Below, piece by piece: positions 1 through 64,000 of a stretch of DNA of 64,000 bases. This stretch comes from Gammaproteobacteria bacterium (GTDB lineage Bacteria; Pseudomonadota; Gammaproteobacteria; Chromatiales; Chromatiaceae), in contig JALORY010000018.1 in NCBI GenBank assembly GCA_025458675.1, positions 1-64,000 on the forward strand, in the 5' to 3' direction. Under the pieces are notes generated by a model. The model worked only from the letters and a program-made list of their open reading frames with translations, was not told where the DNA came from and made no database searches. A program made the translations under genes and the position numbers. Position 1 is the stretch's first letter. Every line of letters starts with the position of its first letter.

Positions 1-103
<103 letters not shown>

Positions 104-183
104 CTACACTCCGCGAAGAATTGAAGATGCCTTACTGACTTCCCAACGATCCGCGCGCTTCAGCCGCACGCCTGGCGATACTC

Positions 184-259
184 TGGAGCCCATGACCGGA
201 TTTGAACCGGTGACCTCACCCTTACCAAGGGTGTGCTCTACCAGCTGAGCTACATGGGC
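184..259 (-). tRNA. tRNA-Thr (anticodon GGT)
   Basis: On the minus strand the cloverleaf starts GCCCATG and its acceptor stem closes with CATGGGC, followed by T and an encoded CCA. The anticodon loop is TTGGTAA between CACCC and GGGTG, giving GGT (reads ACC/ACU). The T arm contains GGTTCAAATCC. It is the last tRNA before tuf, as in the E. coli thrT-tufB arrangement. Confidence 0.97.
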
Positions 260-306
260 CAAAAAACCCTTCCGGCCCGCTTTCCCGTCGCAGCCCCGCC
301 GCGAAA

Positions 307-380
307 TGGAGCGGGTGATGGGAGTCGAACCCACGCCATCAGCTTGGAAGGCTGAGGTTCTACCGTTGAACTACACCCGC
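307..380 (-). tRNA. tRNA-Gly (anticodon TCC)
   Basis: The minus strand reads GCGGGTG at the 5' end, paired with CACCCGC near the 3' end, and CCA is encoded. The anticodon loop CTTCCAA gives TCC, reading GGA/GGG. The T loop GGTTCGACTCC is canonical. It is the middle gene of the Tyr-Gly-Thr-tuf unit. Confidence 0.97.
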
Positions 381-439
381 GACGGGAACCGTTCCTCTCC
401 CGCCCTCTCGAGGGAGGGACCTCTGTCCGTTGTCGATTC

Positions 440-524
440 TGGTGGAGGGGGGAGGATTCGAACCTCCGAAGGCTGAGCCGGCAGATTTACAGTCTGCTCC
501 CTTTGGCCGCTCGGGAACCCCTCC
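440..524 (-). tRNA. tRNA-Tyr (anticodon GTA), class II with long variable arm
   Basis: The minus strand starts GGAGGGG, pairs with CCCCTCC and ends with an encoded CCA. The anticodon loop CTGTAAA gives GTA. The long variable arm makes the gene 85 nt, as expected for tRNA-Tyr. It is the first gene of the tRNA-tuf unit. A terminator-like hairpin plus T run lies directly upstream of its 5' end (separate entry). Confidence 0.97.
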
Positions 525-563
525 AAAAAAGAGGCGCGAACCCTGCTATCCTTCGCGCCTTTT
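525..563. other. Perfect 9-bp inverted repeat flanked by A and T runs, between tRNA-Tyr and ugd
   Basis: AGGCGCGAA (532-540) pairs with TTCGCGCCT (552-560), with an 11-nt loop. A run of A precedes it and T follows, so it resembles an intrinsic terminator on both strands. No protein gene reads into it: ugd diverges to the right and the tRNA cluster starts immediately to the left. It could be a 5' leader hairpin or processing signal of the tRNA transcript, or a promoter-embedded palindrome. The role is not resolved. Confidence 0.5.
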
Positions 564-625
564 AACCCCCCCGCCCGGCTGGAAAGCGACCCGCCCCCGT
601 CGGGCGCCGCCAAGGAGACTGCGCG

Positions 626-1960
626 ATGAAAGTGACCATATTCGGCAGCGGCTACGTCGGCCTGGTGACCGGTGCCTGCCTGGCCGAGGTCGGCAACCAC
701 GTCGTCTGCGTCGATGTCGACCGGGCGAAGATCGACCTGCTGAACGGCGGCGGCGTGCCGATCTACGAGCCCGGGCTCGAGGCGATGGTCGCCAGGAACC
801 GCGCGGCCGGCCGGCTCGAGTTCACCACCGACGCCAGGGCGGGCGTCGAGCACGGGCTGTTCCAGTTCATCGCCGTGGGCACGCCGCCGGACGAAGACGG
901 GTCGGCGGACCTCCAGTACGTCCTCGCCGTGGCGCGGTCGATCGCCGAGCACATGGCCGAGTACAAGATCGTCGTCGACAAGTCGACCGTGCCCGTCGGG
1001 ACCGCGGACAAGGTCGCCGGGGCCATGCGGGCCATTCTCGACGAGCGGCGCGCGGCGTTGGAATTCGACGTGGTCTCGAACCCCGAGTTCCTCAAGGAGG
1101 GGGCTGCGATCGAGGACTTCATGCGCCCCGACCGCATCGTGGTCGGCACGGACAACCCGCGCACCGCGGAGCTCCTGCGGGCGCTCTACGGGCCCTTCAA
1201 CCGGAGCCACGATCGACTGCTCGTCATGGATGTGAAGTCCGCGGAGCTGACCAAGTACGCCGCCAACGCCATGCTCGCGACCAAGATCAGCTTCATGAAC
1301 GAGCTGTCCAACATCGCCGAGCGCGTCGGGGCCGACATCGAGAAGGTGCGCGTCGGCATCGGCTCCGACCCGCGCATCGGCTACCAGTTCATCTACCCGG
1401 GCTGCGGCTACGGCGGCTCCTGCTTCCCGAAGGACGTCCGGGCGCTGGAGCAGACGGCCCTCTCCGTGGGCTACCCGGCGGCGATCCTGCGCGCCGTCGA
1501 GGATGTCAACCTGCGCCAGAAAGAGGTGCTGTTCGACAAGGTGCGGGCGCACTACGGCGGGGACCTGGCCGGCAGGACCGTCGCCCTGTGGGGGCTCGCT
1601 TTCAAGCCGAACACCGACGACATGCGCGAGGCCTCCAGTCGCGTGCTGATGGAGGCGCTCTGGCAGGCGGGCGCCCGGGTGCAGGCCTACGATCCCGTCG
1701 CCCGCGAGGAAGCCCACCGGCTCTACGGGGACCGGCCGGACCTCGCGCTCTGCGACAGCGCCGAAGAGGCACTGCGCGGGGCCGACGCCCTGGCCGTCGT
1801 GACCGAGTGGATCGCCTTCCGCAGCCCCGACCTCGAGCAGCTTCGGCGCGAGCTCAAGGACGGCGTCGTGTTCGACGGCAGAAACCTGTACGACCCGAAG
1901 GCCATGGCCGCCGCAGGGCTCACCTACTACAGCATCGGCCGCCGGCCGGCGACCGCCTGA
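626..1960 (+). CDS. ugd: UDP-glucose 6-dehydrogenase
   Basis: Oxidises UDP-glucose to UDP-glucuronate with two NAD+, supplying precursors for surface polysaccharide. It is cytoplasmic. The 444 residues match the family length. The N-terminal Rossmann motif GSGYVG is at about residues 8-13, and the central region carries [16 protein letters not shown]. The catalytic cysteine lies in [12 protein letters not shown] (Cys about 266), and the C-terminal domain has the LAFKPNTDD signature. The start is supported by AAGGAGA about 8 nt upstream of ATG. It is monocistronic and faces the SCP2 gene across a strong hairpin. The symbols udg and tuaD are also used for this family. Confidence 0.97.
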
Positions 1961-1965
1961 CGAGA

Positions 1966-2000
1966 CACCGCCGGCAGGAGCGGGGCTCCGGCCGGCGGTG
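1966..2000. terminator. Strong convergent hairpin between ugd and the SCP2-domain gene
   Basis: CACCGCCGGC (1966-1975) pairs with GCCGGCGGTG (1991-2000). An inner GGAGC/GCTCC stem extends it to about 15 bp with one mismatch. It lies between two convergent stop codons. There is no good U tract, so it is either a GC-rich terminator without a strong T run or an RNA-end stabilising hairpin serving both genes. Confidence 0.6.
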
Positions 2001-2011
2001 GGACTCACCCC

Positions 2012-2527
2012 TTACGGACAGCCGGCCTTGTCACCCGGAACGGTGCCGGTCATGGTCAGGAAGCCGTCGAACGGCCCCATCACGCCCATGGCCTCGCCCT
2101 TCGGGCCTTCGAACTTGAGCTTGCCGGTCATCATGGCGCCCATCGCGCCGCAGCCGAACTTGCCCTCGCCCATGCAGGTCCAGTCCTCGTCCGTGGCGTG
2201 CATGACGTAGTCGACGTCCTTGTTCAGCGTCTGCTGGGTCACGGCGCCCCCGGCGGCGCACATCGCCTTGCCGTCCTTCGGGACGATCTTGACCTCGACC
2301 CGCGTGGCCGGACCGCACTGGGTGCGATAGAGCTGAATGATCTTGTAGCCGCGGCCGGCGTCGTTCTTGATCCACTTGTCGCCCAGGCCGGTGGTGAGCT
2401 TGTCGTTCTTGTTCCAGGCGTCGCAGAGCTGCTTGGCCCAGGCGGCGTCCATGAATTTCGCGGCCTGCGCGGGCATGGCAACGCCCATGGCGAGCGCCGC
2501 CGTCGCGAGCAGAGTGAAGCGTTTCAT
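2012..2527 (-). CDS. Exported SCP2 sterol-binding-domain protein
   Basis: A predicted secreted 171-residue protein of unknown physiological role. MKRFTLLATAALAMG followed by a PAQA site looks like a cleavable Sec signal. The mature part has the pattern I associate with small bacterial SCP2-like proteins: AWAKQLCDAWN, DVDYVMHATDEDW, GAMMTGKLKFEGPKGEAMG, and FDGFLTMTGTVPG. SCP2 folds bind lipids or acyl chains, so lipid carriage in the periplasm is an inference. ATG 2527 was preferred over the longer track ORF because AAGGAGC precedes it and a signal peptide follows. Five cysteines are unusual for the family. It is divergent from the FadL-type porin. Confidence 0.8.
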   Translation of the reverse strand: MKRFTLLATAALAMGVAMPAQAAKFMDAAWAKQLCDAWNKNDKLTTGLGDKWIKNDAGRGYKIIQLYRTQCGPATRVEVKIVPKDGKAMCAAGGAVTQQTLNKDVDYVMHATDEDWTCMGEGKFGCGAMGAMMTGKLKFEGPKGEAMGVMGPFDGFLTMTGTVPGDKAGCP

Positions 2528-2853
2528 CGCGTGCTCCTTTTTTGGGTATCGGTGGTCACGTGGAAGAAGCGCCGCCAGAGGCGGGCGGCGCCGGGCCGTC
2601 CCCGCGGCCCGCCACGGGGCGGGCCTCGGCCTCGGCACGCAATATAGGCAGCCGATCCGCCGCGGCAGACAAGGGCCGCGTGGCTGCGGAAAGGCACCTC
2701 ACCCGCAGATTTTCATTGACAATTCAAAAAACGACCCTAGGATTTGCATCATTACAACAACAACGTCGCAATTTGCGCGAATACAACACCCGCGGCGACC
2801 GCAAACCAGACTCGATTCCTTACTAGAAACACGGCTTCCGGGAGGATCCAGAC
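2528..2853. other. 326-bp divergent intergenic region, AT-rich in its right half
   Basis: No gene is supported here. The left half is GC-rich and carries the ribosome-binding site of the SCP2 gene. The stretch at about 2705-2800 is much richer in A/T than its surroundings. It holds the porin promoter (2716-2743) and an 11-nt palindrome CGCAATTTGCG at 2767-2777 that could be an operator. No structured RNA was recognised. Confidence 0.7.
2716..2743 (+). promoter_or_regulatory. Sigma-70-type promoter for the FadL-family gene
   Basis: A perfect -35 TTGACA (2716-2721), a 16-nt spacer and -10 TAGGAT (2738-2743) lie about 110 nt upstream of the porin ATG, in the AT-rich part of the intergenic region. 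Confidence 0.65.
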
Positions 2854-4206
2854 ATGCCCACGCGGCAGATGAAAGTCCAGCTTCTCACCCTGGCGGTGGC
2901 GACCGCCCTCGCCAGCGGCTCGGCCCTCGCGACCAACGGCTACGCCATGCACGGCGTCGGCATCCATGCAAAGGGCATGGGCGGCGCCTCGATCGCCCTG
3001 CCGCAGGACGCGGTGTCCATCGGCCAGAACCCCGCCGCCTCGGCAGTGGTCGGCAACCGGGTCGACGTCGGCCTCGACGTGTTCCGGCCGATGCGCGATG
3101 CGGAGCTGAGCGAAACCGGTCTCAACCCTTGCCCCGCACCTGGCTTCTGCCCGCCTCCCGGGTTCTCTAACGGGAAGTTCGACGGCAGCGAGAGCGAGTG
3201 GTTCTTCATCCCCGAGGCCGCCTACAACCGCGTGATCGACAGCAAGTGGTCGGCCGGCGTCTCGCTGTACGGCAACGGCGGCATGAACACCGACTACGGC
3301 GACGGCGGCATCCCGCTGTTCAACGGCGGCACCGGGGCGGACTCGGGCATCAACCTGCAGCAGATGTTCATCGTCCCGACCTTCGCCTACAAGATCGACG
3401 AGAAGAACTCGGTCGGTTTCGGCGCGAACATCGTCGCGCAGGGCTTCAAGGCCTACGGCCTGCAGAGCTTCGCCGGTCAGCCCCTGCCGTTCCCCGGCGT
3501 GCCGTACTTCTCCACCAGCCCGTCGAACGTGACGGACAACGGCACGGACTGGACGTGGGGCCTCGGCTTCCGTCTGGGCTGGCTCGGCCAGGTGTCGGAC
3601 ACGGTGACCCTGGGCGCCTACTACTCCTCGCGTACCTGGATGCAGGAGTTCGACGACTACAAGGGCCTTTTCGCTGAGAAGGGCGCCTTCGACATCCCGC
3701 AGAACTTCGGCGTCGGCATCGCGGTCAAGGCAACGCCGCAGCTCACCATCGCGGCGGACGTGGTCTACATCGACTACTCGAGCATCGACTCGATCAACAA
3801 CCCGGTCGGGAACTTCTACAACTGCCCGGCGCTCATGGGCTCGAACCCGAATGCGTGCCTGGGCGGCGACGACGGCCCCGGCTTCGGCTGGGACAGCCAG
3901 ACGATCTTCAAGCTGGGCGTGCAGTACGCGATCAACAACGAGTGGACGGTGCGCGGCGGCTGGAACTACGCGAAGCAGCCGATCCCCGAGTCGCAGACGA
4001 TGTTCAACGTCCTCGCCCCCGGCGTGGTCGAGAACCACCTGAGCCTCGGCGCGAGCTGGTACCTCGCCAAGGACCAGGAGCTCACGTTCCAGTACACCCA
4101 CGCGTTCGAGACGGAGGTGGACGGCGACTTCACCCCCGGCTTCGGCACCGCGAACATCAAGATGTATCAGGACTCCTTCGGCGTGCAGTACAGCTGGAAG
4201 ATGTAA
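2854..4206 (+). CDS. OmpP1/FadL/TodX-family outer-membrane transport protein
   Basis: A predicted 14-strand outer-membrane channel for hydrophobic substrates such as long-chain fatty acids or hydrocarbons. The signal peptide ends ...GSALA, and the mature protein begins TNGYAMHGVGIHAKGMGG, the N-terminal hatch signature of FadL proteins. The body has alternating aromatic/polar strands, and the last residues FGVQYSWKM resemble a barrel-closing strand. The 450 residues fit the family. GGAGGA precedes ATG. It has its own promoter and a strong terminator, so it is a single-gene unit. Fatty-acid uptake is inferred from the family; the true substrate is unknown. The divergent SCP2-like exported protein hints at lipid handling. 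Confidence 0.92.
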   Translation: MPTRQMKVQLLTLAVATALASGSALATNGYAMHGVGIHAKGMGGASIALPQDAVSIGQNPAASAVVGNRVDVGLDVFRPMRDAELSETGLNPCPAPGFCPPPGFSNGKFDGSESEWFFIPEAAYNRVIDSKWSAGVSLYGNGGMNTDYGDGGIPLFNGGTGADSGINLQQMFIVPTFAYKIDEKNSVGFGANIVAQGFKAYGLQSFAGQPLPFPGVPYFSTSPSNVTDNGTDWTWGLGFRLGWLGQVSDTVTLGAYYSSRTWMQEFDDYKGLFAEKGAFDIPQNFGVGIAVKATPQLTIAADVVYIDYSSIDSINNPVGNFYNCPALMGSNPNACLGGDDGPGFGWDSQTIFKLGVQYAINNEWTVRGGWNYAKQPIPESQTMFNVLAPGVVENHLSLGASWYLAKDQELTFQYTHAFETEVDGDFTPGFGTANIKMYQDSFGVQYSWKM

Positions 4207-4230
4207 CCAGCGAGCGCTTTGGAAGAAAGG

Positions 4231-4259
4231 AACCGCGGCCTTCGGGCCGCGGTTTTTTT
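4231..4259. terminator. Intrinsic terminator after the FadL-family gene
   Basis: AACCGCGGCC, a TTCG tetraloop, GGCCGCGGTT, then a run of T: a textbook rho-independent terminator on the plus strand. The complementary A run on its left also lets it act on minus-strand pth transcripts, whose stop codon sits at its right edge. Confidence 0.93.
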
Positions 4260-4836
4260 ATGCCCGGTGCAGCCGGTTCTGGGCGGCCTGCAGCTTGCCT
4301 TCGAGGAGGAGCGGCAGACAGGCGGCCGCCTCGTCGAGCGCCGCGCGGATCGCGACCTCGTCCTCCCGCGACGGCCGGCCCAGGACGTAGTCGACGACCC
4401 GCCTGCGGTCGCCCGGGTGCGCGATGCCGATGCGCAGGCGCAGGAAGTCGGCAGAGCCGAGCGCGGGAATGACGTCGCGCAGGCCGTTGTGCCCGGCGTG
4501 CCCGCCGCCGAGCTTGAGTCGGGCCGCGCCGACCGGCAGGTCGAGCTCGTCGTGCGCGACGAGCACCTCCCCGGGCGCGATCCTGAGGTAGGCGCAGAGG
4601 GCCGCCACCGACTCACCGCTGCGGTTCATGTAGGTGAGCGGCTTGAGCAGCCAGAGGTCCTCGCGCGCCACGGTCACGCGGCAGGCGAGGCCGTGGAACT
4701 TCGCCTCGCGCCGGAACGCCCCGCCGTGCACCCGCGCGAGCTCGTCGGCGAACCAGAAGCCCACGTTGTGCCGCGTGCCCTCGTAGTCGGTACCGGGGTT
4801 GCCGAGCCCCACGATCAGCCGGATCGCCGCCGTCAC
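4258..4836 (-). CDS. pth: Peptidyl-tRNA hydrolase
   Basis: Releases tRNA from peptidyl-tRNA that drops off the ribosome. The 192 residues match bacterial Pth. Visible motifs are LIVGLGNPGTDYEGTRHNVG (catalytic His in TRHNVG), LLKPLTYMNRSGE, and HDELDLPVG with GGGHAGHNGLRD. The start is GTG (4836) behind GGGAGGAGG. It follows rplY on the same strand with a GC hairpin between them. The family's usual downstream neighbour ychF is absent, because the convergent porin gene follows. Confidence 0.97.
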   Translation of the reverse strand: MTAAIRLIVGLGNPGTDYEGTRHNVGFWFADELARVHGGAFRREAKFHGLACRVTVAREDLWLLKPLTYMNRSGESVAALCAYLRIAPGEVLVAHDELDLPVGAARLKLGGGHAGHNGLRDVIPALGSADFLRLRIGIAHPGDRRRVVDYVLGRPSREDEVAIRAALDEAAACLPLLLEGKLQAAQNRLHRA

Positions 4837-4921
4837 AGCCTCCTCCCGAAACGAAGCCGGCGGCCACGGGCCGCCGGCTCAGTGCCCGGCGCCGTGGGGC
4901 CGGGCCAACGGATCGACGCCC

Positions 4922-5545
4922 TCAGGCCGCCGGGGTCTCGCCGCCGGCCGGCGACGCCCCTTCCTCCTGCTCGACGCGTGCGGTGTGGACCGACACCACG
5001 AGGGCGTCGTCGCCGTGGGCCAGGTCGACCAGCTCCACGCCCGCAGGCAGCGGCAGCTGCGAGAGGTGCAGCGCCTCGCCGAACCCCATCCGCGACATGT
5101 CGACGGCGATGTACTCGGGCAGGTCCTTCGGCAGGCAGCTCACGACCACCTCCGTCAGGTGGTGCGACACCTGGCCGCCCTGCTTGACGCCCGGCGCCGA
5201 GGCCTCGTTCTCGAAGTGCAGCGGCACGTGCATACGGATCTTCTCGTCGGCGCGCACGCGCTGCAGGTCGATGTGCATGACCACCGGGCGCGCCGGGTGG
5301 CGCTGCAGGTCCTTGAGCACCACGCTCTCCTGCACGGAGCCGAAGTCCACGGTGAGCACGTGCGAGTAGAACGCCTCGTGCTCGAGGTGCTTGATCAGGT
5401 CATTGTGGTCGAGGGCGATCATCTGCGGATCGCTCCCGCCGCCGTAGATGATGCCCGGAACCTTGCCGGCATGGCGCAGGCGGCGGCTCGCACCCTTCCC
5501 TGCGTCACTGCGGCGTTCCGCCTTGAGCTCGAAACTCTCTTGCAT
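4922..5545 (-). CDS. rplY: 50S ribosomal protein L25 / Ctc family (long form)
   Basis: Binds 5S rRNA in the central protuberance. At 207 residues it is the long (CTC) form: an N-terminal L25 domain (residues about 1-95, with ASRRLRHAGKVPGIIYGG) and a C-terminal beta domain (about 100-190, MHVPLHFENEASAPGVKQGG). The C-terminus is a Glu/Gly/Ala-rich tail. It lies in the conserved order prs-rplY-pth on the minus strand. ATG 5545 follows a run of G/A residues that can serve as ribosome-binding site. Confidence 0.96.
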   Translation of the reverse strand: MQESFELKAERRSDAGKGASRRLRHAGKVPGIIYGGGSDPQMIALDHNDLIKHLEHEAFYSHVLTVDFGSVQESVVLKDLQRHPARPVVMHIDLQRVRADEKIRMHVPLHFENEASAPGVKQGGQVSHHLTEVVVSCLPKDLPEYIAVDMSRMGFGEALHLSQLPLPAGVELVDLAHGDDALVVSVHTARVEQEEGASPAGGETPAA

Positions 5546-5633
5546 GACAGTCTCCCGTCGTCGTTTGTCGTTCCGCCGCGCGCCCGCGACCAGGCGTGCG
5601 GCGTCCCGGCGGCCCCTTGCCGCCGAATCCGTG

Positions 5634-6584
5634 TCAGTCGATGAACAGCGAGGTCACCGACTCGTCGTTGTGGATCCGCCGCATCGTCTCGGCGAGCAGG
5701 CCGGCGATGGTGAGCGGGCGGATCCGCTGGCAGGCGCGCGCCTCGGGGCGCAGCGGGATCGTGTTCGTCACGACCAGCTCGTCCAGCACCGAGCCGCAGA
5801 GGTTGTCCACCGCCGGGCCCGACAGGACCGCGTGCGTGCAGTACGCAACCACCTTCGCCGCGCCGGCGTCCTTCAGCGCCTTGGCGGCCTTGCAGAGCGT
5901 GCCGGCCGTGTCGACCAGGTCGTCGATGAGCACGCAGGAGCGGTCCTCGACGTCGCCGATGATGTTCATGACCTTCGCTTCGTTCGCCCTCGGCCGGCGC
6001 TTGTCGATGATCGCGAGGTCCGCTTCCAGCCGCTTGGCCAGCGCGCGGGCCCGGACCACGCCGCCGACGTCTGGCGACACCACCATCAGGTCCGGGTACT
6101 TCTGGCGCCAGATGTCGCCGAGCAGGATCGGCGACGCATAGACGTTGTCGACCGGGATGTCGAAGAAGCCTTGGATCTGGTCCGCGTGCAGGTCCATGGT
6201 AAGCACGCGGTCGGCGCCGGCCGTGCCGATCATCTTGGCCGCCAGGCGCGCCGTGATCGGGACGCGCGCAGAACGCGGCCGCCGGTCCTGGCGGGCGTAG
6301 CCGAGGTACGGGATCACCGCCGTGATGCGCCTGGCCGAGGCCCAGCGCATGGCGTCGATCATCACCAGCAGCTCCATCAGGTTGTCGTTCGTCGGCGCCG
6401 ACGTCGGCTGCACGACGAACACGTCGCGACCCCGGACGTTCTCCTGGATCTCGACCATCACCTCGCCGTCGCTGAACTGCCCGACCAGCGCCTTGCCGAG
6501 CGGAATGCTCAGCCGCGCGGCGATCTCGGCGCTGAGCTCCGGGTGCGCGTTGCCCGAGAAGACCATCATGCCCGTCGAAGACAC
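5634..6584 (-). CDS. prs: Ribose-phosphate pyrophosphokinase (PRPP synthase)
   Basis: Makes PRPP from ribose 5-phosphate and ATP for purine, pyrimidine, histidine and NAD synthesis. Motifs include [42 protein letters not shown], and the PRPP loop [12 protein letters not shown]. The track ORF (415 aa) is too long at its N-terminus and runs through tRNA-Gln. I choose GTG 6584 because AAGGGA lies upstream and the resulting 316 residues match E. coli Prs (315). ATG 6569 is the alternative. It sits directly downstream of tRNA-Gln and upstream of rplY. Confidence 0.95.
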
Positions 6585-6618
6585 TGCCGGGGTTCCCTTG
6601 GAGTTGGACAAAGCGTTC

Positions 6619-6695
6619 TGGCTGGGGCGGTAGGATTCGAACCTACGAATGCTGGAGTCAAAGTCCAGTGCCTTGAGCCTCTTGGCGACGCCCCA
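6619..6695 (-). tRNA. tRNA-Gln (anticodon TTG)
   Basis: On the minus strand TGGGGCG pairs with CGCCCCA, followed by G and an encoded CCA. The anticodon loop CTTTGAC gives TTG, reading CAA/CAG. It sits between ispE and prs, a position conserved in pseudomonads and relatives, so it is probably processed from a common transcript. A GatCAB amidotransferase is encoded elsewhere in the window. Confidence 0.97.
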
Positions 6696-6706
6696 GGAAC
6701 CTGCGC

Positions 6707-7561
6707 TCAGGGCCCGTCCAGCGCCAGCACCGGCGAGCGATTGATTCCCCGCGCCACGAAGCCCTCGTAGCGGGCGGGCAACGCCGCTATCGCCTCCCGC
6801 GCGCGCGCCTCGCAATCGAAGGCGGCGAACACGCAGGAGCCGGTTCCGGTGAGCCGGGCCTCGCCGTGGCGGCCGAGCCACGCGAGCGCCGCGGCGACCT
6901 CCGGGTAGCGCCTGGCCACGACGCCGAGGCAGTCGTTCCGCCTGGATCCCGCAAAAAAGACAGGCATTGTGATGAGGGGGGAGTTGCGTGTCAAATCGGG
7001 GTCAGCGAACACGGCAGCGGTGGAGACGGCGCAGGGAGGGCGCACGACCGCGTACCAGGACTCGGGCAGGTCGATGGGGGTGAGGACCTCACCAACCCCT
7101 TCCGACCAGGCCGATCGACCCCTGACGAAGACCGGGACGTCTGCGCCGAGCGCAAGACCGAGCGTGGCCAGGCGGTCCTCGGTGAGCCGCAGCCCCCACA
7201 GGCGGTTCAGCGCGCGCAGGGTAGTCGCCGCGTCCGAGCTGCCGCCACCGAGACCGCCGCCGAGCGGGATCCGCTTGCGCAGCACGAGGTCCGCTCCCAA
7301 GGGGCAGCCGGTCTCCCGTTGCAGCAGGAGCGCCGCTCTGACGGCGAGATCGCTCTCGGGTGGGATGCCTGCGGCGTCCCCGTAACGACGCACCGCGCCG
7401 TCTTCCCGGACGGTGAAATCCAGCTCGTCCCCGTAGTCGAGCAGCTGGAACACGGTCTGCAGCAGGTGGTAGCCGTCGGCGCGACGCCCGACGACCCGGA
7501 GCATCAGGTTCAGCTTCGCAGGTGCCGGCCACACCCGGCATGGCGCGTCGCTCGGGGCCAC
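6707..7561 (-). CDS. ispE: 4-diphosphocytidyl-2-C-methyl-D-erythritol kinase
   Basis: Phosphorylates CDP-ME in the MEP isoprenoid pathway. It is a 284-residue GHMP kinase. The N-terminal [21 protein letters not shown] motif contains the catalytic Lys/His region, the ATP-binding loop is [14 protein letters not shown], and the C-terminal [10 protein letters not shown] motif is present. The start is GTG 7561, 14 nt after the stop of the TPR gene. In related genomes lolB usually stands at this junction and is missing here. Confidence 0.96.
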
Positions 7562-7574
7562 GGCGCGTCCTGCG

Positions 7575-9320
7575 CTAGGGCGGGAAGCGCTCTATCGTGC
7601 GGCGCAGGTAGTCGTTCTCCGGGTCCCGGGCGAGGGCCTCGGCCCAGACCCGACGGGCCTCGTCGCGCTCGCCGGTCACCCAGAGCACCTCGCCGAGGTG
7701 CGCCGCGACCTCGGCGTCGTCGATCGCGGCCACGGCGCGGCGCAGGTAGTCGAGGGCGGCTGCGTGGTTGCCCAGCCGATACTGGACCCAGCCCATGCTG
7801 TCGAGGAACGCAGGGTTGTCGGGCTTGAGCTTCAACGCCCGCTCCACGTAGCCGAGGGCCTCCGGGTAGCGGTCGCTCAGCTCGGCCAGCGTGTAACCGA
7901 GCGCGTTGAGGGCGTCGGCGTGCTCGGGCTCGCGGGCCAGGACCCGCTTGAAATCGGCCTCGGCATCGGCCAGGCGGCCCCGCTGAGAGGCGTCGAGGGC
8001 GCGGGCGTAGTAGATCTGCAGGTCGTTCGGGTGCGCGGCGATGGCCGCCGCGTACACAGCCGCCACCTCCTCCGTCGTGCCGTGCTTCTGCAGCAGCTCC
8101 GCCTCCGCGAGGTAGATGTCCGCCGAGCGCGACGGCTCCGAACCCCGCAGGCCCCGCAGCAGCTCGAGCGCCGCCTGCAGGTCCCCGCGCTTCGCCATCA
8201 GGCCGGCACGGCGCATCGCCGCATCCGCCCGGTACGGGCCGGTTTCGATCCTCGAATAGAGATCGAATGCGGCGTCGCGGTCGCCCGCCAGATCTTTCGT
8301 CTGCGCGAGAAACCAGCGGGCCTCGTCTTGCCGGTCTCCGCTGGCGAGCAGGGCCTCGAACGCGTCACGGGCCTCGTCCCAGTCCTTCGCCTGCATCGCG
8401 AGCAGGGCCGTCGCGAACAGCACGTCCGCATCGCCCGGCTGGAGCCGGCGCAGGACCTTGTACTCCGCGAGGGCCGCGGGGTAGTCCTTCGCCTGCACCA
8501 GGAGCGCCGCGTAGGCGTTCCGCAGCGCCCCGTCGTCCGGCCGACGCTCGACGACGCCCCGCAGCACGTCCCGCGCTTCGGCATTGCGGCCCTCGGCGGT
8601 CAGGATCTGCACCTTGAGCAGCCACGGCTTCTGCCAGTCCGGGTCGATGTCGATCGCGCGCTGCAGCCGGGCGCCGGCCTCCGCATACGACTTCGCTGCC
8701 GCGAGGGTCAGGGCGAGGGCGTAGTGAGCACGCGCGTCGCCAGCGTACGCGTCGACCAGTTCCCCCATGACCGCAGGACCGAGTGCCCCCCCGTGCCCCG
8801 CGCCGGCCACCGCTCCCACCTGAAGGAAGCCGTCCTCGCCGCGAGCCGCCGCGATGGCGAGGATCGCGTCGAACTGCTCCCGCACACCCGCCGCGTCGCC
8901 CTGTAGCAGGAGCACGTGGGCAAGGGCCTGCCGCGCCGGCACGGCGTTCGGGGCAAGGTCCACCCAGCGGCGCACCGCTCTGAGCGCCACGTCGCGGTCC
9001 TTCATCGAGATCGCGATGCGGGCCGCGCGCTCGGCGGCGTAGGGGTCGTGCGCGAGCGCGGCGGCGTGCGAATAGTGGTTGTACGCCAGCGGCAGCTGGC
9101 CGCGGTCGGCCGCGATCTCGCCGACGAGAAAGCTGTAGACCGCGTCCGCGCCGAGCTCGCCGGCCGGTGGCGCCGGCTCCGCGAACGGCAGCGCCGCCAC
9201 AGGCCGCTCCTCGACCGTCGGCACTGCCTTCTCGGCCGCCGCCGGCTGCTCCGCGAGCGCCGGGCAGCCGCCGGCGCACAGTATTGCGACAAGTAGTCCC
9301 GTTCTCATCCGACGTGGCAT
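7575..9320 (-). CDS. Exported tetratricopeptide-repeat protein (hemA-ispE locus type)
   Basis: Role unknown. The track ORF (678 aa) is over-extended; ATG 9320 ([18 protein letters not shown], about 581 aa) or ATG 9308 starts just before a signal-like hydrophobic segment with a possible lipobox-like LCAGGC or an ALA cleavage site. From about residue 60 to the end the protein is a chain of TPR-like helical pairs, e.g. [25 protein letters not shown] and [22 protein letters not shown]. The same type of TPR gene stands between hemA and lolB/ispE in Pseudomonas (PA4667 type). It is likely periplasmic or membrane-anchored and acts as a scaffold, by inference. No strong ribosome-binding site decides the start. 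Confidence 0.85.
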
Positions 9321-9379
9321 CGCACCGGCTGGGGTCGCCCACCATAACGCGACGTGCGCGGTCGCGCTCGCCGGCGCGC

Positions 9380-9385
9380 AGTATA
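9380..9385 (-). promoter_or_regulatory. Possible -10 element (TATACT) for the TPR-ispE unit
   Basis: The minus strand reads TATACT about 60 nt upstream of the TPR start codon in the hemA divergent gap (9321-9463). No matching -35 hexamer was found, so this is only a candidate. Confidence 0.3.
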
Positions 9386-9463
9386 CCCACGGCCCGCCGA
9401 CTTGCTTTCGTCGCGGCGCGTCGGGAAAATCGCCCGCTCGCAAGCGGTTAGGGCACCAGCAGC

Positions 9464-10732
9464 GTGAGCCTTCTCGCCCTCGGGCTGAACCACAGGACGG
9501 CGCCGGTGCACATCCGGGAGCGGGTGAGCTTCGGACCCGACATCGTGGTCGGCGCGCTCCGAAGCGTTGCCGAGCAGACCGGCCTCGGCGAGGCGGTGAT
9601 CCTCTCGACATGCAACCGCACCGAGGTCTACGCCGCCAGCGACAGCCTCGACGCCGACGTGGTGCGCCAGTGGGTCTGCCGCTTCCACGGCTTGGACCCC
9701 GCCTCGGTGAACCCCTACCTGTACCAGCACCGGGACCGGGACGCCGTCGCCCACCTGTTCCGCGTCGCGAGCGGGCTCGACTCGATGATTCTCGGCGAGC
9801 CGCAGATCCTCGGCCAGGTGAAGGCCGCGTATCAGACGGCGCTCGCCGCCGGCGCGGTGGGAAAGCAGCTCGGCCGGCTCTTCCAGTGCACCTTCGCGGT
9901 GGCCAAGCAGGTACGCACCGACACCGCGATCGGCAGCAGCCCGGTGTCGGTGGCCTTCGCCGCGGTCGCTCTCGCCCGCCAGATCTTCGCGGACCTGTCC
10001 ACGCAGACGGCGCTGCTGATCGGCGCCGGAGAGACGGTCGAGCTCGCGGCGCGCCACCTGCATCAGCACGGCATCGGCCGCATCATCGTCGCCAACCGCA
10101 CGGTGGAGCGGGCGCACGCGCTCGCCGCCGAGTTCAACGGCTACGCGATCGCGCTGACCGAGATACCCGCCCACCTGCCCGAGGCCGACATCGTCATCTC
10201 GTCGACCGCGAGTCCGCTGCCGATCCTTGGCAAGGGCACGGTCGAGAGTGCGCTCAAGAAACGCAGGCACCGCCCGGTGTTCATGGTGGACATCGCGGTG
10301 CCGCGGGACATCGAGCCCGAGGTCGCCGCGCTCGAGGACGTCTACCTCTACACCGTCGACGACCTCGAGGCCGTGATCCAGGAGAACCTGCGCTCGCGGC
10401 AGGAGGCGGCCGAGCAGGCGCAGGAGATCGTGGAGACCCACGTGGTCGACTTCATGGGCTGGCTCCGGTCGCTGGACGCGCTGTCGGTGATCCAGGACTT
10501 CCGCACCCGGTCCGAGGCGATCCGGGACGAGGTGCTGGAGAAGGCGCTGAAGCAGGCCGCGGCGGGCAAACCGACGGACGAGGTCCTGCGCTTCCTCGCA
10601 CACACGCTGACCAACAAGCTGTTGCACGCGCCGAGCGCCCAACTGCGGATTGCGGGCTCCACGGGCCAGACGCAACTCCTCGAGGCCGCCGACGCCCTGT
10701 TCCAGCTGAGCCGCGGCCGGCAGGCACCATGA
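9464..10732 (+). CDS. hemA: Glutamyl-tRNA reductase
   Basis: Reduces Glu-tRNA(Glu) to glutamate-1-semialdehyde, the first step of C5-pathway tetrapyrrole synthesis. Seen: [17 protein letters not shown] at the N-terminus, the catalytic Cys in [12 protein letters not shown] (about Cys50), and [20 protein letters not shown]. The NADPH site is [16 protein letters not shown], with a C-terminal helical dimerisation domain. The 422 residues are normal. The start is GTG 9464. Its stop overlaps prfA by ATGA, giving the hemA-prfA-prmC operon conserved in gammaproteobacteria. Confidence 0.97.
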
Positions 10733-11814
10733 TCCCCTCCCTCCGCGGCCGCCTCGAGCGCCTGGCGGAGCGGTTCGAGGAGGTGACCGGCCTGCTCGCC
10801 GACCGGGACGTCCAGGCCGACCAGGGCCGCTTCCGTGACCTCGGCCGCGAGTACGCACAGCTCGAGCCGCTGGTTCGCGCCTACCACGAGCTCCGTTGCC
10901 TCGAGGCGGACCGCGAGGGCGCGCGGCAGATGCTCGCCGACCCCGAGATGGCCGAGCTCGCCCGCGACGCGGTCGCGGACGCCCAGGCGGGCATCGCCGC
11001 GCTCGAGCCGGAGATCGAAAGACTCCTCGTGCCGCCCGACCCGAACGACGCGCGCAACGTCTACCTGGAGATTCGCGCCGGCACCGGCGGTGCCGAGGCG
11101 GCGCTGTTTGCCGGCGACCTGCTGCGCATGTACCTGCGCTACGCGGAGGTGCGCGGCTGGCAGGCGGAGGTGGTGAGCGCAAGCCCGGGCGAGCACGGCG
11201 GCTACAAGGAGGTGGTCGTGCAGATCGCGGGCCGCGGCGTGTACGCGCGCCTCAAGTTCGAGGCGGGGACGCACCGCGTTCAGCGCGTGCCGGAGACCGA
11301 GGCCCAGGGGCGCATCCACACCTCGGCCTGCACCGTCGCCGTGCTGCCCGAGGCGGAGGCCGTCGACGCGATCGCGATCAACCCGGCCGAACTGCGCATC
11401 GATACCTACCGGTCGTCGGGCGCCGGCGGCCAGCACGTCAACAAGACCGAGTCCGCGATCCGCGTGACCCACCTGCCCAGCGGCATCGTGGTCGAGTGCC
11501 AGGATGAGCGCTCGCAGCACAAGAACCGGGCTCGGGCGCTGGCGCTGCTGCAGGCCCGGCTGCTGGCGATCGCGCAGGAGCAGCAGGCCAGCGAGCAGGC
11601 GACCTCGCGCCGGCTCCAGGTCGGATCCGGGGACCGCTCCGAGCGCATCCGCACCTACAACTTTCCGCAGAATCGGCTCACCGACCACCGGATCAACCTC
11701 ACGCTCTACCAGCTCGACGAAGTGATGGAGGGAGCGCTCGACCCGGTGATCGAGCCGCTGGCCAAGGAGCACCAGGCCGAACAGCTCGCGGCCCTCGCCG
11801 CCGCCGGGACGTGA
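10729..11814 (+). CDS. prfA: Peptide chain release factor 1
   Basis: Recognises UAA/UAG and triggers peptide release. The 361 residues match RF1. The tripeptide decoding region is [19 protein letters not shown] (PxT = PET), and the catalytic GGQ is in [20 protein letters not shown]. The track ORF extends far upstream in the hemA shadow frame; the true ATG (10729) overlaps the hemA stop by ATGA. Its GGQ glutamine is the substrate of PrmC, encoded next, with which it overlaps by GTGA. Confidence 0.97.
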
Positions 11815-12668
11815 GCGCCACGATCGGCGCACTGCTCGCCGAGGTGGCCGCGCTCGTCGCCGGCAACCCCACGGCGGAGCCCCGTGCCGAGGCCGAGATC
11901 CTGATCGCGCACGTGCTCGGCGTCGCCCGCACCAGGCTTTGGGCACGACCGGAGGAGGCGGTGGCGCCGGTGGCGGCCCGGGCGGCGCTCGACCTGGCGC
12001 AACGACGCGCCACGGGCGAGCCGATCGCTTACCTCGTCGGCCGCCGCGCGTTCTGGACTCTGGAGCTCGAGGTCGGGCCGGCGGTGCTGATCCCGCGGCC
12101 GGAGACCGAGCTCATCGTCGAACAGGCTCTGGCCCGGTTGCCGGCCGGCCCCGCCCGCGTGGCCGACCTCGGGACCGGCAGCGGCGCCGTCGCGCTGGCC
12201 CTCGCCGCCGAGCGCCCCCGGTGGCACGTGGTCGCCACCGACTCCTCGGCCGACGCGCTCGGCGTGGCACGGCGCAACGCCGAGCGCCTGGGGCTCGGGG
12301 TCGACTTTCGTCACGGCGACTGGGCGCAGGCCCTTCGGCCAGACGAATCGTTCGACCTCATCGCCAGCAATCCGCCGTACGTCGCGGCGGGTGACCCGCA
12401 CCTCGTCGACGGCGATCTCCCCTGGGAGCCGCGGACCGCGCTGGTCGCGGGCGCCGACGGCCTCGACGCCATCCGTGGCCTCGCCCCGGCGGCCTTCCAG
12501 CACCTGGCCGACGGCGGCTGGCTGTTGCTCGAGCACGGCGCGACGCAGGGCGACGCGGTGCGCGGCCTCCTCGCCCGGATCGGCCTCGGCGCGGTCCGAA
12601 CGATGCGCGACCTGTCGGGGCTGGAGCGCCTCACGATGGGCCGCCGGCAGACCGGGCGCCTTGATTAA
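11811..12668 (+). CDS. prmC: Release factor N5-glutamine methyltransferase
   Basis: Methylates the GGQ glutamine of RF1 and RF2. Its 285 residues contain an N-terminal helical domain, the SAM motif [20 protein letters not shown], and the catalytic motif [13 protein letters not shown] 11811 overlaps the prfA stop. This is the last clearly coupled gene of the hemA-prfA-prmC unit. Confidence 0.96.
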
Positions 12669-12696
12669 ATCCCCCGCGCCGCTAGCATTCGGCCGT

Positions 12697-13107
12697 ATGG
12701 GCGACCCCTCGGACTCCCTCGTCAGACGCCGCGAGATCGGCTTTCGCGAGCTGCACCCGGACCCGGAGCAGGCCCGGTCGGCCGCGCTCCAGCTCGTGGG
12801 CGTGCCGGGGGTGCTGGAGGTCCAGGTCGTCGACCCGCTGCTGCTGCGCATCAGCTACCACGTCATGCAGATCACGCTCGAGCAGATCGAGGCCGCGCTC
12901 GAGGAGGCCGGCTTCCACCTGGACAACCGCCTGCTGCTGCGGCTGAAGCGGGCTCTTTGGTACTACACGGAAGAAGTCGAGCGCGCCAACCGGGGTTGCC
13001 CGCGCGGGGCGACCAACTGCACCCAGAAGATCTACATCGCCCGCTACGCGCAGGCCGCCCACGGCTGCCGCGACCCGCGGCCCGAGCACTGGCGCGAGTA
13101 CCGCTGA
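12697..13107 (+). CDS. Conserved-looking unknown protein with Cys/His C-terminal motif
   Basis: A 136-residue protein, function unknown. The track lists a longer ORF, but its N-terminal part is a prmC shadow; ATG 12697 (MGDPSDSLVRRREIGFREL) is chosen because it follows the prmC stop by 28 nt. Residues about 15-75 read as beta-alpha-beta-beta-alpha-beta (ALQLVGVPGVLEVQVVDPLLLRISY, then ITLEQIEAALEEAGFHL), resembling a heavy-metal-associated ferredoxin fold without the CxxC. The C-terminus has RGCPRGATNCTQKIYIARY and HGCRDPRPEHW, three Cys and two His that could bind metal. It lies between prmC and moeB. Confidence 0.75.
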   Translation: MGDPSDSLVRRREIGFRELHPDPEQARSAALQLVGVPGVLEVQVVDPLLLRISYHVMQITLEQIEAALEEAGFHLDNRLLLRLKRALWYYTEEVERANRGCPRGATNCTQKIYIARYAQAAHGCRDPRPEHWREYR

Positions 13108-13136
13108 GCCGGGCGCGCCCCCGCGCGACCCCCGCC

Positions 13137-13880
13137 GTGGACGACGAGCAACTCCTCCGCTACAGCCGTCAGATCCTCCTGCCCGAATTCGGCATCGAGG
13201 GCCAGGAGCGCCTGCGGGCGGGCCGCGTGCTCGTCGTCGGGGCGGGCGGGCTCGGTTCGCCGGTCGCGCTCTATCTGGCGGCCGCCGGCGTCGGGCGGAT
13301 CGTGATCGCGGACGACGACCGGGTCGATCTGTCGAACCTCCAGCGCCAGATCCTCCACGCCACCGCGCGCATCGGTCAGCCGAAGGTGGAATCGGCGCGG
13401 ATCGCCCTCGCCGCGCTCAACCCGCACGTCGACGTCCTGCCGCTGCCGCGGCGGCTCGAGGGCGACCTGCTCGTCGAGCAGGTCGCGGCCGCCGACGTCG
13501 TGGTCGACGGCAGTGACAGTTTCGCCACCCGTTTCGCCGTCAACGCCGCCTGCGTGGCGACGGGCCGGCCGCTGGTGTCCGGCGCCGTCATCCGCTGGGA
13601 GGGCCAGGTGTCGGTGTTCGCGGCCCGACCGGGCGACCCCTGCTACCGCTGTCTCTACGGCGCCGGGGGAGACATCGAGGACACGTGCAGCCACAACGGC
13701 ATCCTCGCGCCGGTGGCAGGCATCGTCGGCAGCATCCAGGCGACCGAAACGCTCAAGCTGCTCGCGGGGGTCGGCACCCTGCTCGCCGGCAGGCTCCTGC
13801 TGCTGGACGCGCTGGAAATGCGCTTCCGTTCGCTCGCCTTGACCCGGGACCCCGCCTGCCCGGTCTGCGGACCGTCCTGA
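13137..13880 (+). CDS. moeB: MoeB/ThiF-family adenylyltransferase
   Basis: Adenylates the C-terminal Gly-Gly of a ubiquitin-like sulfur carrier (MoaD, possibly ThiS) for molybdopterin or thiamine synthesis. GTG 13137 gives 247 residues, the MoeB length. Motifs: LLRYSRQILLPEFGIEGQERL, the nucleotide loop VLVVGAGGLGSPVALYL, DRVDLSNLQRQILH, and Zn-binding CYRC and CPVC pairs near the C-terminus. No rhodanese domain is attached. The hemA-prfA-prmC-moeB order matches Pseudomonas. No MoaD gene is visible, so MoeB rather than ThiF rests on locus and length. Confidence 0.9.
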   Translation: MDDEQLLRYSRQILLPEFGIEGQERLRAGRVLVVGAGGLGSPVALYLAAAGVGRIVIADDDRVDLSNLQRQILHATARIGQPKVESARIALAALNPHVDVLPLPRRLEGDLLVEQVAAADVVVDGSDSFATRFAVNAACVATGRPLVSGAVIRWEGQVSVFAARPGDPCYRCLYGAGGDIEDTCSHNGILAPVAGIVGSIQATETLKLLAGVGTLLAGRLLLLDALEMRFRSLALTRDPACPVCGPS

Positions 13881-13888
13881 GGCCGCCC

Positions 13889-14497
13889 GTGCCGCGCCCG
13901 CCCTGTCGCACGGACCCGCGCTGGCTGGAACAGGCCCGGCAGGACCTCGACTTCACCACCGCGTTGCGCGGCCACCCGTTCCGCTTCCGCACGACCTGGG
14001 GACTGTTCAGCCCGCGGGACGTGGACGCGGGCAGCCGGCTGCTGCTCGACCACCTCGAGGTGCGCCCGGCCGACCGGGCCTTCGATCTCGGCTGTGGCTA
14101 CGGGCCGCTCGGCCTCGCGATCGCCCGCGACGCGCCGCAGGGCGGCTGCCTGATGGTCGACAAGGACTTCGTGGCCGTCGAGTACGCCCGCCGCAACGCG
14201 ACCCTCAACCACATCGACAACGTGGAGGTCATGCTGTCCGACGGCTTCCGCCACGTCGGCGCACGCGCCTTCGATCTGGTCGTGTCGAACCTGCCGGCAA
14301 AGACCACGAAGGAGCACTACTACCTGTTCTTCCACGAGGCCTGCGAGCGTCTCGCGCCGGGCGGGCGGTTCTACGTGGTGGTGATCTCCGGCCTGCGGCA
14401 GTTCGTCGCCCGTGCCTTCGGCGAGGTCTTCGGCAACCACGAGAAGGTCAAACAGGGTCGCGACTACACGGTCGCAATGGCACGGCGCGAGGGGTGA
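13889..14497 (+). CDS. Small-domain (MTS/RsmC-like) class I SAM methyltransferase
   Basis: A predicted SAM-dependent methyltransferase; substrate unknown. GTG 13889, just after the moeB stop, gives 202 residues. Motif I is FDLGCGYGPLGLAIA and the acidic motif II is LMVDKDFVAVEYARRNA. Motif IV reads VSNLPAKTTKEHY instead of the NPP[YF] of most nucleic-acid amino-methyltransferases. The upstream FRTTWGLFSPRDVDAGSRLLLDHL (FSP...D.G) is typical of RsmC/RlmG-like C-terminal domains. rRNA methylation is therefore only a family guess. Confidence 0.82.
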   Translation: MPRPPCRTDPRWLEQARQDLDFTTALRGHPFRFRTTWGLFSPRDVDAGSRLLLDHLEVRPADRAFDLGCGYGPLGLAIARDAPQGGCLMVDKDFVAVEYARRNATLNHIDNVEVMLSDGFRHVGARAFDLVVSNLPAKTTKEHYYLFFHEACERLAPGGRFYVVVISGLRQFVARAFGEVFGNHEKVKQGRDYTVAMARREG

Positions 14498-14605
14498 CGC
14501 TCGCCGCCGCTGCGGCGCTCAAGAAAAGCCCCGTGCGTCCGATTACCGACGACACAGGCGCGGGCAAAGGCTCGCCCGGCTGCGCGCGGCGCCCAGGCCA
14601 CCACC

Positions 14606-15655
14606 ATGACCACTACCGTCGAGAACACCGCCGAGTTCGTTCGGCTCGCCCTGCCGCTCATGAACCGGCACGGGGTCCCGATGACGCCGCGCAACTACGC
14701 GGTCTGGTTCGAGTACGTGGCAGGCGGTAACGCCGCGCTCACCGAGGAGATCGACCGGCGGGTCGCCGCGCAGCAGCCCTTCACCGAAGCGGCGAACGAC
14801 GAGCTGTACCAGCAGTTCGTGTCGGAGTGCGACGTCGGCGCCTTCCAGCGCATCCGCGTGGAGATGCGCCAGATGCTCCGCGAGGTGGGCGCGTCGCTGA
14901 TGAACGCAGGCCAGGACGCCGAGCGCTTCGGCGGGCGCCTCTCCGGCACGATGCAGCAGCTCGAGCGCTCGCAGAGCCTCGACGACCTGCGCGACGCCGT
15001 GCGCACGCTGTCCGACGAGGCGCGCGAGATGCGCGAGTCCACGCACGCCCTGAAGGCGCACTTCGACGCCAAGACGCGCGAGATCCAGACGCTGCAGCAG
15101 GAGCTCGACCAGGCGCGCCGGCGCGCCCTGACGGACACGTTGACCGGCCTCGCCAACCGGGAGGCCCTCTACGACGCGCTGGAGCGGGCGATGGGCGACG
15201 GCAACGACCTCGGCCAGCCGCTCTGCCTGCTGCTCGCCGACATCGACCACTTCAAGCGCGTCAACGACACGCACGGTCACCTCGTCGGCGACCGCGTGAT
15301 CCGCTTCGTCGCCCAGACCCTCAAGCGCATGACCAAAGGCAAGGACACCGCGGCCCGCTTCGGCGGCGAGGAGTTCGCGGTCGTGCTGCCGGACACGCCG
15401 ACGAACGGCGCGGTGGCGCTGGCGGAGAACATCCGCAAGGCCGTGGCGGAGGCCCGCCTGGTGAGGTCGGACACCCGCGAGCCGCTCGGCCAGATCACCA
15501 TTTCCATCGGCGTGGGCTGCTTCCGCCCCGGCGAGGAGCGCGACGGCTTCATCGAGCGCGCCGACCAGGCGCTCTATGCCGCCAAGCAGGCCGGCCGCAA
15601 CCGGGTGGTCGACGAGCAGACGGGCGGCGACCCGGTCGAGCTCACCACGCGCTAG
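14606..15655 (+). CDS. GGDEF-domain diguanylate cyclase, soluble
   Basis: Predicted to make cyclic di-GMP. Residues about 1-170 are a non-membrane helical region (RLALPLMNRHGVPMTPRNYAVWFEYVAG, then a coiled-coil-like stretch to about 175). Residues about 178-340 form the GGDEF domain with DTLTGLANREAL, DIDHFKRVNDTHGHLVGD and an intact GGEEF active site (about 253-257). The inhibitory-site position reads KGKD rather than RxxD, so product feedback may be weak. No signal peptide or TM segment is present. It is convergent with gph; the stop codons overlap. Confidence 0.93.
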   Translation: MTTTVENTAEFVRLALPLMNRHGVPMTPRNYAVWFEYVAGGNAALTEEIDRRVAAQQPFTEAANDELYQQFVSECDVGAFQRIRVEMRQMLREVGASLMNAGQDAERFGGRLSGTMQQLERSQSLDDLRDAVRTLSDEAREMRESTHALKAHFDAKTREIQTLQQELDQARRRALTDTLTGLANREALYDALERAMGDGNDLGQPLCLLLADIDHFKRVNDTHGHLVGDRVIRFVAQTLKRMTKGKDTAARFGGEEFAVVLPDTPTNGAVALAENIRKAVAEARLVRSDTREPLGQITISIGVGCFRPGEERDGFIERADQALYAAKQAGRNRVVDEQTGGDPVELTTR

Positions 15656-16329
15656 CCGCGGAGCAGGGCCGGCAGCTCCGTCAGTGCGTCGATCACCGCG
15701 TCCGGATTGGCGGTCCGGATGTCGACGCCGTGGTTGTAGCCGTAGCTCATGCAGACGATCTGGAAACCGGCCGCCCGCGCCGCCTTCACGTCCGACACCG
15801 AGTCCCCGACCATCAGCGCGTCCGCCGGCGCCACGCCGAAGTGGCGCGCGGCGTGCAGCAGCGGCGCCGGGTCGGGTTTCTTCACCGGCAGCGTGTCGCC
15901 CGCGACGACGATACCGAAGTAGTCGCGCACGCCGAGGTCCGCCAGCAGGGGCAGAGTGAACTGCGCCGCTTTGTTGGTGACGCAGCCGAGCGGATAGCCG
16001 TGCGCCTCGAGCCAGTCCAGGCCCTCGCGGATGCCCGGATAGAGGCGCGAGCGCTTCGAGGTGTTCTGCCCGTAGAGCTCGACGAAGATCGGGTAGGCGC
16101 GCGCGAAGTCGTCTTCGGGCGGTTCGCCGTCGAGCTGGCCGAGCAGGGCGCGCCGCACCAGCCGCTCGACGCCATTGCCCACCCAGTTGCGCACCTTGGC
16201 CTCGCCGTGTGGCGGCCGCCCGAGCGCCTTCATCAGCTCGTCCACGCAGTACGCGAGGTCCGGCACGCTGTCGACGAGCGTGCCGTCGACGTCGATGAGG
16301 ATCATGCGGGGGACGCGCAGGGTGGTCAT
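15652..16329 (-). CDS. gph: Phosphoglycolate phosphatase (HAD family)
   Basis: Dephosphorylates 2-phosphoglycolate, arising from DNA repair or from Rubisco oxygenation. Its 225 residues carry HAD motif I ILIDVDGTLVDS, the cap region PHGEAKVRNWVGNGVERLV (a Gph hallmark), motif II CVTNKAAQ, motif III around VKKPDPAP and motif IV MVGDSVSDVKAA. It is downstream of rpe on the same strand, the usual rpe-gph order. The start could also be the internal ATG of MILIDVDG. Confidence 0.93.
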   Translation of the reverse strand: MTTLRVPRMILIDVDGTLVDSVPDLAYCVDELMKALGRPPHGEAKVRNWVGNGVERLVRRALLGQLDGEPPEDDFARAYPIFVELYGQNTSKRSRLYPGIREGLDWLEAHGYPLGCVTNKAAQFTLPLLADLGVRDYFGIVVAGDTLPVKKPDPAPLLHAARHFGVAPADALMVGDSVSDVKAARAAGFQIVCMSYGYNHGVDIRTANPDAVIDALTELPALLRG

Positions 16330-16518
16330 CGTCGCTGTCTCTTGCGGACCTCTCGGTTCGAGTTAGCTTGTAGGGCGGTACTTCGTCACCCAGGGGCAAA
16401 GAACCGTTGCCTGGCGGTGCGCGCGCATGACCCGCGCGGACACGCCGTGGATCCCGGACGGATCCCGGGGCGGCGAGCAGCACCCGGCGAAAGGCCCGCC
16501 CACGTCGAAGTCTTCTTC

Positions 16519-16537
16519 GCCCGACGCTGCGTCGGGC
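16519..16537 (-). terminator. GC hairpin in the rpe-gph gap
   Basis: GCCCGACGC-T-GCGTCGGGC forms a near-perfect palindrome about 34 nt after the rpe stop on the minus strand. The T tract is missing, so it may attenuate rather than end transcription. The rest of the 241-nt gap (16330-16570) holds no gene I can support. Confidence 0.35.
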
Positions 16538-16570
16538 CGCAGACTATCTGCTAGCCAGGCATGCCGGCGC

Positions 16571-17263
16571 TCAGCCGACCTTCGCCAGCTCGCGCCGCAT
16601 TTCGCCGACGATGCTGTCGTAGCGGTGCGCGTCGCTGTCCTTGCCGGCACCGAAGATCGCCGAACCCGCGACGAAGGTGTCGGCGCCCGCGGCCTTGATC
16701 TCGGCGATGTTGCCCGCCTTCACGCCGCCGTCGATCTCGAGGCGGATCTCCCGGCCGGAGGCGTCGATCAGCCGGCGCGCGGCGCGCAGCTTGTCGAGCG
16801 CCGACGGGATGAAGCTCTGCCCGCCGAAACCGGGGTTCACCGACATCAGCAGGATCATGTCGATCCTGTCCATCGCGTACTCGAGGTAGGTCAGCGGCGT
16901 CGCCGGGTTGAACACCAGCCCCGCCTTGCAGCCGCTGTCGCGGATGAGCTGCAGAGTGCGGTCGACGTGCTCCGAGGCCTCGGGGTGGAAGGTGATGTAG
17001 GTCGCGCCGGCCTTGGCGAAGTCCGGCACGATGCGGTCCACGGGCTTGACCATCAGGTGCACGTCGATCGGCGCGGTGATCCCGTGCTTGCGCAGGGCCT
17101 CGCAGACCAGCGGGCCGATGGTCAGGTTCGGGACGTAGTGGTTGTCCATCACGTCGAAGTGGATGATGTCCGCCCCGGCCTTGAGGACGTTGACGCACTC
17201 CTCGCCCAGCCGGGCGAAGTCGGCGGAAAGAATGGACGGCGCAATGTAGTCCTGCAGGGCCAT
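16571..17263 (-). CDS. rpe: Ribulose-phosphate 3-epimerase
   Basis: Interconverts ribulose 5-phosphate and xylulose 5-phosphate (pentose-phosphate/Calvin pathways). It is a TIM barrel of 230 residues from ATG 17263 ([20 protein letters not shown]), preferred over the 10-codon-longer ORF because GGAG lies 7 nt upstream. Motifs: [40 protein letters not shown] and [12 protein letters not shown]. Upstream of gph. Confidence 0.96.
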
Positions 17264-17291
17264 GACGGCGCTCCATCTCGATGAAAAATTC

Positions 17292-17320
17292 ACTATATAC
17301 CGAAGGCCTGCGCGTTTGCA
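17292..17320 (-). promoter_or_regulatory. Candidate rpe promoter
   Basis: On the minus strand -10 TATAGT (17297-17292) lies about 29 nt before the rpe ATG. A weak -35 (TGCAAA) is 17 nt further upstream. The local A/T richness stands out from the GC-rich flanks. Confidence 0.4.
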
Positions 17321-17410
17321 GCGCCACGGCCGCGGCGCCCTTCGCGCCTCGGGGCGGGAGCGGGCCGGAACTTTCCGCGCGGGACGCCTGTCTGAGGGAG
17401 TGCCGTTACG

Positions 17411-17448
17411 AAAACACGGGCCGTTTCCTCCCTCCCTTGTCGGCCCGT
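17411..17448 (-). terminator. Terminator-like hairpin after engB
   Basis: ACGGGCCG and CGGCCCGT (8 bp) enclose a purine-rich loop. On the minus strand the stem is followed by GTTTT, about 62 nt after the engB stop. Plausible intrinsic terminator separating engB from rpe; the loop of about 17 nt is long. Confidence 0.45.
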
Positions 17449-17510
17449 ATCCGGAGCTTCAGCCGGAAGCAAGTAAGGCCCCGGCCCCTCTCCCCCAATG
17501 CCCGCCGTTG

Positions 17511-18889
<1,379 letters not shown>

Positions 18890-18901
18890 GCACGACCGCC
18901 G

Positions 18902-19678
18902 TCAGCGACGACGCTCGAGCTCCTCGCGGTAGCGGTACCAAAGCCCGCCGAGGTGCTCGTGCAGGGCGAGATAGCTCATCCCGAGGGCGTTCGCGGAGGG
19001 GAGCCAGTCGGTGAGCGCGGAGGCCTCGTCCTCGCCGCCGTAGGCCCCGGTCGGCGCCCCGATCACCTCGAAGCCGGCCCGTTCGAAGGCGTAGCGCGCC
19101 CGGTCGAGATGGAACGCACTGGTGACCAGGGCGATGCGGCGCACACCCAGCGGCATGAGGAGCTTGGCGGTGAAGTGCGCGTTCTCCCAGGTGGTCTCGC
19201 TCTGGTCCTCGGCGACGAGCGGGCGCAGGCCGTACTCCTCTTCCAGCACCCGGGTGGCGAGCCGCGCGAGGGGAATCTCGCCGCTGCCGAGCGCCCCGCC
19301 GGTCACGGCGAGCGGCAGATCGGCCCGCCGGGAAAGCCAGACGCCGTAGCGCAGACGCTGGACGCTGAGCGGCGAGAGCGTCTCGGCCTCACCGTACTCC
19401 GCCGCCGGCCGGTAGCGGCCCGCGAGCGTGACCACCACCGCCTGCGCCCCGGCGGCGCGCACCGCCGCGGCCGTGGTCGCGGGCGTGCGCTGCAGGCCGT
19501 CCACCAGCACGGCGGCCACCCGGGGCGTGCTGAGCAGGTAGAGCGCCACGATCCCGGTCAGCGCGAACCAGCGACCGACGCGCAGGCGCCAGGCGAGCAC
19601 GCCGACGAAGGCCAGCAGGAGGGGCCCGCCCGGTGGAAGGATGAGGGTCTCGACCGCGCGGACGAGCGCCGTGTCCAA
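18902..19678 (-). CDS. YdcF/ElyC/SanA-family (DUF218) envelope protein
   Basis: An inner-membrane protein of the DUF218 family, members of which affect envelope biogenesis in E. coli. Two N-terminal hydrophobic segments (LLLAFVGVLAW, and FALTGIVALYLL at about residues 38-49) precede a soluble domain. Family motifs are AVVVTLAGRYR, TGGALGSGE, EDQSETTWENA and ALVTSAFHLDRARYAFERAG. Its 258 residues fit ElyC-like proteins. It starts 1 nt after the lipA stop, so it is likely the last gene of the mreB-lipA block. Biochemical activity unknown. Confidence 0.88.
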   Translation of the reverse strand: MDTALVRAVETLILPPGGPLLLAFVGVLAWRLRVGRWFALTGIVALYLLSTPRVAAVLVDGLQRTPATTAAAVRAAGAQAVVVTLAGRYRPAAEYGEAETLSPLSVQRLRYGVWLSRRADLPLAVTGGALGSGEIPLARLATRVLEEEYGLRPLVAEDQSETTWENAHFTAKLLMPLGVRRIALVTSAFHLDRARYAFERAGFEVIGAPTGAYGGEDEASALTDWLPSANALGMSYLALHEHLGGLWYRYREELERRR

Positions 19679-19679
19679 G

Positions 19680-20663
19680 CTAGCCGGCCTGGCCGAGGAC
19701 CGGGCGCGCCTGCCGCTCGGCGTGGTAGGAGGAGCGTACGAGGGGGCCCGCGGCGACGTTGGTGAACCCGAGCCCCACCGCCACGCGCTGGAGATCCTGG
19801 AACTCGGCCGGCGGTACGAAGCGGGCGACCGGCAGGTGGGCGGGACTCGGCTGCAGGTACTGGCCCAGGGTCAGCATGCGGCAGCCGTGCGCGCGCAGGT
19901 CGCTCAGCACCGCGAGCACCTCCTCCGTCGTTTCACCGAGACCGAGCATGAGACCGGACTTGGTCGGGACCGACGGGTGCCGCTCGCCGAAGCGCCGCAG
20001 CAGATCCAGCGAGCCGGCGTAACTGGCGCCCGGCCGACACTGCCGGTAGAGGCGCGGGACGGTCTCGAGATTGTGGTTGAAGACGTCCGGCGGCGCATCG
20101 GCGAACGCCGCCAGTGCGACGTCCACGCGGCCGCGGAAGTCGGGCACCAGCACCTCGACCGCGGTTCCCGGCGCGATCTCCCGGATCGCGTGAACGCAGG
20201 CCGCAAAGTGCCCTGCCCCGCCGTCGCGCAGGTCGTCGCGGTCCACCGAGGTCACCACGACGTACGACAGCCCCATCTCGGCGATCGCCTGCGCCAGCTG
20301 CCGCGGCTCGTCGGCGTCGAGCGGCCCCGGGCGACCGTGGGCCACGTCGCAGAAGGGGCAGCGGCGCGTGCAGAGGTCCCCCATCACCATGAAGGTGGCG
20401 GTGCCGTGGCTGAAACACTCGCCGAGGTTGGGACAGAGCGCCTCTTCGCAGACCGAAGACAGCCCCCGCGCCCGCAGGATCCGCTTGATGCGCGTGACCC
20501 CGGCCCCGGTCGGGGCGCGCGCGCGGATCCACGCCGGCTTGCGCAGCGGCTCGGGCGATGGCTCCACCTTCACGGGGATGCGCGCGAGCTTGTCCGCCCC
20601 GCGCTGGTGGCTGTCCGGACTGGCCCGCGAGGGCGCCTGCAGCTCGTCGGCGGACTTGCTCAT
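19680..20663 (-). CDS. lipA: Lipoyl synthase (radical SAM)
   Basis: Inserts two sulfurs into octanoyl groups on lipoyl domains. Auxiliary cluster ligands are in [12 protein letters not shown], the radical-SAM cluster in [10 protein letters not shown], and an RSSYHAE C-terminus carries the auxiliary-cluster serine. ATG 20663 ([13 protein letters not shown]; 327 aa) is chosen over the longer ORF because GAGGG precedes it. The lipB-lipA order is conserved. Confidence 0.97.
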
Positions 20664-20685
20664 CGACCCTCGTGCCTCGGCGCCG

Positions 20686-21366
20686 TCAGCGGCTGGTCGG
20701 CAGAGTATAGGCGCCGGCGCCATCCGCCTCGCACAGTGCGAGGCCCAGCGCCACGGCAAGCCGGACGGCCAACGCCTCCCCCGCCTGCGCGACGCCGAGC
20801 GGCACGCCGAGGTCCCGCAACTGGGTCACCTCGAGGCCGGCGTGGCCACACGGGTCGATGCCCAGGAAGGGCCCGAGGTCCATGTCGACGTTGACGGCGA
20901 GGCCGTGGTAGCTGCAGCCGCGGCGCACCCGCAGCCCCAGCGAGGCGACCTTCCGTCCCCCGACGTAGACACCGGGCGCATCGCGGGGCGCCACCGCAAC
21001 GACGCCGTGCGCCCCGAGCATCCCCATCGCCGCGTCCTCCAGCAGGCTCACCAGCGGCCGGACGCCGAGCCCGGCCGCCCGCAGGTCGAGCATCAGATAA
21101 GCCACCAGCTGGCCGGGGCCGTGGTAGGTGACCTGGCCGCCGCGGTCGGTCCGCACCACCGGTATGCCGCCGGGGGCGCGGAGGTGCTCGACCCGCCCCG
21201 CCTGGCCGAGGGTGTAGACCGGCTCGTGCTCGAGCAGCCAGAGCTCCGAGGGGGTGGCCGGCGTGCGCGCGTCGGTGAACGCGCGCATCGCCTCCCAGAC
21301 GGGGACGTACGGCTGCAGGCCGAGGCGCCGCAAGACCAGCCTGCGGATCGCGTCGGTCACAGGCAC
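20686..21366 (-). CDS. lipB: Octanoyltransferase LipB
   Basis: Transfers octanoyl from ACP to lipoyl domains, providing the LipA substrate. Motifs: [30 protein letters not shown], the catalytic Lys in [13 protein letters not shown], and the catalytic Cys in [16 protein letters not shown]. The start is GTG, at 21366 or 21360; the latter overlaps the ybeD stop. A few C-terminal residues (GAYTLPTSR) are extra. Confidence 0.96.
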
Positions 21367-21629
21367 ATCAGCGCGTCGGGGCAGGCGGTCAGATCGCGGT
21401 AGATGGCGTCGAGCTGCTCCCGACTCTGCGCTCGCACCACCACCGTCACGGCGACGTAGCGGCCGGCGCTGCTGTCGCGCACCGAGACCGCGTCCTCGCG
21501 CAGGTCCGGCGCGTGGCGGCGCACGACGTCGGCCACCCGTGCGGCGAAGCCGGGCGTCGCGCGCCCCATCACCTTGACGGGAAAGTCACACGGAAACCGC
21601 AGGAGCGCGTCGGGCGCCGGGTCACTCAT
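21357..21629 (-). CDS. ybeD: YbeD-family protein (DUF493)
   Basis: A small 90-residue alpha/beta protein of unknown function, conserved next to dacA and lipB. Family features: LLRFPCDFPVKVMGRATPGF, SSAGRYVAVTVVVRAQSREQLDAIY. It overlaps the stop of dat at its start and abuts lipB at its end, so translation is probably coupled. A regulatory, ACT-like role has been suggested for the fold; nothing in the sequence proves it. Confidence 0.92.
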   Translation of the reverse strand: MSDPAPDALLRFPCDFPVKVMGRATPGFAARVADVVRRHAPDLREDAVSVRDSSAGRYVAVTVVVRAQSREQLDAIYRDLTACPDALMCL

Positions 21630-22494
21630 CCGGCTGCTGCCGCAGGCGCGCCTTGTAGGCCTGATAGAGCTCGTTCATGCGCCGCCAGACCGGGCCGGGC
21701 CGACCATCGCCCAGCACCCTGCCGTCGAGCCGGGTCACCGGCATCACCTCGCGCGTCGAGCTCGTCAGCCACACCTCGCCCGCACCCTCCAGCACCGCCA
21801 CCGGCACGTCCTCCTCCACGCAGGGGATCGCGTTGGCACGCGCCAGCTCGATCACGAGGTCGCGGGTGATCCCCGGCAGCAGGAAGCGGCTCTTGGGCGG
21901 GGTCAGGACGCGCCCGTCCGAGACGACGAAGAGGTTGCTCGCGGCCCCTTCGACGGCGAGCCCCTCCCGCAGGAGGATCGCCTCGACGGCGCCGCGCTCC
22001 TTGGCCTCCTGACGGGCGAGCACGTTCGCGAGCAGCGTCGTCGCCTTGATGTCGCAGCGCAGCCAACGGTTGTCCGCGAGCGTGATCGCCGCGATACCGT
22101 GCTCGGCGATCGCGGGATCGATCGGGGCGAGCGGCACCGCCATGGCGAACACGGTCGGCGTGACGGCATCCGGGATCGCGTGGTCGCGCTTCTCGGCCGG
22201 ACCGCGGGTCACCTGCAGGTAGACCGACTGGTCCGCGCCAGGCCGCTGGCCGACCAGCTCGCGCAACATCGCGCGCCAGGCGTCGTGCCCCAGCGGATTC
22301 GCCATCCGGATGGCGGCGAGGCTGCCGTCCAGCCGGTCGAGGTGGTGCTCGAGGCGGAAGAGGTGACCACCGTAGACGGGAATCACCTCGTAGACGCTGT
22401 CGCCGAAGAGGAAGCCGCGATCCATCACCGGGACGCAGGCCTGCGCCCTGGGCAGGAAACGGCCGTCGAGGTAGACGAGGGTGTCGCTGGACAT
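21622..22494 (-). CDS. dat: D-amino-acid aminotransferase (class IV PLP enzyme)
   Basis: Predicted to interconvert D-alanine and D-glutamate, linking it to peptidoglycan precursors. The track shows a 971-aa artefactual ORF; the real gene starts at ATG 22494 (MSSDTLVYLDGRFLPR, 290 aa). Features: VPVMDRGFLFGDSVYEVIPVY, the PLP lysine in LRCDIKATTLLANVLAR, EGAASNLFVV and WLTSSTREVMPV. Branched-chain aminotransferase or aminodeoxychorismate lyase are related alternatives, but the dacA-dat-ybeD-lipB context favours Dat. It starts 5 nt after dacA. Confidence 0.9.
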   Translation of the reverse strand: MSSDTLVYLDGRFLPRAQACVPVMDRGFLFGDSVYEVIPVYGGHLFRLEHHLDRLDGSLAAIRMANPLGHDAWRAMLRELVGQRPGADQSVYLQVTRGPAEKRDHAIPDAVTPTVFAMAVPLAPIDPAIAEHGIAAITLADNRWLRCDIKATTLLANVLARQEAKERGAVEAILLREGLAVEGAASNLFVVSDGRVLTPPKSRFLLPGITRDLVIELARANAIPCVEEDVPVAVLEGAGEVWLTSSTREVMPVTRLDGRVLGDGRPGPVWRRMNELYQAYKARLRQQPDE

Positions 22495-22499
22495 GGCGG

Positions 22500-23732
22500 T
22501 CACTGGAACCAGAGCAGGATGGTGTCGATGAGGCGGCGGACCCACCCGGCGAGCGGGACCTCCTCCAGCGCGACCAGGGGCGCCTCGCGGAGGACCTGGC
22601 CCTTGCGCTCGACGACGACCTTGCCGAGCGCCTGGCCCTTGGCGACCGGCGCGACGACGCGCGGCGCGATCTCCATGCGGGTGCTGATGCCGTCCTTCTG
22701 GTTGCGGGGCACGGTGACCGTGAGATCCTGGGCAACGCCGAGCGCGACCTCGCGCGGATCCCCCTTCCAGGCCCGTACCTTCGCCAGGGTCTCGCCGGCG
22801 GCGTTGACCCGGTGCGCCTCGTAGAACCGGAACCCGTAGTTGAGCAGGTTGAGCATCTCGGTCGCCCGGACCTTCTCGCCTTTGGTCCCCATCACGACCC
22901 CGACGAGCCGCATGCCGTCGCGCTTCGCCGAGGCGACCAGACAGTAGCCCGCCGTCTTGGTGTGGCCGGTCTTGACGCCGTCGACCGACTCGTCGCGCCA
23001 CAGGAGCAGGTTGCGGTTCGTCTGCTTGATGTTGTTGTGGACGAACTCCTTGATCGCGTACCACGGGTAGTACTCGGGAAACTCGCGGATCGTCGCCTCG
23101 CTGGCCTTCGCGAGGTCGCGGGCGGTGGTGTAGTGCTCGGGGTCGGGGAGCCCCGTCGAGTTGACGAAGTGGGAGGACGTCATGCCCATGCGCCGGGCGT
23201 CCTCGTTCATGAGCTTCGCGAAGGTCTCCTCGCTGCCGGCGACGTGCTCGGCCAAGGCCACGGCGGCGTCGTTGCCGGACTGCACGATGAGGCCCTTGAG
23301 CAGGACCTCGAGCGGCACGCGCGCGTTGACGTCGACGAAGGTGCGCGAGCCCTCGGTGCGCCAGGCCTTCTCGCTCACCAGCACCTGGTCGTCGAGCTTG
23401 ACCCGCCCCTCCTTCAGGGCGCGGAACACGACGTGCGCCGTCAGGATCTTGGTGAGGCTCGCCGGCTCGAGACGTGCGTCCGCGTTGGACTCGGCGAGGA
23501 CCTGCCCGCTGTCCATGTCCATGAGAAACCACGCCGTGCCGGCGATCTGGGGCGAGGCGGGCACCGGCGTGCCGGCAGGCAGCGGCGCGGTCGACTGCGC
23601 CGCAGCGGCCGGGGCCGGCGGGGACGTGGCGGCGCCCTCGTGCTTCGCGCGGTTCGCCGCCTGCGACAGCGGACCGGTGCCAAGCAGGGCGACGAGCAGG
23701 GCGACGAGTGCGGTGCGGTGCAATTGGGTCAC
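22500..23732 (-). CDS. dacA: D-alanyl-D-alanine carboxypeptidase (PBP5/6 family)
   Basis: Trims the terminal D-Ala from peptidoglycan stem peptides in the periplasm. The signal peptide ends ..LSQA, followed by a Pro/Ala-rich linker to about residue 60. The S11 peptidase domain carries SLTK (Ser nucleophile), SGN and KTGHTK. A beta-rich C-terminal domain (about 310-390) ends in an amphipathic membrane anchor (WVRRLIDTILLWFQ). The 410 residues match DacA plus the linker. It lies between rlpA and dat. Confidence 0.96.
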   Translation of the reverse strand: MTQLHRTALVALLVALLGTGPLSQAANRAKHEGAATSPPAPAAAAQSTAPLPAGTPVPASPQIAGTAWFLMDMDSGQVLAESNADARLEPASLTKILTAHVVFRALKEGRVKLDDQVLVSEKAWRTEGSRTFVDVNARVPLEVLLKGLIVQSGNDAAVALAEHVAGSEETFAKLMNEDARRMGMTSSHFVNSTGLPDPEHYTTARDLAKASEATIREFPEYYPWYAIKEFVHNNIKQTNRNLLLWRDESVDGVKTGHTKTAGYCLVASAKRDGMRLVGVVMGTKGEKVRATEMLNLLNYGFRFYEAHRVNAAGETLAKVRAWKGDPREVALGVAQDLTVTVPRNQKDGISTRMEIAPRVVAPVAKGQALGKVVVERKGQVLREAPLVALEEVPLAGWVRRLIDTILLWFQ

Positions 23733-23849
23733 GGACGGGTCCTGGCGTGGCGCGGTGGTCGACTCGGGCGGGCGGCGCGGTGGCGCCGACCGGGTCTCGA
23801 TGGGGGACGCATTCTACCCGAGCGCCGGCTCGGGCAAGGGCGCCGGTCG

Positions 23850-24776
23850 TCAGTCCACGACGACCCGCGGGTTGCTGACCCCGAGTCCCTCGAGCCGGGC
23901 CACCACGAGGTCTGCCTCGTCGACCGTGCCCACGGGTCCGACGCGCACCCGGTAGAGCTCCCGGCCGTTGGCCTGTCCGGTGTCGACGCGCACGGGGCGC
24001 CGCAGGTCGGCCGTGACCTTCGCACGGATCCGGTCGGCGTTCTCGCGGCTCGCGAACGCGCCCACCTGGATGAACATGGCCGGTCCCCGCCCTGCGACGG
24101 GCGCCGGCGGCCGGGCGGGCAGGCCTGGCGACGGCGTGGTCGCGGGCCTCGCCGTGCTCGCGACCGCGGGTGCAGGCGCCACGGGCGCCGGGGCGGCGCT
24201 GCGCGGCGCAGCCGCCGCGACCCGCAGCGGGCCGGAGAGATCGGGAGGCGGGAGCGGGTCCGGATCGTTCGGGTCGATCGCCCGGATCTCCACGAGCCCC
24301 GTGCCCTTGGCGGCGAGCCTCAGCTTGGCGGCCGCCACCCACGACAGATCGATGATGCGGTTTGCGTGGAACGGACCGCGGTCGTTGATCTTCACGACGA
24401 TGCTGCGGCCGTTCTCGAGATTGGTGACGCGCGCGTAGGTCGGCAGCGGCAGCTCCTTGTGAGCAGCGGTCATCTCGAACATGTCGTAGGTTTCGCCGCT
24501 CGAGGTGCGCTTGCCGTGGAAGTCCTCGCCGTACCACGAGGCCACGCCGCGGTCGACGAAGCCGCGGCTCTCGGGGAGCGTCGCGTAGCGCCTGCCGAAG
24601 ACCTCGTAGCTCGGCGGATTGCCGTAGCGGCTCACCGGCTCGGCCTTCGGGACCGCGTCGGGCACCGCGTCGGGATCGATCATCCGCCGCTTGTCGGGCG
24701 TCGGCTTGGTGGCGCAGCCCCCCGCCAGCAGGGCGAGGGAGAGGATGAGCAGCGACCCGAGAGCGCTAGCGCGCAA
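23850..24776 (-). CDS. rlpA: Septal-ring lytic transglycosylase RlpA (lipoprotein, DPBB + SPOR)
   Basis: Cleaves denuded glycan strands and binds septal peptidoglycan. The lipobox LLAGGC puts the lipidated Cys at about residue 21. The double-psi beta-barrel domain has GVASWYGEDFHGKRTSSGE, ARVTNLENGRSIVVKINDRGP and IIDLSWVAAAKL. A Pro/Ala-rich linker (about 180-230) leads to a C-terminal SPOR domain (FIQVGAFASRENADRI...). It overlaps the end of mltB by 11 nt, as in the conserved mrdA-rodA-mltB-rlpA-dacA cluster. Confidence 0.95.
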   Translation of the reverse strand: MRASALGSLLILSLALLAGGCATKPTPDKRRMIDPDAVPDAVPKAEPVSRYGNPPSYEVFGRRYATLPESRGFVDRGVASWYGEDFHGKRTSSGETYDMFEMTAAHKELPLPTYARVTNLENGRSIVVKINDRGPFHANRIIDLSWVAAAKLRLAAKGTGLVEIRAIDPNDPDPLPPPDLSGPLRVAAAAPRSAAPAPVAPAPAVASTARPATTPSPGLPARPPAPVAGRGPAMFIQVGAFASRENADRIRAKVTADLRRPVRVDTGQANGRELYRVRVGPVGTVDEADLVVARLEGLGVSNPRVVVD

Positions 24777-25776
24777 CGCCCCGCGCCTCCCTCTCCTGCA
24801 TCGCCGCCGCGATCTCGCCGCTCAACTGGTGCACCGCCATTGCGTAGAGGATGCTCCGATTGTAGCGGGTGATCGCGTAGAAGTTGGACATGCCGAACCA
24901 GTGGGAGGTCCCGCCCTCCTCCTGCAGCGCGAAGAGGTTTCCGGACGTGTCGGCGGGCGGGCTTCCCGCAATCACGAGGCCGGCGGCGGTCAGTTCGCCG
25001 GCCCGCTCGACGGGCTTGAGATCGGTCGTCACGAAACGGCCGTGACGCTGCTCGAAGCCGCTGACCCCCGCGACCACCCGCTCGCCGCGCCGCCAGCCGT
25101 TGCGCGCGAAGTAGTTGGCGACGCTGCCGATCACGTCGGCGTCGCTGTTCCAGAGGTCGCGGCGGCCGTCGCCGTCGAAGTCCACCGCGTAGGCCCGGAA
25201 GCTCGAGGGCATGAACTGGGGCTTGCCCATGGCGCCGGCGTAGGACCCGTTGACCTTGCGGGCGTCGAAGCCCTCGTCGCGGGCCATCACGAGGAACTGC
25301 TCGAGCTCGCCACGGAAGAAGGCCGCGCGGCGCGGGTAGCCGAAGGCCAGGGTGTAGAGGGCGTCGAGGACGCGGTGTCGCCCGGTATTGCGCCCGTACT
25401 TGGTCTCCACGCCGATGATCGCCGTGACGACCTCCGGCGGCACGCCGTACTGGGCCTCGGCGCGACGCAGCGTGTCGTAGTTGCGCTGCCAGTACTCGAC
25501 GCCACCGTCGACCCGCTCGCGGGTCAGCATGATCGCCCGGTACTCGTACCAGGGCTTGGCCTCGGCAGGGCGGGTGATGGCGGCGATGATGGATTCCTGG
25601 AACTCGGCGTCGTCGAGCAGCGCCGTGAGCTCCGCCGGCACGAAGCCGTGCTTGCGCACCATGTCGTCGACGAAGGCCTGCCCTTCGGTGTCGAGCGCAG
25701 CGGCGGCACCGCTGCCCGTGACGAGCGCGGCAAGCAGGACGAGACGGCAGAGGCCGGGGAACAGAGGGTGGCTCAT
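24766..25776 (-). CDS. mltB: Membrane-bound lytic murein transglycosylase B
   Basis: A GH103-type muramidase forming 1,6-anhydro-MurNAc ends. ATG 25776 gives 336 residues, with GAGGAGC directly before it and a signal peptide MSHPLFPGLCRLVLLAALV...AAA after it; no lipobox Cys follows, so it may be soluble and periplasmic despite the name. Motifs: catalytic Glu in IIGVETKYGRNTG, NGSYAGAMGKPQFMPSS and DFDGDGRRDLWNSDADVIGS. It starts 5 nt after the rodA stop. Confidence 0.94.
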   Translation of the reverse strand: MSHPLFPGLCRLVLLAALVTGSGAAAALDTEGQAFVDDMVRKHGFVPAELTALLDDAEFQESIIAAITRPAEAKPWYEYRAIMLTRERVDGGVEYWQRNYDTLRRAEAQYGVPPEVVTAIIGVETKYGRNTGRHRVLDALYTLAFGYPRRAAFFRGELEQFLVMARDEGFDARKVNGSYAGAMGKPQFMPSSFRAYAVDFDGDGRRDLWNSDADVIGSVANYFARNGWRRGERVVAGVSGFEQRHGRFVTTDLKPVERAGELTAAGLVIAGSPPADTSGNLFALQEEGGTSHWFGMSNFYAITRYNRSILYAMAVHQLSGEIAAAMQEREARGVAR

Positions 25777-25781
25777 GCTCC

Positions 25782-26915
25782 TCAGGTCATCATCTTGCGG
25801 TGCGTGTGCACGGACATGAGGATACCGAAGCCCGCCATCAGGGTCACCAGCGAGGTGCCGCCGTAGCTGACCAGCGGCAGGGGCACGCCCACCACCGGCA
25901 GCACCCCGATGACCATGCCCACGTTGACGAACGCGTACACGAAGAACACGCAGGTGACCGCCCCGGCCAGCAGCCGTCCGTAGCTGTCCTGTGCCTGCGT
26001 CGCGATGTAGAGCCCGCGCATGATGATCACCGCGTAGAGCGTGAGCAGCGACACCACGCCGACCAGGCCGAACTCCTCCGCAAAGACGGCGAAGATGAAA
26101 TCGGTGTGCTTCTCGGGGACGAACTCGAGCTGCGACTGCGTGCCGTTGAGCAGACCCTTGCCGTAGATCCCGCCGGAGCCGATCGCGATCTTGGCCTGGA
26201 TCGTGTGATAGCCGGCCCCGAGCGGGTCGCGCTCGGGGTCGAGGAAGGTGATGACCCGCTGGCGCTGGTAGTCGTGCATCAGCGTCCACGCGACCGGGGC
26301 GGCGGCCGCGACCAGCCCCGCCAGCCCGGCGATCAGTCGCCAGCTCACGCCCGAGAAGAACAGCACGGCGGCGCCAGCGCTCGTGACCAGCAGGGCGGTG
26401 CCGAGGTCCGGCTGCTTCGCGATCAGCAGCACGGGCACCACCGTCAGCGCACCCCCGACCAGCAGACGCCGCCAGGTCGGCGGCAGCGGCGCCGAGCCGA
26501 GCAGCCAGGCCACCATCATCGGCACGCCGAGCTTGGCGATCTCGGAGGGCTGGAAGCGGATGACGCCGAGGTCGAGCCAGCGCTGCGCCCCCTTGCCGAT
26601 GTCGCCGAGCAGCAGCACGAACACGAGCAGCACGACCGCCAACCCGTAGATCGCCGGGCTCCAGTGGCGCAGCCGCGCGGGCGGGAACTGCGCGACGACG
26701 AGCATCACGCCGAACGCGAGCAGCAGCCGCAGGAGCTGTTTCTCCACCTGCTCCCAGTCCTGGCCCGACGCCGAGTAGAGGATGACCAGCCCGAAGCCGG
26801 AGAGGACGAGGAGGCCGGTCAGCAGCGGCACGTCCACGTGAATGCGCGCGAGCCAGCCGCCGAGCAGGGTCGGCTGCCTTCCGAAAGGGGCCGAGCCGTA
26901 GGGACCGAGGGTCAC
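25782..26915 (-). CDS. rodA: Peptidoglycan glycosyltransferase RodA (SEDS)
   Basis: Polymerises glycan strands in the elongasome with PBP2. It is polytopic with about ten TM segments. SEDS signatures: ASGQDWEQVEKQLLRLLL, GAQRWLDLGVIRFQPSEIAKL (catalytic Asp region), IAKQPDLGTALLV, FVPEKHTDFIFAVFAEEFG and PLPLVSYGGTSL. GTG 26915 overlaps the mrdA stop by GTGA and gives 377 residues; the 1195-aa track ORF is the mrdA shadow fused in frame. Synonym mrdB. Confidence 0.96.
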   Translation of the reverse strand: MTLGPYGSAPFGRQPTLLGGWLARIHVDVPLLTGLLVLSGFGLVILYSASGQDWEQVEKQLLRLLLAFGVMLVVAQFPPARLRHWSPAIYGLAVVLLVFVLLLGDIGKGAQRWLDLGVIRFQPSEIAKLGVPMMVAWLLGSAPLPPTWRRLLVGGALTVVPVLLIAKQPDLGTALLVTSAGAAVLFFSGVSWRLIAGLAGLVAAAAPVAWTLMHDYQRQRVITFLDPERDPLGAGYHTIQAKIAIGSGGIYGKGLLNGTQSQLEFVPEKHTDFIFAVFAEEFGLVGVVSLLTLYAVIIMRGLYIATQAQDSYGRLLAGAVTCVFFVYAFVNVGMVIGVLPVVGVPLPLVSYGGTSLVTLMAGFGILMSVHTHRKMMT

Positions 26916-28759
26916 GGGGGTTGTTCTCCCAGCAGGTAGACGTCCATGACCCGCCGCGCGATCGGCGCCGCGACGGCGCCGCCGTGGCCGCCGTGCTCGA
27001 TCAGGACAGCGACGGCGATGCGCGGGTCCTCGACCGGCGCGAACGCGATGAACAGGGCGTGGTCGCGCAGCTTCTTGTCGATCTTGTCCTCGTCGTACTC
27101 CTCGTCCTGCTGGACCGTGAACACCTGTGCCGTACCGGTCTTGCCGGCGATCTTGTAGGCGTCCGTGCGGATGCGCTTGGCAGTGCCCCGCTGGCTCTCG
27201 ACCACGTCCGTCATGCCGCGGATCACCTGCGCCCAGGAATTGCGCGAGCGGATCGGCATCTGCGCGGGCGGGGGGGTCGGCGGCGGCGCAGCCGCCGAGC
27301 CGTCGGGGGCCTCGACGCTCGCGACGACCCGCGGGGTGACGTAGCGGCCGCCGTTGGCCATGGTCGCGGCCGCGGCGGCGAGCTGCAGCGGCGTGGCGAG
27401 CACGTAGCCCTGGCCGATACCCGCGATCAGTGTCTCGCCGGGGAACCACGGCTGCCGCCGCGCCCGCTCCTTCCACTCGCGCGAGGGCAGCAGCCCGGCC
27501 AGCTCCTCCGTGAGGTCGATCCCGGTCTTGCGGCCGAAGCTGAAGCGCGAGAGGAAGTCGTGCAGCCGGTCGATGCCGAGGTCGTGCGCCAGGTCGTAGA
27601 AGTACACGTCGCAGGACTCGACGATCGCCTTGTTGAGGTCGACCGCGCCGTGACCGTGCTTCTTCCAGTCGCGATAGCGGTGCGTCTGCCCGGGCAGCTG
27701 GTAGAACCCGGGGCAGAACTTGTTCTGCTCGGCGCCGACGACGTTCATCTCGAGCCCGGCGAGGGCGACGAACGGCTTGATGGTCGAGCCCGGCGGATAG
27801 ATGCCGCGCAGCGCGCGGTTGTAGAGCGGCTTGTCCTCGGAGTCCCGCAGCGCCTTGTAGGCGGCGCCGCTGATGCCCTCGACGAAGGGGTTCGGGTCGT
27901 AACCGGGCTTGCTGACGAGCGCCAGGACGCCGCCGGTCTTCGGGTCGATCGCGACGACCGACCCGACCTCGTCGCCCAGCGCCTCGAGCGCCGCCTGCTG
28001 CAGGCCCATGTCGAGGTGCAGCCGCAGGTTCTTGCCCGGCACCGGCGCCCGCGTCTCCAGCACCCGGATGACGCGCCCCGTCGCGTTGACCTCCACCTGC
28101 TGGAGTCCGACCTCGCCGTGCAGCTCCTCCTCGTACGTCTTCTCGACCCCGAGCTTGCCGATGTGCGTCGTGCCCGAGTAGTCGGCGGTGTCGATCGCGT
28201 CCTGCTCCTGCTGGTTGATCCGGCCGACGTAGCCGAGCGCGTGGACGGCGGTCTCCTTGAGCGGGTAGTTGCGCAGCAGGCGCGCGTGGATGTCCACGCC
28301 GGGGAAGCGGTGCCGGACCACGGAGAACCGGGCCACCTCCTCCTCGTCGAGGTTCGCGCGGATCTGCAGGGCCTCGAAGCGCCGTCGCTGCCGCCGCAGC
28401 CGGTCGAAGCGCTGCACGTCCTCCTCGCTGATCGGCAGGATGCTGCGCAGCTCCGCGATCGTCTTCTTGAGATCGGGGACCTGGTCTGGCGTGATCTCGA
28501 GGCTGTACGAGGGGTAGTTGTGCGCGAGCAGCACGCCGTTGCGGTCGTAGATCAGGCCGCGCGTCGGCGGCAGCGGCACCAGCTTGACGCGGTTCTCGCT
28601 CGAGAGCGTGCGGTAGTGCTCGTGCAGCGTGATCTGCAGGTAGGCGAGGCGCGCGATCAGGGCACCGAAGAGCAGCACCACCAGCAGCCCCAGCGCGATG
28701 GATCGCGAGACGAACTGGCGGTGCTCCCGCAGGTCGTCGTTGATCGTGCTGCGCACCAT
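26912..28759 (-). CDS. mrdA: Penicillin-binding protein 2 (elongation transpeptidase)
   Basis: Cross-links peptidoglycan during elongation. One N-terminal TM helix (about 20-40) is followed by a pedestal domain (TRGLIYDRNGVLLAHN) and the transpeptidase with YPPGSTIKPF (Ser nucleophile), ESCDVYF (SxD/N-type) and KTGTAQ. Its 615 residues are normal. A Pro/Ala insertion (SAAAPPPTPPPAQMP) precedes the KTG motif, where family members usually have a short loop. It lies between mreD and rodA. Confidence 0.97.
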   Translation of the reverse strand: MVRSTINDDLREHRQFVSRSIALGLLVVLLFGALIARLAYLQITLHEHYRTLSSENRVKLVPLPPTRGLIYDRNGVLLAHNYPSYSLEITPDQVPDLKKTIAELRSILPISEEDVQRFDRLRRQRRRFEALQIRANLDEEEVARFSVVRHRFPGVDIHARLLRNYPLKETAVHALGYVGRINQQEQDAIDTADYSGTTHIGKLGVEKTYEEELHGEVGLQQVEVNATGRVIRVLETRAPVPGKNLRLHLDMGLQQAALEALGDEVGSVVAIDPKTGGVLALVSKPGYDPNPFVEGISGAAYKALRDSEDKPLYNRALRGIYPPGSTIKPFVALAGLEMNVVGAEQNKFCPGFYQLPGQTHRYRDWKKHGHGAVDLNKAIVESCDVYFYDLAHDLGIDRLHDFLSRFSFGRKTGIDLTEELAGLLPSREWKERARRQPWFPGETLIAGIGQGYVLATPLQLAAAAATMANGGRYVTPRVVASVEAPDGSAAAPPPTPPPAQMPIRSRNSWAQVIRGMTDVVESQRGTAKRIRTDAYKIAGKTGTAQVFTVQQDEEYDEDKIDKKLRDHALFIAFAPVEDPRIAVAVLIEHGGHGGAVAAPIARRVMDVYLLGEQPP

Positions 28760-28765
28760 CGCCCC

Positions 28766-29257
28766 TCAGCTCACCCGGAAGCGCCGGCGCAGGTCGCGGA
28801 GGACGAAGTACGCCCACGGCCAGAGAAAGGCCCCCGCGACCGCCGACACCCAGAAGGGCGCGCCCGGCGCCTCCCGCCCGGTGGCGCCGATCACGACGGT
28901 CGCGAGCAGGCGGTCCAGCAGCAGCAGGACGAGCACGAAGACCGACTGCTGCCACAGCGGGAAGAGCCGCACCCGCTGGTGGGTCTTCACGGTGATGTAG
29001 GCGATGAGCGACAGAGCGAAGGCGTTCTGTCCGAGCAGGGTCCCCGTCAGGGCGTCGAGCAGCAGGCCGACGACGAAGCCGACCCCCACGCCGACGCGCA
29101 GCGGCAAGGCGAGGGACCAGTAGACGAGCACCAGCGCGGTCCAGTTGGGGCGGTACAGGCGAGCCCAGTCGGGCAGCGGCATCACCGCCAGCACCACTGC
29201 GATGAGGAAGGTGAGCACGATGACGACGGTGCCCCGGCGCGGCGTCAGGGCGGTCAC
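28766..29257 (-). CDS. mreD: Rod shape-determining protein MreD
   Basis: A small polytopic membrane partner of MreC in the elongasome. GTG 29257 (MTALTPRRGTVVIVLTF) gives 163 residues with about five TM segments, e.g. VIVLTFLIAVVLAVMPL and GFVVGLLLDALTGTLLGQ. The RPNWTALVLVYW and LLDALTGTLLGQNAF stretches are family hallmarks. GTG overlaps the mreC stop by GTGA. The longer track ORF is a shadow of mreC. Confidence 0.95.
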   Translation of the reverse strand: MTALTPRRGTVVIVLTFLIAVVLAVMPLPDWARLYRPNWTALVLVYWSLALPLRVGVGVGFVVGLLLDALTGTLLGQNAFALSLIAYITVKTHQRVRLFPLWQQSVFVLVLLLLDRLLATVVIGATGREAPGAPFWVSAVAGAFLWPWAYFVLRDLRRRFRVS

Positions 29258-30294
29258 GGTCGCCCCCCGGCCGGCGCCTGGCGCGGAGCCGCCGGCTTGG
29301 GCGGCGTCTGCTGGGCGTGCCCGGACGGCTTCTTCGGCGCCGCGGGCGCCGGCTTCGGCGGGGCGGCACCGGCAGTCGCCGTGGGCGGCGGGGCGACGGC
29401 CGGACGCGGGGGCTCCGCGGGTTGGACGGGCCCCGCCGTCCTCGCTTCCTCCTGGGCGCGGATCGCCTGCAGGGGAGTGACCGTCCAGACGAGGAGCACC
29501 TCGCGCGCCCGGTCGAGGTGGGCGCGCGGCGCCGCCAGGACGTAGGGGAAGGCCTCGCCGGCCCGGCGCGACACCGCCTGCACGGTCGCCACCGGGTAGC
29601 CTGCCGGGAAGGTCCCGCCCAGGCCGGAGGTGATCAGCACGTCGCCCTCGCGGATGTCGGCGTTGATGGGCAGGTAGGGCAGCTCGAGCTGGTTCGTCCG
29701 ACCCGTGCCGACCGCGATGGACCGCAGGCCGTTGCGCTGCACCTGGATCGGGATGGCGTGGGAGGGATCCGTAACGAGCAGGACCTGGGCACTGAACGGC
29801 GTGACCTGGACGACCTGGCCCATTACCGCGTCGGCATCCAGCACGGGCTGTCCTTCGTAGACCCCCGAGGTCGATCCCTTGTTGATGGTCACACGCTGGG
29901 TGTACGGGTCGAGGTCCATGGCGATGAGCTCGCCGATAAGGACCCGCTCGCCCACCTTGATGGAGGAGTCGAGCAGGTTGCGCAGCTGCAGGTTCTCCGC
30001 CTCCAGCGCCTCGAGCTTCTGCAGTCGCGCCTTGAGCAGCAGATTCTGCTCGTGCAGGTCGTCGGCCGCCTGTTGCAGTCGTTCGCGCGAGGCGAAGGCC
30101 TGCGACACCCACTCGGACGCGGCCACGGGCAGCTGGGCCAGCCGCTGAAGGGGATAGGTCACCACGACGAGCGCCGACCGCAACGCGTCGAGGTGGTGCT
30201 GGCGGTGGTCGAGCACCATGAGGGCGAGCGATACGAGCACCGCGGCGAGGACGCGGGCGTTGATCGACGGCCCTGCTGTGAAGATGAGCTTAAT
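29254..30294 (-). CDS. mreC: Rod shape-determining protein MreC (probable ATT start)
   Basis: Periplasmic scaffold that activates PBP2/RodA. The track starts at GTG 30240, but that cuts into the TM helix. Eighteen codons upstream, ATT (30294-30292) is followed by KLIFTAGPSINARVLAAVLV, which aligns with the known MreC N-terminus (M-K-P-I-F-S-R-G-P-S). An ideal GAGGTGA lies 6 nt before it and an in-frame TGA two codons upstream. The 346 residues comprise a TM helix, a coiled coil (about 60-105, LHEQNLLLKARLQKLEALEAENLQL) and two beta domains. An unusual Pro/Ala/Lys-rich tail of about 60 residues closes the protein. Confidence 0.93.
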   Translation of the reverse strand: MKLIFTAGPSINARVLAAVLVSLALMVLDHRQHHLDALRSALVVVTYPLQRLAQLPVAASEWVSQAFASRERLQQAADDLHEQNLLLKARLQKLEALEAENLQLRNLLDSSIKVGERVLIGELIAMDLDPYTQRVTINKGSTSGVYEGQPVLDADAVMGQVVQVTPFSAQVLLVTDPSHAIPIQVQRNGLRSIAVGTGRTNQLELPYLPINADIREGDVLITSGLGGTFPAGYPVATVQAVSRRAGEAFPYVLAAPRAHLDRAREVLLVWTVTPLQAIRAQEEARTAGPVQPAEPPRPAVAPPPTATAGAAPPKPAPAAPKKPSGHAQQTPPKPAAPRQAPAGGRP

Positions 30295-30332
30295 GGCTGC
30301 TCACCTCGGGCAGCCGGCGAAGGTGCGCCGCC

Positions 30333-31544
<1,212 letters not shown>

Positions 31545-31579
31545 CTAAGGTTCGCGTCTTCCGCCGGACCCCTGCCCCG

Positions 31580-31863
31580 ATGAGCCTCGACCGAGCCGAC
31601 GTCGCCAAGATCGCCCACCTCGCCCGCCTCGCGGTCGACGGGGACGAGGCCGATGCCGTCGCCCGCGACCTGTCGCGGATCCTCGACCTGGTCGCCCAGA
31701 TGAGCGTGGTGAACACGGGCGGGGTGCCGCCCATGGCGCACCCCCTGGACATGCCGCAGCGGCTTCGGCCGGACGTCGTGACGGAGCCGGACCGCCGCGA
31801 CGACCTCCAGGCGACCGCTCCCGCGACCGAGGCGGGGCTCTATCTGGTTCCCCGGGTGATCGA

Positions 31864-31867
<4 letters not shown>
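31580..31867 (+). CDS. gatC: Asp-tRNA(Asn)/Glu-tRNA(Gln) amidotransferase subunit C
   Basis: Small stabilising subunit of GatCAB. Its 95 residues begin [19 protein letters not shown] and include [16 protein letters not shown] and LRPDVV, as in the family. It overlaps gatA by ATGA. The complex amidates mischarged Glu-tRNA(Gln) or Asp-tRNA(Asn); which one matters here depends on whether GlnRS/AsnRS exist elsewhere in the genome. Confidence 0.95.
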
Positions 31868-33330
<1,463 letters not shown>

Positions 33331-33350
33331 GGGTCAGGGAGTAGAACCGG

Positions 33351-34787
33351 ATGGAGTGGGAAACGGTCATCGGGCTCGAGATCCACGCCCAGCTCGCCAC
33401 GCGCTCGAAGATCTTCTCCGGCGCGCCGACCGCTTTCGGCGCGGCGCCGAACACGCAGGCCTGCGAGATCGACCTCGCCCTGCCCGGCGTCCTGCCGGTG
33501 CTGAACGCCGAGGCGGTGCGCATGGCGGTGACGTTCGGCGCGGCGATCGGGGCCGCGGTTGCGCGCCGCTCCGTGTTCGCGCGCAAGAACTACTTCTACC
33601 CGGACCTGCCGAAGGGCTACCAGATCAGCCAGTACGAGCAGCCGATCGTCGGCCGCGGCCAGGTCGAGATCGCCCTGGACGGCGGCGGCACCAAGACGGT
33701 CGGCGTGACGCGCGCCCACCTCGAGGAGGACGCCGGCAAGTCGCTGCACGAGGACTTCCACGGCATGACCGGCATCGACCTCAATCGCGCCGGCACGCCG
33801 CTGCTGGAGATCGTCTCCGAGCCGGACATGCGCTCGCCGGCGGAGGCCGTCGCCTACGCCCGCAAGATCCACCAGCTGGTCCGCTACCTCGGCATCTGCG
33901 ACGGCAACATGCAGGAGGGCTCGTTCCGCTGCGACGCGAACGTCTCCGTGCGGCGCCGTGGCAGCGACCGGCTCGGCACCCGCACCGAGCTCAAGAACAT
34001 CAACTCCTTCCGGTTCCTCGAGCGGGCGATCCAGTACGAAGTCGAGCGGCAGGTCGATCTGATCGAGAACGGTGGCGCCGTCGTCCAGGAGACGCGGCTC
34101 TACGACCCGGCGCGAGACGAGACGCGCTCGATGCGCTCGAAGGAAGAGGCGAACGACTACCGCTACTTCCCCGACCCGGACCTGCTGCCGGTCGTGCTCG
34201 ACGAGGACGACATCGCGGCCATCGTCGCGACCATGCCGGAGCTGCCGGACGCGAAGCGGGAGCGCTTCGAGCGTGCCTACCAGCTTTCCGCCTACGACGC
34301 CGGGCTGCTCACCGCGACGCGCGAGACGGCGGACTACTTCGAGGCGGTCGCGCAGGGCTGCGGCGACGCGAAGCTCGCCGCGAACTGGGTGATGGGCGAT
34401 CTGGCAGCCGCCCTCAACCGCGACGGGCGCGAGATCGCCGACAGCCCGGTCGACGCCATGGGACTCACCGGCCTGCTGCAACGCCTGCGCGACGGCACGC
34501 TCTCGGGCAAGCTCGCCAAGGACGTGTTTGCCGCGATGTGGGCCGGCGAAGGCAGCGCAGACGCGATCATCGAGGCGCGCGGACTCAGGCAGGTGAGCGA
34601 TGTCGGCGCGATCGAGGCGATCGTCGACCAGGTGATCGCCGCCAACCCGGACCAGGCCGGGCAGCTGCGCGCCGGCAAGGACAAGGTCATGGGCTTCCTC
34701 GTCGGCCAGGTGATGAAGGCCTCGCAGGGCAAGGCCAACCCCGCGCAGGTCAACGAGATCCTGCGGCGCAAGCTCCTGGACTCCTAG
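33351..34787 (+). CDS. gatB: Asp-tRNA(Asn)/Glu-tRNA(Gln) amidotransferase subunit B
   Basis: Kinase/amidotransferase subunit that binds the tRNA acceptor end. Its 478 residues start [20 protein letters not shown]. Motifs: [52 protein letters not shown] and the helical YqeY-like tail (KDVFAAMW...[21 protein letters not shown]). GGGAG precedes ATG. The following 204 nt to the next gene contain nothing recognisable. Confidence 0.97.
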
Positions 34788-34991
34788 CGCGCCGAGTGAT
34801 GGCGGCCACGGGCTGCCCTGCAGAAATCCATCCGCGTCATGTGACGACGGCGTCCGGGGCGCCGGCACTCCCGAGCGCCTGGTATGCGTAGCGGAAGGGC
34901 CGCGCCCGAGCCTGCAAGGACGCATTCACGGCGTGTCCGCGCCGGTCACGCGCGCCCGACGCCCGTCTCGAGAACGCGGGTCCCCATCGCG

Positions 34992-35954
34992 TCACGCCAC
35001 CCGGTTCCGCTCGCGCCCCTCGCGGAACGCCCGGATGTTCGCCGCGACCTCGTCGATCAGCCGCTGCCGCGCCTCGCGGCTGGCCCACGCGACGTGGGGC
35101 GTGACGATCAGGTTCGGGATGCCGGCCTCGAGCAGCGGGCTACCCTGGCGGGGCGGCTCCGCCGCGAGCACGTCCACGCCCGCGCCACCCAGTCTGCCCG
35201 CGCGCAGCGCCTCGGCGAGCGCGACCTCGTCGACGATGCCGCCGCGCGCCGTGTTGATCAACAGGGCGTCGCGCTTCATCAGCGCGAGCTCGCCCGCCCC
35301 GATCAGGTTGCGGGTGTTGGCCGCGAGCGGCACGTGCAGGGTCAGCACGTCGGCCTGCGCGAGCAGGGCGTCGAGCGGCACCCTGCCCTCCCGCGGCGAT
35401 CCGCGGGGACGCTGCGCAACGAGCACGGTCATGCCGAAGGCCTGCGCGACCCGTGCAACCCCCTGCCCGAGCTCTCCCCAGCCGACGACCCCGAGCGTCT
35501 TTCCCGCGAGCTCCCGGAACGGAAGATCGAGCACGCAGAACATCTCGCTCGCCGCCCAGCGTCCGTCCTTCGCGGCGATACTGTGCTCGCTCAGGCGCGT
35601 CGCGAGCGCGAGGATCAGCGCGAACACGTGCTGCACCACGGAAGGCGTCGCATAGCCGGTGACGTTGCACACGGCGATGCCGCGCTCGCGTGCCGCCGCG
35701 AGGTCGACGTTGTTTGTCCCCGTCGCGGCGACGCAGACGAGCTCGAGGCCCCGGCACGCCGTCATCACGGCGCGGTCGACGACGACCTTGTTCGTGACGA
35801 CGACCGCCGCGTCGCCGATGCGTTCGGCCGCGAGCGCCGCGGGCGTCTGGGGGTGGCTCGTCCACGGCGACGTCGCGGCGCGGAGGGTGGCGAGGTCGAG
35901 ATCGCCGCGGTCGACGGAGGCGCAGTCGAGAAAGACGGCTCGCAACGGTGTCAT
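34992..35954 (-). CDS. D-2-hydroxyacid dehydrogenase (glycerate/hydroxypyruvate-type)
   Basis: NAD(P)H-dependent interconversion of 2-keto and D-2-hydroxy acids; closest by eye to HprA-type glycerate dehydrogenase. Its 320 residues carry the Rossmann motif GVVGWGELGQGVARVAQAF, the substrate loop VAATGTNNVDLAAA, the catalytic Arg in LINTARGGIVDE and the His in VTPHVAWASREARQRL. GVDVLAAEPP is also present. With gph in the same window it could take part in photorespiratory-type C2 metabolism, but that link is speculative. Divergent from the cytochrome b561 gene. Confidence 0.87.
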   Translation of the reverse strand: MTPLRAVFLDCASVDRGDLDLATLRAATSPWTSHPQTPAALAAERIGDAAVVVTNKVVVDRAVMTACRGLELVCVAATGTNNVDLAAARERGIAVCNVTGYATPSVVQHVFALILALATRLSEHSIAAKDGRWAASEMFCVLDLPFRELAGKTLGVVGWGELGQGVARVAQAFGMTVLVAQRPRGSPREGRVPLDALLAQADVLTLHVPLAANTRNLIGAGELALMKRDALLINTARGGIVDEVALAEALRAGRLGGAGVDVLAAEPPRQGSPLLEAGIPNLIVTPHVAWASREARQRLIDEVAANIRAFREGRERNRVA

Positions 35955-36028
35955 GGCCTGGGCGCACCCGGCGGCGAGAACGGATTTGTTATGTTAGCCG
36001 GCGGTCGAGCACCTGGAGGGCCAAGCCG

Positions 36029-36712
36029 ATGAGCGAACCGCTGCGCGCCGTGCGGGTCTGGGACCTGCCGGTCCGAGCCTTTCACTGGACGCTGGTGGCG
36101 CTCGTCCTGCTCTCGTGGGCCAGCCGCGAGCTGGACTACATGGAGCTGCACCGCAACTCGGGGTATGGCGTGCTGGTGCTGGTCCTCTTCCGCGTGATCT
36201 GGGGATTCGCCGGCACGCGCCACGCGCGCTTCGCGGATTTCCTGCGCCCGCCTTCCGCAGCGTACGCGTACCTGCGCGACACGGCGCGCGGCAGGGGGCA
36301 GCGCTACCTCGGCCACAACCCGGCGGGCGGCTGGTCGGTGGTGGCCATGCTCGCGTGCCTCGCGGTGCAGGCGATCACCGGGCTCTTCCTCACCGACGAC
36401 GTGCTGTTCGACGGTCCCTTCCACGGGGTGCTGGGCGAGCAGACGACGCACGCCCTCAAGAAGCTGCACGACGCGAACTTCACGGTCCTGCTGGCCCTGG
36501 TCGGCCTGCACCTCGCCGCGATCGGGTTCTACCGCGTCGCGAAGCGCGAGGACCTGGTGCGGCCGATGCTGACCGGCGTCAAGCGGGTTGCGGGGGAGTC
36601 CCCGGCAGGGGACGCGCCCCCCGTCGGCTGGTGGCGGGCACCGCTCGCGCTCGCCATCGCCGCGGGCCTGGTCGCCGGCGCGCTGTCGCTCGCGCCGGGG
36701 AGGGTGTGGTGA
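36029..36712 (+). CDS. Cytochrome b561-type membrane protein
   Basis: A four-TM di-heme b-type cytochrome for electron transfer in the inner membrane. ATG 36029 (MSEPLRAVRVWDLPVRAFHW) is preferred because GGAGGG lies 8 nt upstream; it gives 227 residues. Candidate heme ligands are the His in RAFHWTLV, LHRNSGYG, ALKKLHDANF and GLHLAAIGFY. TM segments include TLVALVLLSW, GVLVLVLFRVIWGF, VVAMLACLAVQAITGLFL and ALAIAAGLVAGAL. Its stop faces the cytochrome c' gene with 1 nt between, and this pair often occurs together in proteobacteria. Confidence 0.9.
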   Translation: MSEPLRAVRVWDLPVRAFHWTLVALVLLSWASRELDYMELHRNSGYGVLVLVLFRVIWGFAGTRHARFADFLRPPSAAYAYLRDTARGRGQRYLGHNPAGGWSVVAMLACLAVQAITGLFLTDDVLFDGPFHGVLGEQTTHALKKLHDANFTVLLALVGLHLAAIGFYRVAKREDLVRPMLTGVKRVAGESPAGDAPPVGWWRAPLALAIAAGLVAGALSLAPGRVW

Positions 36713-36713
36713 C

Positions 36714-37172
36714 TTACTCCTTGTAGTCGTCGTGGCAGGACTTGCACGTCTTGCCCGTCTCGCCGAACTGCTTCTTGACGGCGGCCATGTCGCCCCCCTT
36801 CGAGACCTCGGCGAGCTTCGCCGTCTCGCGCTCCATGTCCCCCATCTTCTTCTTGAAGTCGTCCCACTTCATCCAGATTTCCGGCTTCGCCTTGCTCCCC
36901 GTGCCGTCGGAGTCCTGCGGGAAGGCCGCCAGCAGGTCGATCGAGGAGATCGCGGCGACGTCCTTGCTGCGGCGAGCGAACTCCTGGGCGTTGAAAGGAG
37001 CATCGCCCTTCACCATCGCGCCCATCGGCTTGAAGTTGGCGCCGATCAACGTCATCGCGGCCTGACGGTACTTCATCGCGTCCTTCTTCGGGTCGGCCTT
37101 CTCTTCGGCCTGGGCGGCGACTGCCGCGGCGAACAGCGCGGTCCCGGCGACGAGCCAGCGGGTCTTTGTCAT
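36714..37172 (-). CDS. Cytochrome c' / c-556 family protein
   Basis: A periplasmic monoheme four-helix-bundle cytochrome, often linked to NO binding or sulfur/nitrogen metabolism. The signal peptide MTKTRWLVAGTALFAAAVAAQA is followed by a helical body (KYRQAAMTLIGANFKPMGAMV). The single heme motif CKSCH lies near the C-terminus (about residues 142-146), followed by DDYKE, as in cytochromes c'. Its 152 residues fit. GGAG precedes ATG. Convergent with the b561 gene. Confidence 0.92.
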   Translation of the reverse strand: MTKTRWLVAGTALFAAAVAAQAEEKADPKKDAMKYRQAAMTLIGANFKPMGAMVKGDAPFNAQEFARRSKDVAAISSIDLLAAFPQDSDGTGSKAKPEIWMKWDDFKKKMGDMERETAKLAEVSKGGDMAAVKKQFGETGKTCKSCHDDYKE

Positions 37173-37291
37173 GGAGTGCTCCGTGGGTGATTGCGGATCG
37201 AGGACCTAACCGTACCGCAACGGGGGTTCGCGCCGCAGCCCGGAATTCCGGGTCGAGTCTCCGGTTTGACCGGGCGGGCGCGAGGCTCCGG

Positions 37292-37322
37292 TTGACAGCC
37301 CGTACGGGCGATCGGGCATAGT
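37292..37322 (+). promoter_or_regulatory. Candidate promoter for the small unknown gene
   Basis: A perfect -35 TTGACA (37292-37297), a 19-nt spacer (slightly long) and -10 CATAGT (37317-37322) lie about 38 nt before the GTG of the 75-codon gene. Confidence 0.45.
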
Positions 37323-37360
37323 CGGGACCGACCCCCCGCCGAACGGGGAGGAGGAAGCCC

Positions 37361-37588
37361 GTGTCCGTCCGACTGATGATCCTGCCGAGCAGCGACGCGA
37401 AGAGCACGCTGCTCGTGCGCGTGCCCGACGACTACACGGACCACGAAGCCTACCGCCACGTCACCGGGGTGATCGCGGCGCTCGAGGAACGCGGGTCGCC
37501 GCGCGATCGCGGCGACGTGATCGAGGCCCTGGAGGTGCACGGTTTCGAGGTCGTGCCGCACCTGCTCGGACCGGAGATCTGCTGCTGA
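37361..37588 (+). CDS. Small unknown protein upstream of the flavin/Fe-S oxidoreductase
   Basis: Function not recognised. A 75-residue soluble alpha/beta protein (MSVRLMILPSSDAKSTLLVR...) with a hydrophobic EVVPHLLGPEICC C-terminus. GTG 37361 is preceded by a strong GGGGAGGAGGAAG ribosome-binding site, and a TTGACA promoter lies further upstream, so I consider it real. The CC end is unusual. It lies 100 nt before the large oxidoreductase on the same strand, but whether they share a transcript is unclear. Confidence 0.65.
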   Translation: MSVRLMILPSSDAKSTLLVRVPDDYTDHEAYRHVTGVIAALEERGSPRDRGDVIEALEVHGFEVVPHLLGPEICC

Positions 37589-37688
37589 GCCACCACCGGC
37601 CGGAGGGCCGGCCTCCCCCGGACCGCCGGGTCCTGGCGCACTGCTGCACCGCAATAGCCGGCGCGGCGGGCTCGGCTAGAATGCGCCG

Positions 37689-40600
37689 ATGAACGCGCTG
37701 CCGTCCGCCCGAATCCGCGAGATTCCGTACAACTACACCTCGTTTTCCGATCGCGAGATCGTCATCCGCTTTCTTGGCGAGCCCCTTTGGCGACTCATCG
37801 AGGAACTGCGCGGGACGCGCCGCACCGGGCGCTCGGCGCGGATGCTGTTCGAGGTGCTGGGCGACATGTGGGTGCTGGAGCGCAACCCGTACCTGCAGGA
37901 CGACCTCCTCGAGAACCTCGACCGCCGCCGCCTGCTGATCCAGGCCCTTCGCCACCGCCTCGACCAGTTCGAGGCGCGTGCGAACGGCAATCAGCAGGCC
38001 CTCGAGCTGCTCGACGCGGCGCGGGAGGCGGTCGACCGGTTCGCCGCCGGCTTCGACCGGCAGGCCGACCTGCGCCGACGCGTCCGGCGCGCCCTGACCG
38101 GCGTCACCCGGCGCGACAACGTCGACTTCGGGGGCCTGGCGCGCGTCTCGCACGCCACGGACGCGACCGACTGGCGCGTCGAGATCCCGTTCGTCGTCAT
38201 CTCGCCCGACCGCGAGGACGAGGTCGCGAAGGTCGTCAAGGGGTGCATCGACTGCGGCCTCACGATCATCCCCCGCGGCGGCGGCACCGGGTACACCGGC
38301 TCCGCCGTGCCGCTCGACCCGTTCTCTGCCGTGATCAACACCGAGAAGCTGGAGAGCCTCAGCGCGGTGGAGCGCGTCGCCCTGCCCGGCGTCGCAGGAG
38401 ACGTGCCGACCGTACGCTGCGGCGCGGGCGTGGTCACGCGCCGCGTCGCCGAGGTGGCCGAGCGCGAGGGGCTCGCCTTCGCGGTCGACCCGACCTCGCA
38501 GGACGCCTCGACCATCGGCGGCAACATCGCGATGAACGCCGGCGGCAAGAAGGCGGTGCTCTGGGGCACCACGCTCGACAACCTCGCGTCCTGGCGGATG
38601 GTGATGCCGGACGGGCACTGGCTCGAGGTCGAGCGGCTGGACCACAACCTCGGCAAGATCCACGAGCAGGAAACGGCGCGCTTCCGCCTGACGCGCACCC
38701 GGCCCGACGGCCGCATGCCGGCCGGGGAGCCGGAGATCCTGGAGATCCCGGGCGCCGCGTTCCGCCGCGTCGGTCTGGGCAAGGACGTCACGGACAAGGC
38801 CCTTGCGGGGCTGCCCGGCGTGCAGAAGGAAGGCTGCGACGGCCTCATCACCTCCGCGCGTTTCGTGCTGCACCGCATGCCCGCCCACGTGCGCACCGTC
38901 TGCCTCGAATTCTTCGGCACCGACCTCGGTCGCGCGGTGCCGGCGATCGTCGAGATCAAGGACACGGTCGACGCCCTGCCGGACGTGCAGATCGCCGGCC
39001 TCGAGCACCTCGACGAGCGCTACGTGAAGGCCGTGAAGTACTCGACCAAGGCTGCGCGCCGCGAGCGGCCGAAGATGGTGTTGCTCGCCGACCTCGTATC
39101 GGACGACGAGGACGCGCTGGCCCGCGCCACCGACGAGGTGGTGCGGCTCGCCGGCGCGCGCGACGCCGAGGGCTTCGTCGCCGCGAGCCCCGAGGCGCGC
39201 CGCCGCTTCTGGCTCGATCGGGCGCGCACCGCGGCGATCTCCGCCCACACCAACGCCTTCAAGGTCAACGAAGACGTCGTGATTCCACTCGAGCGGCTCG
39301 CGGACTACAGCCGCGGCGTCGAGCGGATCAACATCGAGCAGTCGATCCGCAACAAGCTCGCGATCATGGACGGCGCCGCGGCCTACCTCGCGGGCCCCAT
39401 GCCCGAGCTCACGCGCATCGAGGGCTACGAGGAGTCCGCCGAGGCCGACGCCATCCTCGCCGGGAAGCGCGATGCGGCCGCCGCCGTGGTGCGCCAGGCG
39501 CGCGATCGCTGGCAGCGCGTCCTCGATCACCTGGACGCGCCGGCAGCGGACCACGACCACCTCCTCGACGCGCGGGCCCGCGCGCGGCTGCGCACCGGCG
39601 ACGCGCTGCTCGACCTGCTGCTGCGTCGCGACCTGGTGCAGTCCTACCGCGCCGAGGTGGGCGCCCGACTCGACGAGATCTTCGACGGCCACGACCTCGC
39701 GGCGGTCCGCGCCCGCCTGCTCGCCATCCACGCCGACATCCGCGACGCACGCCTGTTCGTCGCGCTCCACATGCACGCCGGGGACGGCAACGTGCACACC
39801 AACATCCCGGTGCACTCGGCGAACTACGAGATGCTGCGCGAGGCGGACCGCATCGTCGACCGCATCATGGCGCTCGCCCAGTCCCTCGACGGCGCCATCT
39901 CCGGCGAGCACGGCATCGGCATCACCAAGCTGCACTACCTCGAGCCCGGCAAACGCGCCGCATTCGCCGAGTACAAGCGGCGGGTCGACCCCGAGGGGCA
40001 CTTCAACCGCGGCAAGCTGCTCGAGGGCGCGACGCTCGACCGTGCCTACACGCCGTCGCTGCGCCTCCTCCAGCAGGAGGCCATCATCCTCGAGGAGACC
40101 GAGCTCGGCGCGCTGAACGACGACGTGAAGCACTGCCTGCGCTGCGGCAAGTGCAAGCCCGTGTGCATGACCCACGTGCCGCGCGCGAACCTGCTCTATT
40201 CGCCGCGCAACAAGATCCTGGCGACCGGCCTGATCATCGAGGCCTTCCTCTACGAGGAGCAGACGCGGCGCGGCATCTCGCAGCGCCACTTCGAGGAGAT
40301 GAACGACGTGGCCGACCACTGCACGGTCTGCCACAAGTGCCAGAACCCCTGCCCGGTCGACATCGACTTCGGCAGCGTGACGGCGCGCATGCGGCGCATC
40401 CTGGTCGATCGCGGCAAGAAGCGCTTCAGTCCTGGCGCCTGGGCCGCGATGCGCTTCCTGAACGCCACCGACCCCCGCGCCGTCGCGCTGCTGCGCACCA
40501 CGCTCGGTCGCTGGGGCTTCGCCGCGCTCGGCTCGGTCTGCTGGGGCGCAGGCAGACCCCGCCCGCCGCGACGACGGGCCGGCCCGCGGCGCAGACCCTG

Positions 40601-41518
40601 GCAATCGAGATGGTGCGCCGGCCCTTGCGCGTCGAGTTGCCGCGCACGCTCTATCGCGCCGCGCTCGGGCTCGAGGATCCGCGGCAGGTGCCCATACTGC
40701 GCGAGCCGGCCAGGGTCGCCGAGGACGTCGAGTCGGTGTTCTACTTCCCGGGCTGCGGCTCGGAGCGCCTCTTCGGGGACATCGGGCTCGCGACCATCGC
40801 GATGCTCTGCGACACGGGCGCGCAGGTGGTGCTGCCACCCGGCTACCTGTGCTGCGGCTACCCGCAGTCGGCGGCGGGCGACCACGCGCGGGGCAGCCGC
40901 ATCTCGATGGAGAACCGGGTGCTGTTCCACCGCGTCGCAAACACGCTCAACTACCTCGACATCCGCACCGTCATCGTGTCCTGCGGCACCTGCATGGACC
41001 AGCTGCTCACCTACGAGTTCGAGCAGATCTTCCCGGGCTGCCGGCTGCTCGACGTGCACGAGTACCTGATGGAGAAAGGGGTGCGGCTCGAGGGTGCGTC
41101 GGACGCGCAGTACCTCTACCACGACCCCTGCCACACCCCGATGAAGACGCACGCGCCCCTGCTGGTGGCGCGCGCGCTGCTCGGCGCGCACGTGCGGCTC
41201 TCCGACCGCTGCTGCGGCGAGGCGGGCACGCTCGGCACCTCGCGACCGGACGTCGCGAACCAGATCCGCTTCCGCAAGGAGGAGGAGCTGGTGAACGGCA
41301 TCGCGGCACTCACGGGCAGGAACCGCAGCACGGGCGACGTCCGGCTCGTGACGTCCTGCCCCGCGTGCCAGCAGGGGCTGTCCCGTTACGCCGACGGCAC
41401 GGGCCTCAGGACCGACTACATCGTCGTCGAGCTGGCGCGGGAGCGTTTTGGCGTGGGCTGGCAGGAGCGCTTCGTCGCCCGCATGAACCACGGCGGGATC
41501 GAGCGCGTGCTGCTTTGA
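37689..41518 (+). pseudogene. Giant FAD-binding/Fe-S oxidoreductase (DUF3683 type), interrupted by one frameshift
   Basis: A single ancestral gene of about 1276 codons, read as two overlapping track ORFs (37689-41069 and 37787-41518). The N-terminal frame holds a DUF3683-like region ([21 protein letters not shown]), the FAD-binding PCMH domain ([39 protein letters not shown]), a FAD-oxidase C-terminal domain ([29 protein letters not shown]) and two 4Fe-4S motifs ([22 protein letters not shown]). The frame shifts (net 1 base missing) at about 40525-40550, and the CCG-domain end continues in the other frame. Substrate unknown; family resemblance is to D-lactate/glycolate oxidoreductases. Assembly error or true inactivation are both possible. 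Confidence 0.85.
40610..41518 (+). CDS. C-terminal (CCG/heterodisulfide-reductase-like) part of the frameshifted oxidoreductase
   Basis: The downstream frame carries the C-terminal region of the same protein. Cysteine-rich CCG motifs [56 protein letters not shown] and [13 protein letters not shown] are intact, ending in [11 protein letters not shown] 40610 is merely the first ATG after the shift; no good ribosome-binding site is seen, so independent translation is doubtful. Such domains bind Fe-S clusters or mediate electron transfer to a membrane partner. Confidence 0.6.
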
Positions 41519-41544
41519 AAAAAGAGGCCGGCGTGAGCCGGCCT
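41516..41544 (-). terminator. Intrinsic terminator of the Crp/Fnr gene
   Basis: On the minus strand AGGCCGGC-TCAC-GCCGGCCT is followed by CTTTTTTC. It ends transcripts from the Crp/Fnr gene. A second stem, CCACGGCCT/AGGCCGTGG (41556-41590), lies just before it and overlaps the gap between the two convergent genes. Confidence 0.85.
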
Positions 41545-41608
41545 TAAGAACCCCACCACGGCCTGACCGAGAGGAACGCTGAGGCCGTGGCTTGCCCTGC
41601 AACCTAGA

Positions 41609-42442
41609 TCAGGCGTCGATCTCCCCGTCGGCGTTCCCCGAGAACCAGGGGGGCACTTCCGCGCCCTCCGGCCAGTCCGCCAACCACTGAACGGCGTCGA
41701 CCTCGCGCGCCGCGACCTTCTCCTCTGCGATGGGCGGACGCCCCGCGAACACGTTGAGACGGACCGAGGCGAGCTGTGTGGCGTCGATGATCGTGATCTC
41801 GTGCCTGCCGACGTCGATCAGGCCGAGGTCGCGCAGGTAACGCAGCACGCGGGAGAACGTCTCCGGCGTCACGTTCAGCGCCGCGGCCGTTGTCTTCTTG
41901 TTGTGGTCGAACGCGATGGTCGAGGCCCCCCCGGCCCCGCGGTTGTGCGACAGCAGCCAGTTCACGATCCGCTGCGCGGACGAGGTCGTCGTGTCGGCTT
42001 CCGCCTCCCGTATCTTCTGGAAGAGCTGCCAGCTGATCCGGCCGAGCATGCGCAGGGCGAGCGCCGGGTGGCTGGCCGCCGCCTCGAGCACGGAGTCCCG
42101 CTTGAGCGTGAGCGCGCGGCCCGGCTCGAGCACGACCGCTGTCACGGGGCACGGCAGGTTCAGGAACACCGAGGCCAGGCAGAAGCAGGACCCCGCACCG
42201 ACGATGTCGATGATGCGCTCCTTCTGACGACCGCCGGGCACGACGAGCTTCACCATCCCGTCGAGGATGCAGAAGAGCGCCGGGGAGCGCTCGCCTTGGG
42301 CCATGACCGTCGCGCCGCGCTCCAGCGGGCGGTAGGCGTGCCCCACCGCCAGCTTCCCCGCGATGTCGTCCGGAAGCCGTTCGAACAAGGGGAACGTCTG
42401 CATCAGATCGCTGGCGAGCGATCGTGCGTCCGGTTCGAGCAT
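41609..42442 (-). CDS. Crp/Fnr-family transcriptional regulator
   Basis: An N-terminal cyclic-nucleotide-binding-like beta barrel (about residues 15-130, GATVMAQGERSPALFCILDGMVKL) is followed by a dimer helix and a winged-helix domain (about 155-225, NKKTTAAALNVTPETFSRVLRYLRDLGLI). The recognition helix TPETFSRVLRYL carries the E..SR pattern that reads TTGAC/TTGAT half-sites. No N-terminal Cys cluster is present, so it is not an Fe-S FNR; a DNR/heme type or another ligand is possible. ATG 42442 (277 aa) is chosen; about 50 residues after the HTH are extra. An FNR-like palindrome lies about 130 nt upstream. Confidence 0.9.
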   Translation of the reverse strand: MLEPDARSLASDLMQTFPLFERLPDDIAGKLAVGHAYRPLERGATVMAQGERSPALFCILDGMVKLVVPGGRQKERIIDIVGAGSCFCLASVFLNLPCPVTAVVLEPGRALTLKRDSVLEAAASHPALALRMLGRISWQLFQKIREAEADTTTSSAQRIVNWLLSHNRGAGGASTIAFDHNKKTTAAALNVTPETFSRVLRYLRDLGLIDVGRHEITIIDATQLASVRLNVFAGRPPIAEEKVAAREVDAVQWLADWPEGAEVPPWFSGNADGEIDA

Positions 42443-42780
42443 GCTGGTTCCCCGAAGGCCCCCCTTGATCGCCGTCCCGGCAGCGCCGGCGGCACGCCCC
42501 GTCTGTCGTTCTGCGTCGACTCGACAGCTTGCTTCTCTCAAAGGATCACGTGCGGCGTCAACGCGAGCTTGACTGCCGTCAAGTCCGCGGGACGCGGGAA
42601 CGGGCGTCTTGCGAGGGCAATTCAGCCAGCGGACTGCTGGGGAATGGACGGTCCGGGTTCGGCATCCGCCGCGCCCGAGGGGTCGGAATCGGTCATATGC
42701 CGCATCGGAGGGCGTGACCGGGCCGGCTCCTGACCCTGGTCAACGCAACAGCACGGCGGCCCGGCAAATAGACCTGGCGC
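42443..42780. other. 338-bp intergenic region upstream of the Crp/Fnr gene
   Basis: It holds the presumed regulatory region of the Crp/Fnr gene, with the FNR-type palindrome at 42568-42583, and the 3' flank of the DUF202 gene at its right. Small track ORFs here lack ribosome-binding sites and similarity and were not accepted. No structured RNA was recognised. Confidence 0.6.
42568..42583. promoter_or_regulatory. FNR/DNR-type operator palindrome
   Basis: CTTGAC-TGCC-GTCAAG is a perfect 6-bp inverted repeat with a 4-nt spacer. It matches the TTGAY-N4-RTCAA layout of FNR/DNR/NNR boxes and lies about 126 nt upstream of a Crp/Fnr regulator whose recognition helix is compatible. Autoregulation or regulation by a paralogue is inferred. 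Confidence 0.6.
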
Positions 42781-43155
42781 TCAGCTGAACAGCTGCCGCG
42801 CGACATAGCCGAGCAGCAGCAGACCGAGCAGGCCGAGCAGCGCCGCGAGCGCCGCGCTCGCGACGCCACCGTAGCCGATGCTCTCGTTGGCGTCGATCGC
42901 CCGGCGGTAGTAGAAGAACCGCGCGGTGGAGCCGGCGATGATCAGGCAGCCGATGACGAGCAGACCGAGGCCGACGAGCTCGACCCAGGCGGACGCGCGA
43001 AACCGCGCCGCGTCGCCCGTCGAGTGCCCGAGGTACTCCATGAAGAGATTGAACTTCTCGATCAGGAAGCCGAAGGCCATCACCGCGATGGCCGTGCGGA
43101 TCCACGCGAGGTAGGTGCGCTCGTTGGCCGAGTGGTCGGTGTAGCGGCTGATCAT
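42781..43155 (-). CDS. DUF202 (YidH-type) membrane protein
   Basis: A 124-residue inner-membrane protein with three TM segments (IAVMAFGFLIEKFNLF, VGLGLLVIGCLIIAG, ALAALLGLLGLLLLGYV). The N-terminal HSANERTYLAWIRTAIAVMAFGF is the DUF202 signature. Its function is unknown. GGGAGGG lies upstream of ATG. It follows proB on the same strand after 60 nt and may be cotranscribed with it. Confidence 0.9.
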   Translation of the reverse strand: MISRYTDHSANERTYLAWIRTAIAVMAFGFLIEKFNLFMEYLGHSTGDAARFRASAWVELVGLGLLVIGCLIIAGSTARFFYYRRAIDANESIGYGGVASAALAALLGLLGLLLLGYVARQLFS

Positions 43156-43215
43156 GCGTTTGCACCCTCCCGCGACGGCGTCGCGCTGCCGCCCTTGACC
43201 CCGCCCCGACGCCGG

Positions 43216-44340
43216 CTACACCAGCACCAGGTTGTCGCGGTGGATCAGCTCCTCGTCGTCCATGCAACCGAGGATCTCGGCGATGCGGCTCGACGGCTGC
43301 CCCATGATGCGGCGCGCGTCCTCGGCACCGTAGTTGACGAGGCCACGCGCCACCTCCTTCCCCTGCGAGTCGACGCACGCGACGACCTCGCCGCGCGAAA
43401 ATTCGCCGGCCACCGCGCGCACGCCGACGGCCAGGAGTGACCGCCCCTGCTCGCGCAGGACGCGCACTGCGCCGTCGTCCAGCGTCAACCGGCCGCGCAC
43501 CTGGAGGTGGCCGGCGAGCCATCGCTTGCGTGCCTGGTCCGGCCCCTGGTCCGGCAGCAGCAGCGTGCCCACACGCTCGCCCGACGCGATGCACGTGAGC
43601 ACCCCGTCGCCGGTCCCGGCGGCGATGACGGTCGCCGCACCGGAGCGCGCGGCCAGCCGCGCGGCCCGGATCTTGGTCACCATGCCCCCGCGCCCGAGGC
43701 CCGAGCCGCCCTCTCCCGCCACCTGGTCCAGCATCGGATCGCCGACGGTGGTCTCGGGAATCAGGTGCGCGTCGGGGTTGGCGCGCGGGTCGGCGTCGAA
43801 GACGCCACGCTGATCGGTAAGCAGCACGAGCAGGTCCGCCTGTATGAGATTGGCGACCAGCGCGGCGAGCGTGTCGTTGTCGCCGAAGCGCAGCTCCTCG
43901 GTGGCGACCGTGTCGTTCTCGTTGATCACGGGAACGACGCGCAGGCCGACGAGGGTGCGCAGCGTGCTGCGCGCGTTGAGGTAGCGACGCCGGTCGGTCA
44001 GGTCCTCGTGAGTGAGGAGGACCTGCGCGGTGTGCAGGCCGCGTTCCTTGAAGCAGCTCTCCCAGGCCTGGACGAGCCCCATCTGGCCGATCGCCGCGGC
44101 GGCCTGCAGCTCGTGCAAGGTCGCCGGTCGCCTCTTCCAGCCGATGCGGCTCATGCCCTCGGCGACGGCGCCGGACGAGACGATCACCAGCTCCCGGCCC
44201 GCAGCCGCCAGCGTGACCATCTGGTCCACCCAGGCGGACATGCGGCTGCGGTCGATGCCCCGGCCGCCGGAGGTGAGCAGCGCGCTGCCGATCTTCACCA
44301 CCCAGCGGCGGGTCTCACGCAGGTGCTCGCGGTCGGTCAT
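43216..44340 (-). CDS. proB: Glutamate 5-kinase (with PUA domain)
   Basis: Phosphorylates glutamate, the first and feedback-regulated step of proline synthesis. The 374 residues comprise an amino-acid-kinase domain ([54 protein letters not shown]) and a C-terminal PUA domain (about 280-365, [34 protein letters not shown]). The obgE-proB order, with 10 nt between them, is the usual gammaproteobacterial arrangement. Confidence 0.97.
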
Positions 44341-44350
44341 GGGCCGGGCG

Positions 44351-45749
<1,399 letters not shown>

Positions 45750-45765
45750 GGCTCTGCCTCCTGTG

Positions 45766-46080
45766 TCAGCCCGCGCTGATGCCGGTGATCTGGAGCTCCG
45801 TGTACCACTGGCGGTGGCCCTGCCGCTTGAGATGGTGCTTGCGGCGGCGGAACTTCACGATGTAGACCTTCTTCGCTCGGCCGTGCGCCTTCACGGTGGC
45901 CGTGACCTTGCCGCCGGCGACGAAGGGCGTGCCGACGGTCACGTTGTCGCCGTCGGCGACGAGCATCACCTTGTCGAGCTCGACCGTGCCGCCCTCGTCG
46001 ACCGGCAGCTTCTCGACGCGCACCTTGGCGCCCTCGGTGACACGGTACTGCTTGCCACCCGTCTGGATCACGGCGTACAT
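45766..46080 (-). CDS. rplU: 50S ribosomal protein L21
   Basis: Binds 23S rRNA. ATG 46080 ([20 protein letters not shown]; 104 aa) is the family start; the longer ORF adds upstream non-coding sequence. [31 protein letters not shown] at the C-terminus is canonical. First gene of rplU-rpmA-(hairpin)-obgE-proB. Confidence 0.98.
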
Positions 46081-46152
46081 GGCCAAATCTCCGCGAAAAA
46101 CCCGTGAGGCGCGACGCGCCCACAGAAACGGAGCCCGCCGCAAAGAGGCGCG

Positions 46153-46181
46153 ATTCTAAAGACCTCCCCGCGGTGCGTCAA
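46153..46181 (-). promoter_or_regulatory. rplU promoter
   Basis: On the minus strand TTGACG (46181-46176), exactly 17 nt, then TAGAAT (46158-46153), about 72 nt before the rplU ATG. Both hexamers match sigma-70 consensus at 5 of 6 positions. Confidence 0.7.
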
Positions 46182-46200
46182 ACCCCGCCCCCTTATTTCG

Positions 46201-46230
46201 TTGACACCCCGGCGACGGTCCCCCTACAGT
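46201..46230 (+). promoter_or_regulatory. ispB promoter
   Basis: TTGACA (46201-46206), 18-nt spacer, TACAGT (46225-46230), about 35 nt before the ispB ATG. It is divergent from and adjacent to the rplU promoter. Confidence 0.65.
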
Positions 46231-46264
46231 GCCGCGGCTTTTTTCCGGCACCCCGGGACTTCGG

Positions 46265-47233
46265 ATGGACATTTCCGCGCTGCGCGAGCTGGTCGCCGAC
46301 GACCTCAAGGCGGTCGACCGGCTGATCCTCGACCGGCTCCGCTCCGACGTGGTCCTGATCAATCAGATCGGCCAATACATCGTGAGCGGCGGCGGCAAGC
46401 GCCTGCGACCGCTGGTGGTGGTCCTGGCCGCCCGGGCGCTCGGCTACCAGGCGTCGGACCACCTGACGCTCGCGGCGGTCGTCGAGTTCATCCACACCGC
46501 GACGCTGCTGCACGACGACGTGGTGGACGGCTCGGACATGCGCCGCAGCCGGGACACGGCGAACGCCGTCTGGGGCAACGCGGCGAGCGTCCTCGTCGGC
46601 GACTTCCTGTACTCCCGCGCCTTCGAGATGATGGTCGAGGTCGACCGGATGCGGGTGATGGAGATCCTCTCTCACGCCACGAACCGCATCGCCGAGGGCG
46701 AGGTGCTCCAGCTGCTCAACTGCCACGACCCTGCCGTCGACGAGACCCGCTACCGCGAGGTCATCCTGCGCAAGACCGCCACGCTGTTCGAGGCGGGGGC
46801 CAGGCTCGGCGCGGTGCTCTGCGACGCACCCGGCGAGCAGGAGCAGGCGCTCGCCGACTACGGCCGCCACCTCGGGACGGCGTTCCAGATGATCGACGAC
46901 GCCCTCGACTACGGCTCGAGCAGCGAGGACATCGGCAAGAACCTCGGCGACGATCTCGCGGAGGGCAAGCCCACGCTGCCGCTGATCCGCGCCCTCCAGG
47001 TGGGAGCGCCCGGGCAGGTGGCGCTGCTGCGCGAGGCGATCGAGCGCGGCGGCCGCGACCTCATCGACGAGGTCATGCGGGCAATTGAATCGACCGATGC
47101 GATCGCCTACACTGCGCGACTCGCAGCGGACGAGGCAGGCCGGGCCAAGTTGGCACTCGAGGCCCTCCCGCCTTCCGCCTATCGCAGCGCGCTGGCGGCC
47201 GTGGCCGACTTCGCGGTCGCGAGAGGCAACTGA
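46265..47233 (+). CDS. ispB: Polyprenyl (octaprenyl) diphosphate synthase
   Basis: Builds the polyprenyl side chain of quinones. ATG 46265 (MDISALRELVADDLKAVDRL; 322 aa) aligns with IspB better than the track start 12 codons upstream. First Asp-rich motif is TATLLHDDVVDGSDMRR, the second FQMIDDALDYG; GGGKRLRPLVVVLAARAL and DDLAEGKPTLPLI are also present. Chain length cannot be read from the sequence. The rplU/ispB divergence is conserved in gammaproteobacteria. Confidence 0.95.
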   Translation: MDISALRELVADDLKAVDRLILDRLRSDVVLINQIGQYIVSGGGKRLRPLVVVLAARALGYQASDHLTLAAVVEFIHTATLLHDDVVDGSDMRRSRDTANAVWGNAASVLVGDFLYSRAFEMMVEVDRMRVMEILSHATNRIAEGEVLQLLNCHDPAVDETRYREVILRKTATLFEAGARLGAVLCDAPGEQEQALADYGRHLGTAFQMIDDALDYGSSSEDIGKNLGDDLAEGKPTLPLIRALQVGAPGQVALLREAIERGGRDLIDEVMRAIESTDAIAYTARLAADEAGRAKLALEALPPSAYRSALAAVADFAVARGN

Positions 47234-47246
47234 ACGCCGCGACATT

Positions 47247-47323
<77 letters not shown>

Positions 47324-47332
47324 GCACAAAAA

Positions 47333-47364
47333 CGAAAGGCAGCCGATCGGCTGCCTTTCGTCGT
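47333..47364. terminator. Bidirectional terminator between tRNA-Pro and amtB
   Basis: CGAAAGGCAGCCG-AT-CGGCTGCCTTTCG is a 13-bp perfect stem, with A residues to its left and T residues (TCGTTTC) to its right. It separates the tRNA from the convergent amtB. Confidence 0.85.
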
Positions 47365-47377
47365 TTCGGACCGGTGC

Positions 47378-48577
47378 TCAGCGCCGGTTGTACTCGGGGG
47401 TCGCCGTGATCTTGTGGATCGAGAGGTCCGCGCCGTCGTACTCCTGCTCCTGCCCGAGGCGCAGGCCGGCGACCAGCTTGATCGCGCCGTAGACCGCGAA
47501 TCCGCCGGCGAGCGCGATGGCGACGCCGAGGCCCGTGCCTGCGACCTGCGCGCCGAGACTCACCCCGCCGAGCCCGCCCATGGCTTCCAGGCCGAAGAGG
47601 CCCGCGGCGACGCCGCCCCAGGCACCGCACAGGCCGTGCAGCGGCCACACCCCGAGCACGTCGTCGATCTTCCAGCGGTTCTGCACGACCGTGAACATCC
47701 ACACGAAGAGCGCGCCGGCGACCGCGCCGGTCACCAGGGCTCCGGCCGGGTGCATGAGGTCGGAGCCCGCGCACACCGCGACGAGCCCCGCAAGCGGCCC
47801 GTTGTGCACGAAACCCGGGTCGTTGCGCCCCACGACCAGTGCCGCGAGGATGCCGCCGACCATCGCCATCAGCGAGTTCACCGCGACGAGACCGCTGACG
47901 TCGACGATCTTTTGCGCCGACATCACGTTGAAGCCGAACCAGCCGACCGTCAGCACCCAGGCGCCGAGCGCCAGGAAGGGAATGCTCGACGGCGGATGCG
48001 CGGTCAGGAGGCCTTCCTTGGTGTAGCGCCCGTAGCGCGGACCGAGCAGCAGCACGGCGACGAGGCCGATCCAGCCGCCGACCGCGTGAACGACCACGGA
48101 GCCGGCGAAGTCGTGGAACTTGACGCCGAAGGTCGCGACCATCCAGGCCTGCACGCCGAAACGGTCGTTCCAGACGATGCCTTCGAAGAAGGGGTAAACG
48201 AGCGCCACGAGCAGGAAAGTGGCGGCGGCTTGCGGGTAGAAGCGCGCGCGCTCGGCGATGCCGCCGGAGACGATCGCCGGGATCGCAGCGGCGAAGGTCA
48301 GCAGGAAAAAGAAGCGCACCAGGTCGTAGCCGTTGCGCTCCGCGAGCTGACCCGCCCCGGCCATGAAGTCGATGCCGTAGGCGATCGTGAAGCCGATGAA
48401 GAAGTAGGCGATGGTCGACACCGCGAAGTCGACCATGATCTTCACCAGCGCGTTCACCTGGTTCTTCGCGCGCACCGTGCCGAGCTCGAGGAACGCGAAG
48501 CCGGCGTGCATCGCGAGCACCATCACGGCACCGATGAGCAAAAAGAGTACGTCGGTACCAGCCTGCAGCTTGTCCAT
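47378..48577 (-). CDS. amtB: Ammonium transporter
   Basis: An inner-membrane ammonium channel with about eleven TM helices. ATG 48577 (MDKLQAGTDVLFLLIGAVMV; 399 aa) has GGGGA 7 nt upstream; the track's TTG start (48601) lacks one. The pore histidines are in FAGSVVVHAVGGWIGL and WPLHGLCGAWG. No cleavable signal peptide is seen, and a glnK gene is not adjacent, unlike in many proteobacteria. The 255-nt upstream region has no recognisable sigma-54 promoter. Confidence 0.96.
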   Translation of the reverse strand: MDKLQAGTDVLFLLIGAVMVLAMHAGFAFLELGTVRAKNQVNALVKIMVDFAVSTIAYFFIGFTIAYGIDFMAGAGQLAERNGYDLVRFFFLLTFAAAIPAIVSGGIAERARFYPQAAATFLLVALVYPFFEGIVWNDRFGVQAWMVATFGVKFHDFAGSVVVHAVGGWIGLVAVLLLGPRYGRYTKEGLLTAHPPSSIPFLALGAWVLTVGWFGFNVMSAQKIVDVSGLVAVNSLMAMVGGILAALVVGRNDPGFVHNGPLAGLVAVCAGSDLMHPAGALVTGAVAGALFVWMFTVVQNRWKIDDVLGVWPLHGLCGAWGGVAAGLFGLEAMGGLGGVSLGAQVAGTGLGVAIALAGGFAVYGAIKLVAGLRLGQEQEYDGADLSIHKITATPEYNRR

Positions 48578-48832
48578 CCTTAGGTCCCCAGGGTTTGCCA
48601 ATTGGGGGCGCGGAAGGCAAGAAGCGGGCCCGAAAATGGGGCATTTGGAATCAATCGGTTACAGCCACTGACTCCGGCAGCCTGGGAGGCGCCGCACCGC
48701 GGTGGCGCGGCAGCGGGAATTGACGCACCGTTATGGCGCGCGGCGGGCTGTCGACACGGCGACCGTATTGCTCGCGCGGCGCGATCTGCCGCTGCGGGGG
48801 GAGCGCGCGCCAGGGGACGGCGGCGCGGTCGC

Positions 48833-49945
48833 TCACCCGCGCCCCGCCGTACCCCCCTCGAGACAGGCCGCGAACGCCGCGAGAAAGGCCGCGTTCTCCT
48901 GTGGCGTGCCCACCGTGACGCGCAGGCAGTCCGCGAGCAGGGGGTGTCCGCCGTGGAGGTTCTTCACCAGCACGCCGCGCTCGCGCAGCCCGGCGAACAG
49001 CGCCCCGGCGCGCCCGGCGGGCACGCGCACCAGGATGAAGTTTGCCTCGGACGGATACGGCGTGACGCCCGGGAGGGTCGCGAGCGCGCCGTGGAGCACG
49101 GCGCGCTCGGTGCGGATCGCGGCGGTCTGGGCGTCGAGGACCGCCTTGTGGCGCAGGGCGAGCTCGGCGGCCCGCTGCGTCAGCACGTTGACGTTGTACG
49201 GCAGGCGCACCTTGTCGAGCTCGTCGAGCCACGCGGCCGGGCCCGCGAGGTAACCGAGTCGCAGGCCGGCAAGACCCATCTTCGACACCGTCCGCATCAC
49301 CAGCAGGTTCGGCCACTCGCCGACCCGCGGCAGCAGGCTCGCGTCCGTGAAGGGCGCGTAGGCCTCGTCGACCACGACGAGGCCGGGTACGGCCTCGATC
49401 ACCTCGAAGAGCGCCGCCTCGTCGAAGCAGTTGCCGGTGGGGTTGTTGGGCTGGGCGAGGAACACCACCGCCGGCCGATGCGCCTCGATCGCCGCGCGCA
49501 GGGCGGGCAGGTCGAGGGCGAAGTCGGCCGCACGCAGCGGCACACCGCAGTACCGCATGCCCGCGAAGGTCGCGATCATCCGGTACATGACGAACCCGGG
49601 CTCGACCGTCAGCACGGTCCGGTCGGGCCCGGCCAGCGCGAGGGCGATGGTCTGGATGATCTCGTCCGAGCCGTTGCCGAGCAGGATCCCCGCCGCGGCA
49701 GGGATGTTCATCGCCGCCCGCAGCGCGTCCTTGAGCGGCTGAGCCCGCGGGTCCGGGTAGCGGTTGACCGCCGTGGCGCGCGCGAGCGCCGCCCACTCCT
49801 CCCGGAGCTCCGCCGGCCAGCCATACGGGTTCTCCATCGCGTCGAGCTTGATCAGCCCGGACGCGTCGGGAACGTGGTAGGCGGAGAGCGCCCGGATCTC
49901 GGGGCGCACCCACCGGGCGACGTGGTCAGCGGCTTCGTCAGTCAT
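48833..49945 (-). CDS. hisC: Histidinol-phosphate aminotransferase
   Basis: A class I/II PLP enzyme converting imidazole acetol phosphate to histidinol phosphate. Its 370 residues show LDAMENPYGWP, GNGSDEIIQTI, FLAQPNNPTGNCF, VVVDEAYAPF and the PLP lysine in MRTVSKMGLAGLRLGYL. It is the third gene in murA-hisG-hisD-hisC, 24 nt after hisD. Confidence 0.95.
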   Translation of the reverse strand: MTDEAADHVARWVRPEIRALSAYHVPDASGLIKLDAMENPYGWPAELREEWAALARATAVNRYPDPRAQPLKDALRAAMNIPAAAGILLGNGSDEIIQTIALALAGPDRTVLTVEPGFVMYRMIATFAGMRYCGVPLRAADFALDLPALRAAIEAHRPAVVFLAQPNNPTGNCFDEAALFEVIEAVPGLVVVDEAYAPFTDASLLPRVGEWPNLLVMRTVSKMGLAGLRLGYLAGPAAWLDELDKVRLPYNVNVLTQRAAELALRHKAVLDAQTAAIRTERAVLHGALATLPGVTPYPSEANFILVRVPAGRAGALFAGLRERGVLVKNLHGGHPLLADCLRVTVGTPQENAAFLAAFAACLEGGTAGRG

Positions 49946-49969
49946 GTCGCGCGGCAGCTCGTCCGGAGC

Positions 49970-51280
49970 TCAGCGGCCCTCCGGCCTCAGACGGTACTCG
50001 GCGGATCGGGCGTGCGCGGTGAGGCCCTCGCCGCGCGCGAGCACCGACGCGGTCCGGCCGAGCGCGTCCGCCCCCGCGGGCGACGCCAGGATGAGGCTCG
50101 AACGCTTCTGGAAGTCGTAGACGCCGAGCGGCGACGAGAAGCGTGCGGTGCGGGACGTCGGCAGCACGTGGTTGGGCCCGGCGCAGTAGTCGCCGAGCGG
50201 CTCCGAGGTGTGACGCCCCATGAAGATCGCGCCGGCGTGACGGATCTTCTCGGCGCAGGCCTGCGGGTCGGCGACCGACAGCTCGAGGTGCTCCGGCGCG
50301 ATGTGGTTGGCGACCGCCACGGCCTCGTCGAGGTCGCGACAGCCGATCAGCGCGCCGCGCGCCCGCAGCGCGGCGGCGATGATCTCGCGACGCTCCATGC
50401 CGGGCAGCAGGTGATCGATGCTTGCCGCGACGCGGTCGAGGAACGCGGCGTCCGGGCACACGAGGATCGACTGGGCGTCCTCGTCGTGCTCCGCCTGCGA
50501 GAAGAGGTCCATCGCCACCCAGTCGGGGTCGGTGCCGCCATCGCAGACGACGAGGATCTCGGACGGCCCGGCCACCATGTCGATGCCGACCTGGCCGAAC
50601 ACCGCCCGCTTGGCGGTGGCGACGTAGATGTTGCCCGGTCCCACGATCTTGTCGACCGCCGGCACCGACGCCGTGCCGTAGGCGAGCGCCGCGACGGCCT
50701 GGGCCCCGCCGACCGCGAACACGCGGTCCACTTCGCAGACGTGCGCGGCGGCGAGCACCAGCTCGTTGACCTCGCCGCGCGGCGTCGGCACGACCATGAC
50801 GAGCTCGGCCACGCCAGCGACCTTGGCGGGAAGCGCGTTCATCAGCACCGAGGACGGGTACGCCGCCTTGCCACCGGGCACGTAGAGGCCCACCCGATCG
50901 AGCGGCGTCACCTGCTGCCCGAGCACCGTGCCGTCCGCTTCGGTGTAGGTCCACCCCTCCACCTTCTGCCGCTCGGCGTAGGCCCGGATCCGCGCAGCCG
51001 CGTGCGCAAGGGCCTCGCGCTGCACCTCCGGGATCGCGCCCCAGGCCTGCGCGAGGCGCGCGAGCGGGATCTCCAGCGCCGCGGCGTGTGCCGGCATCCA
51101 GCCGTCGAAGCGCGCGGTGTACTCGACGAGCGCCGCGTCGCCCCGCGTGCGGACGTCGGCGAGGACGCGATTGACCGTGTCGTTGACGCCGGCGTCCGAC
51201 ACCGACTCCCACGCGAGCAGCGCGTCGAGCCGGGGCCAGAAGTCGGCGTCACGCGTGTCGAGCCGGGCAATGTCCGCCAT
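49970..51280 (-). CDS. hisD: Histidinol dehydrogenase
   Basis: Oxidises histidinol to histidine in two NAD+-dependent steps; Zn-dependent. Its 436 residues contain [43 protein letters not shown], catalytic Glu-His in [10 protein letters not shown] and [29 protein letters not shown]. It lies 3 nt after hisG. Confidence 0.97.
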
Positions 51281-51283
51281 GTG

Positions 51284-51949
51284 TCACTCCGTGCCTTGTC
51301 GTGCCGCGGCGACGGCCTGGCGCAGGGTCTCGATCAGCGCCGTCACCGTGCCGTGCTTCATCTTCCAGGAGGCCTTGTTGACGACCAGCCGCGAGCTCAC
51401 GTCCGCGATGTGCTCGAGCGTCACCAGACCGTTCGCCTTGAGCGTGTTGCCGCTCTCCACCAGGTCGACGATGAGGTCGGCGAGGCCGACCAGCGGCGCC
51501 AGCTCCATCGACCCGTAGAGCTTGATGATGTCGACCTGGCGGCCCTGGGCCGCGAAGTGCCGGCGCGTCGAGGCGACGTACTTGGTCGCCACGCGGGGGC
51601 GGCGCTCGCCCACCGCCGCGTCGCGGGGACCCGCGACCATCATGCGGCAGCGGCCGATCTCGAGGTCCAGCGGCTCGTAGAGCCCCTCGCCGCCGTGCTC
51701 CATCAGCACGTCCTTGCCGGCGACGCCGACGTCGGCCGCCCCCCACTGCACGTAGGTGGGCACGTCGCTCGCGCGGATGACGACGAGCCGCACGGTGGGC
51801 TGCGTGGTGTCGAGGATCAGCTTGCGGCTGGTCTCCGGATCCTCGCGCGGCACGATGCCGGCCGCAGCCAGCAGCGGCAGGGCCTGCTTGTAGATGCGCC
51901 CCTTGGAGAGCGCGATGGTGATGGGCGCGTCGAACTGCATCGGCGGCAC
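51284..51949 (-). CDS. hisG: ATP phosphoribosyltransferase, short form (HisG-S)
   Basis: First step of histidine synthesis, joining ATP and PRPP (the Prs product). Its 221 residues include [18 protein letters not shown], the PRPP loop [20 protein letters not shown] and [15 protein letters not shown]. It lacks the C-terminal regulatory domain, so the short form should need HisZ, which is not in the window. The start is GTG 51949, or ATG 51940. Confidence 0.95.
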
Positions 51950-53566
<1,617 letters not shown>

Positions 53567-53570
<4 letters not shown>

Positions 53571-54181
53571 CCGCGCAGCTGCCGGTTGCGGTCGGCGAGC
53601 TGCTGGATCAGGCCGTCCACCCCCCCACGCTGCACCTGCTCGGCAAAGCTCGACCGGTAGTTCGAGACCAGGCTCACGTTGTCGATCACCACGTCGTAGA
53701 CCTTCCAGCGACCGGCGGCCTGGCTCAGGCGGTAGTCGATCGGCACCGGCGGTGCCCCGGGCTCGGTGACCCGCGTCTGCACGAGCACGTCGTCCTCGGC
53801 GCCGCCGGCGCGCAGCGGCAGGTACTCGATCTGCTGACCCGAGTAGTTGAGCAGGGCGACCGCATAGGTGCGCACCAGCAGCTCCTGGAACTCGCGCGTC
53901 AGCGCCGCCCGCTGCTCGTCCGTGGCGGACCGCCAGTGCCTGCCGAGCGCGGACTGGGCCATGCGCGTGAAGTCGAAGTGCGGCACGACGTGGGCCTGGA
54001 CCAGCTCGTAGATCCGCGCCGGGCTGCGGTCCAGTTCCCGCTTGTTGGCCTTCACCTCGGCCAGGACCTTGTCGGCCGTCGTGCGGACGAGCGCCTGGGC
54101 ATCGGCGGCGCCCGCGGCGAGCGCAGGCAGCGAAAGGCACACCGCGAGCCAAGCCGCGGCGAGACAACGCCAGAGTCTCAT
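53567..54181 (-). CDS. mlaC: MlaC, periplasmic phospholipid-binding protein
   Basis: Shuttles phospholipids between MlaA and MlaFEDB. The signal peptide ends LPALA. The mature part shows ARIYELVQAHVVPHFDFTRMAQSALGRHWRSAT, AVALLNYSGQQIEYLPL and KVYDVVIDNVSLVSNYRSSFAEQV, all family hallmarks. Its 204 residues are normal. Confidence 0.95.
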
Positions 54182-54657
54182 GGTTTGCTTCCCTCCTGCG
54201 CCTTGCTGAAGATGAACTGCCCGATCACCTCCTCCAGCACGAGCGCCGACTGCGTCATGCGGATCTCGCTGCCCTGTTTCAGGTTCTTGTCGCTGCCGCC
54301 GGGCTCCAGCCCGACGTACTGCTCGCCGAGCAGGCCGGCGGTGTAGATCTTCGCGTAGGTGTCGTCGGGGATCTGCGCGTGCTTGCGGTCGATCTCCATC
54401 GTCACCACGGCGTCGAAGGTCTTGTCGTCGAAGTGGATGCCGACCACCTTGCCCAGCGGCACCCCGCCCATGCTGACCGGTGCGCGGACCTTCAGGCCGC
54501 CGACGTTGCGGAAGCGCGCGGTCACCTGGTAGCCGTCGCCCACGGTGACTGCGCCCAGGTTGCTGACCTTCATCGCCAGGAAGAACATTGCCACGAAGCC
54601 CGCGGCGACGAACGCCCCCACGAGAATCTCGATGCCGTGCGCGTTCAGTTTCTTCAT
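54178..54657 (-). CDS. mlaD: MlaD, MCE-domain lipid transporter subunit
   Basis: Membrane-anchored hexameric MCE ring of the Mla complex. ATG 54657 overlaps the mlaE stop; 159 residues. N-terminal TM (IEILVGAFVAAGFVAMFFLAM), MCE domain (ARFRNVGGLKVRAPVSMGGVPLGKV, AGLLGEQYVGLEPGG). The long track ORF is an mlaE shadow. Confidence 0.95.
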   Translation of the reverse strand: MKKLNAHGIEILVGAFVAAGFVAMFFLAMKVSNLGAVTVGDGYQVTARFRNVGGLKVRAPVSMGGVPLGKVVGIHFDDKTFDAVVTMEIDRKHAQIPDDTYAKIYTAGLLGEQYVGLEPGGSDKNLKQGSEIRMTQSALVLEEVIGQFIFSKAQEGSKP

Positions 54658-55442
54658 TTTCCGAACATCAGTGCGGTGAGTACGAAGTCGAGCCCCAGGA
54701 CCGCCAGGGCCGAATGGACCACGGTCTTGGTCGTGGCGCGGCTGACCCCCTCGGAGGTCGGGACACAGTCGTAGCCCTGGAAGATCGCGATCCAGGAGCA
54801 CACGAAACCGAATACCAGGCTCTTCACGACCCCGTTCTGGATGTCCTCGTGCAGGTCGATCTTGGCCTGCATCTGGGACCAGTACGTGCCGTCGTCCACC
54901 CCGAGCAGGCCGACGCCCACGAACCACCCGCCCCAGACCCCGAGCGCGCTGAACATCGCGGCGAGCAGGGGCATCGACAGGAACCCCGCGAGGAACCGCG
55001 GCGTCAGCACCCGGTAAACCGGGTTGACCGCCATCATTTCGAGACCGGACAGCTGCTCCGTCGCCTTCATCAGACCGATCTCGGCAGTCAGGGCGGAGCC
55101 GGCGCGGCCGGCGAACAGCAGCGCCGTGACGACCGGCCCGAGCTCGCGGACCAGCGAGGCGGCGACCATGACGCCGAGCGTCGCCTCGGCGCCGAAGCGC
55201 GAGAGGATGTAGTGCCCCTGCAATCCCAGCACCATGCCGACGAAGATGCCGGAGACGGCGATGATCAGCACGGACCGGACGCCGACCGAGTTCATCTGCT
55301 GGAGCAGCAGCCCCGGCCGACGCGCGAGGGGCCCCAGCCCGGCGAGAATGCCGAGCAGGAGCAGGTGGCCCCGGCCGAGCCGCTCCAGCGCACCCAGTCC
55401 CGCGCGACCCAGCGCCGCCAGCCAGTCGAGAACCGCGTTCAC
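54654..55442 (-). CDS. mlaE: MlaE, phospholipid transporter permease
   Basis: Inner-membrane permease of the Mla ABC complex. GTG 55442 overlaps the mlaF stop and gives 262 residues. Features: NSVGVRSVLIIAVSGIFVGMVLGLQ, REL/GPVVTALLFAGRAGSALTAEIG, TEQLSGLEMMAVNPVYRVLTPRF. The 966-aa track ORF merges it with shadow frames. Confidence 0.95.
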   Translation of the reverse strand: MNAVLDWLAALGRAGLGALERLGRGHLLLLGILAGLGPLARRPGLLLQQMNSVGVRSVLIIAVSGIFVGMVLGLQGHYILSRFGAEATLGVMVAASLVRELGPVVTALLFAGRAGSALTAEIGLMKATEQLSGLEMMAVNPVYRVLTPRFLAGFLSMPLLAAMFSALGVWGGWFVGVGLLGVDDGTYWSQMQAKIDLHEDIQNGVVKSLVFGFVCSWIAIFQGYDCVPTSEGVSRATTKTVVHSALAVLGLDFVLTALMFGK

Positions 55443-56347
55443 GCCGCCGCAGCCCCCCACGCCGGGAGCAGGTCGGTCGCGAGCGACGGCGCGGGGTAGT
55501 GGAAGGGCACGGGCCCGTCCGGCAGCCCCTGCATGAACTGCCGCGTCCAGGCCGACCCCGACGCCTGCACCTTGGCCGGCGGGCCGCGGTCGATCACGCG
55601 GCCATCGGCGATGACGTAGACGTAGTCGGCGATGGCGGCCGTCTCGGCCACGTCGTGGGAGACCACGACGCTGGTCAGGTGCGCCGCGTCGTTGAGCCGG
55701 CGGATGAGCTGCACCAGGACGCCCATCGAGATCGGGTCCTGCCCGGTGAACGGCTCGTCGTACATGATCATCATGGGGTCGAGGGCGATCGCCCGGGCCA
55801 GCGCGACGCGCCGGGCCATGCCGCCCGACAGCTCGCTCGGCATCAGGTCGCGCGCGCCGCGCAGCCCGACCGCCTCGAGCTTGAGCAGCACCAGCTTGCG
55901 GATCATCGATTCCGAGAGCTTGGTGTGCTCGCGCAGCGGGTAGGCGACGTTCTCGAACACGTCGAGATCGGTCAGCAGGGCCCCGGTCTGGAACAGCATG
56001 CCCATGCGCTTGCGCAGCGCGTAGAGCTCGCCGGTGCGCAGCGCGTGGATGTCCTTGCCATCGACCGCGACGGTGCCCGCGCTCGGCCGCAGCTGCCCGC
56101 CGATGAGCTTGAGCAGCGTCGTCTTGCCCGTGCCCGACGGCCCCATGATCGCCGTCACCATCCCCCGCGGGATGTCGAGGTCGATGCGGTCGAAGATCGC
56201 GCGGCGACCGCGGTGGAACGACAGGCCCCGGACGCGGACGAGCACGTCCGGCGGCGCCGGCCGCGCCGTGGGGCGCGCGGGCGCGGGCGCCGCTGCCGGC
56301 GCGGCAGCGCGGGCCGCGGGGCGTTTCGGGGGGCGTTTGGGCGCCAT
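55439..56347 (-). CDS. mlaF: MlaF, ABC ATPase of the phospholipid transporter
   Basis: Powers Mla lipid movement. ATG 56347 gives 302 residues. Walker A GPSGTGKTTLLK, signature ELSGGMARRVALARA, Walker B MMIMYDEPFTGQDP, switch SHDVAETAAIADY. An Ala/Pro-rich N-terminal extension of about 35 residues precedes the ABC domain; a start closer to the domain is possible. First gene of the mlaFEDCB-murA-hisGDC unit, divergent from kdsD. A TTGACC/CACCAT pair with 17-nt spacing lies about 35 nt upstream as a weak promoter candidate. Confidence 0.95.
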   Translation of the reverse strand: MAPKRPPKRPAARAAAPAAAPAPARPTARPAPPDVLVRVRGLSFHRGRRAIFDRIDLDIPRGMVTAIMGPSGTGKTTLLKLIGGQLRPSAGTVAVDGKDIHALRTGELYALRKRMGMLFQTGALLTDLDVFENVAYPLREHTKLSESMIRKLVLLKLEAVGLRGARDLMPSELSGGMARRVALARAIALDPMMIMYDEPFTGQDPISMGVLVQLIRRLNDAAHLTSVVVSHDVAETAAIADYVYVIADGRVIDRGPPAKVQASGSAWTRQFMQGLPDGPVPFHYPAPSLATDLLPAWGAAAA

Positions 56348-56486
56348 CGGGCCTGGCCGACAGGAAAAAAGGTTGGAAATGGTGACCTCCCCCCCGGGGT
56401 CGGTCAAGCCAGGCGGGGTTTGCGCAGCCCGGCCGCGCTTTGAAACAATCGCGTCCCCGGTGCGCCGCCAGGGCCCAGCCCAGCCG

Positions 56487-57476
56487 ATGACCAGCCCCAT
56501 CGCCCCCGACGAGGCAGACAAGCTGCGGCAGCTCGGGCTCGCCGTGATCGACGACGAGTCCGCCGCCGTGCTCGGCCTGCGCGACCGCATCGACGATGCC
56601 TTCGTGGCGGCCTGCCGGCACCTCCTCGCCTGCCAGGGCCGGATCGTGGTCACCGGAATGGGCAAGTCCGGTCACGTCGGCGGGAAGATCGCCGCCACCC
56701 TCGCCAGCACCGGCAGCCCCGCCTTCTTCGTCCACCCGGGCGAGGCGAGCCATGGCGACCTCGGGATGATCACGGGCCAGGACGTCGTGCTCGCCCTGTC
56801 CAACTCGGGCGAGACCGACGAGCTGGTCAGCATCGTGCCGCTCATCAAGCGGCTGGGCGTGCCGCTGATCTGCATGACCGGCAACCCCCGCTCCACGCTG
56901 GCGCAGGCCGCGGACGTCCACCTGGACGTGAGCGTGCCCCGCGAGGCGTGCCCGCTCGGCCTCGCGCCGACGTCCAGCACGACCGCGACCCTCGTCATGG
57001 GCGACGCGCTGGCCGTCGCGCTGCTCGAGGCGCGCGGGTTCACCGCCCAGGACTTCGCCCGATCGCACCCGGGCGGCAGCCTCGGGCGACGCCTGCTGCT
57101 GCACGTCGCCGACGTGATGCACCGCGAGGACCAGATCCCGCAGGTCGCCTCCGGCGTCCTGCTGCGCGACGCCCTTCTCGAGATGTCGCGCAAGGGGCTC
57201 GGCATGACCGCGGTCGTGGCGCAGGACCGGGTGGTCGGCGTGTTCACCGATGGCGACCTGCGCCGCGCCCTGGACCGGGACGTGGACGTTCGCACCGTGG
57301 CAGTGGACACGGTGATGAGCCGCAACCCCGTGACGGTGCGGCCCGACCTGCTCGCGGCCGAGGCCCTGGCGCTGATGGAGAGCCGCAAGATCAACGCGCT
57401 GCTGGTCACCGAGCCCGAGGGCCGGCTGGTCGGGGCGCTCAACATGCACGACCTGCTCCGGGCGCGGGTCGTCTGA
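56487..57476 (+). CDS. kdsD: Arabinose-5-phosphate isomerase
   Basis: Converts ribulose 5-phosphate to arabinose 5-phosphate for Kdo synthesis. ATG 56487 (MTSPIAPDEADKLRQLG; 329 aa) follows the family pattern. SIS domain (VVTGMGKSGHVGGKIAATLASTGSP, LSNSGETDEL, PTSSTTATLVMGDAL) and two CBS domains (about 205-325). It is divergent from mlaF and 10 nt before kdsC. Confidence 0.96.
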   Translation: MTSPIAPDEADKLRQLGLAVIDDESAAVLGLRDRIDDAFVAACRHLLACQGRIVVTGMGKSGHVGGKIAATLASTGSPAFFVHPGEASHGDLGMITGQDVVLALSNSGETDELVSIVPLIKRLGVPLICMTGNPRSTLAQAADVHLDVSVPREACPLGLAPTSSTTATLVMGDALAVALLEARGFTAQDFARSHPGGSLGRRLLLHVADVMHREDQIPQVASGVLLRDALLEMSRKGLGMTAVVAQDRVVGVFTDGDLRRALDRDVDVRTVAVDTVMSRNPVTVRPDLLAAEALALMESRKINALLVTEPEGRLVGALNMHDLLRARVV

Positions 57477-57486
57477 GGGACTGGCG

Positions 57487-58011
57487 ATGCGGGACATCAT
57501 GCAGAAGGCGGCGCGCGTGCGCCTCGTGATCTTCGACGTCGACGGCGTGCTCACCGACGGCAGCCTCTACCTCGGCGACGACGGCCAGGAGTACAAGGCC
57601 TTCCACTCCCGCGACGGCCACGGCATGGCCATGCTGCAGGAATCGGGGGTCGTCGTCGGCATCATCACGGGACGCACCTCGCAGGTGGTCAGGTTGCGCA
57701 TGGAGAGCCTGGGGGTGCGGCACGTCCACCAGGGCCAGCGTGACAAGCGCTCCGCCTACGAACAGATGAAGGCCGAACTCGGACTCACCGACGACGAGGT
57801 CGCCTTCGTCGGCGACGACGTCGTCGACCTGCCGGTGATGAGCCGCGTCGGACTCGCGATCGCGGTGCAGGACGCGCACCCGGCCGTGAAGCAGCACGCG
57901 CACTGGCAGACGCCGTCGCGAGGCGGCCGCGGTGCGGCCCGCGACGTCTGCGAGCTGCTCATGGAGGCGCAGGGAACGCTCGGTCCGGCGCTGGCGCGTT
58001 ACCTCGCGTGA
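57487..58011 (+). CDS. kdsC: 3-deoxy-D-manno-octulosonate 8-phosphate phosphatase
   Basis: Releases Kdo from Kdo 8-phosphate. A C0-type HAD of 174 residues: VIFDVDGVLTDGSLYLGDDGQEYKAF, GIITGRTS and VAFVGDDVVDLPVM. It overlaps lptC by GTGA. Confidence 0.96.
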   Translation: MRDIMQKAARVRLVIFDVDGVLTDGSLYLGDDGQEYKAFHSRDGHGMAMLQESGVVVGIITGRTSQVVRLRMESLGVRHVHQGQRDKRSAYEQMKAELGLTDDEVAFVGDDVVDLPVMSRVGLAIAVQDAHPAVKQHAHWQTPSRGGRGAARDVCELLMEAQGTLGPALARYLA

Positions 58012-58598
58012 CGCTGACCCTGCCGCGCCTCGGCCACCCCTGGCTGATCGGCCTCTTCGCGGTGCTCGCCGCAGCCGCCTGGTGGCTGCGCGGCCCCGTG
58101 GACGAGGAGCCCGCCGCCAGGCCGGGGCCGCCGGGGCACGTTCCGGAGCAGTACGGTCGCCGGCTGCGGACGGTCGAGATGGACGCGCAGGGCCGGCTGG
58201 CGCGCGCCCTCGAGGCCCCGTACGCGGTCCGCTTCGTGGACGACCAGAGCACGGAGCTCGAGACCCCCACCCTCACGGTGTACAAGGAGAACGAGCCGCC
58301 CTGGGTCGTGCGCGCCGAGCGCGGCCGGGTCTCGCCCGAAGGCGACCGGGTGCTACTCGAGGGCAAGGTGCGGGTGACCCGCGCCGCGGCGCCGGGCATC
58401 CGGGCGGTGCAGATGGACACCGCGAACATGACGGTGCTGACCAAGCAGGACTATGCCGAGACCGCGGAGCCGGTCACCATTGTCAGCGAGGGCAGCCGGG
58501 TCGACGCCGTGGGCGCCCAGGCCTGGCTGGGTAAGGAAGGCCGAATCAAGCTGCTGTCGAAGGCAAGGGGCCACTATGACATCGCGCCGCGCCGCTAG
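58008..58598 (+). CDS. lptC: LptC, LPS export protein
   Basis: Inner-membrane bitopic component passing LPS from LptBFG to LptA. GTG 58008; 196 residues. N-terminal TM (WLIGLFAVLAAAAWWL), then an OstA-like beta-jellyroll ([59 protein letters not shown]). It overlaps lptA by 23 nt. Confidence 0.93.
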   Translation: MTLTLPRLGHPWLIGLFAVLAAAAWWLRGPVDEEPAARPGPPGHVPEQYGRRLRTVEMDAQGRLARALEAPYAVRFVDDQSTELETPTLTVYKENEPPWVVRAERGRVSPEGDRVLLEGKVRVTRAAAPGIRAVQMDTANMTVLTKQDYAETAEPVTIVSEGSRVDAVGAQAWLGKEGRIKLLSKARGHYDIAPRR

Positions 58599-59250
58599 GC
58601 GCCTCACGAGCCTCGCCGGGCTCGCCCTGCTGCTGGCCGCGGGACGGGCCGCGGGCCTGGCCGCGGACAAGGACCAGCCCATGGACCTGGAGGCCGACGC
58701 CGCCGACATCGACGAGGGTCGAGGCGTCAGCGTCTATACGGGCAGCGTCGTCGCGACGCAGGGCAGCATGCGGCTCGAGTCCGAGAAGCTCACCGTGCAC
58801 CACCCGAGCGGCAAGGCGCAGCGGATCGAGGCGGAGGGAAAGCCGGCGCGTTTCCAGCAGCTGCCGGACGGCCAGACCGAGCTGGTCCGGGCGCGTGCCG
58901 ATCACATGGACTACCAGGTGAACAGCGAGGAGGTGGTGCTCACGGGCCACGCCGAGCTGATCCAGGGACGCGACACCTTCCGGAGCGACCGCATCGTCTA
59001 CGACCGGGTGAAGTCGGTCGTGAAGGGGGGCGCCGCCGCGAAGGGCACGGAACGGGTGCGAATCACGGTGGACCCCAAGTCGGCGCAGAAAGGCGCGGCA
59101 TCCGCGCCCGCCCCGGCCGGCCGGTCGGCGCCGGCCACCCCCGCCGCCAAGCCGGCGGCCAAGTCGGCACCCGCGACCCCCGCCGCGAAGCCGCCCGCCA
59201 GCCCCGCACCGAAACCGACCGTCAGAGTGCAGCCGCCGCAGGCCCGCTGA
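58576..59250 (+). CDS. lptA: LptA, periplasmic LPS bridge protein, with Ala/Pro/Lys-rich tail
   Basis: Forms the periplasmic LPS bridge. ATG 58576 ([20 protein letters not shown]; 224 aa) has AAGGGG upstream and a signal peptide. OstA domain (about 35-155): [40 protein letters not shown] and REKLTV-like repeats to [10 protein letters not shown]. From about residue 160 an Ala/Pro/Lys-rich tail contains two copies of [10 protein letters not shown]. It overlaps lptB by one base. Confidence 0.93.
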
Positions 59251-59975
59251 TGGCGCGCCTCGACGGCACGGGTCTCGTGAAGCGCTACCGCGGCCGCGCG
59301 GTGGTGGACGGCGTCTCGGTCGGACTCGACGCGGGCGAGATCGTGGGCCTGCTTGGCCCAAACGGCGCCGGCAAGACCACCTGCTTCTACATGATCGCAG
59401 GCCTGGTCCCGGCGGACGGTGGGCGCGTGACGATCGACGGCAGCGACGTGACGGTCGAGCCGATGCACGTGCGGGCGCGCCGGGGCCTCGGCTACCTCGC
59501 CCAGGAGCCCTCGGTCTTCCGCCGGCTCACGGTCGCCGAGAACGTGCTGGCCGTCCTGCAGACGCGCAGGGACCTCAGCTCGGCCGACCAGCGCGCGCGC
59601 TGCGACGCCCTGCTGCACGAGTTCTCGATCTCCCACCTGAGGGACCAGCTGGCGGTCAGCCTGTCGGGCGGCGAGCGCCGGCGGCTGGAGATCGCCCGGG
59701 CGCTGGCCATCGAGCCGCGGTTCATCCTGCTCGACGAGCCCTTCGCGGGCGTCGACCCGATCTCCGTCGTCGACATCCAGGCGATCGTGGAGCAGCTGGC
59801 CGACAGCGGCATCGGCATCCTGATCACCGACCACAACGTGCGCGAAACGCTGAAGATCTGCGACCGCGCCTACATCATCAACCAGGGCAAGGTGCTGGCC
59901 GAGGGGCCGCCGGACCACCTCCTGGAGAACCCGCTGGTCCGGACCGTGTACCTCGGGGAGAGTTTCCGGCTCTGA
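59250..59975 (+). CDS. lptB: LptB, LPS export ABC ATPase
   Basis: ATPase of the LptB2FG extractor. Its 241 residues: Walker [20 protein letters not shown]-loop region [17 protein letters not shown], signature [15 protein letters not shown], Walker [24 protein letters not shown] switch His. Followed after 106 nt by rpoN, the conserved order. Confidence 0.97.
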
Positions 59976-60081
59976 CTCCGGCCTCGGGGGACCTGCCCCA
60001 ACCACGGTCCGGGCTTTTGGCTAGAATGCCCGTAGGAGCAGGTTCATACAAAATGCATACCAGGGAATCGCGCGACGGCAG

Positions 60082-61590
<1,509 letters not shown>

Positions 61591-61613
61591 GCGCCCATCC
61601 CAGGGAGCACACC

Positions 61614-61904
61614 ATGCAAATAAACCTGACCGGCCACCACGTCGAGATCACGGACGCCCTGCGCCAGTACGTCCAGAGCAAGATCGAGCGTCTCGAGCGC
61701 CACTTCGACTCCGTCACGAACGTGCACGTGGTGCTCAGTGTCGAGAAGCTCCAGCAGAAGGCCGAGGCGACCATGCACATGAGCGGAGCGGACGTGTTCG
61801 CCGACTCGGTGCACGAGGACATGTACGCGGCGATCGACTCGCTGGTCGACAAGCTCGACCGCCAGGTGAAGAAGCACAAGGAAAAGCTCAAGGACCACCG
61901 CTGA
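61614..61904 (+). CDS. hpf: Ribosome hibernation promoting factor (short form)
   Basis: Promotes 100S ribosome dimers in stationary phase. ATG 61614 (MQINLTGHHVEITDALRQYV; 96 aa) with GGGAG upstream. HFDSVTNVHVVLSVEKLQQKAEATMH and DVFADSVHEDMYAAIDSLVDKLDRQVKKHKEK are RaiA/HPF signatures. No C-terminal dimerisation domain, hence the short form. Confidence 0.95.
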   Translation: MQINLTGHHVEITDALRQYVQSKIERLERHFDSVTNVHVVLSVEKLQQKAEATMHMSGADVFADSVHEDMYAAIDSLVDKLDRQVKKHKEKLKDHR

Positions 61905-61926
61905 GCGAGCCGCCCACCGCCCCACG

Positions 61927-62874
61927 ATGGAAGAGTCGGTCACCACCCGCGACCTCTACGACGCCCTGCGCGAGCGCCTGGCGCTCGAGTGGGTCGCCGG
62001 CGAGGCCGGGGCCGACCGCCGGCTCGGCGACGTCACCGACAGCCGCACGCTCGCCGGGCCGCTCAATTTCATCCACCCCGCCCGCGTCCAGGTCATCGGC
62101 CGGGCGGAGTCCGACTACCTCGTCGGCCTGAGCCAGGATGCGCGGCGCGACGCGGTGCGCCAGCTCTACGACGCCAGCCCCGCGACGGTCGTGCTCGCCG
62201 ACGGCGTACCGCCTGACGCGCTCCTGATGGCGCAGGCCGAGGCGACCTCGACGCCGCTGCTGCGCACCCCGCTGCCCATCAGCGAGCTGATCGAGCACCT
62301 GCAGTACTACTCGTCGATCGCCCTGGCCGAGCGCGTCACGCTCCACGGCGTGTTCCTCGAGGTGCTCGGCATGGGGGTGCTGATCACGGGCGACGCCGCC
62401 GTCGGCAAGAGCGAGCTCGCCCTCGAGCTCATCTCGCGCGGCAACCGGCTGATCGCGGACGACGCGGCGGAGTTCTCGCGCATCGCGCCCGACATCATCA
62501 GCGGCAGCTGCCCGCCAGTGCTGCAGGACTTCCTCGAAGTGCGCGGCCTCGGCATCGTGAACATCCGCGCGATGTACGGCGACTCGGCGATCAAGCGCAA
62601 CAAGTACCTGCGCCTCATCGTGCGACTCGCGCGGATGACCGATGAAGAGCTCGCGGCCGTGGACCGGCTGTCCGGCTGCCACGCGACGCGCAGCGTGCTC
62701 GGGCTCGACATCCCTGAGGTCACCATCCCCGTGGCCCCCGGGCGCAACATGGCGATCCTCGTCGAGACCGCCGTGCGCAACCACATGCTCAAGCTCAAAG
62801 GCTACGACGCCAGCCACGCCTTCATCGAGAGTCAGCGGCAGGCGGTGTTCCGGGACCTCGGCGACGCCGACTGA
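61927..62874 (+). CDS. hprK: HPr kinase/phosphorylase
   Basis: Phosphorylates and dephosphorylates HPr on serine. The 315 residues: N-terminal DUF-like domain, then the kinase domain (about 130-300) with Walker A ITGDAAVGKSELALELI, DDAAEFSR, the HprK signature LEVRGLGIVNIRAMYG and the C-terminal PVAPGRNMAILVETAVRNH. It occupies the slot between hpf and rapZ. ptsN, usually also here, is missing. Confidence 0.96.
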   Translation: MEESVTTRDLYDALRERLALEWVAGEAGADRRLGDVTDSRTLAGPLNFIHPARVQVIGRAESDYLVGLSQDARRDAVRQLYDASPATVVLADGVPPDALLMAQAEATSTPLLRTPLPISELIEHLQYYSSIALAERVTLHGVFLEVLGMGVLITGDAAVGKSELALELISRGNRLIADDAAEFSRIAPDIISGSCPPVLQDFLEVRGLGIVNIRAMYGDSAIKRNKYLRLIVRLARMTDEELAAVDRLSGCHATRSVLGLDIPEVTIPVAPGRNMAILVETAVRNHMLKLKGYDASHAFIESQRQAVFRDLGDAD

Positions 62875-62875
62875 G

Positions 62876-63733
62876 ATGAAGTTCGTCGTCGTCACCGGCC
62901 TGTCCGGCTCCGGCAAGAGCGTGGCCCTCAACACGCTCGAGGACCTCGGTTTCTACTGCATCGACAACCTGCCGAGCTTCCTGCTCGAGAGCCTCGCCGA
63001 CGCCCTGATAGGGGAACACGCCCCCCGCTTCCAGGAGACGGCGGTCGGCATCGACGCCCGCAACCCGGCGGAGGACCTGCGGGGCGTGCCGCCGGTGGTG
63101 CGGCGGCTGCGCGAGGCCGGCATCGCCGCCGAGGTCGTCTTCCTCGAGGCCGACGACGACGTGCTGGTGCAACGCTTCAGCGAGACGCGCCGGCGTCACC
63201 CGCTGACCAACGCGGAGACGGGGCTCGGGCAGGCCATACGGCGCGAGCGCGAGATGCTCGAGCCGTTCCTCAGCAGCGCCGACCTGCGCATCGACACCAC
63301 GCGCACCAACCTTCACGACCTGCGCGACCTGATGCGGCGCCGGGTGGCGGAGCGGCCCCGCGGCGAGATGTCGATCCTGTTCGAGTCGTTCGGCTTCAAG
63401 CGCGGCGCGCCGCGGGACGCCGACCTCGTGTTCGACGCGCGCTGCCTTCCGAACCCGCACTGGCAGCCTCACCTGCGGCCGCTGACCGGTCGGGACGCGG
63501 AGGTCGCCGGGTTCCTCGAGCGGGATCCGCGCGTCCCCGATCTCCTGGAGGACATCACGCGATTCCTCGAGCGCTGGATCCCCTGCTTCCGCGACGAGGG
63601 TCGAAGCTACCTGACCGTCGCGGTCGGCTGTACCGGCGGCCAGCACCGCTCCGTCTACCTGGTCGAGCGCCTCGCGGCCCACTTCCGCGCCCGCGAGCCG
63701 CGCGTCCTGCTCATCCACCGCGAGCTGCCATGA
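62876..63733 (+). CDS. rapZ: RNase adapter protein RapZ
   Basis: Nucleotide- and RNA-binding adapter; in E. coli it controls GlmZ decay and so glucosamine-6-phosphate supply for the envelope. ATG 62876 (285 aa) follows hprK after 1 nt. Walker A VVTGLSGSGKSVAL, DLGFYCIDNLP, the C-terminal domain SFGFKRGAPRDADLVFDARCLPNP and VAVGCTGGQHRSVYLVERL. It overlaps the EIIA gene by ATGA. Confidence 0.97.
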   Translation: MKFVVVTGLSGSGKSVALNTLEDLGFYCIDNLPSFLLESLADALIGEHAPRFQETAVGIDARNPAEDLRGVPPVVRRLREAGIAAEVVFLEADDDVLVQRFSETRRRHPLTNAETGLGQAIRREREMLEPFLSSADLRIDTTRTNLHDLRDLMRRRVAERPRGEMSILFESFGFKRGAPRDADLVFDARCLPNPHWQPHLRPLTGRDAEVAGFLERDPRVPDLLEDITRFLERWIPCFRDEGRSYLTVAVGCTGGQHRSVYLVERLAAHFRAREPRVLLIHRELP

Positions 63734-64000
63734 GCGTCGGGCTGCTGCTGGTGACCCACGATGGCGTCGGCTCGATACTGCTCGAGACCGCGTGCAACAT
63801 GCTCGGCCGCTGCCCCGTGCGGGCCGGCAGCCTCGCGGTCGCCCTCGCGGCGGACGCCGACGAGATGCGGGCGGTCGCCGCCCGGCAGGTGGCGCTGCTC
63901 GACGACGGCGACGGAGTGCTGGTGCTCACCGACATGTACGGCTCGACGCCGAGCAACATCGCCGCCTCGCTGGCCCGGGACGGTCGCGTGGTCGTGGTGG
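63730..64000 (+). CDS. PTS EIIA component, mannose/fructose superfamily (partial at window end)
   Basis: Not in the ORF track because it runs off the right edge; ATG 63730 overlaps the rapZ stop. The visible 90 residues (MSVGLLLVTHDGVGSILLET...) carry the phospho-accepting His in LLVTHDGVG (His10) and the LVLTDMYGSTPSNIAA motif of EIIA-Man. In related genomes ptsH and ptsI follow, forming a regulatory PTS with HprK. Sugar transport cannot be inferred from this subunit alone. Confidence 0.9.
   Translation, partial: MSVGLLLVTHDGVGSILLETACNMLGRCPVRAGSLAVALAADADEMRAVAARQVALLDDGDGVLVLTDMYGSTPSNIAASLARDGRVVVV

Follow-up and report, generated by a model that had tools for sequence, protein, structure and literature searches.

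The locus raises the question of where translation of mreC begins, the reading frame of this gene having no ATG, GTG or TTG from the in-frame TGA to the GTG at codon 19, as an earlier note on this DNA had stated and as our reading of the frame bears out. The window, i.e., the whole stretch of 64,000 nt that was analysed, contains the following features around the start of the gene:

30333..31382, minus strand: mreB, with an ATG start; matches to TIGR00904 and NF010539 above their cut-offs
30301..30307, minus strand: Shine-Dalgarno sequence GAGGTGA, from direct reading; 6 nt before the ATT and containing the in-frame TGA (30303-30301)
30292..30294, minus strand: probable mreC initiation codon, ATT (AUU), from the frame reading and homology to the ATG that starts MreC in E. 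coli
29254..30294, minus strand: mreC coding sequence, 346 codons plus TGA; matches to TIGR00219 and PF04085
30238..30240, minus strand: GTG at codon 19, the first in-frame ordinary start of mreC, rejected as the start

The product is identified as MreC by TIGR00219 (194.6 bits, cut-off 92.75) and PF04085 (147.5 bits, cut-off 28), and mreC is the second gene of mreBCD, with the mreB stop 38 nt upstream of the ATT and an mreD-like hydrophobic frame, assigned to mreD by position only, after the mreC stop. Direct reading of the minus strand gives CCC-GAGGTGA-GCAGCC-ATT-AAG-CTC-ATC-TTC, then ACA GCA GGG CCG, for the 5′ end of the gene; GCAGCC (30300-30295) lies between the Shine-Dalgarno sequence (30307-30301) and the ATT (30294-30292), and the frame runs TGA-GCA-GCC-ATT-AAG, with the TGA two codons 5′ of the ATT and inside the Shine-Dalgarno sequence. 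The perfect GAGGTGA and its spacing are thus as the earlier note described them. Likewise, the N-terminus read from the ATT, IKLIFTAGPS, aligns from residue 1 with MKPIFSRGPS of E. coli, which confirms the match that the note had claimed. The gene therefore combines the lack of a usable ordinary start with an ATT at the conserved first residue, the features of a near-cognate start. Together with the conservation in relatives described below, the frame and the alignment uphold the proposal of an ATT start, and mreC of the source genome almost certainly begins at AUU 30294. Translation from GTG 30240, with the region of the ATT as an untranslated leader, would use the first ordinary start in the frame, yet it is highly improbable: codons 2-10 (K-x-[LI]-F-x-x-G-P-S) show conservation at the protein level from family to family and correspond to residues 2-10 of E. 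coli, the Shine-Dalgarno sequence is at the proper distance from the ATT, and in several relatives the first 20-25 codons of mreC contain no ordinary start. The ORF from this GTG has 328 aa and lacks 18 residues, which include about half of the membrane helix, as had been predicted, and the conserved K-x-I-F-x-x-G-P-S end.

The conservation of this start was evaluated in a pooled sample of the mreC 5′ ends of relatives, a class-wide sample and a smaller phylum-wide sample, in which many genomes are metagenome assemblies; ATT, ATC and ATA are collectively designated ATH, and a nearest-start rule was used to call ordinary starts that lie outside the aligned position. Among the 222 loci with a callable start, which come from about 130 gammaproteobacterial families and are not independent (family means and a tree, see below, correct only partly for kinship), the homologous codon is ATC in 79, ATT in 51, ATA in 19, ATG in 50, GTG in 19 and TTG in four, i.e., ATH in 149. 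By family, 76 of the 130 that could be determined contain only ATH, 51 only ordinary starts and three are mixed. The counts of ordinary starts include some families of the class with a different N-terminus and an ordinary start (e.g., the f13 and f95 lineages, Competibacter and Woeseia). When the count is limited to loci that keep the conserved x-K-x-[LI]-F end, ATH is found in 133 of 159 (ATG in 24, GTG and TTG in one each), and 65 of the 84 families with this end have ATH only. In most ATH loci (116 of 149, from 60 families), the stretch from the in-frame stop as far as codon +9 contains no ordinary start, and an upstream in-frame ordinary start is present in 22 of the 149. Additionally, the ATH codon of 137 of the 149 loci occupies precisely the alignment position of residue 1 of MreC from the source contig, which excludes a chance occurrence; since the preceding codon is highly variable (38 different codons), coding conservation begins at the ATH.

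The check that the earlier note had proposed, whether relatives keep the ATT or have ATG instead, gave a clear answer. The codon was ATT or ATC in all of the first 30 loci (the source genome, a further 28 genera from the same family and a single additional family) and in 50 of 54 loci from the family as a whole, the other four having ATG. The start that had been presented as an oddity of this locus is hence real but not local: most families sampled within the class retain ATH. ATH starts occur in Candidatus Thiodiazotropha endoloripes, Thiorhodococcus, Thiocystis violacea and Lamprocystis; in Methylomonas methanica and in assemblies of Methylococcus, Methylobacter and Methylophaga; and in Pseudomonas panipatensis, P. 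delhiensis, P. carbonaria, P. insulae and P. kuykendallii, so that the trait is common to Chromatiaceae, Methylococcales, Methylophaga and Pseudomonas. In a Pseudomonas-like genus represented by 25 species, mreC starts with ATC (23), ATA (one) or ATT (one), never with ATG, and is preceded by a conserved AGGAG-type Shine-Dalgarno sequence. ATG occupies precisely the homologous position in other lineages, among them E. coli. Outside of the Gammaproteobacteria the N-terminus of MreC is too diverged for an alignment of the start (e.g., L352 and L353 from the phylum-wide search) and the trait could therefore be traced in this class only; viral contigs searched with MreC of E. coli contained no match.

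The same distribution bears on whether an ATG could have been turned into ATT by an error in sequencing or assembly, or whether an indel could hide an upstream GTG (GTGAGCAGC). A single base change separates ATT from ATG and the source genome is a draft assembly in 138 contigs, but the same class of codon appears in some 200 independently sequenced genomes, single-contig ones included, as well as in cultured Thiocystis, Thiorhodococcus, Methylomonas and Pseudomonas. This already refutes an error for the class as a whole, and for the source contig there is next to no chance of it.

The mreB gene of the same loci served as a control. It starts with ATG in 179 of 185 cases and with ATH in none, indicating that neither these genomes nor our method yield ATH starts at large; as far as gene sequences can tell, the near-cognate start is specific to mreC as compared with mreB. 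Codon usage was also informative: ATC and ATT at codon 1 follow the isoleucine usage of the genes themselves, and ATA is over-represented there with respect to the isoleucine codons of the same genes (22 versus 13.1 expected, simulated p 0.007), as would fit a codon that isoleucine tRNA does not decode. The infC gene of the source genome starts at ATC (GCCGGAGGATTCTGCT-ATC; L089, positions 703-701 of the minus strand, contig C119), behind GGAGGA, and its start is ATC or ATA in those relatives of the source genome with a readable start. With infC and mreC both having near-cognate starts, the family of the source genome carries at least two such genes.

The two classes of mreC start differ in what precedes them. 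Shine-Dalgarno strength was calculated as the duplex energy of the 18 nt from -21 to -4 against the anti-Shine-Dalgarno sequence ACCUCCUUA, and is -7.2 kcal/mol for mreC of the source contig. By this measure, a simple 9-nt duplex energy that ignores mRNA structure and re-initiation after mreB, the median is -6.8 kcal/mol for ATH and -2.75 kcal/mol for ATG mreC (p 2e-12 over loci), with family means of -7.1 and -2.8 (p 2e-8), whereas mreB shows no difference between the same two groups (-3.5 versus -4.0, p 0.31). A Shine-Dalgarno core of four bases or more precedes mreC in 74% of ATH, 22% of ATG and 17% of GTG/TTG loci, with 5 nt as the commonest spacing in the ATH loci. In a tree built from MreB plus MreC (131 rows, with the first 12 mreC codons left out), the start class changed at least 15 times by an unrooted count, in which changes from ATH to ATG and back are taken together. 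From 10 independent pairs on supported branches, the stronger Shine-Dalgarno sequence accompanied ATH in about 7.6 and the opposite occurred in about 0 (median p 0.008; p 0.016 with a second threshold). As an example, within a single genus an ATC start (G213) follows a Shine-Dalgarno sequence of -13.3, and an ATG start (G083) one of -2.8. There are exceptions in both directions, namely a minority of ATG loci with a strong Shine-Dalgarno sequence (e.g., G175 and G196) and some ATH loci with a weak one (the Methylophaga lineage, -2.4 to -3.5). Start codon and Shine-Dalgarno strength evidently trade off against each other in mreC across these genomes, a coupling which suggests that selection acts, at least in part, on a fixed low rate of initiation.

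A neutral origin would explain part of these data: if re-initiation after the mreB stop delivered the ribosomes, the codon could be a relic drifting among ATT, ATC and ATA, as would fit a third base that varies among T, C and A near the isoleucine usage of the genes and the proximity of mreB upstream of mreC in many loci. Drift should, however, often produce ATG, which is found in none of the 25 species of the Pseudomonas-like genus and in only four of the 54 loci from the family of the source genome; the gap to mreB, alike in both start classes (medians of 77 and 70.5 nt), also argues against a re-initiation relic, and the coupling to the Shine-Dalgarno sequence is unexpected under neutrality. 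We thus consider a neutral relic unlikely.

Our preferred reading, which we hold to be quite probable overall, is that the start of mreC is near-cognate, like those of infC and sigR, and buffered by its Shine-Dalgarno sequence, and that it sets a low rate of MreC synthesis within the mreBCD operon; the rate-setting role itself is the likelier interpretation, held with somewhat less assurance. The strong Shine-Dalgarno sequence 6 nt upstream would place fMet-tRNA on the near-cognate AUU, where the mismatch at the third base would slow initiation and, by analogy with infC, pcnB and sigR, make the codon liable to be rejected by IF3; the weak start codon would be compensated for by the strength of the Shine-Dalgarno sequence. 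Overall, this would keep the output of MreC from the shared mreBCD mRNA low and fixed relative to that of MreB, and the AUG lineages, mostly with a weak Shine-Dalgarno sequence, could reach a similar end by another route. The low MreC output and the sensitivity to IF3 are what we infer, as is a role of stoichiometry as the reason for such a start. In E. coli, an excess of MreC leads to shorter, wider cells and is counteracted by MreD (PMC7793260).

The start could instead be regulatory, along the lines of the tie to initiation fidelity that the earlier note had suggested, with the level or activity of IF3 sensed at the AUU so that MreC and cell-wall elongation track the growth rate or the state of the ribosomes, in parallel to infC. 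IF3 does repress non-canonical starts (PMC5472188) and infC likewise starts at ATC or ATA in the source genome and its family; conversely, the ATG lineages have a weak Shine-Dalgarno sequence, as expected if what is kept is the rate and not the response to IF3. We regard regulation through IF3 as doubtful. A response of mreC to IF3 follows biochemically and may differ from what selection keeps; it is perhaps not itself selected, because the ATG lineages have a weak Shine-Dalgarno sequence instead. Equally tentative is a broader proposal, that mreC and infC are ancestral near-cognate-start genes that pre-date most family splits and were kept through the coupling to the Shine-Dalgarno sequence, tying wall elongation and cell shape to IF3 or the state of the ribosomes.

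To our knowledge, few bacterial genes have near-cognate starts. The infC gene of E. coli and relatives (AUU) resembles mreC in its near-cognate ATH start, its conservation over long evolutionary distances and its Shine-Dalgarno sequence, but differs in being autoregulated by its own product; we know of no role of MreC in initiation, so a feedback loop of the infC type would not be available to mreC. The pcnB gene of E. coli, which according to Binns and Masters in 2002 reportedly starts at AUU, an inefficient start limiting a protein harmful in excess, shares with mreC an inefficient near-cognate start and differs in function. The mreC gene of E. coli (b3250) is like that of the source genome in its orthologous product, operon place and homologous start codon, and unlike it in having ATG with a weak Shine-Dalgarno sequence (-3.0 kcal/mol). 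The infC (ATT) and sigR (GTC) starts are repressed by IF3, and sigR has a conserved strong ribosome-binding site (PMC5472188). As mreC, sigR of Streptomyces combines a near-cognate start and a strong ribosome-binding site within an operon, in which the partner protein RsrA is in excess; unlike mreC, its start is described for one genus (GTC in 32 of 34 species and GTT in two) and is GTC, not ATH, and its repression by IF3 is experimental, whereas that of mreC is proposed by analogy (PMC5472188).

From its sequence, mreC can be placed in the known class of near-cognate-start genes, its start being conserved with ATG as the alternative at the same position. As an essential cell-shape gene, it would rank among the most widely conserved near-cognate starts outside of infC; we found no earlier report of a near-cognate mreC start in the open-access literature. 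Gene finders limited to ATG, GTG and TTG will misplace an ATH start, in this case at GTG 30240, and it is likely that a great many genomes have a wrongly placed MreC N-terminus, a point of importance for cloning, tagging and structural work on a complex relevant to antibiotics. The repeated swap between a weak start with a strong Shine-Dalgarno sequence and AUG with a weak one also constitutes a natural experiment on how selection keeps a translation rate.

Two minor features were seen around the start codon. In a metagenome assembly of Halioglobus (L210, position 1501), mreC has GTT at the homologous codon, preceded by GGGAGGTG and with no ordinary start before codon 4, which could be either a GUU start or an assembly error. 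Additionally, C is strongly favoured directly before the ATH starts (96 of 149 loci at -2 and 80 of 149 at -1), where the preceding codon is often GCC or ACC.
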